Shown here: one piece after another, positions 1-64,000 of the stretch
Position numbering within the stretch: the first letter of the stretch is position 1
Layout of the letters: every line of letters begins with the position of its first letter
Origin: Oxytricha trifallax
Taxonomy: Eukaryota; Ciliophora; Spirotrichea; Sporadotrichida; Oxytrichidae
Reading direction: 5' to 3'
Length of the DNA: 64,000 nt
NCBI GenBank assembly: GCA_000711775.1
Contig: ARYC01000075.1
Coordinates: 124,001-188,000, forward strand
Made by a program: the position numbers and the translations under genes
The notes under the pieces: generated by a model
The model's input: the letters and a program-made list of their open reading frames with translations, nothing else
What the model was told of the DNA's origin: nothing
The model's database searches: none

Positions 1-2
1 GG

Positions 3-332
3 AATCCTATCAATTAATATGAAAAGGTTGAAATTCTAATCATAACTATAAATAAATTATACTTTAAAAGAATAGTACATAGATCATGCTTTTATGATTC
101 TGATAATAACCAATATCGCATAGATAAACTATAAAAATGGTTTAAAAATTTCTTGTCCTAATACATACTCTTTGAAAGAATAGCGAGACATCCTGTTTAA
201 TTATTTTCCTAATGGAAAAAATATTAGAAAACTGTTGATAATATTTAATAAAGTATACAGATTAAAGCAAGTGGTGCATCTGTAACTAAAGTTTTCTGGG
301 ATGCTAGAGAATTTGACCTAATTAAATCTTGA
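3..332 (+). pseudogene. Possible host-gene fragment, unidentified, open at left edge
   Basis: With TAA and TAG read as Gln, one frame is open from base 3 to a TGA at 330-332, about 109 codons. The translation is fairly protein-like, with segments such as KTVDNIQQSIQIKASGASVT and KVFWDAREFDLIKS. It holds three Trp codons (TGG) and several Asp, Arg and Glu residues, which random AT-rich DNA seldom gives. The same frame stays coherent for some codons after the TGA. I do not recognise a family. It could be the 3' part of a gene whose start lies left of the window, or a decayed exon. A chance open frame cannot be excluded, because only TGA stops this code. Confidence 0.3.
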
Positions 333-983
333 TCAAGATAGCTATTTTTTTCAAAGCCATGTCCAGATAAATGAGACTTAAAAATAAAGAAAATAAATAA
401 ATTTTAATTATTTAAATGATATATCTAAACAAGATATGTTATGCAATTAAATTAATAAATTTTCTTATTTTTGATTAGCTGAATATATTTCAATTGGAAA
501 AACTAAGTTTAATTAAGATGTTTCAAAAGTTATGATCTTGCATGACTTATGAAAGGCAAAGGCATCCTCTGTCATCCAACTTTTAAAATAGATACTTGCA
601 TATAATGTGCAGGCTACATTTATTTATCAACTATTATTCATAAAATTAATTGGTTATTATTACTTTTTTTTTAATAGAAAAACACTAAAAACTTTAATAG
701 TTATTTAAGCTTTATATATAACTCTAGTAATATTAAATTTAAAATTAAACACACATATAGTAAAATTGTATGATAAATATTATAATTTATATTTGATTTA
801 AATAAAACATATTTTTATAAAATAAAATGTATTTCAGCAATAAGAAAAACTTTATTTAAATGAAAAGGTTTATTATAATTAGCTTTTTTTCAAGTAATCT
901 TTCTTTGATTATTATTTATAATTAATAAGAATTTATATTTAAAAGAAATAGTAAATTTAATTTTTTAAACTAATATATAAAAT
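333..983. other. AT-rich sequence, nothing specific
   Basis: About 80% or more A+T with poly-A and poly-T runs. I see no GC rise, repeat or motif that I can interpret. Confidence 0.5.
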
Positions 984-1154
984 CTGGGACGTCCTGGTGA
1001 TCCTGGGACGTCCTGATGAGTCTGGGACGTCCTGATAATCCTGGGACGTCCTGATAATCCTGGGACGTCCTGATATTCTCGGGACGTCCTGATATTCTCG
1101 GGACGTCCTGATATTCTCGGGACGTCATGATTTTCTTGGGACGTCTCGGTGTCA
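984..1154. repeat. 19-bp tandem repeat array, 9 units
   Basis: Nine back-to-back 19-bp units fill 984-1154. The core is GGGACGTCCTGAT followed by a variable ATTC, AATC or GAGT end. Each unit contains the palindrome GGACGTCC. The inner units are almost identical and the two ends are more diverged. The array is about 50% GC in a background near 20%. The short ORFs reading through it on the minus strand simply translate the repeat. From memory, the Tlr family of Tetrahymena (Maverick/Polinton kin) has long inverted repeats built largely of 19-bp tandem repeats, so this may be a relic of such an end. No partner array in inverted orientation is visible in the window. Confidence 0.9.
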
Positions 1155-2184
1155 ACACCCAAAGTAATAAACCCTAGTAGGGCAGATAAAATTTTTGTAT
1201 AAAAATTATTATAACATAAAATTCAATAAAATATTTAAATAAGTCATAATAACCCAATAAATATGCCTCTAAGACTCTAAATAATCATGATAAGAAGGTC
1301 TTTGGAAACAATTTCAAAGTACTAAGACTGTATTAACTAACAAAATGACATTAATATAACTTCATAAAATTTTTGCAATATTTTATTATTTATTATTTGA
1401 ATGATTATCAATAACCACTTAAATTCCTTGCATAATTATTTTTAAATAAAGAAAATAGTTTTTATATTAAAATAAACAATAATATTATTTATTAAGTGAT
1501 ATAAAGCTAAATTTAAAACTGACTATGATAATCAAAGTAGTTATTTTTAATGATTTAAATATAATAGAAAATAAAATATTGCAATAACTTTTTAAATAAA
1601 ATTATTGTTATTTTACTAGATAATACAGTGTTAAACACTTTTAAAAGATTCCTGAAGCTTCGTAACAATACTATTAAGAGTATTATAGATATATTTATTA
1701 AGTTATAATAATTTCAATATTTTGATAACTTTAGATTATAAAAATTTTGTAACAAAAATTAATCTGATCTCGCCAGGGGGTATTACCCCATTTTTATTTT
1801 AAGTTATTAATAAAAAAAAAATGAATATATTTAGAAATATTTTACTAAAAACATTGCTTAATATTTCGTTGAATATGTTACTTTTATAAATATTCTTAGT
1901 CTATAACTAATATTTAATCAAATAAGGTATATTAATTATGAGCAAACAACTAATCTAAATTTATTTGTATATTTTTTCGATTCTGCCTTGCTTCATTTTA
2001 TATTCTAATTTAATATAAATTTAAATATAAAGATAGATTTCTTTTGTTGCTATTAATAGGGTAAACTTTAGTTTTTTTCATTTATATCCAATAAATATAT
2101 TTTTTATATTACTTTTTTCTAAAACTGTATGCTAGATTTAATAAAAGCATTTAAATTTAAATATTTTCATAATTAATATAATTA
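1155..2184. other. AT-rich sequence, nothing specific
   Basis: Low-complexity AT-rich DNA with small GC spots, such as GGGGTATTACCCC near 1777-1790, which could fold into a 4-bp-stem hairpin. No coding signal that I would defend. Confidence 0.5.
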
Positions 2185-2226
2185 AGGTACTCTACCGCAA
2201 AACAGCCTAAATGCGGTAGAGTACCT
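2185..2226. repeat. Perfect 15-bp inverted repeat (hairpin)
   Basis: AGGTACTCTACCGCA (2185-2199) is repeated exactly as its reverse complement at 2212-2226, with a 12-base loop. The stem is about 53% GC in a region near 15% GC, so it stands out strongly. It is followed within 20 bases by a long (TA)n run. It lies in no gene that I can see. It could be a structured RNA, a cruciform, or the closed end of an inverted duplication. Confidence 0.85.
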
Positions 2227-2241
2227 AAAAATATAATAAAA

Positions 2242-2244
<3 letters not shown>

Positions 2245-2287
<43 letters not shown>
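2245..2287. repeat. (TA)n microsatellite
   Basis: About 21 uninterrupted TA dinucleotides, starting just right of the 15-bp hairpin. Confidence 0.95.
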
Positions 2288-2291
<4 letters not shown>

Positions 2292-2848
2292 AATGAGCAA
2301 AGTTGATTTAAATAACTACAAATGATAAACTAATACACTGAATTAAACTAAGTATTTTTACAAGTTATCAATTGCAATATTATACAGTGAAAGCTCCCCT
2401 TTCTTCTCAAACAGTACTTAATATAATAATAAGGAGTCTGCTTCATTTGATTACTATTTTATATTAGTAATGCTAATACAAGCGAGGTAAATCATTATAC
2501 CCTACAAGACATAAATTTAAATGAAACAGTAAATTACTTAAAATATTCTAAGAAATTACTTAGCATGACTATGTCCACTTCCTGCAATATTTAAAATGCT
2601 CAGCGAGGATTATAAAAATATAACTAAGAGAAAATAATCTTTTACTTTACGATTAAAAAACTATAATAACCGGGAAGTAAACATGCAGCAAAATTAATTA
2701 ATCAAGTAAAAAGAAAATCATATGAAATAAAATTAAAAAATAAAGTATTAATAATTGGAAAATTTAAATCATTACTAAACTTAATTGCATGAGATAAAAA
2801 TATAAAATAATGTGAAAAAATAGGAGAAAAAAAATAAATAATAGTGCG

Positions 2849-3070
2849 TCAATTTTATATAATAATATTTATTGGTACTTTTGTCTTTTTTACTAATAAT
2901 AAACATATAAATAAACGAATTAGTTTAATTTTAGAGTAAATTTAGAATAATATCTGCATGTGCATAATTTTAATGATTAATTTATCAATGTCCTCATACC
3001 TGCCTTCATCATTGCTTATCTTGCTTTTAATAAGGTCAACTATTATACTCTCTTGTTGTAAAATCTTCAT
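2849..3070 (-). CDS. Small candidate ORF, 73 codons, unidentified
   Basis: Read with TAA and TAG as Gln, the minus strand has an ATG at 3070 and a TGA at 2849-2851. The N-terminal half is charged and protein-like (MKILQQESIIVDLIKSKISN, then a DEGRYEDIDK segment). The C-terminal half is hydrophobic and closer to what AT-rich noise gives. No family recognised. Minus-strand readings of 2290-2640 also look partly coding, but in more than one frame, so I do not extend the gene. It may be a fragment of a larger decayed gene or a chance frame. Confidence 0.25.
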
Positions 3071-3241
3071 AATTCATAAAATGTTTATCAGACAATAACA
3101 AACTTTTTTACAAAGCATGCATTAATGAAGTTATCTAAAAGCATATTACATTAATAATCCATCTATGTTATCTATTCACCTTTAAAAAAAGTAAAAAATT
3201 ATTAGATTAGCCTATAAGATTTAACTTCTGTGTGTTTATAG

Positions 3242-3961
3242 TCACGGGGCACTTCAAAGTTCAGATAAATAATTTATGGTTCTCACTTGACTATGTTAAA
3301 GCTCTTATTTGCAGAGACTTTATTAAACTTTTTCATGGTTGCCATTTTGATATGAAAATTCCTTTACATTTTATTTATTAATTAGATTATTTTCAGTATT
3401 GCAATGAGTAAGTGTGATAAATAGTGAATAAAGAATCTAATATAACCCTCTATAATTCATCAAAAGAGTTCTTGTACGAAAGATGTTCAGAAGCAGATTG
3501 ATGACAAGAAGCTGATTTAATATGTGGGGTAACTCTCTAATCCATCTTATGGCTCTAATAATGTGTACTTGCACATTTCCTGAATAGACGACCTACTATT
3601 TTACTATAATCTTAAAGATTTATATTCAGTGTTTAAGCAGAAACGTGAATGACTAGAAATTTATATAGCACTTTCATTTATTTTAATTGCAAATTTCAGC
3701 ATTTGGCCTAAGAGGAAGGCACAAATTGAATAATTTATTCGAAATGCAGCAAAGACCATTTTATATTTAAGAGGAACAATTATTGACCATCTTGGAGTTT
3801 TCAAGTATATAGTATTTGCTTTAGTTTTCCACAATTTAAATGGATCTTAAGTTGGCAAAATTGGTTTAAAGAGGGGCAATGTCATGAGAATTTTCGTAAT
3901 TTGTGTAACTGCTTATTTTATAGAATGCTTATATTCCCTAAAAAACCATTCAATTTCATGA
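3242..3961 (+). pseudogene. Decayed coding region, unidentified, with membrane-like segments
   Basis: A GC-rise region of about 720 bases. A first segment (3244-3413) reads TGHFKVQINNLWFSLDYVKA and onward in one frame. A second frame from about 3435 to the TGA at 3959-3961 is coherent, apart from in-frame TGAs at 3581 and 3650. It contains hydrophobic stretches suggestive of membrane helices (LEIYIALSFILIANFSIW; FKYIVFALVF). The frame change near 3415-3435 could be an intron or a decayed junction. Both TGAs fall where Trp would fit, so they may be former TGG codons. No family recognised. Confidence is limited because AT-rich DNA often gives hydrophobic open frames. Confidence 0.33.
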
Positions 3962-6900
3962 TTCTTGTTAGATTTGTTTCATTAAAGAATAATTGATCAA
4001 GTAACCTTCAGAATTTATAATGAATAGCTCCATATTATATCTAGTTATTTAAAAAGATATAGACATAGCTGGTATCATAAATTACAGTATGCAACAAATA
4101 TTTTATAAGTATAACATTAATTAACATGAATAAATTTGTCATTAAAAGTTGGTGCACAAGGCTTCAAGTAAAAAAGAAAACAAATAATTATGATTTTGAA
4201 TAGTAATTTGTGAACAATTGACTTTATTAATCCTTTTAAAATATTTATTTAATTTTTATTTTAGATATAATAACATCCTTTTGATCCATTAGTTTTTATT
4301 ATTATGTATAAATTTATAACATTAATTTTAAAGATTATATACCATAAATTAAATTTTGTAACTTTCAATTTAAAAAAAAATTTATACTTTAGATATTTTT
4401 ACATTTAGTTTTTAGGTTTTCCAAATTCAATTCACTATTTTATCTAATTAAAAATTAATTTTCCAATTTATTGAATAATATTTTTTTAATTAAAGCGTTC
4501 TTTTAATTAAGAATGAAAATATCCATATAATTATAGAATATTACTAAATTTTTCTATTCTTTCCAATTGATAGATTTAACGACTATCTAATTAAGAGATC
4601 GAGTTAATTCATAATCTATTTTTTAATTTATTTGAATTGTTGAAAATAAATAGCTTAGTGTAATTTCTATTCATACATTTTAAGTTGTTCTTGCATATAT
4701 TTCATAAGAATTTATATATTAGTAATTATGATATTTTCCACAAAAATTTTTTTTTCATTTTTATTAAGAAAATGATAATATCATTTGAATTTTAATTGTT
4801 AAATGCATGCTGTTTTGCAAAGCATTTTTTAATTATAATTTAATTTAAAAACATTGAGAATAATTCATATTCACTTGTCATTTTATAATTTGGATTTAGA
4901 ATTGTAATAAGATTCATTTTTCATACAAAATATTAAAACATCTTAGTTTTAAAATATCGAAATATAGTTAAATTGCTTATCATTGTGAGATTTTTGTTTT
5001 ATATATATATTAAATCATTTTAAATCTCGAAATTTATTGAACTTTGATTATGTAGTTATGAAATTCTCTTTCTCTCAATTTTTAATCTAAAAATAATAAT
5101 TTTTTTAGGGGTATTCATAAAATATTAATTTATATTAGAATATCAAATGCTATGAATAAATATTATCTAAGGAGATAAAAGCTAAGATTTCTAAATTTTA
5201 ATTTTTATTTATAAATTATTGGAGGCAAGTTAAAAGGCTAGCATTTGATAGTATTTGGAATGTTTTGATTATGATTTAACATTAAATAATCATTTATAGA
5301 ATTTTAATAAAATATAGGAAAATATGATAGTAATTGCAAATGTTATATCTTTTAAAATTTATAATAAACAATGATTAAAAAGTTGGTAAAATTGTAATTT
5401 TTCAATTATAATATGCAAAAGTGCTGAAACAATATTATATCTTATAAAAAAAATTATTAAATAAACTAAGTTGTCAGTAATATAAGGACTACAATACCCT
5501 AAATATTGGGGGAAATTTTATTTTGCATATAAGCTTAATTTCAAATATAATAAAAATCATTTATATTATTTACTTTAATTTTTAATAAGAATTTTTTCAA
5601 GTTAATTCAAATTTTTCTATATAAAACTAAGTAATTAATAATATGTGAATCAATGACAACAAATTATAATAAGTATTATTTGCATATAGCGACCTCTTTA
5701 TTATAAATTCTTAAATATAATCTAAGATAAAATTGTTTATTTAATTAATTTTACCTCGATAAATTTTTTTTTTGAAATAAACTATGGGTTAATTCTAGAA
5801 ATATAAACTTATAATCTCGTGTCAAAACAAAGATTATATATATTAAATTAAATATATTTCATTGAAACAAGCAAAAGAATCAAGCATTATGGGGGGACTT
5901 TAAACATCTTTCTCTTATCTTCATAAATTTATTATTAAAACTTAGTAGTCATAGTCATACTAGAATTTATTCAATTTCACTTAATAATAAAGTAATTTGG
6001 TTGTTATTATGATATTAAAGAGCAAGTTATCACGTGATTGATTTAAAATAATTATTCATAAAAAATAATACAGCCTTGAATAGATTTTGTTTAGATACAC
6101 AAAGAAATATAATTGTGTTACTTATTTAAAGTTTATAGTAAAACAAAAGAATGATATAGTAAAGAATAACTGATTGTCAAGTACAATATTGTTATTATTA
6201 CTTTTAGATTTCTCAATTTTCGAAAAGTTTCATTACTCTATTAAAAGCTTCCACTTTAATTAATTTATATCATTAATTGTTAATTATATTTCAACGAGAT
6301 GTTAAGAAGTTGATAAAAATAAATAAACATAAAAAGTTTTTCCTTTATTTTTTCATTTTAAGAAAAAGTAGCATGCAGTATTTTACATTTTTATAAATTA
6401 GATTATTTGCCTTAAAATTATCAATATTTTCTTATTTATAGTAATTTAATAATTTAATGTTTATTGAATGAAATATTCAAAGTTATTTTATTTATTTGTT
6501 TTTTTTACTCTAATTAAAATGAAAATCAAATTTATTTGTTTAAAAATAGCTTTACTCTCATTAAAAAATTCAATTAATTTTGGTTAGAAAAAGCTTGAAA
6601 TTATGATTTATTACTGTTTGATTTTAAAAATTAAAATGTAGTTTTTTTTGGTAAGGATATACAAATTAGATTAAATTAATTTCCTAAAAATTATTTTCTA
6701 TTTTTATTTAAAAGAATTAATTTCTTGAAATAATAATTTGGGCGATTTAACTCAGATTTAATAGTATTATAAATGTTTCTTCCTCAACTAAATACTAAAA
6801 AATTAATTTACATTTTTTTATTACTTTTATATTACTCAAAAAATTAATAAAAACAATTAATTGTTTATTTGTTGTCGAAATTAATTGATTATGCTCCATT

Positions 6901-8005
6901 CGCAATTTTTTTAATTCTTTCGGATTTATAATTTATTATACGATTATGATATAAATCACTTGATGAAATTTTTAAATATATTTGATTGGTGTTTAAATAT
7001 ATTATTTAAATCTTAACAGTTTTCTTGATAATTAAATAATTAAATTTCTACTTATAATATTATGTTTTAAAATAAAAAGTGAATACTCTAATTAAAATAT
7101 GAAGAAAAAAAAGAATACTAAACGCGATGGAAATTTTATGGTATCAAATTAAGAATCTTCCTTAGAAAATCATAATTAATCTAATTTTTTTGAAATATTT
7201 GTGAAGTAGTTATATTAAGAGGATGAGAATTTATGAAGTGTAAACTAAGAATTTAATAGAATATTTTTTATTTATAAATTAAGATATAATATTAAGATTA
7301 CTCGATTAATTGTTATAATTCATGATATTGTTGTTAATGATAATCTGAAGATAAAAAAATTAACATCTATTAATTAATAGATAAATATAGCTGAAAGCTA
7401 GCCATTAGACATTTTATAATAAAATTAAATAAATTGTTTAATATTTCATAAGTCTTGTATTGATGCTTATTATAAAATTTAAATGATACTCATCATGAAA
7501 AAATAAAGTTTTTTTTTTAAAGATATATATATTAATCAACATAAAAAAGTAGCTAATATAATACTTGCTCATGATTTCATGATAGAAAAATTGAATAGTA
7601 AATATGGAAAATATTGAATTATTTGAACCAATAGATATAAACTTTATTTATTAAATACTAAAGTAATATATGATTATAGAATTGTTTAAAATCAGATTTA
7701 TCTATGAAAGGAAAATAGAAATTTGTCTTAAAGTTTAACTATTTATATAATTAATAAGTAATAAAAAATGATAGGCTAATAAAATTTTTTACCACAGCAT
7801 TAAAATAAACAAAACACAATATTAATATAAAAATTCTAGTCTATTTGAAATTAAATGTTTTTATTGTTAAATTTGAATTTAAATTAAATCAATAGTATTA
7901 TTAATATTTGGTAGTTTTCATTTTTAAAACTTGGTACTATCATATAAAAAGAGGGGTCTTTACAAATTGACAAACTACCTAATTCAAGGTAAATATTTAA
8001 GGAAA
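3962..8005. other. Long AT-rich interval, nothing specific
   Basis: Mostly A/T runs and short poly-A and poly-T tracts with almost no GC rise (one G6 run near 5890). I see no genes, repeats or motifs. Confidence 0.5.
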
Positions 8006-9000
8006 TTGATAAAATTAATTAGACTTAATATTATACCTAACTGCATTCTTAGTAACACTCCAAGCAAACCTCTACTCACAACCTATGGAAGAACTCTATC
8101 GATACCCAATTTCGACCTTGGTACAGCGGTCGCCCTACCTACTGTCCCCAGGTGGAGAGTTACTAGTAGCAATAGCCATCGATGAGCTGGCAGGGTCTAA
8201 GCCGCCCCCAAGTTAACATTATATTTGTGAAACATTTGCCATGAAGACCATTAAGCAAAGAGCATAAGGGCTTGTTGTCGGACCTTTACGACCCTCACAC
8301 CATTTACTGACATATAGACTGAATCCAGCAGATCGTGGAGTGCCACCTGCCCAGGACACTCCTGTATTCGCGTGTAGAACGCCCAGCAAGAAGGATGATG
8401 AGCCAATTGTTTTTTTGAAGGATGAATTCTAATACTAATCACTCACTAGATAAGAAGAGCCTATGGTAAGAGATTGGTCATATCTAATTCATGGTCAACA
8501 ACAAACGACAACTATCCACAACTGGAAGCCACAATTGGAAGTCACATCTTCACCTATTGACAATTAGAGTTTACTAAAACTTATCACTCACCCTATGCCA
8601 TATCATTTAACGGATGAGCGAATTTTATAGTAAAGTCTTAACTTATTGAAGAATTCTCCGAATGCTTAACTATAAACATTAAGCATGCTATTGAATTCCT
8701 TCAAATAGAATTTATATATGTCAAGGGCATCCTATCCCACAAATGGGAAAAGAACTGGTCACTAGAGGAAAAGCAGCAGTCTATATGAACTGGAAGTGTA
8801 TTGTCTAAAGAAAATCATCATCGTTCCAACTCTCAAGGAGAAGATCTAAGGGAGCTCGCTCAATGACATTGGTTGATCCTAAAATAAGTTTGCTAACCTA
8901 TTTTGGCCCTACCGACACTTGTTTAAATCGGAGACTTCATTTCCGCAGATTAGAACAAGAAGATTTGTATGATGCCCTAACATTCCCCCTCTCGAAGATT
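8006..9000 (+). pseudogene. Broken unidentified gene, probably from a mobile element
   Basis: GC rises to roughly 40% here, about twice the background. The best single frame, with ciliate code, has an ATG at 8085 and closes at 8874-8876. It is about 263 codons, and reading is open upstream to about 8009. Protein-like segments include EELYRYPISTLVQRSPYLLS, ELLVAIAIDELAG and SKKDDEPIVFLKDEF. Other frames inside the 3' half also carry strong coding signal, so the gene looks broken in about two places. I cannot assign a family. High GC, isolation and the charged ORF right after it suggest a mobile-element gene rather than a host gene, but that is inference. Confidence 0.45.
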
Positions 9001-9106
9001 TACCCGTGATATCTTTTGAAACACTAATTTATTAATATGCTGAGATACCAATGTAATGACCAGCCTCTCGCTGAAAAGTAAGTAAAAAGGGGTGTGAAAC
9101 TCGACA

Positions 9107-9481
9107 ATGGGGATGTTCATGAGGATGGAGATCCAGATAAGCTTAAGAGCAGGGACGATAACGATGGCAACTACAGATTAAGGTGCAGGGTTGCCTGATG
9201 AGGCTACAGAAAAGTCTGAGCAAACTACAGTTGATAATATGAAGATAGCAGATGACTTGGAGGTAGGCCACAAAGGGATAGTTCAAAGAGTAAGAATAAA
9301 GATCAGTTAGGAGGAAAGGTAGGAAGCACAGGATGAGCACGGAAAGATTAAGATGATAAAGAAGCAAAGGAAGTTGTAGGACTAAGGAGGACAAGCCAAA
9401 CCAATAAGAAAAATATTGCTTCTAAGATTTAGAGAAGTCTAAGGATATACAAAAATGAAAGGTACATAAATTAACAACTGA
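9107..9481 (+). CDS. Charged small protein, 124 codons, unidentified
   Basis: A clean ciliate-code ORF from ATG 9107 to TGA 9479-9481. A later in-frame ATG near 9164 starts MATTDQGAGLPDEATEKSEQ and could be the real start. Several TAA and TAG codons are read as Gln. The middle is strongly charged (ISQEERQEAQDEHGKIKMIK), with a predicted coiled-coil character, and the tail is basic. GC is about 42%, well above background. It follows the broken gene at 8.0-9.0 kb on the same strand after about 100 bases, so the two could belong to one element. Its charged N-terminus resembles in style that of the protease-like ORF near 56.8 kb, but I see no firm homology. Confidence 0.5.
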
Positions 9482-12400
9482 AAATATTCAGCAATGCACA
9501 AATCAATGTGAATGAGTAAAACTATTCAAAAATATACACTGATTTAGCATTCATAATAAATTAGTAAAGCAATTGATTTTTATTTTGCTTTTTTTTCACA
9601 TTCTTTTTTATATTAATTACTACTTTTGAATTTAATTAATGTAATAAATTTTTAAAGATTATTAAACATAAAAACAATTAAAATAAGTGAGCAATTTTTA
9701 TATTTTAAAATAAAAATTAAATGTTTTTAAAAAAATTTAAATTAATTTCTAAGGTAAATTAACTATCTAAGATGATATAAAATAAATTAACAATTTATTT
9801 CAATTAAAAATATTTATCATAATAAAATAAAGTAATCAAATTGTTTCTTTTTCGCTTAACTATGAATTTATAAGTAAATTTTTAAAATTTGAAAGATATC
9901 ACAAGATAAATAAACCTTAGAAAAGATTCTAAATAAAAAATGACACTTAAAAAAAATAATTATTACCAAACTTCAATTGCAAAAGAAAATTCAAATATTA
10001 AAAAATTTAATCGATTTTTGATGCAATGAAAAATAATAGGTTTGAAATAAAATGAAAGAAAATAATAAATAGCTACTTTACAGAAATTTATTTTACTATT
10101 ATTAGGTATTATTAATTGATGTTAAGAATCAAATCTTGATTGTGAATAGAAAAATGATGAACCTGAGAAAGTTTTTTTGAAATATAGCAGGACTTATGCA
10201 CATCAAAGATATTTATAATTCTAAAACACAGATGCATATCAACGTGGGTTATCATAAATAAATTAAAGAATAGAAAAGCAAATAATGCCTGGAAAAATGA
10301 CAATGATTAATTGAGTGAAGTTTCAGACGATGAGAAGGATGATTTTTTTGGCTAAAATTTACACTTTTTTTATTGTAATTGTGAGTGTGGCTAAAAAAGG
10401 AAAAAGGTTATAAAATAAATAAATTCCATAGCACATCGACTTTGGTGTAATTTTAAAAAGGTCTTAGAACAAATCATTTAAATTTCTAATATTTAATTAG
10501 AATAATTCTAAGGCAAATTAGTATTATGGTTAATTCATTTTATTATTTATTGCAAATACCTTTAATGACGCTTATTAATAATATTGTATAGCAAATCAAT
10601 TCTAGCTTGTTTCATTATAGCAAGATGCATGGTAACTGGAAGACAATTATTGGTTCATTATAAGCATCTACTGCTTTATTTTATAAAAAATGCTAAAGAA
10701 TTTCTTAGTTTAAAGTTGGGTGTATATGAAAAAATTTCCGAAATTTTAAGGAATTTTTCAGTGTTTTAGAAACATTTTCTATAAAGATTCCCACTAACGC
10801 AATTAGATGTTTTTGGTAAATCAGAAGAAGAAAGCTACTTTATTTTATTATGAACCTATTTAAGCAATAAAGCGTCAAGTTCTTCAATGTTTATGGTCTA
10901 AATATTTGCAATAATCTTATCAAGAGTTTTTCCATCAATTATAAATAACTCTCAATTTTGAGAATAAATCTTTTTCATTTTTGATTGTGATATATTCTCT
11001 GCTATTAAAAGTAACTGCAATGAGTTTATAAGTAATTGCAGTCATTAATGATCTATCCAACTGTGCAAAATGGGTAAAAAATAGTTAGACATAAGAAATG
11101 ATATATTTGATTCAAGCGTTTAGGTTAACGTCACTTTCTTAATAAATAAAATGCAGTCTTTTGGGGTAGTAAAATAATTAAACTGCTTATTCATGACTAG
11201 TGTTACTTCAATCGAAAATGATTAATATATAAAACTGAGAAATGTAAGAAATAGCGGTGTCTAATAATGATATTTTTATAATATTTACGACGGTTTGAAA
11301 GAAGAAGATTTTAATTGGGATACATAGAAACATTTATTTATTTGTATTTTATGAAGGTATCAGCCAATAGAATATTCTCAACAAATACTCATAAAAGTAT
11401 TGCTTATTATGTGTATAATTCAACGTCATCTCTTATTTTTTGTTTATCTTTTATGTTACTACTATCTACTACTGCAATTACTATTGAAATTATTCCTCTC
11501 TTCGTTGTTATTTTGTTGGTATTCTATCTAGTAATTTGACAGGGATTTCCAAATGTAGATTACGGATGATTAAAAAAGTAACTCCTACAGTCTATTTTAA
11601 TATAGTAATTACTTTATTAATCTTTTGTAATAAAACTATACAATTTTAACAATAAATTATTCTAAAGATGCATACATAGCGAATATCTGGCATAAATAAT
11701 ATAGAGTATAATTATACTTTATTAACTATATCTATATTTATAATATTAGCGAAAACCAATATTTTAAGTATTTATTTATGATAAAATTACATTATTTAAA
11801 AGAGCCTCACTTAATATTGAAAGTAAAAAAAAAACATGTTTAGATATTTTTGTATAATTTTTTATTTTATTTTGTTAAACTGCAAAACAGATTTTTAAAA
11901 AAATTTTACAGACAATAATTTTGGCATAATTTTTTAAAATTTATTGTAGTAAAATGATAATTTATAGTAGTAAGTATTTTTAAATATAATATATATATTT
12001 AAAGTATTCGATAAAAAAACGTTATTAAATATAGAATCAAATATAAATTAAAAATAATAAAAATTGAAGATATTTAAGGTCTACACATTAGGATGAAACT
12101 TTAATCGTGTGATCTGTTTAATATTATTTAAATGCTATTAGGAATAAAAGCAGCAGAGTAAGAATTGATACTTATGTAGTATTAAAGAAAAATACTGAAT
12201 TTTTGAAATCTATCAAAATAATAATTTAATTAGTCGTCTATATTCAGATAAAAAATTGTCATATAATCTTAACTATAAACTAAAAAACTCAGATTTTAGA
12301 TAGTTGTTAAATATTTGTGTGAATACAAGAATCTTCTGAATAGAATAGAAAAATTTTCAAATAGTCAATCTTTTATTCAAATAGCTTTCAGAAATTAAGA

Positions 12401-12589
12401 TATTAATACTTAAATTTAAAATGAGAATTTTGAAAATCAATTCTTTAAAATCAATCTTTTATTACAAAAATTCTTAAGAATTTTTAGGTATTAAAAATTA
12501 TATAAAATATTCCTTTTAATGAGTAGTCTTCTAAAATTTCAACTATTATATTATTTATAATTGCTAATTAATTAACAGAAAAATAGAAA
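9482..12589. other. AT-rich interval, no defensible gene
   Basis: AT-rich sequence. One plus-strand frame is TGA-free for 293 codons (10315-11193), but its composition is what random AT-rich DNA gives under this code. The rest shows only A/T runs. Confidence 0.4.
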
Positions 12590-14145
12590 CACAGATTGGG
12601 TATATTGAGCAATACACAAAGGGAAATTTTTCAAGGGACATTGATAATACTGAATTCTTTCACCTTGCAGAATACACAATCAAAATCAAAATATAAAAAG
12701 AAACTAATGGGGCCTTCATTTAATAGAAATTTTTACCTTATAGCTAGAAAATCATTTATTAAGGGTTTGTTAATAGTAAATCAGTTCCAAGTACAACTAA
12801 CAAAGATATAATTTGAATGTTAAACAACTGTGAAAGAGGTACACCTATAGACCCGACTACTTTTTCAGATTATGAGACTTGCATCTATTAACAACAAGTT
12901 CATAAACCATATCGACTTCAACAAAATCCCAATATATATTTCTTAGAGTTAAGAGTTGTCTAACTTCAGAAAGAACAGACCAACTTCAGATGAACCAAAT
13001 CCGGAAAAAAATTCATTTATAGTAACCAAGACCGCTTCCATACAATAGATGAACCCTTAACACCAAAAGTCAACAGCAACCTTATATAAAAAAGTCATAT
13101 AATCAGATAATGAGGAAGATTGGAGTTCTGTAGATGAAATTCTACAATACAACGAACATGACATTGATAGTTCATTTAAAGAAAGCTCAAATTAATTGAC
13201 TTACTACAAAGAATAAATCACAAAAAAATAAGTTGAAACCATTATCCCACAGGTTTCTTAACTCTAAAACCATCCAAAATTATCATGACGTCAATGAATT
13301 TATATAGTATTAAATATGAATTTAATAAGAAATTATTAATTAAATATTCATACAAAATATCGATACTAATTAAAGTCTTAGTAATTAATAAATTAAATAT
13401 AATTAAATTGGATCAAACTAAGGAATGCAAACCATTTCTGATACATAGCTACAAAAAGATTCAACACCAGGGAATCATGTTTATAAATTTGGCTTAACAC
13501 AATTGACACTAAACAATAAAATATTTTCAAATGATATTTAGGTTCTATCACTAATTATATGTCAACTTAAGTGACAAGAAACTCATTGAAATAATAAGAA
13601 TGAATGACACCGAACTCTCTTGGTACCTTAAAATAGTCAACTAATTCATCAGTCAATACTTCATTAGACCTCAGAGTTTTCATAAAACTTTTCGACATAA
13701 ACATATTGAAGAATGTAACAGCGAACGGATTAAGCTGCATCTCTATCAGTTAATACTACCATGATCACCTCAATAAAGTTGAGATCTATGTGAATGCCTA
13801 CTTCTTAAAAAGTGACCTAGTACAACTCATCACCACAATATTTATGGAAAACTTAGGAACAAAACAACTTAAATCTCAATTCAAGTGAAGAACTTTGATG
13901 CTCAATTCAAATTCAAAGACCTATGAGACTAGGTCCAGATTCTAAGCTAGAAGTGAAAAGGAAAAATAGACAGATCTCAAAGAAAGAGAAATAAAAGAAA
14001 CAAAGGAAAAGGAAGAAGAAGATGAAGAATCAGTAAATGTGGAGAGAAGCTCTTCCGATAACCTAAAAGAACTGGTCTCTTACAAGTTATCATGCTTATT
14101 CGATGGGTGAGTCCCCAGAGACCTCAGTGTGATCATATTATTATT
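12590..14145 (+). mobile_element. Two-ORF element of unknown family, copy A (broken)
   Basis: GC rises to about 33% and ciliate-code translation gives two consecutive protein segments. The first includes a serine- and acid-rich stretch (SDNEEDWSSVDEILQYNEHD) around 13110-13170 and ends near the ATG at 13285, which would start the second. The second has YVNAYFLKSDLVQLITTIF near 13790-13845 and a long charged tail rich in Lys and Glu (KEREIKETKEKEEEDEES), closing at about 14107. After it comes a tail containing GAGACCTCAGTGTGATCA and then ATTATTATT. The same protein segments, order and tail recur on the minus strand at 29.35-30.97 kb, so this is a repeated mobile element. It is broken in several places. 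No reverse transcriptase or transposase is recognisable, and it may be a non-autonomous retroelement. Confidence 0.6.
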
Positions 14146-17100
14146 TTTAATTTGCTAATAAAAAACAATTTTATAAATTACCCAAGATTTTTAAATTTAA
14201 AATCAATTATACTTGTTAAAATAATATGATTAAATTAATTTAATCCAATTATATTTCTATTCAAAACTTTAGTATTTTCTTAAAAATCTTAGGTATTTAA
14301 ATATTAGCAACAGTATTACAGTTTAAATTGATAATCTCAAATTATATTCTATAAAAATTAATAGTTTTTTTATGCAAGAAAAAAATAGAATTCTCATCGA
14401 ATCAAGTTAAATTTTAATCCAATTCCTTTAAAGTTATTAGATATAATGTTATAACAAAAGAAAATTCATTCATATTAGATTAGGATATTTTAATATATAA
14501 ATACATTTAATGAAATATAAGAAATGATAGATTAGTAATGTTGATATATGCAATTAAGATTCAATTAATTAATTATTAATTTGGGAATACTATCTTAATT
14601 ATTATTTTTTAATTTATTTGTAATATCCACTATACACAATGTTAAAATAATAATTATTAAATAGTATATCATTATTTAATATAAAATGGTATTAATTTTA
14701 TATGTTATTGAAATTATTAATACATAGCTGATTATAATGATCAATTTATTTAAATCTTAATATTTAATAGTATAATATAAATAATTAATTTATATCAAAA
14801 TTTTATATTGAAATGAAATGCTTGTTAATACTATAAAATAGGTAAAATTTAATAATTTAAAATAAAAAATATAGACTTGGCAATTATTTGAATTTTAAAT
14901 CAGTCAAAACCTGAAAGGAGCTACATTATTAAAAATATAAACTTATTTTATACCACTTGCAATATTTTAAGTCAAGCTAAAGATTAGTGGTTTATATTAA
15001 TCACTAAATTTATTGTATATGATTTACTACTATTCAATAAAAGTAAAATATGAACTTCTAAAATAGTGAAGTATAGTCTCTACTAGTTGTTATTAAGAAA
15101 GTGTCAATATATTAATTTAACTACTTATAGGTAGTAAAAATCTGAAAATTATCTACAAATATTGATAATTCATTTTATAAAAGATAAAAATCACCTCTTT
15201 TCAAATAGTTTATGTGAGTTTTTTCTTTATAAGGATAAACTTTTTGTCCCTTTGTTTATTTGTCAAATGAAGTTAGTGGCGGGAATAATTTATAAGAATA
15301 AAACATAAATTTTTACAAAATAGGAAATGTATCCTAATAATAACATAAAATTGGGAATATTTATAAACTATTTTTTCCTTCAAATACCTATTGAATATTT
15401 AACTTTTTTAAGATTTATAAATATTTAAAAATAACCTTGTAACATCAGAGTTATCAAAGCAGTTGAATGAATTGACAAGTCCCTAATCATAAATTATTTT
15501 TTTTCTTAAAATTTAACTTTTATTCCTGCATTGCGTAATTTAATACTTTATATTTATAAGTACCATTATTAAACTGTTTAATTTTTGTATTTTTATAAAA
15601 TATTACAATGTTTATACGAAACTAACTTATTTTTATATAATAAATATATAATCCATTAGAAAACGAAATAATCAATGATCTTATTTATAATCTTTACGAA
15701 TATAAAAAATTAGTTTGCGATCTATTCTGATTAGGTTATTATATTCAAATAATATAAAATAACAATATTCAATAGTGATATATTCTTAAATTTGGATGAA
15801 AATATCAAAATATCTTAATTAAGCAATATTAATTTTATCTAAAAATTTTAAACTCATAATAATAATATAAATAATTTATATTTAAATCTAAATCTACAAC
15901 AAATAAGTAAGTTATATTTTATTTATAGTTTTTTTCAACGTAAATTAACGTCTTGTCATGATAAATAATATAATTTATCTTTAGCACTGCATCAATGGTT
16001 TTTCCCTTGCCTAGGATAGCACTACAATTACCAGGTTCTGAATGGACTAGTTAATGACATTATTTTGAAATGTTTAACTAATTACCAAAAAAATTGAAGT
16101 TTTCAAGTTTTTATTCTATTATTAATATAAAACAGTTTTTTCTTTATTTAAAATTTAAAAATTATTAGTAGCTGTTGAAAATTATATTTTAATATTAAAT
16201 TTGTAAAATTTGCGACACTATAAATTAATACTATAAATTTAAGGCAAATATGGTTTAGTGGGAACTTAATTTAATTTTCTTCTAAGTGGAATGATCTAAA
16301 TTTCATTAAATGTGGAATTAGTTTAATATAAAATTTAAAATAATTATTAACTATCATTACAAATAAAGAAAATATTTTTAACTTCTAACTAAGAACCAAA
16401 TTAATTTTTAATCTACTTTTTTTAATCAAGTTTACGTAAATAATAATTAGCTGAGATATTGTTAAATCACTTATGTTAAATTCTCATTCAAACAAGCATA
16501 AAAAAATCATATTGATAAATAATTATGCGATAAATCACAATTAAATTAAGTAAAAATAATTCAATGTACAATTCTAAAAAATTGGTCATTGATAATTTAA
16601 AACTATTAATATTATATAAGAAGAAATATATTATCTAGAAGAAACTTTGAAATCATTTTCTGATGAAAAAAACTCATTTATAAAAAAGTTAATTATTATA
16701 ATAAAAGTTAAAGGTTAATTCTATAAATTTGAATTCAACTCAATATTTCCTTTTAAAAAAACTATTCAATAGATTTTATTTTTATATAGATCTTTTGTTT
16801 ATATAACAGAATTATTAGAAAGAGTTACATTGTAATTTAAGTAAAAATAAAAAGTTAGTTATGGTTTAAAAATTAATTTATTTATAAATTGGAAATAAAT
16901 AATTGTATTACTTATTAATCAGAAGATTTTAATATAAAAAAATGAATTATATTGATCATGCTAAAATCTCATTTATAGAAAAGGAGAAGATAATAAATCT
17001 AAGTGAATCTAAATTAAAAGAGATATATTTTTATCGAATATAATATATCTCATTTTTATAAAATATGGTAGAAATTTATAGAGTTATAACATTGAGAGAT

Positions 17101-17640
17101 GTAAAATTGTATAAGTCTCAATAAAAAGATTTTTTAATTATTTTGAAAGAATCCAATTATTTTTATAAAAATAAATATTAGTAAATAAATAAAATAAAAT
17201 AAATTAATTAATAAAAATTCAATATCTTAGTTTAAGTGTCATGTAAAAATATTATCTTTATTACATGTTTAAAATAAATTAATATTACCTTATTTATATC
17301 AGAAAATGCATCTCTTTAAATTTAAACTTTTTCTTTTCTTCAAATTTAAGGTAGTCATTTTCAAGAATCATATTAAAATACTAATTTTAGGCTAGTTATT
17401 TTTATAATATTTAATTTATTTTATTTATTTATAATATAAAGAGCGTGTATGACATCACACCAATTCTTCTTGATTTTTGAATAAAAGATTTATCACAAAA
17501 GATATGTCTGAGTTATTAATTTTTTCAGAATAAGGGAGATTTTTTTGATTCAATGAGTTCATTCGCCATTTTATTCACATTATAAGTTACAGTGGTGAAA
17601 ATTGTTTAACAGTCCTAAATGATTTAAGAGTCAAATCTGT
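14146..17640. other. AT-rich interval, nothing specific
   Basis: A/T runs throughout. A small GC spot near 15990-16070 shows no motif or reading frame that I can support. Confidence 0.5.
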
Positions 17641-17649
17641 ATTACCCAG

Positions 17650-18024
17650 TCATATCATGAAGTTTTCTATGTTTATAGGATCCTTCTTGGCAATAAGTCC
17701 TTGTTTGTTTTTATCAGAGGACATTATTAAGCTGCCTTCTAAAAAGTAGTAGTTCTTACTTGTTTTTGTCACTCCAATTCTTGAAATTATTAATATGACT
17801 TCTCCATTTTTTGAGGTAATTAAAAGGATTACCGATTTAGGTTTGTAAGCAATTCTTTTCATATCATATCCGCTCTTCTCTGCTGATTGATGATTGAGCA
17901 TTTAATATTTAGATTTTCTAAAATGCTTTGGAATCTATACAAATTCGGCAAATTGTTTTATTTCATTATCATTGTTTTAGTTACTTACAATATAATCGCC
18001 GACAACATTCCTTGCATTCATCAT
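17650..18024 (-). CDS. Small two-exon gene, 106 codons, unidentified
   Basis: On the minus strand, ATG at 18024 opens a 12-codon exon (MMNARNVVGDYI) ending at 17989. A 54-base AT-rich intron (17988-17935) starts GTAAGTAAC and ends TTTGTATAG. Exon 2 (17934-17650) continues in phase for 94 codons and a TGA. The protein is basic with a hydrophobic beta-like middle (KPKSVILLITSKNGEVILII) and a serine- and lysine-rich tail. Exon 2 contains no TGA and only one TAA, and GC is about 33%, both unusual against this background. Length and the matching splice phase support a real gene. I do not recognise a domain. Its 12-codon first exon resembles the mini-gene loci elsewhere in the window. Confidence 0.45.
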
Positions 18025-18059
18025 AAAAGGTTTATGCTTCAGTTTTTATTGCGAATTTC

Positions 18060-21000
18060 TTAAAATTAAAAAATGTTATATAATTTTACCATTTTTTAAA
18101 TTTAACAAACTGTACAATCTCCATCACTAATGCGAGTCTTTAATTTTAGGTATGTCTAACCAATACTAAGTATTTTCTATTAATGCAATTAAATATGATT
18201 AATGTAAAAAATAATCTTAGAAAAAAATTCAGTGAATTTAAATACCTCTTAATAACTAGCGTCTTCTGAACTAGTCAAAGAGCAATCATATTAATTTCAG
18301 CTAATTACTCAATGATATTGATGGAAAGTAAATACTTAACCAATTGCACTAAATTCATTATGATTACTTCTAATAAATGCAATAAAATGACTTTGACAAT
18401 TTTTTAAGCCTCTATATATTGACATAAATTTCAATAAATATAAATAAAAACTGAATATGCAATTACTTCTATAATGCAGCACTTTTCTAGTAAATTAAAT
18501 GTTTAATCGTCTCCACGATTTTGATGATTGGTTTTGCTCCCTATTATGCCTATTATACTCTTTTTACAACAAATTAGCTGTACATCATGAGCTAAATTTC
18601 TACCATTTTTATTATAAAAATTTAAGAATTGCATAATTTTCTTCTTTATTAAAACAATTTTAAATATAAATTGAAAAGCAAAATAATAATTACTATAGTA
18701 ATTTTATATGACAGTTAAAATAACTTGGAATTTATCTTGATTTTTTTTATTTAAACACAATTTTATTTACCTATTTTTTATAAGTCCCATTAATTATAAT
18801 TATCTTGGTAGAGTCTTTGCTACCTGAAGTATAATCCCAAAGGATGAATGTATAATAATATAAACACAAACAAATATTGAATGACATTTGCAAAATCATC
18901 TTAATCATGATGTTGTGAAAGAATCCCTCCCTCATTTTCTTAATGAGCATTTTATGTTAAATATTTGTTAAAAATATTTAGATGCTTTTTCTGCACTTGC
19001 TTATTAATTATAAGCAGCTTTTTATTTGAGGAATATTCAATAGTTATCTATAAAATTAAGAATAAGTTACATGTTGATTGCTTTAATGGATTTATCATTT
19101 CAAGATTAATTTTTACTAAAAATAAAAACACTTTATGATGTTGATTGTTTTATTTTATGGTTTATATAGTATATATAATCTGATATTATTAGATGAGGGA
19201 TGAATTATTTTTATTTTAAAAGCATATTATATAAGATTTAATCTAAGGTATTTAACTTATATAAATATTTGAAAGATTAATATATATTGGCTATAGCCAA
19301 TTTCTTTTAGTACTTTTATATTTTATTGTAATCCATTATAGCTTGTAACATTTAGTATGCATATACACATTATTAAAATAATATGTAGAAAAAGTTAATT
19401 TTAATTCTTGTTGTTTCTTAAGGATGTTGTTACAAATTATGATTATGTATTTCATAGAATTTTTACTTAGAATATTGATTCAAATTTGATTTGAGTGTTA
19501 TAAAAATACTAGCAGTTTAGTTTTTTTCTGATATTTATATTCAAGAAATATGTTTTAAGATTGTTGTTGTAGTTATTGCTATTTTGTTGTTAATAGTTTT
19601 AAATAATAATTAATATCAAGTTATTATTAATGTGTTTGTTAAGTTCCAAAAGATTTATGTTTAAATATTATATTTTGTAATTATTAAATCTAATTTCGAA
19701 TAAATTAAATTAATTCCAAATTTAATTAAATTATTTACATAAATTATTAATATAGAAAATTAGACCATAACATAATAAGAATATTTCTATTATAACGATA
19801 GTGTAGAAGTTACTCAGGAATGAATTATAAATTATATAATTAAAATATCAAATTTTTTTTTCAAAATAACAACCAAGAAAGAGTAATTTGAGTTTTGAAG
19901 TTTAAGCTCAAGTGGGTAGGAAACTATGACATTGGTATGTATATAATATTTACAATTATGATTGCAGACTTGATAAACTGTTTATATATTTTTACCTTTA
20001 TTTTCTTAAAAAAATTATTATTGATTTAATTCTTAATGTCCTCTCATATTAAATTATTTCTTATCATAAACTCTTTTATAAAAGATAAGATTGAGACAAT
20101 AAGTTTTTCTCGTGTGTTCTTTTTTTTCTGAAAGTTCTTCAATTACTGTATGCATTATGATAAATAGCAATTTTTGAATTCATAGAAGTTTTTTTATTTT
20201 AGAAGAGACTATTTTTTTAAAAACATCCCTCTTCTTTAAGTAAATAATTTTCCAGAATATTAATACTAATAATTCTCAATAATAAGAGTATTTATTAATA
20301 ATATGAAGCAGTTTATTTTATAAATTTTAATTTCCTTTAAAAATTTATATATGATTGGAATACTTTTTGCTGCCTTATCCTTATCTTAATTAATGCGGTT
20401 ATTTTGTCTAATTGATTAAAGTCAATTTTATCATTTCAAATTTTTACTTATTCTTATTGATAGTAAATTTTTTTTGAGATTGAAGAAAAAGTGAACCCGG
20501 CTCGATATTCATTTTTTTTATAGAAACCCTTAGGGTTGTTCTGTCAGAGTTACTATCCTATAATTCATTATCACATAATGATTTAAATTGTAAAATTCTT
20601 TTGTAAATTATATCTATGATCTCAAAGGTTAAGCAATTAAAACAAACAATACAGCTCATTTAAGGGTTGATATGAATATGCAATAATATTTCACATCTCT
20701 TTTTAGAATGCTAAAGATTAATATTAGGATAAAATTACTACTGTGAATCTAAAATGCCTTAACTAAATTTATACTAAGAATTTAGAAATAAAACTTATGT
20801 GAGTATATGATTAAGTCTTTTTTTATTCACTAAACTTATATAAATTAAGTGTAATGTTCGCTTATATAATTATATTTTGATTGCGACTGCCAGCTTAAAT
20901 TATCTTTTAAACCAACTCATTCAATTTATTTATTGATGATTTATTTAGATTATAGATTAATTAAATAAAAATGAATTTTAAACAATTAATTTAACTAATT

Positions 21001-22555
21001 TAGTTATTTGCTGAAAATTTAGGAATTTGATATTTCGTTGAATTTTTGCTCATTTTAATTGGAATTGAATCTCATTTATGTTGAATATTTTAAATAAATA
21101 ATGATTGTATATTTAATATACTAATTTAAAGATATAAACAAAAATTAATGATATAATTTCTAATTAATAACTTTTTTTATTAATTATCATAAACTGAGTT
21201 TAATTTTTTATTTTATAATTTCCCTTGGCATCATTATAAAATTCAAAGGATTAAATTATTTAAATTTTATTAAATGTCAATCAATTATTTGTAATGAGAT
21301 CTAATTTTAAAATCTTGAATGATATTTGATAAATTAGCCAAATAAAATAAATTAAAAAGATTCTTTAAGTTAGATTATAAGTAAAATATTGTGATGTTTT
21401 AAAAAATTATCAATTATTCAATATAGTATTTTAACATTATATTATCTTTAATTCATATAAATTATTTTTTTAATTAATATAAATTAGTTTAAAATTTATT
21501 TGTATAACAAGTAAAATAAAAGAAAACCTGAAATGAGTAACCATAACTTAAAAAAATTTATCATAAAATTATGATATATATCTCAATTAATAAGACAATT
21601 TTTAATTACCTTAAAGCTAATTTTTCTCAAGATTTACTTATAAACAATATAAATGACCGACTTCAATCACTTTTATTTGGCCTCTAAATTATCTGGAATA
21701 TTTATATATTGTAAATACCTTTTGGAATTGAAGAAAAATCTTTATTGAAATTTAATTTTGGCTCTTTTTATTTTATATGATAATTAACTTGAATAAATAT
21801 ATAATAAATTATTGAAATCATTTTGATAAAAATAATTAAAATCAGAAATTGATTGAATTAAAGCAAAATGTTAATGGTATTTTTTTCTTAAATTATCTTA
21901 GTAATATTTTTTTCGAAAAAAAATTCTCTTAAATGTTTTGCTAGTTAGATTTAATACAATTAAAAATAAAGTTATTCTTAAAAATACTTAAATTACTCAA
22001 TATTATTTACCAATTACAACTTCATCACATATTAATTTGATTGCAAATTAATGTTTACAAATTAATTATTATGCATTATTTAAAATTAATTCAAATACTT
22101 CATTTGTTTTTACTGTCAATTTTTTATTAATTATTTTTATTTGAGAAAATAGAAATTTTTATTTTTAATAACTTTTGTTTAATATATAATTAATATACTA
22201 AAGCATTAACTAATCTAAATAATTAATACTTATTTACTAAAAATCTATCTTAAAAAAAGATTAATTAGGGTTTCTATGAAATACTTTTTATTTATCTTTT
22301 CATAAATTGTATTAAATATTATTATGATTATTACTTCTTCAATATTTAATAGATTATAAAAATAATGTTAATCCTAAGAATAATTTAAATTATTTATTTA
22401 TTAATTTAAATAAATATATTAACATAAAATTTATGAATTTGCTTTTAGTATTAAAATAATTATCAATTACAGGGTACATTAATTTATCATTTTTTATAAT
22501 TTACTCATTATTAATAATTATTCTTTACATTATAAAGGATTATATTATTAATTTT
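18060..22555. other. Long AT-rich interval, nothing specific
   Basis: AT-rich with scattered A/T tracts. A palindromic AACCCTTAGGGTT lies near 20526-20538 but is isolated. No gene or repeat identified. Confidence 0.5.
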
Positions 22556-22559
22556 GATA

Positions 22560-23690
22560 ATCAATCTACTAAAATGCAGCTTAAGTTTTATAACTTTGAA
22601 TCATAGGAGAATGCAAGTAATTATTCTAATACAGCAAAGCGCCAATAAAGATTATTTTATTATATAAAGCTATTTAAGCAATTTGTTAATTGCTTAAATC
22701 TTTGAAAATTATTAACTAATAGTCTGTAAAATTAAATTTATTAATTGGATATAGAATAAATTCAATAATAAAAATTTTAAAAGAAATGGAGCTAGATAGT
22801 AGAATCAACAGCGTTGATATTAGTAAACCTGATTGGTAGCGATTTTTGTGAAAGCAACAGAAGTATTTGTAGCAGAGCCCTAGTCCTTTGAGTGTCGGAA
22901 TGCTTTTTTTCTGAATTAAAAATGCAAAGCTCAAGAGGCTCGATTTCTAGTTCCAGCTTAAGTGCATGTATATTCCAAGAATTTAAGAAAAAATTCCTGC
23001 ATTATAGGATAATTACATACAAGTAGAAGCACTAACAAGAATACAAGTCGCAAAGAATATTTTCAAGACTCACAGATCTAAATAAAAAACACACACGAAA
23101 TATCAATACAATTAAGCTGCCATTCATTTTATGGTTCATGGATGCTACTTGAGAAATAACATCTTCTAAATTTTGAGGGTGGAGGTGAAATATTTAGGAG
23201 TATATAAAGATTATGGGTCTCTTAAGTAGAATTCTGTCAGACTGCATCAGAAATCAGTAAGCTACTATGTTAGAAAATGAATAAGTCTAAAATCTCAAGA
23301 ACTGTGCTGTGGAAAATACAATTAAATTATTTGCTTAAAATTGATTTAAGATTTTTCTTAAGGGAATTGATCTATACGATGGCTCTCAGATGCTCGAATT
23401 TAACCTCTATAGATCTCATTTTTTAACAGAACTGATAAATCCTTTGATTTCTCGCTAGCGAATTCATGGGTCCGCTGTACAAATTTGCAGGTATCCGGAT
23501 TTTAACTCCCACCTCTGCAAAAGAAAGTGAAATTTTGCAAGCGTTAATGACCAGCTTACTCATTGAGCAGGACTATCTCAAGATGATTATTTCAAAAAGA
23601 AATAGAAATCATTAACCAAGTATCTGACTTTTAATTAAAAATCTAATTTCCGTTTAGGCTTGATAACCCCTAATTTAAACCAAATCCCAT
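22560..23690 (+). pseudogene. Decayed coding region, unidentified
   Basis: GC rises to about 33% over more than 1 kb. Ciliate-code translation gives coherent segments in order: MQLKFYNFESQENASNYSNT from about 22574, a basic helix-like segment around 22920-23270 with Gln, Lys and Arg throughout, IDLYDGSQMLEFNLYRSHFL near 23370-23430, and SAKESEILQALMTSLLIEQD near 23515-23575. They lie in different frames, with TGAs between some of them. This fits either several short introns or a decayed gene. One splice-like junction is visible (TTTGCAG/GTATCC near 23490). No family recognised. The neighbour at 23.77-23.97 kb reads on the opposite strand. Confidence 0.4.
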
Positions 23691-23764
23691 TATTCTGATT
23701 CTACACTAAGTAAAATAATTATTAATTTTTATAAAAGTTTAATATTACTTTATTTTGTTGTAGT

Positions 23765-23975
23765 CTCGTCTAAGGCCACCGAAACCATTAACATTTGATG
23801 CAGTATTGCTCGATCTTCCTTTTAATCTCTTTGCCTTTACCTCTAATCGACTTATTGACTATAGTATAGATGCTGAGATAAATTGGAATATTTTTCTGAC
23901 TTGCAATCTCCAATAAAGCCCGCTCCACCCAATATTCGTTTGCAACATTTAATTGTATCGTTCCTTACTATTTAT
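23765..23975 (-). pseudogene. Coding fragment, unidentified, opposite strand to its neighbour
   Basis: A GC-rich patch (about 40%) with one open minus-strand frame of about 65 codons. It reads LNVANEYWVERALLEIASQK, then NIPIYLSIYTIVNKSIRGKG and a basic end with a Cys-x2-Cys-like pair (YCIKCQW). The composition is clearly protein-like. It has no start codon or clear end, so it is a fragment or a single exon. I cannot name the family. The pattern would suit part of a DNA-binding or transposase-like protein, but that is a guess. Confidence 0.4.
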
Positions 23976-23999
23976 TTGAAATAAATTATTTATCAAAGC

Positions 24000-24980
24000 G
24001 ACATTCCAATTCCTTCATTAATAATCAACTATAAGATATTTATAAAATTGAAATAACCTTGGAAATGTATTCAGTAGTTTAGGAGTAGTTTATTTGCTCT
24101 TGAAATTAATTAATTGGGTGACTTGACTATTAATTACAATTTTGATTGATTAATCTGATAATAAAAAAATATAAACTTATAACACATTCAATAAAAAATT
24201 TTCTCAAATATTTCAGATATTTTATAATATATTTAATCAGCATTTTTGTAGTTGGCGGCTAAATCAAAATGGCTATTGAAAAATTAGATTTTTTAGGATA
24301 ATCAAAAATTTTATATACATTAAAATTAATTCCGATAGAATGGATATGATGATTTCCCAAATCTTGATAAAAAAATTCATAAGACAAAAAAGAAGCTTAT
24401 TTAAATACAAGTATAATACAAAGATGAGCAATTTGCTTGATTTAGAATTAATAAATGATAAATTTTAGTAAATAAGATAACTAAATTGAAAAGTGATTTT
24501 CATTTGCATTATAATTCTTACTGATAAGATATTTGTAAATATAATTATTTCTCTTTAATGCTTGACAATTGAAACATACCTTTTTTTAAATAGTATTATA
24601 TCAAGATTATTTTAATTGATTTATAAGTATTTTTCTATCAAAATATAAATTAATTTATATTTCTTTTCATTTGAAATCATTTAATGCCATTAATATCTTA
24701 AATTTCCTTGTTTAAAAATTCTGCAAATCGGAAGAAATATAAGTTAAAATTATGTATATAAACTAGTTGTGATCCAATTTATTAATAAAATCTATAATAA
24801 AATTAAGAATTTATAGGTATATTTATAAGAGGGAAGTATTTTTATAGAAAAGCCTTAAGTTTTAATAATTTGTTTGAGTATTTGTCATATTTTATCAAAT
24901 AATTTAATATTAGAATGTCTAAGTTACGATATTTTTTAATAAAGTGAATTGTTTTAAATAATTAAAGAGAGATTAATAAA
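24000..24980. other. AT-rich interval, nothing specific
   Basis: A/T runs without GC rise or repeats. Confidence 0.5.
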
Positions 24981-24983
24981 TAT

Positions 24984-25145
24984 ATGTCTGATCAGAGTCC
25001 TCTGAGACACCCAATAAATATGTAAGTTACAAAAAAATAGCAAGCATTATAGTTTTTATAGGGTTTTCAGATGAATGACTGGGAGTGCCATCGAACAGGA
25101 ACTGCACAAGGTAACACAGTTGGAGAATATGAGATGACAAATATT
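24984..25145 (+). other. Mini-gene-like locus 1 (short exon plus GTAAGTTACAAAAA)
   Basis: ATG at 24984 begins MSDQSPLRHPIN, immediately followed at 25022 by GTAAGTTACAAAAAAA, a good 5' splice site. Candidate 3' sites (TTTATAG, TTTTCAG) precede a GC-rich patch at about 25065-25135. The first seven bases of coding sequence and most of the next codons match the locus at 52.35 kb (ATGTCTGATCA). No phase-correct joined frame longer than a few codons was found, so this may be a decayed member or a non-coding transcript. Confidence 0.3.
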
Positions 25146-25149
25146 TTAT

Positions 25150-28100
25150 AATGAAGGAAAATAAAAAGTTATTTTTAGATATATTATTTAAATTGGTTAT
25201 TGTAATTAAATAAAATATGTGTAATTTTATTTTAGTTTTATAATATTGTGGTTATCAAATCAAAACTAAAAAAAGAAATAACACCGTTATATCATTATTT
25301 TTGGATCACATATCCCTGAATTGATGGAGAACCGATATTAATTTTTGGCCCAAAATTCATTAAAATAACAATAATTTTCTCTGACATCTTGGATATATGA
25401 AAAATGATAATTAAAAATAAAATGAAGGATTTATAGATGAAGACTTGCTAGTAATTACAGTGAAAGAGAGTATGGAAAGAAAAAATAAATATGAAAATAT
25501 TTGAATGAAGTTTATTAATCAGAAATATAATAGAAATTCAATAATAAAATGAGAAATTTTATTAAAATTTAAAGAACTTGAAGTAGATTTTATGAAACTA
25601 GAGTGAAGTTTTTATACGAAAACCCTTATTTAAAATTAATACTGAATTAATTATTCGACATGAATGTAGATAAATACCAAATATAATCAAACTTTAAATT
25701 ATCAAGAATGAGAAATATAAGATTATACGCAATTAGAACCAATTAAACTTAATATTATGAGTCAGAGTGCATATGAAAAATTCAAAGGTAAAATATTTGA
25801 AAAGAGGGAGTTAAGTAATTTCGATCAATCACAATTGTTGAAGCAGACTAAATTTTTCGTTGCCTTTTCCCTTTGTGCAATGAATAGAAAATTAAAATTG
25901 AGTTTAAAATCAGGAATAAAGAATTCAGCATTGGATTAGCATCAAATTTAAAATATATTTGGGGAGCTAAAAATAGGTTTTTTACATTTATTTGTGAAGA
26001 AAATCATTTTAAAATTGAAAAAATATAATGATCTGAATCTTTAAAGATTTATACTGAATTTATAAGGATTTTAAAAATAAAACACCTGGAAGATTCTCGT
26101 TAAAGTATTCTGAGCAAGAATTGCTTTTTGTTGGTTTCAAATACTTAATATAGTTTTAATTGTAGTTATTAATTAACATTTTATAATTATTTTACTGTTA
26201 TATCACTTATTTTGTAACTATAATAAATAATATTTTACAACAAAATGTACAAATTCAAAATAATTCTGATTGAATTACTTATCTTTTAAAATCATAATTT
26301 AATATTATAATTTTGTAGACAAAGCTATTGTAAATGAAAAAATCATGCTCAAATTTTTTTATAAAAGAAAAAAGTATTTTGAATATTAAATTATATATCA
26401 ACACGATTTTACAATTGATTAAATATCTGATTAAATACCATTTATGAAAATTATCCTTTATTAAAATACAAGTTAAACTTATTTTGTTCTTGCTTTATCA
26501 CAATCGTCTAAGATAAAAATCTATTTTTTTCTGATTTCGTGTAGATTCAAAATTCGAAAGCCTTCATTAATAATGATAAAATAAAATAAATAAATGAACT
26601 TGTCATAAAATATCTCGAAATAGAGAATTAAAACTCAAAAAGTATTGTAAAATCTATAGATAAGCACAACTGATAGGTTATTATTGAGTTAAATGACTTA
26701 AGTTAATATATTGTTAGTTTATAATCATTATTTTTCTCAAAGATTAAAAAAATATTGCCATAAAAGAGATTTTATTTATAGGATTGGTTTCTGTTTTCTA
26801 AAAATGAACTTAGGCAGAATATTTGTGAAGAGTAAAAATTGTAATATAATTGAAATTTATATAATTGGTAAATTGAAGCTTTTTTAACATACAAGTAAAT
26901 ATATAAACTCATTAAATTTATGATAATGATATTAATTTATTTATATTCTGATCTATACTTTACAATAATTAGCATACTCTAATCTATTTTTAAGAACGAT
27001 AAATCTGGATATTACTTAATCCCAATTGAAATCAGTATTAATTTTATATAATTATTAATATTCATAGATTTATTAAGTATTTTTCAAATATTTAACTAAT
27101 TATCAACTAAATATTCATGTCTTAAGTAAACAAATAAAACTGATAATTCTCATAATTTTCATCTAATTTATTAAAATAATAATGATAAAAATAGTCTATG
27201 ATAGTGAATAAGCAGTTAATTTTATTTCAACATTAAAGTTGTAAAATCTATAAGTTTTATTATAGACAAATTATGATAGTAATACCTAGAAGTATAGAAC
27301 TTTTAATTGCTTTTTTTAAAAATAATTTTTATTTTTTTACATATTAATTTCCAGTTGTATTATTGATAAATATTGTGTGAATGAAAAAATTGTTTATTTA
27401 AATAGATTAATTTTTCAACAAAAAAATGCATAAAATTAAAAATAAAATTGAAATTAATTAAATCTTTAAATATTAACAAGATCATAAAAGACTCTATAAT
27501 AATTATTATAAAGGTGAATTTTGTTTTCCATTATTTTTATTAATTTAACACAAATTATAAAAATTTATATTTTAACTTTTTTTAAAGATAATTTAAATCA
27601 TCATTAATAATGATGGGAGTATAAATTATAGAAGTATAATTATGATTTTTAGTATTTAAAACTGCATGAGGGAGTTGATTAACTTAAATTGAGTATTAAT
27701 TTACATTTTTCTAAAAAATTATAACCGGGTAAAAGCAAGAATTTATTTATAAAGATGTTTTACTTTTAAGACTTCTCAAGTAAAAACTACAACTAAAATT
27801 GCAGATCAACTTGATTGTGATCAGTATGTATGCAATTAATAATGCAGTATAATAAGTGTTTTAAATTCGGAACATTAAAGTTTGGATGAGTAATTTTATA
27901 TTTTTGAGATATAGTATTAGTCAAAATGTATTTTAAAAGTGTAATTACAGTTGCTTAAATCCTTATCATTTTATATTCTATAAAAGCCAAGACGATTAGA
28001 AAAGTAAGTTCTTAAAAGAAAGAATTATTTTAAATCAAAACAGAATACTAAGATTAGGCACATCCTCTTCTAAAAGGTTGACTTTCAGTAGAATAATAAC

Positions 28101-29345
28101 ATAATATCACAAATTTTAGTTTGTATAATAATAAAAATATTTACCATTATTCTCTTAGGATCTTAAAAATTTATTTGTCATGCCTTTAGTAAATTTTGAA
28201 TAAAATATACTGTGATTATTATAAATTAAAATTTTTATTTAGAAAAATTTAAGATCGATATTTATTAATTTTATATATTATTAATTAAATTGTTTAAAAC
28301 CTTCTTATTTTTATAATTGGATTTATTAAGAACTGTACCCTGATTGAACTAATTAGTTTAATGTTTAGTAATACCAATTTAACATAAGATATATTTAAAG
28401 TCTTTAAGCTTATAGCAGAATAATATAACCAAAAAGATCTTTGTTAAAAATAGAGTTTTATCTATGCTTTAAAGAACTAGTCCTTCATTAAAGGATAAAC
28501 CCTACAATTAGAAAAATGAAAAACAATAAAAATTTCTGCGAGTTAAGTAAAATACTTAACTCTGATTAAGATAAGTATTAAAATAAAAAAATGACACTAA
28601 AAATGATGAGATATTTATATTAGAAATTATATATTATTTTTAATTTAGTATATAAGAAGCTTACTAATAAATCTATATAAATGAATTGTAAATATTAAAT
28701 TTTCATTCACAATAAGTATAAATTAATCATGTTACTATTATCAATATTATATTCAATGATTTCATGAATTATCTTCTACTATTCCCTAATTATACTCTCG
28801 AGGTTTTATTATTATTAATTAAAATGAATACTAAAATTATAAAATGAGCATCTATGAGATTTACTAGAATAATGCTTCTTTTATGTTGGAAGGTAGAAGT
28901 CCTGAGATTATATAATACTGAAAACTTGCTCAAATTTTATAAATTTATCTAAGTATATGATATATTAAAAGAATGTAATAAAATATATTCTTTTCATAGT
29001 AGCTTAAAAGATTTATCATTTTAGGGTTATAAAATTTGCTATATATAAAGTATAATTATTTATTATTTCTACTGACAACTTAAAATGTTTCTTTCTTATA
29101 TTTCTATTTAATAAAACTTTAAGTTACCTTTATAAAGTTATTTTATTTAATTATGATTCTATTATAATCTTCCTACAAGATCCTTAAATATTTCTCAATA
29201 AAAATTTGGTGATCTTTATTATTAAATATAATATATTGTTTTTTACTTAACTTCAAATGATTTTGTCCCATCCTTTAAAAGATCCTATTAAAAATTTTTT
29301 AATTTAAACTTTTTTTCCGATTAAGCATAAAAATGTTAATATTAA
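25150..29345. other. Long AT-rich interval, nothing specific
   Basis: AT-rich sequence. The 61-codon standard-code ORF at 25757 lacks GC rise or motifs, and I treat it as noise. ATAACCGGG near 27724 recalls the LINE-adjacent tail at 55.13 kb but is too short to call. Confidence 0.45.
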
Positions 29346-29349
29346 TAAT

Positions 29350-30975
29350 AATATTATTATCAATAATAATGTTTGACTCACATCTGGGTCTCAAAGACCT
29401 ATGGTTATATAATTAATATAAAAGACTAAGTCCTTTCTTGACAACTAGTTTACTGGGTTCTTTTACTCAATATCTTCTTCTGTTTCCTTGGTCTTCTGTT
29501 TCTTTTCTGTTGTATCTTGGCTTCTAAACTCCTCTGCTGTACTTTTTCCCTGGTCTAGAGATGATGACAAAATCATCATCTATTTTTGATTCTGGAGATT
29601 TTCATGAGTTAGTTTTCATTTTGTTAAATTATAATACTTTAGTTTATATATAGTCTTTAAAGGTAGTGCTTATAAGTTAAACTAAATCTTTCTTTATGAA
29701 GCCTACATATTTAGTAAGGTATTTGAATTGGAACTTAATTAGGTTTGTCATGAAGTCATAGTCTCCATCAAAAAGTTAGACTGCTTTGGAGTTCATTTGA
29801 TTGTTTTTGCGTTTAACTGTTTGTATTGTTTTGAACCCATAGTAGTTGTTTCCCCTGACATAACCTCACTGTTTCTGTTGTGGTGTATTTTCACTGTGCT
29901 TTTGATAGTTCATTAGTTCTTCGTCAGTGGTCAAATCAATCTTGCATAGAACTTAGTTGGTGGTTAAGTAGATGTTTTGTATATTTTCATGAAGTTATGT
30001 ATAGACGACTCTAATGGTAACTGTGAGTGTATATTCTCTACATTCAAACATCTTCTTGCATTGTTCAATGGGATTTTATTTCCTGGTTGTCTACTTTTAC
30101 ATAGGTATTCATGTTGGATAGTCCATTGATTTCCTTCAACTCTTTGACACGGTCTTCCCATGATTTTTAATTAATTATTAATGATTAATTTTGGGTAGGT
30201 TGTATTAAGATTGAATTTTGTTATTAAATAAGTGGGTGTTTAAATTTGTAGTCTCTAATATCTGGTCAGTTCTGATTGGTAGGTTACTGGATAAAGTTTA
30301 TGTGGAATCTTCATTTACCCAGTATGACACTTCCTCTACGGATTCGTAATCTCCGGAAGAAAGAAATGGTGTAATTGGGTTACCATGTTTACTTCCTCTA
30401 TCTATTAAGTAGACATCCATATAATTGTTCATGTAAATTTCCTCTTGGTCGAGTGACTCTTAACTTCTGATTTGTATCTCTATTAGACTATCTCGTAGAC
30501 CAACTAGCGGGTTATCTAATAGAGCAGCTGAGAAATCTTTGTTTTGTTTAAAGGTTGAGTCTTAGTTTCTTGTTTAAAATTGATGACTAGGATGGTGGTG
30601 TCGCTAGTGATTGTGGATTGCGTGGGTCTCTTAATGTGATTGTTGTTGAGTTATAGCAAATAGCCAAGATAAAGATATAGTTCAAGTACTTTTCTTGAAA
30701 TCTAATGTCTCCCTAGTTTAGTTTAGAGCTGAGTAATCAGATCTTATAACTGAGTTTAGACTTGTCAATGAGACCGTGTTGTTATGGCTCTAAGAGTAAA
30801 TAAGAGTTTACCAATGGTGATTTGACTCCATTCTAGGCGGTCTGTTATAATGCTATGATAGGTTAGCTATATCTATAAATTAATGATTTCTCACACAATC
30901 CTTTATGTGTTTTGTTCCGCTTGGTGTGAATTAAGGTTGCCATTTTCACTCTCTATTTAAATTAATAATGTCATA
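29350..30975 (-). mobile_element. Two-ORF element of unknown family, copy B (broken)
   Basis: Minus-strand homologue of the element at 12.6-14.1 kb. The first ORF begins near 30940 with MATLIHTKRNKTHKGLCEKS and includes GDYESVEEVSYWVNEDS near 30300, matching the acidic segment of copy A. The second begins at the ATG at 30161 (MGRPCQRVEGNQWTIQHEYL) and contains FDGDYDFMTNLIKFQFKYLT and KYVGFIKKDLVQLISTTF near 29660-29780, the best match to copy A. It ends in a basic tail. The 3' sequence GAGACCCAGATGTGAGTCA plus ATTATTATT matches the copy A tail. Divergence is high and the copy is broken in several places, so it is old. The family is unknown to me. The gag-like or ORF1-like charged tail would suit a retroelement. 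Confidence 0.6.
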
Positions 30976-30979
30976 ATTT

Positions 30980-32635
30980 GTATCATCTTACAAAAATTAT
31001 ACAATTTTTGTTTTAATTTCTAAAGTGTTATGATTTTCAAAAATAAGTCAACATATTGTTCTATATTTTTTTCCAATTTATAAATCCATTATGTAATTTC
31101 TTATCTAAAATTTGGGTATATTAAAGTTTCAATTATCAAATGATAATAAATTAATGATGTATACTTGATTCATTAATATTTAAAAATAAATTTATAAATT
31201 TTTTAAATAGAAACGTTTCTAGTTTCTAGTACAAGCCTTTCTCTCACTTTTCAAACATAATTTAAAGTTTTTCTTATTCTACTCCTGTAATCTATTTATT
31301 TTATTCTAAGACCATAAAGCGCAGTTTTGATTCACCCTTTTTTATGATTCTTTTAAACGTATTCGAAATTTGAGCACTAATTATTTTTTATACAGGTAAA
31401 TATAATTTTGAACATAAAAAGTCTAATCCAAATTCTAGGTTCTGTTCTATTATTAAGAGGGATTCTTTAAAGTATTTTATTCTAGTTTTAGAATTCTTCT
31501 TCTCTAACATCAAAGAATTCTTTAGTAACATAAGCAAATCTTTAAATATTTCATGAAATTATATTTTTTGCATATTATAAAGAGAATAAAATAGGTTAAA
31601 AAGTGTAAAATTATACTATTATTAAGATTATAACAAAGTAGGTCTAATGCTTATAATTTAGGCTTTTATCCAATATGATTATCTTTTTTGTTGTTATTGA
31701 TCAATATGGATATTAGTATTAAACGCTAACTAAAACTTTTCGAATTATCTTAATTCATTAAATTTTTCTAATTAATTTCTTAGACAATTTGCTTTAAAAA
31801 GTTCATTAAATAATTCTTTATTAATTTCTTCTAAGCTTGTGTTTTGAAATGCTAATACCTGATTTAATATATCTACATATCAAATTTATAATATATTAAT
31901 AATAAATTGATATGTATAAAAAATTAAATCTACAAATTCTCCATTAAAGTTTTAAATATTTTATACAATAATAGTTATTTAAAATAAAATAACTATAATT
32001 TTATTGATTAAATATTAATTCCTAAGTTTTAATCTAATTTTATTGAAATTAAAGTAAAAATATAAATATACTATTTTTTAATAATAATAAATTATTTAAA
32101 CTATTAAGATTAAAAAGATTTATAAATTTAAAAATATTTAATTATTAAATACTATAATAATGAAATTACTATTTTTTTACACTCTACTAGTTAAACAACG
32201 TATATATTTATTATATCTTATTAAGCATAAGTTATTATGTTCACATTATTCTTTCTTGTCTAATTGAATGCTAAATGAAAATATTTAAAAATAATATAAT
32301 ATATTCAAAAATTAATTATTTAATTCATTTATTAAAGTATACTCATTTAAATTGTTATTACAAAATTTTACTAAGAATTTTCCCTTAATTTTGTAAATAC
32401 TTAATAATGTATTTATAATTAATTAAAATTAAATGTAAAATATAATACCATATAGACGAATATAAGAAATGGGGAGATTTATTAAAATGACGAAAATTAA
32501 AGAATTTAAATAAATAAACTGATCTTTAAAAAATTCATTATTAAATTTGAATTTAATTTAATCAAATAATTGTTATTTTTTGAAAACTTAAAATCCCTCA
32601 AAGCAACAGCTAGTTTTAATGCTATACTGACTTTA
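30980..32635. other. AT-rich interval, nothing specific
   Basis: AT-rich with no GC rise. A few pyrimidine-rich stretches near 31220-31330 could be translated on the minus strand, but I see no support. Confidence 0.45.
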
Positions 32636-32639
32636 TACA

Positions 32640-33955
32640 ATAATCATAAAAGCTATTGTTTCTCAGTATATGAAATCCACTCTGTGATACTTTTACTGGT
32701 AACATTAGTATTCCTCTCGTCTTAAGGTGGTACAGAGTTATTACAGTAGCTAAGACCAGTTGAAGAATACATCTCTAATGTTGTTAATTATATCAGAGAG
32801 AGTTTCCAAGCCATTACTAGTGTGAGATGTTAGGGCAGAGTGCTCTTAAATTGTTCATACATGTTCTAAGGTTTCTAATTTATTAACTTTCTTAATTTTT
32901 AGTGCTTATTGTTTAATTTCTCTGTTTCCCTCTATCACACAAATGCACCCCTTTTTCATTATTTATAATAGTTCTATTCTTGCAATCAATCGAAATAAGT
33001 TGAATCTTGATTATTTTTAAATACATGCTATTTGAATGAATTTCCTTATTGTAAAAGAAATCCAGTGAAAAATATTATCAGGGAAAATAAAGGGATACCA
33101 CTGGAATCTCTAAGAAAAAATGAAGGGAGATGGAAGTCTCCGACTCAGATAAAGTGTCCTATGAGCAAAAATTTTAGAGTCTAAATTTTATCATCACTTA
33201 CCCATTTCTAATTACTCAAATGCCTTTTCACATGTCTGTATCATTTTAATGATTTGTGGCAAAATTCTTGAGCTTAAGTTCATTTCCATCTTATTTTAAC
33301 GTGGTTACTTTCTGGAGGCTACTTGTAATACCACTTATTTCTTTTGATGGTGTTGGAGATTTCCTGTTAGCTTGATCATTGATTTACTCATATTAGGATA
33401 TTTTCTTATTTGTCTAGAATGGATTCATGAGTGTCTCAAGTACAATCTGAAGATGTTATTGCCCCGTCACCAACGATGTCCCCAAGTATTATGTCTATCA
33501 TAGCTTTTCTATCAATTCTATAGACTGAATGGCTCTTATTCAGTATCAAAGATATTAAATTTATTTACGCTGTGTAACCAACGGATTCAATGCTTTATAC
33601 TTATTTTCAACCTTCTTTCGTTGTATATATACATGGAGCATTAAGCGAAATTTGGCTTCTACAGTTATAATAACCTCGCAAAAAATAAAAAAATAAAACA
33701 TTTATAAGCTTTAATAGATCTCTTTTAGCTCTAAGAGTCCCATGGATTGTCGCAATAACAAGGGTTAGGTGATATTTTGGAAATATATCATTTTTTCTCC
33801 ATAAATATATTTATGGCATCCTTGTGTTGTCATTAACTCTTGAAATGGTGCTTTTGTTTTCTTAAATTTTAGACGTTACTTTAAATCTTTGCTATTTTAT
33901 TAATTATGTTGTGGTGGGTATTCGCATCTTTAATGTGCAAGCTCCACTAGTGATC
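32640..33955 (-). pseudogene. Long coding-like region, unidentified, several frames
   Basis: GC rises to about 33% over 1.3 kb. The minus strand gives the most protein-like readings, in order: a Lys- and Gln-rich segment from about 33950 (including KAPFQELMTTQGCHKYIYGE and QPLLLRQSMGLLELKEIYQS), then RIDRKAMIDIILGDIVGDGA near 33460-33520, NPFQTNKKISQYEQINDQAN and further Ser/Thr/Lys-rich sequence near 33240-33430, and SDIINNIRDVFFNWSQLLQQ near 32740-32800. A 21-base candidate intron (GTAAGTGATG to TTTAG) lies near 33190. The frame changes mean either several small introns or decay. Plus-strand frames are also long and open here, so strand assignment is uncertain. No family recognised. Confidence 0.35.
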
Positions 33956-33964
33956 AGTACCGAT

Positions 33965-35155
33965 ATACTTTATTGTAATTAGTCCTGAATTGAGTTTGAG
34001 GAGCTCCTGATTTCATTAGGAATAGATATTAGTATAAATTTTAAAGTACTCGATTTTAAACATTAAATCAAACAAGAACTTAAAGTTTGCACTGTTATGA
34101 TTGATGATTTTTAGGCTAAAGTGAAAATTTTATTAAATTAAAAATACTTATAAATATAAATTTACTGTTAAAGCTTTAAATTTCTATTTTGATTCTTTCT
34201 ATTTTTTATTTTACTTTAAAAAGCTTCCTTTTCTTTTTAAATACTTACTTTTACTTATCAATAATATATTTAATAAATTTATAATTATTTATAATTTAAT
34301 TAATTTATAAAGTTAATATAAATGAAATTGAATACAATTAGAATAATTATGCTAAACTCTTTTTCATTTAAAATTCTTTGATTTATTTATGATAAAATAT
34401 AATGTAATTAAAAACATATTAAAATTTTACTATGATATTGGTTCATATAGAAGATTTAGTTAACATATTTGCTGAAAAATAAGAAATATATTAAAAATCA
34501 TATTTACTGTCAAAGGTGTTTTCTCTAACAACTATTATTGTCTTACTAAAGTTTAAAAAAAAAATAGCCGGAGTATTTTTATTCCTCAGTAGTAAGTACA
34601 TAATAAATAATTTAATCGATTAGTTGATGCTTAAATAATAAAAAACCCTGAGTTATTATTTTATTTCAATATTTCTATATTATTTTAATAAAAAAATTTT
34701 CATTAATAAATAAAAATTTTGATTATAGTTTTTTATCTATTCAATCTTTATTGTATTTTTTTAAAATTATTATTTTATTTTATAATATAGAATGATATCT
34801 AAAAGATTTAGCTGCAAAATTTTTAAGTATAAAATATTTGTTTCTTTGTAATCTTTGAACTAAAATGTAAAAAATATTTGTTGGAGCTACTTATTTTGGA
34901 CTTCAAATTACGTACATTTTTATAAATTATATACAGAATTTTGTTATAGGTAGGTCTCTTAAATTTTTGTAAATAAATAAAGATATTTTTTGTTTAATGT
35001 TTTAAATTTAATTAATTAACATATTTTATAATAAAACTCCTTAATTTTTCAAACTAAATTCAATTATAAATTTATAATTAATTTTAAATTAATTTACAAT
35101 GTTTATAACTTAACTTATGGTTTGATATAAGAATTGTAATATTTATAAGAATCTC
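33965..35155. other. AT-rich interval, nothing specific
   Basis: A/T-rich sequence with no features that I can support. Confidence 0.5.
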
Positions 35156-35159
35156 GTTT

Positions 35160-36469
35160 TATATAATGAAAATAATATTTTCGAAAGTGTGACTGAGGAT
35201 ATACCACCTGTACCAATACATCTTATTGGACTCATAGTTATCTTTAGATATTGAAGTGTCATCTGATCTGGAAATAAGTTTTTGGATAAACATCATAGTC
35301 TGGTAAAGGCAAACTGGAGATATTACTTAAATTTTAATATATGCAAAATTTAATTTAAAACTATTGAACTTTATTGACCCTAAATACCTGAGAAAGAAAT
35401 CAAGGTAAATACATTCAAAGCATAAATTTATAAATAAAAAAAAAGATTAGTTTATATCTTAGATAATGGTAATTATTGAACTTAAATATATATTATGCTT
35501 CCTAAAGAATCAAGAAGTTTAAGACTTATACGATTATATTAAATAGGATAGATTGAACTTAACAAAATCTATATGAGATAAAAACGTTCCCTATTACATA
35601 ACAAAATAGTTAGTGAACACTATACTTTAGTCATGGAATAAATATTCTTTATTTATAAGACAACTGAATATCTTAAATAAATACAGAAGACAAAATACAC
35701 CACTTAATAACCACTTTATTCTCTTTTTAATTGAATAATTAAAATAACTTAAAGTTTACAAGTCCCTTATCTTAGGATTATCAGCAAAAGATTTTGAGTG
35801 TAGATAAGTTATAGGTTAATGATTTTAAAAATTATAAAGATTCATAGGTTGATCCATGCAAATTTTTAAAAAACGTCAACTTTTTATTAATACAAAAGCT
35901 AATACAGCTTTGCATAAGAATAAATAAGAAAAGTTGATTAAGAAAAAATAAAAATAAACCCATATATAAAAGAATCAAGTAAAACTTAAAAGATTTACTG
36001 TTTATTAAAATAAAGCATTAATATCTATCGCAAGCTTAAATTAACAATAGTAGCATAAATCTAGAGCCCAATTGACAATACACTCAACTTATTAGAAAGG
36101 GAATAATGAATAATTGCTTTATAGAATTAATAAAAAGAGTAAACGTAATTGTTAAGAAATAGTGAAATTTAAAAGGGTTACCCTTAATAAAGCCTAGTTA
36201 AATCGGAGAGTTTATAAATAATGTCGAAAAATTAAGATAGAAACACTTAATAATTACTTTTTATCTTATAGCAAACTTATAAAAGTAAGAATAAGAAGAG
36301 TAAAGTCCATTATGAGAATCTGAGACTAAACGGGGACTTTTAATTTACGAAACTGCATGATGATAATTAACTCAAGTTCTCATTAGAATAGTTATTAAAC
36401 ATAGATCAATAAGATCCCAAACCAAAAAATAACCTTAACAAGGTGTATTGGTCATTAATGTGCCTTTGA
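35160..36469 (+). pseudogene. Gln-rich coding region, unidentified, probably decayed
   Basis: A first patch (35170-35403) reads SVTEDIPPVPIHLIGLIVIF and later LLNFIDPKYLRKKS, followed by a splice-like GTAAAT and, 55 bases on, TTATATCTTAG. An ATG at 35466 then opens a frame that runs to 35822, with a single TGA at 35574. A second frame continues from about 35816 to the TGA at 36467-36469, interrupted only by a TGA at 36107. It contains QEQIRKVDQEKIKINPYIKE, ERRICH-like charged spacing, and QLLNIDQQDPKPKNNLNKVY near the end. The plus strand is purine-rich and the protein would be very Gln/Lys/Asn-rich, as many ciliate proteins are. GC is only slightly raised, so chance is a real alternative. 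Confidence 0.3.
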
Positions 36470-36479
36470 TCTACGTAAA

Positions 36480-37250
36480 TTTTTAATTCAATTGCTTTTT
36501 ATATCTTCTATAGATCTTATGTAGAAGTTATTTAAATAGTTATATTTATGAATATTTTATGTTATAAATATAATTATGATTATATTATGTTAATTATAAT
36601 AAAAATTTTGAAGAGACTAAGTTATTATACTTGAAATTAATTGAATATTTTTTGTTAAATTAATTGTAAAATAGCAATTAATTTAAATTTAAAAATATAT
36701 TATTTTATATTTGTTGTTTTGAATTTGAATACCTTTCTTACCTTTCTAACAATAATAGTAGTTTAATAATATTTTCCTTTATTTTTAGTGTGATTCTTCA
36801 ATAAAATAAATTTATCTTATTGTCATGGAAAAACCTTAATAAATTTAATTGTAAAAATTCCAACATTAATCAAGTATATGAAAATCTAGTTTTTCTTTGA
36901 ACTACAAAATAAATTATCTTGCTCTAATATTTATGGCATATTTCAATCTTTTGAATATTGAATTTGTTACATCAAACAAAATAATCTATTTTAGTATCAA
37001 ATTTAAAAGTATTATAATGATTGATTTAATGTGTTGAATATTTTACGATTTTAAAGAACAAACCTAAACTTACTTTAATTATACAAAAATCAATTTCATT
37101 CTTATTTGAGATAAATTTATAATGCATATTGTTTCTAAACATATCTATTTACATGTTAATATCTAGATTATAATATCTTTATATGTATTTATGAAAAATA
37201 ATCGAGAATTGGTAAATTAAATTGAAATAAATAATTCAATATACAAACCT
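36480..37250. other. AT-rich interval, nothing specific
   Basis: A/T-rich sequence with no features. Confidence 0.5.
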
Positions 37251-37254
37251 TTTG

Positions 37255-37420
37255 ATGGCGACGCGTAGTGGAGATTGTTAATTCACAAAAATGTAATTTA
37301 CAAAAAACATAAATGAAATGTTTTTTTACAGAAAGCCTAGTTGTTAAGAGTTTTGAAGGTTGAGAAAAGGTAATTCACAGAGCAGCTGAAAGATAAGGTA
37401 ATATAAAACTTACTCATTCA
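37255..37420 (+). other. Mini-gene-like locus 2
   Basis: ATG at 37255 starts a short GC-rich exon (MATRSGDCQFTK) that meets GTAATTTACAAAAAAC at 37293. TTTTTTTACAG at about 37321-37331 is a good 3' splice site. The following patch (37332-37400) is GC-richer and, in one frame, reads LLRVLKVEKRQFTEQLKDK. Layout and the intron start match the other mini-gene-like loci. The phase of the join is not settled. Confidence 0.35.
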
Positions 37421-37449
37421 GATTGAGATATTTATGAAGGTAAATGGAA

Positions 37450-39435
37450 ACATTAAAATGTTTTTTAAAGAAATACATTTTTGTTTATCTTAATAACTAT
37501 TGTTACTACTGTTAATATATATTAGATCAATCATATACTTTTCTTTTTATTTATAATGGATCTATCTTTAAGCATTTGTAATAGTTTATTACAAGCCTTA
37601 TATATTATAATTTGTCTGCATCAATGATTTTACTATTTATCATAATTATCTTTATTACAACTGTTTTATTATAATTTTAATTTTAAATAGATTTAAAAAT
37701 TTTCAAATCTTCTTCATATAAATCAACACAAAATAAATGTTTTAGATAATAAAATGAATATAATAAAAAAATGTATTTAGATGTAATTTTTTATCATAAT
37801 TTATATAAAAAGGGAATATTTATAAATGGACAATAGTATTTGTTTCTTAAAAGTATGAGAAAGTTTAAATTTATTTAAGCTACAAACACTCAAAAATTCT
37901 ATTAAAAATAACTTTATCTAATAATTCAAATTACTGCTCTATCGTTTTGTTCAAATATTTTTCAAAAGGTAATTTACTTATATATTTTTACTATAAAAAA
38001 TGCCCTTAAAATTAAGATTAATTATATATCATATCGCATTTTCCAATAACATTATAAATATTTTACTTTTAATATCAATATATTTATAAATAATGTAAGA
38101 TTACTTTAATTTAACATTTTTATTCTAAGACATAATATATCTTATGCGTTAAAATGGGAGATTAGCACAATAAATTTACTTTAAAAGATTACTTGACAAT
38201 TTAAAGTGATTTACATATTTTTATAATTTAATCAAAAATAAAGGATATTTAGAGTTTACTAGACAGTTTGTTTTTTAGCAATACAATAATTAATATAATC
38301 TTTTATTTGGCAATTTTTATCAAAGAAAACAAAGATCAATTTAAAGGTTAGAAATTTACTTAATTATTCCTAAATATAAAAATTCAATGATTTAATTAAC
38401 AATAATGATAAGAAATTATTTATTTATTCTATATAAACTTCAATTATTCAAACACGTTTAGCTTCATGAGAATAATAACTTTTTCAAATTCTGAATATAA
38501 AATACTAGAAAGTACTACCTTTAATGAATTTAAAAAAAAATAATTCTATTTCTTTCTCATTCATTATTTCAACTAAATAATTCGAATAATAGAATTTATT
38601 AGATAAAATTTAAACAAATTATTTAATTACATTGTTATTGCCGATCTTATAAGTATATCAAAATTTATTATAATAATTATTATTTTGTTTCGGATAATTT
38701 CTTTATTACTGAACAGTAACTTCGTTCAAGTAAGTGCTAGAGTCTTATATATTTCTTATTTTGCAATATAAACTCTCGTAATAATTTTTTGTTTACTCTT
38801 CGTAATTTAAAAAAAAAACTAACTTATTTTGTTTGAATAGTCTTTATTTTATAATTATTACATTCAGCATTTTATAATAAATTCGCCCTAATATCAAGCT
38901 TTAGCATGTTTAAGAATTATCAAAAATAACATAAGGAAATTTTTAAAATATAATATATATCGATTTAGAGGATTATTTTATTATTGTAGTACAAAACTAA
39001 AGAAAAAGAAATAATGTATAAAATAAGAGATATAAATAGTAAAATTGAAATCTTAAAGGTCAAAAAACAAATCTTATTAATTGTGATTTTATAATGCATT
39101 TAATATGGCTAATAATTGTTTAAAAATTGGATTTTAATTATTCAAAGGGACATAATAAAAATTTTAAACAAAATAAAATCTAATAATTAAAACTGAGGGA
39201 ATTATATTTTTAAGTGTTATAGCTTATATTGATTTTTATTTTATAAAAAAATGATTAAAACATGAATATTTTAATTGATATTGAAATATTTATAGTTAGT
39301 TAATAACTAAGGCAAATTATAAAAGTGAGATAAATGTGACTTTGTACGAGTAAAACTTCCATTTTATTTATACTCTGGAGTTTATTTCTTTGAATGTTTA
39401 AATAAGTTAAATTTTAGGTATTTTTTCTCCATTAT
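37450..39435. other. AT-rich interval, nothing specific
   Basis: A/T-rich sequence with no GC rise, repeats or motifs. Confidence 0.5.
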
Positions 39436-39439
39436 TTTC

Positions 39440-40560
39440 TACCTTCATTTTTCTGCATAGTCTATTTTAAAATAATCACTTTTCAGATGGTGATATTCGT
39501 GTTGCTTCAGCTTTCTAATTCTCTGATTAAACCAGATCAAATTAGAAGGAATCCTAATTTGAGTGTTACAATTTATGAAACTAGCTGTTTCCTATATTTA
39601 TTTATAGAATCCAATTTCCTTAATTATATTTTAGATTAAATTATGGTTATGGTCAATCATAATTTTTTCTATGTTGCAATAGTTGCAGAAACCATAGTTC
39701 ATAATTGCCCTGCTCTTACTTATGGTTATAATATCCAGGACATTCATCGTTATGAATACTTATCCTCTTTTACATGGCCTTCATATTTTTATTTATTATC
39801 TATGATATCCTTTTTTTTAATATTTTCCTATATGTATACTTATCTTTTTAAGTTATTCTGAGCCAGTTCATAAGTAATTTCATTAGTATTTGTTTCTTGT
39901 GCATTGGTGTAACATTTCTTTAAAGTTTGTTGAGTATGTTCTATAGTTTTCGAAATTATGTCTTGAGGATTTTCATATTAATTTTTCATTAATTAAAAAC
40001 TAGAATCCCTAAATTTCATTCAAGTTATGTTTAAGCTGTGTTCATGTTTTCCAGTCGATCTATTCTATGGAGTTTCATTTCTGAGTTCCCAAAAATACCC
40101 GTGATTATTCTTCTTTATCTTTTATCATCTAGTACTGTTTCATTTTTGAGATTAATTTAATTTAAAAGGTATATATTTAGCTCCATAGACTTTGCTGAAA
40201 ACTGCCTCATATTTTTATTACTCTTATCCTTTTATGCTTCTTTAATAATCAGCAAAACTCTCTATTTATCAGCCACTCAACAATTCTATAATTGGTTAAG
40301 TGAAATTTGGCCATTTTTCTATTATATATGTACTTATTTGTGGTTTTTAATTCGATTAGACTATTTACTGTTAATTTTCTAAATATGTGTCTTTTTTTAC
40401 ATTATATTTATACTTTTCATCAATGCTTAACTGTTCGGATTAGCTAATTCCACTTTCAACTTGTGAACTTGCAATTTTCTTATGATATCTTACTGTTTAT
40501 ATTTTTTCTCCGATTAATCTCTGCTCTTTTCTATTTCCTTTTAATTTTTTAGTATTTTAT
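39440..40560 (-). pseudogene. Decayed coding region with a zinc-finger-like C-terminus
   Basis: Minus-strand, ciliate-code reading. From about 40530 a frame gives SSQVESGISQSEQLSIDEKY, KKDTYLENQQQ and EKWPNFTQPIIELLSG, then a TGA at 40269-40271. The same frame continues with QIESFADYQRSIKGQEQQKY. Later frames give NETVLDDKRQRRIITGIFGN, a long helix-like segment (ISKTIEHTQQTLKKCYTNAQ) near 39850-39910, and finally NYGFCNYCNIEKIMIDHNHN near 39640-39700. That last segment has Cys-x2-Cys and His-x-His spaced like a zinc-binding site. Several frame changes point to a decayed gene or to missed introns. GC is about 28%, so part of the signal could be chance. The family is unknown. Confidence 0.33.
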
Positions 40561-40569
40561 AATGAATGC

Positions 40570-41130
40570 AATGCATTTATGAACTAATTTATTTTAAGAT
40601 TGTGAATAAAATATTTTAAGTTGTAAATATTTAAAATAAAACAATTAAGCATTAAAATTACTATCTTTATAAATATTATAAACTGGGATTGAACATTATA
40701 GTTTTAAAATATCTTAAAAGTTTTTATAAATCCATAAATGTTGTAAAATCGATTAGACAATTTTTGTTTTTATTTAAAATTAAACTAAATCTCACATTAT
40801 TACATTAATTGACTTTCTTTTCCTTTGTCATTAATGACTTGAATTTTATAATTGATTATGAATATCAAAAATTTTGAGGTATCTATGCTAAAACTGCAAA
40901 TATTTATTTTTAAAAATGTTATAAAAGATCAAAGTTTTTTCTTAAAATAATTGTAAAAAAAACATATACGACTTTATATTCATTGATTTATTACTATTAA
41001 AAATTTGGATAAAATATGAATAAACTAATTAAAAGGTCTGTTATAAATATTAATAATTGGCTTTTCTCAAACATTTACAATTTATTAAAGATAACAAATG
41101 AATTAAAGGGAAATTAATTAGAATTAATCA
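40570..41130. other. AT-rich interval, nothing specific
   Basis: A/T-rich sequence without features. Confidence 0.5.
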
Positions 41131-41133
41131 AAA

Positions 41134-41310
41134 ATGAAATAATATCTGACAGAGGATGCCGAGTTAATCACAATAAATGTAAATTACAATAATTATTTCT
41201 AAATTTTTATATTTAACTGGCCTATCTGGTAAGACTAGAGTGGTAGCTGACAGATATTTCACAAAGCAACACAATGACAAAGCGCTGAAGAAGAATACTA
41301 AAGATTAAAC
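41134..41310 (+). other. Mini-gene-like locus 3
   Basis: ATG at 41134 opens a 15-codon acidic exon (MKQYLTEDAELITIN) ending in GTAAATTACAATAAT at 41179. A GC-rich patch follows (41213-41300). If joined in phase after TCTGGTAAG it reads TRVVADRYFTKQHNDKALKK and NTKD. Another frame, LVRLEWQLTDISQ, resembles LVRIVIDLNQIFE at the 47.4-kb locus. Whether the second GTAAGA is an exon end or part of the coding sequence is unclear. Confidence 0.35.
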
Positions 41311-41319
41311 AGCAAATGA

Positions 41320-43550
41320 TATGTAGTTTATTTCAACACAGTAACTACATTTAGATATTATGTTTTTCATATCATTATAAGTATTCTAATTCATATATTT
41401 GATTTTCATTTGAACTTAAACTTTCTTAAACTTTTTCACTTATTTTTCATAATTATTTTGAACTCAAATTTTCTTTAAATATTATTTAGCAGCTAGAATA
41501 CAATTTTTATAAATATATACAGCTTATATTATTTTATAATATTGTAAAATATTTATAAATAATACTTTTTAAATTTTTATATTTATCATAATTTAAAAAC
41601 TGAGAAAATTTATCAAAAATTATTTTAAATAAATAGAAACTACTAATACAACTAAAACTTAATAGTTTAATTAAAAACTTTGTAAACTTAGTTCTTATAT
41701 TTATAATTAATAATTATAAATTATTTATTTATGATTTATTTTCTTGCGAGTAAATTACCTTGTAAAATTGTTTTGAAATGATATATCTATTAAGCAAAGA
41801 AAATAAAAACAATATTGATTAAAATTAATAGAAAATGTATAAATATCTAATTAGGTAATGGTTTTTACAAAAAAAGTAATTCTCAATAAAATATCTGAAT
41901 TATATTGTTTGAAATCTTGACAATAATATTAATTTAGATAAGGTTTTTTAAAAGAACAAAAAGTTTAAATTGAAGGGATAGAATTACTCATGGAGCATTT
42001 GTTTTGTGATAGAGTTACAATTCTCTTCTAGAATAATCATTTTCTATTTATAATATTTCTTTTTCATTTAATCATTATCAATTTGTTAAATATCTCCTTT
42101 CAAATAAAATAGATATCACAAAAAAAATTAATGTTTTGAATAATTTAAAAATTTATAGCCAGTTTATTTTTCTAAATTTAATAAACCATTCTTTATATAT
42201 TAATGATTAGTTTTGAATTTTCACTGTTCATTTATCTGAAAGAAATGAATTATTTTTTCATATTTAAAAAAGATTAATTACTAATTTATTATTATGGGAT
42301 TATTTTTATTAAATGAATTATTTTATAATTGTTATATAAATGGATTATTATCTAACATGGATATTTATTTTTTTTAATTATTAAATATATATTGGGTAAT
42401 CTTAACTTATCTATAATGACGTAAATATATTTAAATTTTAGAGGAAAAATAGGTAATCATTCTAATGAAGTGATACTTAAACAAATAAATTATTGTACTT
42501 ATTCATTTAATGTAATATACATTTCAATTAGAAAATCCTAAAATTTTTTAATTATAAGTAGATTAATTATATTCATATTATTAATTAAAATTAATTTTCT
42601 TTAAATATTTTAAGGCTACAAATATAGTTTTATAAGATTTATCTATTAATAATAAATAAAATTATGCGAATTAAGTTACGATATATTTAGTCTATAGAAT
42701 CTGGCATCAATAATACACTTTCTATAATACTTTTGGTATAATATAAATCTTGCGATTCTTCAGTTAATCAATCTCCCTTTCATAAATCAAAATGTCATTC
42801 ATATTAAAATTTAAGTAATTATATAATAATATTTAGAGAGATTAATTTTTTGTGCATTTTTAGTAAACTTTTTCTCAACATACATGCATTTTGAATTGCA
42901 TTATTAATCTGTAAAACAATGTATAAAAATTTATTTAAATGAGCTATAGATTTTTATTATAGGACATAGTTTTACGCTGTTTCGAATTATTAATAGAGAA
43001 AGTAGTTAATCACAAGTTATTAAACAAATTTATGATAAAGCATTATATTTCTAATTTACTTTATTTAGAAATGTAGATCCTATGAGCATACTTTTTTATT
43101 GTTAAGGAATAATGAACTTTAATTTTATGATTCTCATAATTATAAATTAATTTATAATTGTTTGTTAATTTTTGATAATATACCAAAAAAAGAACATATC
43201 ATTGCAAATATATTTTTTCAGGATACAAATAAATATTCCTAAAACATGATACTGTATAAAGTGAATAATTCTATTCATAATAATTGAATAATCTAAACAA
43301 AAAAGTTGCTGAAAGCGATTAATGTATTTTGTTATTTTTAATTAGTATATTATTTATTAAAGTTAAAATGATCTTGAAAATTTAAAATAATTTATATGTT
43401 GTAAAAAATATGAGTTGTATTACAATAAATATTGTTTACATTTAAATCAATTAATACATAAATTAGTTATTCATTTTAAATAATCTTACAAAGTAATTCT
43501 AAAGTAAAGTATAATATTAGCACTTTTAAAATAAAAAATAATATTATTGG
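41320..43550. other. AT-rich interval, nothing specific
   Basis: A/T-rich sequence without features. Confidence 0.5.
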
Positions 43551-43553
43551 GTG

Positions 43554-43948
43554 TACATTTGAAACTGGTAAATTATTATAAAATAAATTAAAATCAAATC
43601 AAATTAGTGGCAGTTAATGTTAGCTAACTTAAACAATTTTGGGCTCATTCAAAAGAGAAGTAAAAAAAGCTGGATTTTTTACAATTTGGGTTCTCTTTAT
43701 TGTATCCCGTTAAGCAATATAACTTAAGTTTTTTAAGGTATAATTTAATGAATTTAGACTTGTTCAATTAAAGTCAATTTTTCTCGATCCAAGAGATGCG
43801 ATAAAAAATACTTCCAATAGTAAAAAGTCCACCTATTTTTGAATTCTCTTTCAAATGAGCCCTAAAAAGTTTAAGTTAACCAACATTAACTGCCATTAAT
43901 TTGATTTTATTTAATTTATTTTATAATTACTTCCCAATTTAGAATGTA
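43554..43948. mobile_element. MITE-like element with ~97-bp terminal inverted repeats
   Basis: The sequence from about 43554 to 43658 matches the reverse complement of about 43846-43948 at high identity. Examples are GGCAGTTAATGTTAGCTAAC on the left against GGCAGTTAATGTTGGTTAAC on the right, and GGGCTCATTCAAAAGAGAA against GGGCTCATTTGAAAGAGAA. The outermost bases are TACATT on both sides. The total length is about 395 bases with a central spacer of about 190 bases that shows no coding signal. Long inverted repeats on a short non-coding body fit a non-autonomous DNA transposon (MITE). I see no clear target-site duplication. The transcript could fold into a long hairpin. Confidence 0.85.
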
Positions 43949-44030
43949 TTCCTACAATATATCTATAAAAGAATAAAATCATAAGAGATAGGTGGTTGTT
44001 ATGTTTATTCAAATATAATTAATAGATTGA

Positions 44031-44507
44031 TAAATTAAAAGGACAAATATTCATTAAGTTATAAAATATTCATATCTCACAATCCACAATTTTTTACAAA
44101 AAAATAATAAAAATTCGTTGATCAACTTAGATAGGCTTAGTTAGGAAGTTGTTTATTCCAGAATCTTTTGGTCTAGCATTAAAATTATCAGTAGTGTATG
44201 CAGTCAAGGCATTAATGTAGATTCAAAAACAATCTTAACCAAATAACTTGAGAGGAAACTGAGTAGCAGTCCACTTGAATTCCTTTGTAGACTTGAGGTA
44301 TTCTTTATAGAAATGCTAATGTAGCTCTAGAGATTTACTCTAAAGAGCAACAGAACAGGCAGCATGAACAATTTGGGCTCAGCTGAAATGTCAAACATGG
44401 TTTATGAAGAACAATTAAACATTGGAAGTGTGAGAGAAAACTACACTAACAACACTATACTCATTCAGAATAAGCACTAGTACAGATATGGAGGTGGTAA
44501 TCAGTGA
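44031..44507 (+). CDS. Partial exon, 158 codons, unidentified
   Basis: One frame is open from just after a TGA at 44028-44030 to the TGA at 44505-44507. From about 44100 GC rises to about 36% and the translation is well balanced: NLDRLSQEVVYSRIFWSSIK, GINVDSKTILTKQLERKLSS, EFLCRLEVFFIEMLMQLQRF, NNLGSAEMSNMVYEEQLNIG and a glycine-rich end (YRYGGGNQ). TAA and TAG codons inside it read as Gln. There is no ATG near the start of the good region, so it is probably the last exon of a spliced gene or a gene fragment. I do not recognise the family. It lies 80 bases right of the MITE-like element. Confidence 0.5.
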
Positions 44508-44519
44508 CCATGCTATAAA

Positions 44520-47340
44520 ATAAATATTTAGTCATACACAAGTAATCATAAGTGAAGCGTGATTAATTTTACATATTAAAATAATATCGATTTAGTTGAA
44601 TTGTTGATTAATCTTAACATTTACTTTTGTTCATTGATTTAATTCTTTTATCAATATTGTTAATAAAAAGCGATTAATAATTTTATTTATTAAATTGTAT
44701 AAATGAGGCATTATTTCTTATTACACATTCTGTTCAATAATTTCATTTGATGTTACATTTTACTAAAACTAATTATTGCTGAGGACTGATAAGCTCTGAT
44801 AAATATTTTCAAATAAAAAAATAAATTTGTCTTAATTTTTCTAAAGCTATTTTCAAATGTTTCTTGAATAATCAACCTCCCAAAATAATAAATATTCATT
44901 TTTTCCATATTATACAATGGTTAAAAATAAAATAATTATAATGATGTCAGGTACCTTCTATTGAAATACTGTTAATTGTTAGGTAAACTAGTTCCTTTCA
45001 AGCAGTAAAGAGTGTTATGAATAATTACAATAAAATTACTTTGCTTCAAAATGCTCTGCAAGACCAAATTTATTATTTAACTCATTTATTCAATATAACT
45101 CAGAAATGTGTCTAATTAAAATGATATAAATTAATTCATGTAACTGATTTGCGAAACTATTATTATAAATCCATAAGTTTATCTTTATTTAAAACATTAG
45201 TATTAAAGTCTCTGCATTTATTTAAATAAAGATATTTCGAAATAGATGGAGACATCCACCTTACAAAATAAAAATTTGTTTATTTATTTTAGATATAAGA
45301 TATGAATTTATTAAATATTAAAAAAATACTTTGTATATAAAAATATACTAAAATTACTAATTGTTTAATTTTATTTTATATTTTAATAATGGATTAATAA
45401 TATTGTAGTGATAGTGTAATATTAAATTTTTATGTTTATATCTTAAGAAAGATACATTTATATTTAATTATTAATTAGCAAATTCTCAAATTTAGAATTG
45501 TCTTTAAATTATAAGAAAGTATAGTGTATTTTTATTGTGTTTGCTTTAAATAAAATAATTTTTTTCCACAAATCCACCTTTAACCTCTTATAAATGATTA
45601 GTCTTTTGTATTTTTAAGAAAAAGAATCAATTGGTTCTGGTTTAATTTAATTAACTTTATAAGAATTTTAGATCAAATCTAAAAACAAGAGTGCTAATTT
45701 TTGTTGAAATATTTTTTTTCTATTGGATCTCATTCAAAACTACATTAAAAGTAAATATAAATGGAAAAAATTTATCCTAGCAATTTCTCATTTTTGGTTA
45801 AGTTTAAATTTTTTAATGTTTCAAAAAAAGATCATAAATCTTTACATTCCCTTCTTCAAAAATCAGTTAAAATTTATAGAGTATTATACTAATACAAAAA
45901 ATATTGTATAAAAAGTTCATTAAATAAATATATAAATCTTTAGGATTAAAAATATGATTAACTAAATAAATTAATGAATAGAACATAATAAGCTTAACAT
46001 ATCCAATTAGTATTATGAGTCATAAATTTTAAATTTTGGTCGGAAATAATGTTAATTTTATTTAATCTCTAGAGTTTAAAAAGAGTCTATTCTTATTGAA
46101 AAGTTTTGATTTATATTGCATTTGATAAAAGATACAAAAATATTACAAACGCTTTATTGAACGATAAAACATTTTTTAAAAATCATTTTCTTCATAATTA
46201 GAGAAAAAGAAAATTTATAACCTACAAATTATCTAAATCCATAACATTTTTCAATATTAGTTTGTTGATTGTTGATTCTAAATAAGTTTATAGATAATTT
46301 ATTGAGAAATTATAAATAAAAAAACCTACTTATTTTGAATTCAGAAGTTATTTTTTCCAGTAATAATCTCTAATTGCAAAATTTATACATTTATTAAATA
46401 AGTTATTTGGAGTTAATTAAAGATGTGTATGAGTATTAACAAAATTTATAATAAACTTAATTATACTTTTGTTAACTTCATCGCCAACATTTGCAATATT
46501 AGTGATGAAGCAAGAATATTATTATAATTATTAAATAAGCACCTATTTAAATTATACCAGATTTTTAATTGAGGGATTTGATATAAATAAAATATTTATT
46601 ATTATGTGTTAAAATACTGCTATAATCAAATTACTATTATCATATAATAATTCAATTGTTTAATAGTTTAATTTTTCATAAAGAATTTTATTATTGAGTA
46701 AATGCATAAAATTATAAGTCACAAGATGGTTTATAAACTATTAATCCAAATCTCTAAAATATTATTTTTTTAATCTTGTTAATCAAAGTACTCTTTTAAA
46801 AAGATTATATGGGAATTTAGTCCTTTATAAAATATTCAACAGTCAGTATGTTAAATTAATTATACTATAGATCAAATTTTATGCTTTTTTTAATATTATT
46901 TTATTTGCTTTTAAAATATGCTTGGAACAATTTTAAACAATTTTCTAAATTAAATCCATTATATTTATAGTTTCTCTTAATAAAACAGTAGAATTATCTC
47001 TAAATATTATAGGAAATCTAATTCTTTTGAGTTTTGAAGAATATTCTCTAAAGGATTAAAGATTTTCACATTTTAAAACTATTGATAGTAGAGTTTTAAG
47101 AAAAACATCGATAAAAATTCATAATAGAACAAACACGAATCAACACAACAATATTGATAATGAATCGAAACATATATAAAATAATATAAATATATGAATG
47201 ATTTGAGTTTTTAATTTTAAAATACTCAACTTTTAAGATAAATGAAGAAAGTTGTAATTAAGCTTAAATATTAGATTTATGATAAATATAAAGAAAAAAA
47301 GATTATTAAAATAAAATGATCAATACTAATATGAAAACAT
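44520..47340. other. AT-rich interval, nothing specific
   Basis: A/T-rich sequence. Small GC spots near 44945-45060 and 46480-46510 carry no frame that I would defend. Confidence 0.5.
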
Positions 47341-47343
47341 TAA

Positions 47344-47520
47344 ATGGCGACACTAATCAGCCACACTACCTAAATATGTAAGTTACAAAAACTTTTTTTA
47401 AAAAATTTAGTTTTTAGAGGTTATTGCTGGTAAGAATAGTGATTGACCTTAACTAAATCTTTGAAAAGTATCAGAAAGAATCAGAAAAAACGCGATAATA
47501 TTTAGTGATGGTGATATGTG
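47344..47520 (+). other. Mini-gene-like locus 4
   Basis: ATG at 47344 starts MATLISHTTQI and meets GTAAGTTACAAAAAC at 47378. A T-rich tract ending TTTTTTAG precedes a GC-richer patch (47410-47515), one frame of which reads LVRIVIDLNQIFEKYQKESE. It lies about 500 bases upstream of the channel-like exons at 48.0 kb on the same strand, so it could instead be the first exon of that gene. Confidence 0.35.
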
Positions 47521-47994
47521 TTGAGGTAAATAAAAGAATATTAAATTTAATTGAATTGTTCTTCCTCCATTTTGTTTTAAAAGTAACAATATTGGTACTG
47601 ATAATTTATAATAATCCTCTTTTTTTTTTCATTTATCATGATTCATTTATTTTTTTCATTTTAAATTACAATCATAATTTATTAAAATGTTTTTACCCTT
47701 AGGTTTTAAATTTTCTGTAATTAAACTAAATTAAAGACTCCAATTATTAACTCCATCGTAAAACATAATAAAATACAAATATAATTCTTAAGAAGTATCA
47801 AATTAATGATTTATTAATTTTCTTTAAAGTTAAGCTGTTAAAATTTTAATATATTTAAAAATGAATCTTATTCTGATCTTGTTACTACTAAATTACATTT
47901 TATTTTTATTATTTAAAGATTTATGGAAATTCATTTTTGGGCTTAAGCTAGGTAGATAGTTATTGAATTTTTACTTAATCTTTTTTTACTTTAG

Positions 47995-48590
47995 ACACCA
48001 TAAAAAAAAGAAGTTAATCCTCCTCTGTTGATGAGTCCAGTTCCGGCATCGGCTTATGCTAACATTCCACCACAATTGGGTAGGCAGAGTGAACACGCCG
48101 GTAAGTGGTCTTGCATTCTTGTACGATACTTAATAAATTCTTCTATTTAATGCAATTATTAACTTTTTAAGTGAGTTCTTATGTTTTGGGAAAAAACCAT
48201 TTCTCTGTAAAGATTTATTGTTTGGCTTTGCTAAAAGGGTAAAATCCCGAAAGATATTCTGTTAACGATTTCGAAAGTAAGATTGTTGCTTACTTTTCCT
48301 CAGCAAATATAGTCGAATCTGAGTATCCAAAAGGTCTGCCTATTAACTCCAGCTCTATTCTTGATGCAATCAACCCCAGGTTACAAAAATAGGTGTTTCA
48401 TTTATTTATAACACAACTTATATTATCAAAGGTCGACGTTTTTATTGGCGTGGTCCGCCTTTTCATTGCCTGACGTATTCTGAGGAGGTTCTTAGATCCG
48501 GACACAATACTTAAACAGAATGCCTTCATAGTTTCTAACTCAAGGATACCGTAAATGGTCAGGACAATGCTCCCAACTTACTAGGTTATA
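47995..48590 (+). pseudogene. CNG/HCN-like cation channel, C-linker and nucleotide-binding fragment
   Basis: Exon A (47995-48100) follows TTTTTACTTTAG and ends before GTAAGTGGTC at 48101. Exon B starts at 48172 after TTTTTAAG and joins in phase. Exon B reads VNDFESKIVAYFSSANIVES, SSSILDAINPRLQKQVFHLF and LSKVDVFIG. This resembles the C-linker of cyclic-nucleotide-regulated channels (HCN-type: SIL-x2-L-x-P-L-x-E-x-I, then V-x-x-F), and LDPDTILKQNAFIV fits the start of the binding domain. A TGA at 48471-48473 sits inside this reading, where Trp would be natural, and good coding continues to about 48590. The pore region and the rest of the binding domain are absent. In the family these channels conduct K+ or mixed cations in the plasma and ciliary membrane. 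It is probably a broken duplicate. Homology is judged by eye. Confidence 0.45.
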
Positions 48591-48599
48591 ATCTAAGTT

Positions 48600-48955
48600 T
48601 ATGTTAATTATAATAATATTAAATTAGTTTTATATTATTAATAAAAAAGTTTTTAAATTATTATAAATAAATTTGCAGATTCAATTTAATGATATTGTTA
48701 AAATCATAATTTAACAAACAATTTATTTTTAACATTTAAATAATTTTTAAAACTCAAAAATTTAAAACAGTAACCTATTAAATACAAATATGATATTTTA
48801 TTAGATGATTGATTTAAATCTCTCAATTTAAAAATTAAGTATTAAGTTAAAAATAAAGATTTTTGTATTGGTTAATTTTTATATATTCTAAATGATTATA
48901 ATAAAAAATTATATTGATTCTTGAAAAATCATTGATAAGGGAAAAAACCTATTTC
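48600..48955. other. AT-rich spacer, nothing specific
   Basis: A/T-rich DNA between the channel-like fragment and the kinase-carrying element. Confidence 0.6.
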
Positions 48956-49060
48956 ATTATCGATAAAATACATAAAAAATAGGTAAATTGGTATAAGTGC
49001 AAATGAAGATTAGGAAACATTAAATATAACAGTCACGTTTTTAATATATCAATAAATTAA
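48956..49060 (+). repeat. Left terminal inverted repeat of the kinase-carrying element
   Basis: 105 bp; 104 of 105 positions match the reverse complement of 50371-50475. The single difference is in AGATTAGGAAAC against AGATTAAGAAAC. Confidence 0.9.
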
Positions 49061-49189
49061 AGTTGTGTATTGGGGTTTATGATATATAATTTATTAATCA
49101 TGCTCAATTCTTTGTTTAATTTAAAGATTTTTAAAATTCAAACAATATATATGACTAATCTACTATTCATAAATTATTTTTTAAAATAG

Positions 49190-50330
49190 AGAATTGTCCC
49201 TCCTTTTAAAGTTAGCAATCTCCCGAAAATACATCGCATTTTTCAGAGTATTATTCATCTTTTAAGATCTCATATACTATGATTCTGGGAGTACCAGATA
49301 TATTATCAACCTGGAATTCAGAATTAATTTCTTCAACTAGCCCAGGTCAGCTACTGTAATTCTTAATGAGCCGATATCTTGAAAGATTAAGGATTTCTTG
49401 TTTTTATGTCTTTATGCAAATACCACTTTAAGTTCATTTACTGCAGACCCAATAATAACGACTGCATTAAACATTTTGCTTCAATGTCATCTATGAAATT
49501 TTACTGAATGATTATTTTATATGAATCGCCTTCCTCATAATATTCCATCACAATGAGAGTGTGAGTGGAGGTGTCAAATACTTAATATATTTTGACAGCG
49601 TATTTCTATTCTGCGAGACTTCTAATTACATGGATCTCTCTGCGAAGTAAATCTTTATCGAATGACTCTTTATACACTGCCTTTACTGCAACTTTTTAGG
49701 CATTTTCATGAAGTAGGGAATCATTAACAACTTAGGCTCGATAAACTTCTGAAAATTTACCAGTTCCGATTTAATTTTGCAATGAATAATATGTGAATAG
49801 AGGATCTGCAATAATGACATAACTTGAGAGTTCCTTCAGCAACTTTCTAAACTTCTGCTCATTACTTTTAAAGTTGAATTTTAATTCTTAGTTAAATTAG
49901 GCGATAGTTGTAGCTTCTTACAGGTCAGTAGCTCCAGTTGCACACTCCGCTTTCAGCATTTATGTTTTCTTCTTATTAATCAGCTGTGCATTGTGAGAGT
50001 GATCTTTACATCAACAATGATTTAAGGTGCTTCAATATCTAGCGGCATTTGTGGCAAGGGGTTGAAAGGAGAGCAAAATCTACATCCACAAAAAAGTCCT
50101 ATCGCCAGTTCCCGACAGTCGCATTATACTCTCTGATTCAGCCTCTCATTTCCAAATCAATTATCGTCTACTCTTCTTCTAGGCATCGATGTAAATATAT
50201 ATGTCATCTAAAAATAATTATTTTTAGCATTTAGAATTTAAAACATTGAAGAACTATTTTTATAAATAACTTACTGATGTATTTTGCCTTCTGTTCTTCA
50301 GGTAATCTATCCGATTGGTCTTTAACAGTA
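49190..50330 (-). pseudogene. Truncated serine/threonine protein kinase inside the inverted-repeat element
   Basis: Minus-strand ciliate-code reading shows kinase landmarks in order: glycine loop IGTGKFSEVYRA (about 49735-49770), VAVK lysine (about 49681-49697), helix-C Glu in LLRREIHVIRSL (about 49640), hinge LIVMEYYEEGDS, catalytic loop HKDIKTRN (about 49392-49417), a DLG in place of DFG (49346-49348), GTPRIIVYEIL as the activation end, and YSEKCDVFSGD (about 49217-49250). Reading then stops near the inverted repeat, so the C-lobe after subdomain IX is missing. Upstream, ADPLFTYYSLQNQ leads in, and a segment with WKR-type spacing may be a PH-like domain. An intron (GTAAGTTATT to TATTTTTAG) lies near 50175-50270. 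At least two frame changes and in-frame TGAs show that it is no longer a working gene. No APE motif is intact (VYE instead). Confidence 0.8.
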
Positions 50331-50370
50331 GCAATAATTCTTTCTAAAATATTAATTACCTTTATAACAA

Positions 50371-50475
50371 TTAATTTATTGATATATTAAAAACGTGACT
50401 GTTATATTTAATGTTTCTTAATCTTCATTTGCACTTATACCAATTTACCTATTTTTTATGTATTTTATCGATAAT
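50371..50475 (-). repeat. Right terminal inverted repeat of the kinase-carrying element
   Basis: Reverse complement of 48956-49060 with one mismatch. It ends ATTTTATCGATAAT on the plus strand. Confidence 0.9.
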
Positions 50476-50479
50476 TATC

Positions 50480-52345
50480 AAAACATTTGTAAAACTGTAA
50501 AAAATGTAAAGTTATATATCACTGCAATACAAAAAAACAAGTTATTAACCCAAAAATTACAAATATAAACTGCTTTAATTGGTATTAATAATTACTATCA
50601 TTCCCTATTCATCTATATTAATTTTATTCAAGTCTAATTTAAATCAAAGTGTTTAAGAACATATTCTTAAACAAAATTACTTAAAAGCAATTTCTAAAAT
50701 ATTAAAGACTACAATATAATCCCTTAAATTTTAAGAACTTATCTTATCTTCTTAGTTTGTTATCAATCCTTTTCTTTTCAGTTTTAATAAAAAATTTAAA
50801 TGGATAATCATAAATTTTATATATTTTTTTTTGCAATTTTTTGCAAATAAATTGATAATTCATTAATATTTCCCACATCAGCTATAAACTTGTGTCTGCT
50901 TTTTATCTCATTATTTTTTAAAATATTTAATTAGAAGTTTTAATTAGTCTTTGGTCTCCAAAAGTATGCATTCAAACTTTAATGTATATAAATTCTAATT
51001 CCCTAATCTGATACTACTATTGTTTTTATTCAGTATTTGTATAATTTTATTAAATCACATTATTTTACAGAGTAAATAAGAAGTTTGAGGTTCCTAGTAT
51101 CCGCTTTCACCTCTATCTATAATTGCGCCTGCTTGTGAATGAATGAGATTTTAAACTATAAACTTTAAAAGTAATCCCCAAACTTTGAATACTTATATTT
51201 TAGGGAGTAAGAGTAGCTTATTTGAAAAACATTTAAAATAAAAATATTAAACAGTTTGTAAACGAATATTAAAGTTATTTTTATAGATTTGATATTTTAA
51301 ATTTTATATTATCGAAATGATAATCTATATTATAATTTTCCTTCTTGCCTCAGTTCTTTTATTAAATATTATATAATTATGATAGGTATTATAATATATT
51401 TTTTATTATAAAAGTGATTGCTTTTTATTTAAATATACTAAACTAAATTTATTTTTAGTTTTACCAAAATAATTCATTTAAGTTTATTTAGTTTTATGGA
51501 ATGGATTTCTATTTTTTTATAAATTAATTTAGAATAACTTATCTTTATATTGATTATAATGTGAAACTTTAAATTGGCGATAATTGAGTTTAATTTCTTT
51601 TTGTTAAAATAGATTAAGTATTAAATTAAATAATTGGCTAAAATTGGAAAATTATTTACGTTTTTAGTCATAAATAATAAAAAAAATATAATAATATTAA
51701 TTTTATTTACTATATTTAAAATTTTAAGCATAAGTACACTTAAGAAATAAAGGTATTTTAATCACGATTTAATGGACTATTTAATTAAATATTTTAAAAT
51801 ATTAGATAGGTTATAATCGATAATATATTTTTTACTAATTTAAAATAAAACTTATATAAAGATTAAGAAATTTTTATTGTTGTTGTAAGATTTAGAAAGA
51901 TGTATCCTTTCGAGAGTTTTTCTCTCATTAAAAAGATTTTTGTAAACATTTTATTTCATTATTATTACACTTATTATGTTTTTTTATTCATTATAATTTA
52001 ACACTCTGGATGTATTCATATTACTTCAATATGAATAATAATTTTATTCAATTTAAACATAAAAACATTTGCTATATTTATTATTAAATATAAAAAAATC
52101 ATATTATAATAAAATTTAACATGGACTAATTATAATTATTTATAATTTTATTGATTTTTTATAAATGTCTTTTAGAAAGGAATTTATTATTTTACATTAT
52201 TAGCTTATCATGTATTTTAGAATATGATTTCAATATTTTAATTCCATAAAGTTTGTAATTGTTTTATATATTAATTTTTAATGAAATTTTTGAAATAAGT
52301 TTAAACTTTAATACAAATTAATAATTAATAATCAAAAATGGAGCA
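50480..52345. other. AT-rich interval, nothing specific
   Basis: A/T-rich sequence. A slightly GC-richer spot near 51080-51140 shows no clear frame. Confidence 0.5.
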
Positions 52346-52347
52346 AA

Positions 52348-52618
52348 ATGTCTGATCAAAAGGTGCAGTCATTCAATATTAATGTAAGTTACAAAAAACA
52401 TATCTAACATTTTATTTTTACAGGTGATAAATCTTGTAAAACTGAAGACTTAAACGAACTAGGAGTTCTAGAAATCAAAGAGATTAATAGGCTCAGGAAA
52501 TCACTATTCTTAATGAATACGATGATGATGAGGATGATGAGGAAGATTAAACATTTTTTTAATTTACAATTACTAATCTTACTATTACCATTGTTAATTA
52601 TTGTTTATTAATTTGAAT
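52348..52618 (+). other. Mini-gene-like locus 5, acidic C-terminus
   Basis: ATG at 52348 starts MSDQKVQSFNIN and meets GTAAGTTACAAAAAAC at 52384. The intron would end TTTTTACAG at 52423 (40 bases). The next patch reads DKSCKTEDLNELGVLEIKEI in one frame. After a one-base frame change it reads QEITILNEYDDDEDDEED in another, an acidic tail followed by FF. The exon-1 phase does not match either frame exactly, so this copy may be slightly decayed. The acidic tail plus FF resembles that of the 60.4-kb locus. Confidence 0.4.
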
Positions 52619-52624
52619 TAAATT

Positions 52625-55095
52625 ACAGCTTATTTAAAAAAATTATATGATTATTTAAATTTGTATAATACTTAAAAATTACTGATTCAAGCTGCTTTAG
52701 TTTAACCTAGAAATACTAGGTCGATAAATATTTATGAACTAAAACCTTTGCATTTAATTAAAATTTAATTTATGGCGGTATAATTACTTCTTTACATTTA
52801 AAATTTAAATTAATTAAAGGTTTGGTATAATATATTAAATGGATTTGAGATTTTTTTATTATTTTAGTTTCATTTAAATTTAGAAAAAATCTCTAACTCT
52901 ATTATTCTTTCACCTCCAGTTGCTTTATTTCCTGTTCTTCACTCATAATGACAGAATTTTTCAGCTTTGCTTCAGTTAATGATTAAGAACAGAAAATAAA
53001 GCTCCGAAAATACTACTATAAGTTATAAAAAAAGATTCACTAAATTTTTATGAAACTAAATTATTATCTAAATCTAAATCAAAATTTATTATGATAAATC
53101 GCACAGCCAATTAATTTTTAATCTATATCAAAACAATTATTCACTTAGTTTTATTTCACTTTCAAGAGTGTTTTAGTTTTTCAATTCATCCAAAACATAT
53201 TTGATGAGAATGAATGCATGAAATTAAATAACTTTCTTTTAGAATTGAAAATATTGTTTTTTTATCAATATGTATGCTTTAATAAACGTGTTAATTATAA
53301 ATAATAACTTATAAATACTTTAATTATTGTTTAAAAATTATTTGATTATTATACCAATCCTATTATATATCAAGAATAAATACTACGAATTTATTTACTA
53401 ATAACCATATAGATTCATTGAATTTTATTAGATTTCTGAGGAAGAAAAACTAAATACTAGTATGGTATAAACATTTAAATAGACTTTCATACATAAATAG
53501 TTTTTGTTTACGAGAAACATGCTCTAACGAGGAAATCATTAAAGTAAAAAAGATTTTTAAATTATAAAATTAATTAATTTTTAAAGAAAAATTTAATCAT
53601 ATTAGATGTTTAATAGTGAAAATATTAATTACTAAAAACTAATATTAAAACATTCTATTAAAATTTAATATGAAACAAATAAAATAAGTGTTCTGTCAAT
53701 ATTTATAAAATACATAAAAAATATGGTAAAATAATTAAGTAAAAATATTAACTCACTCTAAATTTAATAGAGTGTAATATTTTATTTTAATGATAAAAAG
53801 TGAAATTTTATTTTCATTTTATTGAATAGTATGCAATGAGTATGAATAATTAATTTACTATTACTATTTTGTATATAGTTATATTTTAAATTTTTAAATG
53901 TCTTTTCTCCAGTAAAGAAACCAAAACTGAAGGAAATATATTGTGTTATGAACATGAATTGATTTGGAATTGATAAAACTTTATTTTAACACACTTAAAT
54001 TCAAAATTATTTATAAATTATTATAAAAATAACTAATAAAAAAATTTAATTTGTCTTATATTCAAATAGGTAAATTTTGTCAATAATTATTATTAAAATA
54101 TAGTTAATTTTTTTATTTATTTATAAATAAATGAAAGTAAATACAGCAAAAAAAATTAATTAATTGAGTCATTAAAATTTAAATATATAAAGGTTGAGTT
54201 TTATTATTTTAGTTATTCAAATCAATAATTCTTTATTTTAAATTTTAAAATTAATTTTTATTTTTACAAGTTATTTAATTTGCTTCATTTTTATTTCAAC
54301 ATATCACTCTAATTTAAAATATACAAACTTAAAATCCCGTTTAATTATTTTTTAATAGTTTAAGTTTATTATAATAAGATTTATTTTAAAGTTACCTGCA
54401 AATATTGAATTTATTATAACAAGATTATGAAATTTTAATTTGCTTGTTAGTTATTTTGGTAGCCAAAAAGTTAAAAATTAATCCTTCTTTATATGCTTTT
54501 TTCATTAAATTACTTAATGTTTAAGGTAAATAAATTATTTTAAAAAATATATATTATTAATCTATTAAACATGGAACTTTTGTAAATTCTTATTAAAAAA
54601 AGATTTAAATATTCTCAAAGTTTATGAAAGCGATCAAATAATATTTTTAACATTAATTGATTTATAATTTATTTAACAGCGTTTTATTATTGTAACCTAC
54701 CAATCTATATAAATTTTTGATAAGCATTTGTTTAAATAATATTTAAGTCTAAGAAATGTTTTATTTTTTTCCTTCTCTTATCAATTTAATATTATATGCA
54801 TTTTTATCATTTACTTTGAATATAGACATAATTCTTTGGCTACTCAAAAAATAATTCTTGTTAATAACAATTTGCTAAATGATGAGTTGTATTTTTATTA
54901 TATAAGAGGAATAAGTAAAGTTTATAAAAATAATCTAATTGTATTAAAATAAAGATAATTGTTGACTAAATTTGGCTTATATTTAAGAAAGTTTGATAAA
55001 TAAAATCTCAATAAATTAAGTAGGCATTTACATAATTATTGCTTTTTCTATTCAGAATATTTTAATTATATTTAGTAGGAATAGTAATAACTTAG
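52625..55095. other. AT-rich interval, nothing specific
   Basis: A/T-rich sequence. A small hairpin ACCTAG-AAATA-CTAGGT lies near 52707-52724. No gene is supported. Confidence 0.5.
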
Positions 55096-55359
55096 AGTAA
55101 TTAATCAAAATCAAAATACTCAATAATAACCGGAAAGTATAAATGCAAGCGAATCGTCTATTGAGAAAATCAGCATAGTCGCGGTTCCCCGCTCTCCTCA
55201 CTCACAATTTTCAATCTATGCCTAAGCCTGTTCTTGCCTTTTTTATTCTCCGTTGTTATCTTCTTGTTCTATGTTGTTCCTCTTTCTCTCTGTTGATTTT
55301 TCTTGTCTCTTCCTTTGACTCCCCTAAGATCAGTTGGATTGTTCTATTATTGAAAATGA

Positions 55360-56790
55360 AGCCTTGAATTTCGAGGGTGTCCTGCCAGCTCACTGAATCT
55401 CACTTCAAAATCTTCGTTTTCGTTCTCAATCTGATCTTTTACATCATATCTCTCATAACTATGTCATCCCACCATTATTGCCTAGGTACTCATCTGCTTG
55501 TTGCCATAGTAGTTTGTTCTTCATTTCCTTGTCATTTCCCATCCCCTTCCTTACCGAACCCTCTTCTAAGTTTAACATGAGGTAGTCTCTCTACATATTT
55601 ATACAATCTATCCAATCTTTGGCAAAGATTTGGAATATAGGTTCCCCTTGAAGATCTAGGACTAGATGGTTGATTGTAAATATGGAGATGATTCCGCAGT
55701 CCTCTGGATCTTTCACTTTGTGAAGTTCTGTTTTGCTCTCAATTTTCTTCATTCAGAATATTTAACCTAGAGTGCCTTCCATTAAGTCATTTAGCTGTCT
55801 GATGCGCTTTGAATTATCGCTTAGCTATCGACCTCCTGGTGTCGTACACTTCCAGGATCTTCGAGTCTCACATTATTCTAAAATTATCCAATTCAGGCAA
55901 TTTTTTATGTTTCCTTGACAGCAAACTGGAAGTATTATTCCTAAATTTTCTTCCAGTTGTCTAAACAATCTGCCGTTCTCCACTTTATAGTGATTCGTCC
56001 AAATGGCTCTCTTAAAGCTTTGAATCCTGCTGTCATTCACGACTATTGGTGGAAGAATTATAAAGTCGTTGTTTCCTTGGTTGAATTAAACTTCTCCAAT
56101 TAAGTTCGAAGTCATTTCTTTGGTCTCATCTGTGATGTGTTTTCCCGGATTATGTCAAAGTGCTTCTAATCTTAGATTATTTCCTAGTAATTATTGTGTT
56201 GTAATTTTGACCATAAATCTTACTCTTTCTCCTTTCTTCTTCTTGCTTTCTTCCTGTAATTGTATTTTCTTACCAAATCTTTTTTTAGTTTTGCTCATGT
56301 GCTCGTGCAGCAAACTATCGTAGTTATTCATGACACTGTTCAGTCTTTATTTGTTCTTCGAGAAAATGATTTTGTCAAATCCTTTGCACTAGACTTTCTG
56401 TTAAATCTATCAACATTTTGAGCTCCATCTGATATTCTTGGATACTTTGTATATCCGTCTTCGTGTTTGTCTAAGTGGTATTTAAGCCTTAGATTCGTGA
56501 ATTCTCTTACTTGTGTTGATTTTCCAATTTTAGCTTTTTGCTCTTCAATCCCATTTTTATTTTAGTGGAACTCTTGCGCTTTAATCACTTGCAATTTCCA
56601 GAACCTCATTGTCTTTCGATCTGCTATTGTTATTTAATCAAGCCTCCTGCACCTTCTGCCACAAATCCCTTTTCTTGTTATATTAATCTAATCTTCCCGA
56701 TCTTCCTGTTCTTCGTTCTTTGCTCTCTTCTTTTCTGAAGCTTTTTACTGAATTTTTATTAGTTCATCGTCCTTATTTACTGCCATAATA
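55360..56790 (-). pseudogene. Protease-like ORF (Ulp1/C48-type cysteine protease), broken copy
   Basis: ATG at about 56794 begins MAVNKDDELIKIQQKASEKK, a charged N-terminus. The C-terminal half contains RAIWTNHYKVENGRLFRQLE, an NCLNWIIL segment and VKDPEDCGIISIFTINHLVL, followed by EPIFQIFAKDWI. The DCG with a preceding Asp/Glu stretch is the nucleophile motif of Ulp1/adenain-like cysteine proteases, which cleave SUMO-type or structural precursors. I am less sure of the matching His and Asp positions. The ORF at 63.4-64.0 kb is a close homologue. This copy is broken in a few places. Neighbouring LINE sequence on the same strand suggests that it belongs to that element or to one inserted beside it. 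A Polinton origin for this kind of protease cannot be excluded. Confidence 0.55.
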
Positions 56791-56989
56791 ATTTAAAAAT
56801 TAATAATTATTTTAATTATGATTGCACTTAGTCTTTTATTATTTATATTTCTTAAATTATCTGAATTTAAATTTTCATTTTTTGGTGAATTTTTTCAAGT
56901 TCCCTTTCATCTAGATTAATAAATTAGAAAGATAATTGCTAGTGATTTACCAAATTCACATGAGCTTTCTGATAAAGCTTTCTACTATA

Positions 56990-57500
56990 CTAAGGCCTAT
57001 CAAAGGCATGTAGGGGTCGCTGGGAGCAACGCATAAGAGACCTGTCGGCGGGGTTCAATCTGTCAGCTATTCATTCCTCGAGTGGCTGGATCCTAAGATT
57101 TCCCTGCATTGATGAGTCTATGGCTTGAGTTCATTTTCTTAGGTAATAGAGAGCAGGATGAAGGTACTCTCTGACTTAAAAAGTAAGAAGACGAAAACCA
57201 TCGAAGCCAACGATAAGGATTTTTCTCCCACACCGGGTTAGGGTGCTGAAGCTACCACAGCGAAAGGACAGGGATTATATTTCCCAGAAGCGGTGAGACC
57301 GGTAAGTGTTTTTCTCCAACTCCTGTTATTTAGTCTAATTACGAGCTTTGTCCCCGGATTATAACTGGCTGACATCTTGATATTCGGAAGATACTAGATA
57401 ATAGTGAGAATGGTTTTTCGGAGTTTTCTACTTCACGAAAGTCACGTCACGGAATATGCCACGTCAACTCACTCAGATACGTCTGCGTCACGTCTAAGAT
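56990..57500. other. GC-rich linker with CACGTC cluster and a plus-strand exon-like frame
   Basis: About 47% GC, the richest stretch in the window. On the plus strand, ATG near 57159 opens a frame (MKVLSDLKSKKTKTIEANDK, then DFSPTPGQGAEATTAKGQG) that ends exactly at a 5' splice-like GTAAGTG at 57302. Near 57438-57498 there are five CGTC/ACGTC copies, including CACGTC three times. It could be the promoter and 5' leader of the protease-like element, the 3' region of the RT part, or an independent short gene on the plus strand. Confidence 0.35.
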
Positions 57501-57519
57501 TGATTTTTTGATTTTTAGT

Positions 57520-60050
57520 ATTAAACAGTGATATGTTAAAACTTATTTGATGTTAATCAATTAACTATCCCCTTTCATCGAGGTTCTAATCTCTTTTTTT
57601 GACATAGCCACAATGAATGGTTTCTTAATGTTTGATAATATTCATTTTCTCCAGTTTTCTTATCTTTTGATTTAACCAAATCATGTTTGATATGATTTCA
57701 TTCTATTTACTGGTGGTTACTAAGTTAATCATCCTTTGTCTCTTATTATTTTTGAGAATATTATTAGGTCTCCTGTTGTGTTTATTAGGTTACTGATCTT
57801 CAGATTGTTTAAATTCATTAATATTTTGTGAATATTGCAATATGGCTCATCCCATAGTTAATTATTGTTTTTCCCTAACTTATTGTCATCATAGTATCCA
57901 TGAAACTTTTGGATTAAGTAAAATCTTCTTCTTTTTTTTATTTTTTTCCTTGTTTAACTATCTCATCCTTTGCTAGTTTAGGTCACAAGAACTCATGTTG
58001 ATCTTTTTCATGTTCTTCAGAACTAGGTCCCTTATTATTTCACTGGTGTGTGTGTTTATTATAGATGTATTATATTCCTTAATATTTTATTAGGAATGTC
58101 TTTTGCCGTCCTTAATGCAATTCTTTTGAGTTGTAGTTCAATTTTTTCTATTTCTTCAATTTTCACGAACTAAGCTGCCACCAGAGGTGAGTATTTATAA
58201 ATAATCAGTGAAAGTATCTACGTCATTATTATGGTATCATATACTGTTCGATTGTTTGAGCTTGTAAGTTTTTGGTAAATTTTATTTTATTCATTATCTT
58301 ATTCCATATAATTTTTAGTTAATTTTGAATATTTAGTCCTAGATGTCTTATTTCTTCTATTTTCTTAATTGCCTCTATTTCAATATATCTCGAAGATCTT
58401 ACATCATTTTAAAATATAATTTTTTGTGTTTAGTTCTAAGTTTTGTATTTTTTTTTCTTTCTACTGTTGATAACTATTCTGAATTGTTAAGAATTTTTAT
58501 TTTATAAGAATGTCGTCTGCAAATTAATTAGTTTACCTTTTTGAATAATGACATTTTCTTCTTCATTACAGAAGCTTTCTTCTTCATGGTTTTCGTTCAT
58601 TATTTCATTTCTCCTGCTGAGTTCTTACTATTTATTTCCTCTTTTGTCTTTAATCATTTGCCTATAAAATTCTAGAATATGTTTTTTTATTTGCTAATCC
58701 TCCACTCTCGTTTTTTTATATATAAATCCCTTTATTAGTTAGCATTATTTTCTAAGTTTTTGTTAGTCTATTTACCATTTAAGGAACCCTTTTTCATCTT
58801 TCTTGTCTAGGCACTACTCTAAGTCTCTAATTGCTCCATCCATTAAACTTTAATCTTTTAGAAATGTCTCTTATCTTTGTATTATTACTCTTAACTGCCC
58901 ATTCGGTGGTATATGAGCCAGTTCCTCACCCTTGGTTTATTTCCCTAATTTATTTTCAAAACATTATTTTATTGGGCTTTCTAAGTTATCTGCTGTTATT
59001 AATCTTATTTTTTTCAATAAAATCATTCCAGCAATACTTTCTTAAGTCTGATATACTAAATGTTCTTTCTTTGACCGATAGTTTAAAGTCATTTTCCTGG
59101 TATAATCTTAGTCTTACTTAAATGAATTTGTGGTATATTAATGTCTTTTAATTTATTCCCATCCTATTGTTTTCACGATCGAGAAGATCTGATCCATTTG
59201 GTTTTCTGTAACATGAGTTTTCACTCCTTCTGAAATGGGTTTTTTTCAAGCCTTCTTTGTTCAATCTTATTCACAGTTCTTTAAAGTGTTAATTGCAATC
59301 TTCCATGACAATTATTATTTTTGGCACTTTTTTTTTAGTGATTTATCAAGTAAATAAGTCAAATTTGGATCTCTTTAATAAATTCCTTCCTGAATTGGGG
59401 GTATGTAAGCTTTAATACTCCAAGTTACATATTGTTTCAAGGTTTTTCGTTTTCACTTCGAATTTGCCGTTATTCATAATCGATACTCTCCATTTCTAGC
59501 TAGTTGAGTCTGTTCTATATTCTTGTTGTTGAGACAAATTATCCTTTGCAACTAGTTTCCACCAGGCCTATATTGTCAGAGTTTTTGTTCTCTATTTCTC
59601 TGAGTAGTTTTCCTTTTTAAGCGTCGAGTTCAGACCTCTTACATTTTGCAGGCAAATTTTGATTTCTTATGTCTATTCGTGTTGATATATTTCTTCTTGC
59701 TGATGATGTCCTCTCTTTTTTTGGATCTACACTTCAGCAATTCTCTCTTCCCTTCTCACCCATTCTTCAATATCACTAACCGAACTGTCAGCTATTTTCA
59801 GTCTTGACTAATAATTCATTTTTTTTGTAGTGATTATAATTCAACTAAACATTCAGTATTTTTGATATATTATGTTTTCGGATACAAATTTGACTTTAAA
59901 TATTTATTGTAATTGTCAGTGTTTGTTGTTGGGGATTAACTTTCTCATCTTGGCCTTTAACTTCTATATGCACCACCAGTTTCCTCCTCGCACTGGTTGG
60001 CTGTTTTTAGTTCTCCGTTTTCCCGCGTATTATTTACTGCCTTAATAATT
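57520..60050 (-). pseudogene. LINE ORF2: APE endonuclease and reverse transcriptase, decayed
   Basis: Endonuclease signs: IKICLQNVRGLNS (about 59625-59663), the usual N-terminal strand of APE-type LINE nucleases; IENKNSDNIGLVETSC (about 59545-59600), with the catalytic ET; and IIIVMEDCN near 59300, in the place of the GDFN-type motif. Reverse transcriptase signs: NQFADDILI with FADD at 58512-58523, then EEIRHLGLNIQN near 58330-58365, as in the YLG motif of non-LTR enzymes, followed by KIEEIEKIELQLKRIALRTA as thumb-like sequence near 58090-58150. TAA supplies the Gln before FADD, which supports the ciliate code. Motifs are spread over different frames with many interruptions. In life such a protein nicks target DNA and copies its RNA there. 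Confidence 0.75.
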
Positions 60051-60062
60051 TTTATTAATTAT

Positions 60063-60375
60063 TATTTAAATTAATTATAGTTATTCTAATTTAATTCATG
60101 ATATTATCTTTTTAATCATATAACAAATTCTAATGTTTTATATCTTTTTAAAAGATTCTATGATTTACATACATTTATAAAACTAATTAATTTTATCATG
60201 AAACTTTTAAGAAGAATATTTTTGTTGCTGTTGTAATTATTTAATTTGCAAATTAATCAGACAATTATTCCTTTTTTATTTCATTATTTTAATGAATTAT
60301 GAAAAATAATAGGAAAAACTGATGACTATATAGAAATTAATTAAAGTTATTTATAATACTTATTAAATTATAAAA
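60063..60375. other. AT-rich spacer, nothing specific
   Basis: A/T-rich DNA between the LINE and the mini-gene-like locus at 60.4-60.57 kb. Confidence 0.5.
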
Positions 60376-60379
60376 AAAA

Positions 60380-60565
60380 TGACATGTAAAAAACGGTTCA
60401 TCTTCCTCATCTGTTTAACTATAGTCATCTTCAACATCTTTATAGATTTTAATCCTTTCTTCATTTCGTGTTGCGAAACGACAACTATTATGTTGCTAGG
60501 TAAGATCTGTAAAAATAAATTATAGGTATACTTTTTGTAATTACAATCATATGAGAGCGCTACAT
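60380..60565 (-). other. Mini-gene-like locus 6 (minus strand), acidic C-terminus
   Basis: On the minus strand ATG at 60565 starts MQRSHMI and meets GTAATTACAAAAAG at 60544. The intron would end TTATTTTTACAG at 60507 (38 bases). The next patch reads FATRNEERIKIYKDVEDDYS followed by QTDEEDEPFF, a strongly acidic tail like that at 52.5 kb. The acidic frame needs a different phase from the ATG chosen here, so the true start is uncertain. It is the only member on this strand. Confidence 0.4.
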
Positions 60566-60569
60566 TTCT

Positions 60570-63360
60570 ACAGGCTTCTGTTCTTAAAGAATTCTTTATT
60601 TTTATTAAGCTGTTTGAACTATAAATTAAATTATTATTTAATATTCAAATAAACTTAGAAGAATTCTATCTGATACTAATTATTAACAAATATTTCCTGC
60701 ATTTTTATAAAACTTGTGTTATGTAACAAAAAATTTGATTTTTATTATTTTTAATGAATTAAATATTAAAATTATGTTATCATTAATTAATTCATATTGT
60801 TTATAATTATTATAATTGATAATTTTTATATTAATTAATTTTGTGCAAGCATTTTCTTTATATGATTACATATCTTTTAATGTAACATTTTATCTTTTAT
60901 TAATAATTTTGAATTAAATCTTCACATATAACCAATATCTTTTCAAATTACGAATATATTTATAAATTATTTTTTGCATTGATTAATAATGAATATCTTG
61001 CAAATTCTTTTAAATATTTTAAATTATTTTTCAATCTTAAATCAACACAAAATTTTGGCTCATTTCAATAACTAAGTTTTATATTATTACTATTTCTAGT
61101 CACCCAGCATATAGTCAATTCTATAAAAATATTAGCAACAAAGAAGCTATCATATATACATTTATAGATGGTTATAAGATAAATTGTTGCAGTGATTGCT
61201 TGGTAGTGGTTTGAGTAGTACTTATTTTTTAGAATGAACACTAAGATAAAATGTTAATACTTTTGAATTTCAACTACATCTATTTTCTTATCATTTTACA
61301 CTCCAGGAAGCAATAGATGATAAAATAATCAGTTCTTATAAAAATATTGTCAATCAATTATTCCAATATTAGATTTGAATATTAATTTTTAATTAGAAAT
61401 TGATTAATTACAACCTAAATACGGAGTAAGTTAACCTAATAAATATGAATTTTAAACATCAGTCTTTCTAATATTTCTTAAAAGTCTTATTTTTAATTTA
61501 AATTATATTTATGTCATTAAAATCCTACTTCTTCAACCACATCTTCAACTACATCTACTGTAAACCTAAACCCCAAAAATTTTTAAAAATGAGAAAAACA
61601 AAAACCTAACTGCCACTATTTTGGCAATACTACAGTTCGAGCTTGAAATCAAAATTCCTAAACAAATGTGTGTTAGTAATAATTAAATTTAAAAATGACA
61701 ATACCAAAGTATATTAATTTGGGATTAAACTCAGTCAAGCGATAAACAAATATTTCTAAATGTACAATCAATACTTGAATAAGTAAAATATGAATAGCTT
61801 CATTTAAAGGTATTACTAGCTGTAATATGTTCTAGATTATCTAATAAAATTTATTTACAAAGTATATAAATCCTGATAACTGAAATTTATAAATATTTAA
61901 AAATAAATTTAAAGATGGAAAGGTCAAATCAAATCAAAATTTTATCTATTATATTTATGTCAATAATATTATTTTAGCTTATAGTAATAATTCATTTAAT
62001 TAATAAGAAAAAAAGTTATAGTAATGTTAATATATTGATAAAATCTTTAAAGCAAAGGATATAAAATGGTTAATAACATATTTAACATTTAAATAATGAC
62101 ATTTAATTCATCCATTTTAAAATCAAATACAAATGGCTGCTTTTTACTTAAAATAATATATTTTCTTTTTATATAAGTTAAGATAAATGTAAAAGGTTTT
62201 CGATAATAATTGCGAAAAATTAATATAATTTTTGAGAGAATTTAAGATTATTTATCAACTTAATTGACCAAATAATCTATTCTAAACTCATTATTTTATA
62301 AACCTTACTCCAACCCACTGGGTTGGAAATGAGATTTGTTAAAGTTTAATATATATATTTTTAAAAACTGGTCTTTCTTAAATTATTCATGAAACATATA
62401 AGGATTTTAATTAAAAATATTAGATTATTTTAATGTTCAATGTCAATATAAATGTTATAGTGTATAATTGAAAACTTGATTAAAACTTATCCTAAAATAT
62501 TGGAACATCAAAATAATAAAATTTTATTTATAGTATCCTTCAATTATTTTTTTGTATGGATAATTCAACTCAAAATTTAAGGTGAAATCAATGATAGCTC
62601 ACGATTTGTGCAAATCACAAATGTATATCTATTTTTTTACATAATTATTCTTTATAATTTTTAATAAATCTTAATTATTTGATTTTGATTCAGCTGAAAG
62701 TTTGATTCAATTTATTTATTGAATTTGACATTTACATGTTTCATGATAACTTTTGCTTTTAAATACTTTTCATCAACTATAAATAGTATCATTAAATATA
62801 ATTGTTATAAATTATAAAATTATAATTGAATTGTTGAATTTGAATAAATAAATTATAGCTTCATTTTTAAATCATATTTATTAATGCTACTACGTATTTG
62901 ATGAATCGCTATTTCAAACTTAACTTAAATTAATTAAACTTAATCTAAAGATTTGAATAACCGCCTTGTTAGTCCAATAGTACTACATTCTAATAATTTA
63001 TTTGAATAAATTAGGCCATTTAACGAGCAACACATAAATATGAATTAGGTTAATAAATTTTATATTATTAATTATTTAAGCAATCAATTATATTAATGTC
63101 TAAAATATAATACACATTCTTGCTTTACATTAAGGGCTAATTACTCCCTTTGTAAATAAAAAATGTAACTTTCTTAAGTGAATGTGGAAAACAACAATTA
63201 CATTTAAAGATAATTTGTGTTGTAATTGTAGATGAAATTATTAAATAAGCTCCATATCTTTAGTACATGACCTAATCATAATGCCTAGATTTTTCACATT
63301 ATTGGATTAAACGTTTTCTCTCCATATAACAATTAATATGTTATTAAAATTATTGAACTT
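60570..63360. other. AT-rich interval, nothing specific
   Basis: A/T-rich sequence. A short palindromic CCAACCCACTGGGTTGG lies near 62311-62327. No gene is supported. Confidence 0.45.
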
Positions 63361-63406
63361 ATGAAAATTGTAACTCCATATAAAATATTTAAATATAAAA
63401 CTATAG

Positions 63407-64000
63407 GATGACAATGGATTGAGAGGAGCAGAAAGATGGATAGGTTCTACTAACTGGAAACTAGACAATGCGAAGTTCTGGAGAGACCAAGAAGAAATTG
63501 AAAACATTATCATCCCCAAAAGTTGTCAGAGTAAGATGAAGAATTGCCAAAACTGGGTAATCATGAAAGTAGAGAGGAACTCAAAGCAACTGGAGATATT
63601 TGATGTGAGAAAGAACGTTGAGAGCCTAGCAATAATCAAAAAGTTCGTGAAACAACTGAACTAAATGACTCAAGAGACAGTAGGTCCTCAATTCAGAGCT
63701 GAGAGAGTGACCAGCAAAGTAGAGACCAATTAAGTTAGAGACCCAGAAGACTGTGGAATGTTGGCTTTGCTTATAGCAAATCATTTGGCGTTAGAATTGG
63801 AAGGAGACCCAATATTCTAGATCTTCGCAAAAGATTGGATTAACATGCAAAGATATTATCTCATGTTCAATCTAGAAGTGGGATACAACAAAATGGAGAT
63901 TGGCAAATCGGGTTTAGCAATTGTGGAAGAAGAGGCAGAGAAAAACTTAGAAAAAAGAAGCTCATTAATATGGAAACAGGCGGACAAACAGATGGGGGTA
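63407..64000 (+). CDS. Ulp1/C48-like cysteine protease ORF, clean but cut by window end
   Basis: A continuous ciliate-code frame from just after a TGA at 63362-63364 to the window edge, about 200 protein-like codons at roughly 42% GC. TTAAATATAAAACTATAG before 63407 could be an intron end, so the true start may lie upstream. Segments: GSTNWKLDNAKFWRDQEEIE, a KNCQNWVIMKV segment, QLEIFDV, then NQVRDPEDCGMLALLIANHL with the nucleophile Cys codon at 63752-63754, and DPIFQIFAKDWINMQRYYLM. It aligns over about 150 residues with the broken copy at 55.4-56.1 kb. Three in-frame TAA/TAG codons are read as Gln, and Trp is always TGG. DCG preceded by Gln is typical of Ulp1-like proteases. The element family is not certain. 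Confidence 0.65.

Follow-up and report, generated by a model that had tools for sequence, protein, structure and literature searches.

The segment at 48956-50475, in ciliate DNA of germline type, is best explained as a dead DNA element that is non-autonomous, about 1.5 kb long, and built of terminal inverted repeats (TIRs) of 105 bp around the 5ʹ fragment of a protein kinase gene. We give this reading a probability of about one half. The element lies in a 64-kb window, which is the whole stretch of DNA that was analysed.

The two arms are identical at 104 of 105 positions in inverted orientation, and arm position 58 holds the sole mismatch, with G on the left and A on the right. When inverted repeats within 3 kb were scored, the arm pair reached 205, whereas nothing in 12 Markov simulations of 64 kb, the length of the window, exceeded 74. 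The coordinates and the identity given for the arms in the preliminary description were thus confirmed. Identity breaks off sharply at both sides of each arm, and all four flanks are distinct. To our knowledge, the arm sequences match no named element. A palindrome beside the left arm (48722-48857) was rejected as a further candidate because its score of 68 was within the controls (up to 74). The region just outside the left arm, 47800-48600, is coding-like, with GC up to 38% and no credible family match. The parts of the element are listed in Table 1.

Table 1. Features of the inverted-repeat element and its interior (positions in the window).
Feature	Position	Strand	Description
Left inverted-repeat arm	48956..49060	+	105 nt, ~20% GC, TTATCGATAA palindrome at outer end
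Spacer, left arm to end of kinase homology	49061..49217	.	157 bp, mostly AT-rich; GC profile
Protein kinase domain relic, CAMK/CDPK-like	49218..49794	-	Glycine loop to subdomain IX; Pfam, phmmer against PDB
Coding-like GC-rich DNA upstream of kinase domain	49795..50207	-	Frame-shifted, no significant domain
Candidate 67-nt intron, GTAAG...TTTTTAG	50208..50274	-	15% GC; sequence signals only
Candidate upstream exon	50275..50360	-	Open frame; 50277-50345 has 33% GC; weak evidence
Right inverted-repeat arm	50371..50475	-	104/105 identical to left arm, inverted

When the minus strand of the interior was read under the ciliate code (code 6), in which TAA and TAG encode Gln, it contained the relic of a Ser/Thr protein kinase. 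The ORF at 49333-50010 has 14 TAA/TAG codons and no internal TGA. By itself this ORF matched positions 1-128 of the Pfam Pkinase model (E 2.3e-19), and joining the kinase across two frameshifts extended the match to positions 1-185 of 263 (E 4e-31). Both frameshifts lie between HKDIKTRN (49393) and LVEEIN (49340), and the joined reading runs from HKDIKTRN through ITVADLG to LVEEIN. The catalytic lysine, the aspartates and the GTP motif are recognisable, and APE reads VYE. The best PDB matches in the phmmer search were CAMK/CDPK-type kinases. The final stretch that matches a kinase is KCDVFSGD of subdomain IX (49218-49241), and the last third of the domain is absent. This result bears out the earlier description of a truncated minus-strand kinase that ends at subdomain IX. 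The kinase had also been said to stop next to the left arm, and this is incorrect, because the match ends at 49218, about 157 bp inward of that arm. Pfam detected no other domain between the arms, and no recognisable transposase inside the element.

The kinase fragment has 34% GC, against the AT-rich arms and subterminal spacer. Within the spacer, GC falls to 12-20% at 49080-49199, and Pfam found neither a continuation of the kinase nor a match to another domain in 49061-49217. The spacer could be subterminal DNA of the element, an unrecognised gene remnant or an intron. On the other side of the kinase domain lies a Cys/His-containing stretch near 50039-50077; a zinc-finger signal (E 0.022) fell short of the significance cut-off. 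Coding-like DNA reaches about 50345-50360, roughly 10 bp short of the right arm. The gene had been called intron-bearing, which is supported by the candidate intron of Table 1, proposed from its sequence signals and bordered by GC-richer flanks. An intron inside the fragment would mean that the gene piece was copied at the DNA level and not from mRNA; judging from the candidate, it was apparently copied as DNA.

If all decay had taken place within the element, 4-7 differences between the arms would be expected from two frameshifts in 573 bp at an assumed 6-10 substitutions per indel, and one was observed (P 0.07 to 0.006). This is only suggestive of arms younger than the decay of the kinase. 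The earlier statement that the arms are far less diverged than the kinase is a weak one, because only two frameshifts are set against one mismatch under assumed indel ratios, and because the kinase may already have decayed before it was captured. On the preferred reading, the arms would be nearly identical because they formed recently, because their ends are constrained, or through conversion of one by the other.

A target-site duplication would reveal the superfamily of the transposon, but none could be assigned. The outer end of each arm carries a perfect 10-bp palindrome, TTATCGATAA, which by construction yields formal direct repeats of 2, 4, 6, 8 or 10 bp at the element ends. The C4A4 telomeric sequence of the TBE transposons was not found in the arm sequence, nor was an unequivocal ANT target duplication of TBE type found at the element ends. 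The excised internal eliminated sequences (IESs) of piggyBac type in Tetrahymena have TTAA ends with an internal CACTTT repeat (PMC5182062); this combination was not found here, and the arm starts with ATTATCGATAAAATAC.

A search of the window for further copies of the arm gave nothing above chance. At 53696-53746, a short AT-rich stretch resembles the arm's outer part (26 bp at 96%). The best hit, 53705-53730, had a score of 43, which exceeds 60 Markov windows (largest 39) and falls within the scores of 150 randomised arms (up to 51), and it was rejected as a solo arm. IMG/VR and GTDB genomes contained no arm copies; no kinase relatives were confirmed in GTDB and IMG/VR, and none were found in phage records. 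These negative results carry little weight because the collections are prokaryotic or viral.

The surroundings were analysed by scanning 76 candidate ORFs from the GC-rich parts of the window. The only credible Pfam matches were the kinase and one Ulp1-like protease, and no transposase domain was found among these ORFs. The Ulp1-like (C48) protease is at 63365-64000 on the plus strand (Ulp1/C48 family match, E 0.00019), and its diverged inverted paralogue, with 36% amino-acid identity, is at 55480-56037 on the minus strand. No relatives of the protein were found in IMG/VR. The Ulp1/C48 protease domain also occurs in several transposon groups. At 43554-43948 there is a 395-bp imperfect fold-back palindrome, 75% self-complementary, with a DNA folding z-score of -13 and a possible TA at both ends, which is MITE-like. 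Another region, 984-1786, consists of ~19-bp tandem repeats (CTGGGACGTCCTGATATC) adjoining a 623-bp imperfect palindrome at 1164-1786 (70%). Long inverted repeats together with short tandem repeats recall the Tlr elements of Tetrahymena. No RNA families or tRNAs were found in the window, and neither the Tetrahymena chromosome-breakage sequence nor ciliate telomere repeats were found. The GC content of the window is 22.8%, close to that of Tetrahymena. The sparse Pfam matches, the fold-back palindromes and this GC content suit germline-limited, repeat-rich ciliate DNA.

On the preferred reading, the arms would be transposon ends served in trans by a transposase encoded elsewhere. The fragment may have entered by gap-filling repair or by template switching between both ends, as in Pack-TIRs, and would have no present function. 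That the fragment was captured from a host gene is plausible and would be the more likely origin. Four points speak against the element: searches of the window, IMG/VR and GTDB gave no second arm copy above chance, no target-site duplication could be assigned, the homology to kinases stops 157 bp short of the arm, and the arms match no named element.

The first three of these points favour the strongest rival, in which no transposon took part and a template switch or break repair duplicated AT-rich spacer DNA locally, in inverted orientation, on either side of a kinase pseudogene. The two other fold-back palindromes, at 43554-43948 and 1164-1786, are older and also support it, since they suggest that inverted duplications may be common in the window. 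These palindromes could, however, themselves be terminal-repeat elements, and a spacing of 1.3 kb with sharp arm ends is the usual layout of a terminal-repeat element. We regard local duplication as unlikely, while keeping it ahead of the other rivals.

It is rather improbable that the kinase was never captured and belonged to the transposon from the start, an origin that the preliminary description did not consider. The element would then descend, by degradation and internal deletion, from the group of ciliate Tc1/mariner elements that carry a kinase, among them the TBEs of Oxytricha. TBEs carry a 57kD ORF with zinc-finger and kinase domains close to one terminal repeat, at a distance of 23-44 bp from it; their TIRs are 78-138 bp long, and both TIRs of one TBE are 93-96% alike (PMC4724952). 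Their hallmarks are a C4A4 telomeric sequence in the terminal repeat, the ANT target duplication and a 42kD transposase. The kinase relic, the Cys/His-containing stretch upstream of it and arms of similar length all fit such an origin. The arm here, however, has no telomeric repeat of TBE type, the C-terminus of the kinase is cut off, a candidate intron lies within the gene, and the zinc-finger signal is not significant. Homologues of the TBE 57kD protein were not detected even in Urostyla (PMC4724952).

An assembly artefact, in which arms longer than a short read led to a false join or a false inverted copy, is very improbable. Short-read assemblers struggle with near-identical arms of 105 bp and could have placed the interior in the wrong orientation; the one-base difference between the arms and the four distinct flanks nevertheless show that the arms were assembled as separate places. 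Least probable of all is that the arms are flanking regulatory inverted repeats that bound an eliminated germline segment. In its favour, many deletions in Tetrahymena are bounded by inverted repeats equidistant from both ends; against it, the best-studied case there involves a polypurine motif of only 10 bp, located some 45 bp beyond the deleted DNA, and no near-identical arms of 105 bp (PMC6547420).

The preferred reading remains a dead TIR element with a kinase gene fragment. Whether it belongs to a Pack-type element of the ciliate germline, a TIR family that copies pieces of somatic genes into eliminated DNA where they decay unseen, is a more tentative proposal, possible but short of probable. 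Pack-type capture had been proposed in the preliminary description, and the anatomy of a TIR element with a gene fragment agrees with it, but neither a second arm copy nor a fixed target-site duplication backs it. Should further copies with different interiors exist, the shuffling of gene fragments by DNA transposons, known from plants and animals, would extend to ciliate germlines. Eliminated DNA would then be a refuge for gene fragments, and double-stranded RNA could readily arise from inverted arms that flank part of a gene. The present evidence is one relic with an ordinary explanation.

By comparison with known systems, neither long near-identical ends nor a kinase in an inverted-repeat element is new for ciliates. 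A kinase in an inverted-repeat element of a ciliate germline is no proof of capture, because TBEs natively carry a kinase ORF. Capture of a host gene fragment would be new for ciliates as far as our searches show; the literature search turned up no report of Pack-type capture in a ciliate, although this says little about whether it occurs. TBEs resemble the present element in that they are ciliate germline elements, that one of their proteins has a kinase domain, and that their terminal repeats, at 78-138 bp, are about as long (PMC4724952). The present element differs in that it lacks a transposase and telomeric repeats at its ends, its kinase is truncated and contains a candidate intron, and a single copy is known. 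The solo terminal repeats of Thon in the germline DNA of Paramecium likewise derive from Tc1/mariner elements, of which they are inverted-repeat relics (PMC3464196), but they are palindromic repeats of about 700 bp without a captured gene. Ciliate MITEs and MITIESs, such as BogoMITE of Blepharisma and the MITEs reported in Paramecium, are also non-autonomous, germline-limited inverted-repeat elements (PMC9942856), but they are shorter than 500 bp and have no coding content, whereas the element here is 1.5 kb long and contains a gene fragment.

The Pack-TIR, Pack-MULE and Pack-TYPE elements of plants and animals share with it the TIRs around a fragment of an apparently cellular-type gene, the candidate intron and the lack of a transposase. 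The length of its interior is within the 0.1-5 kb range used for Pack-TIRs, which in animals form by gap filling or fork switching (PMC8277862). It differs from them in its ciliate host, in arms that match no known element, and in that no second copy was found and no target-site duplication was assigned. Cut-and-paste DNA transposons with TIRs have been recently active in the germline DNA of Tetrahymena (PMC5182062).
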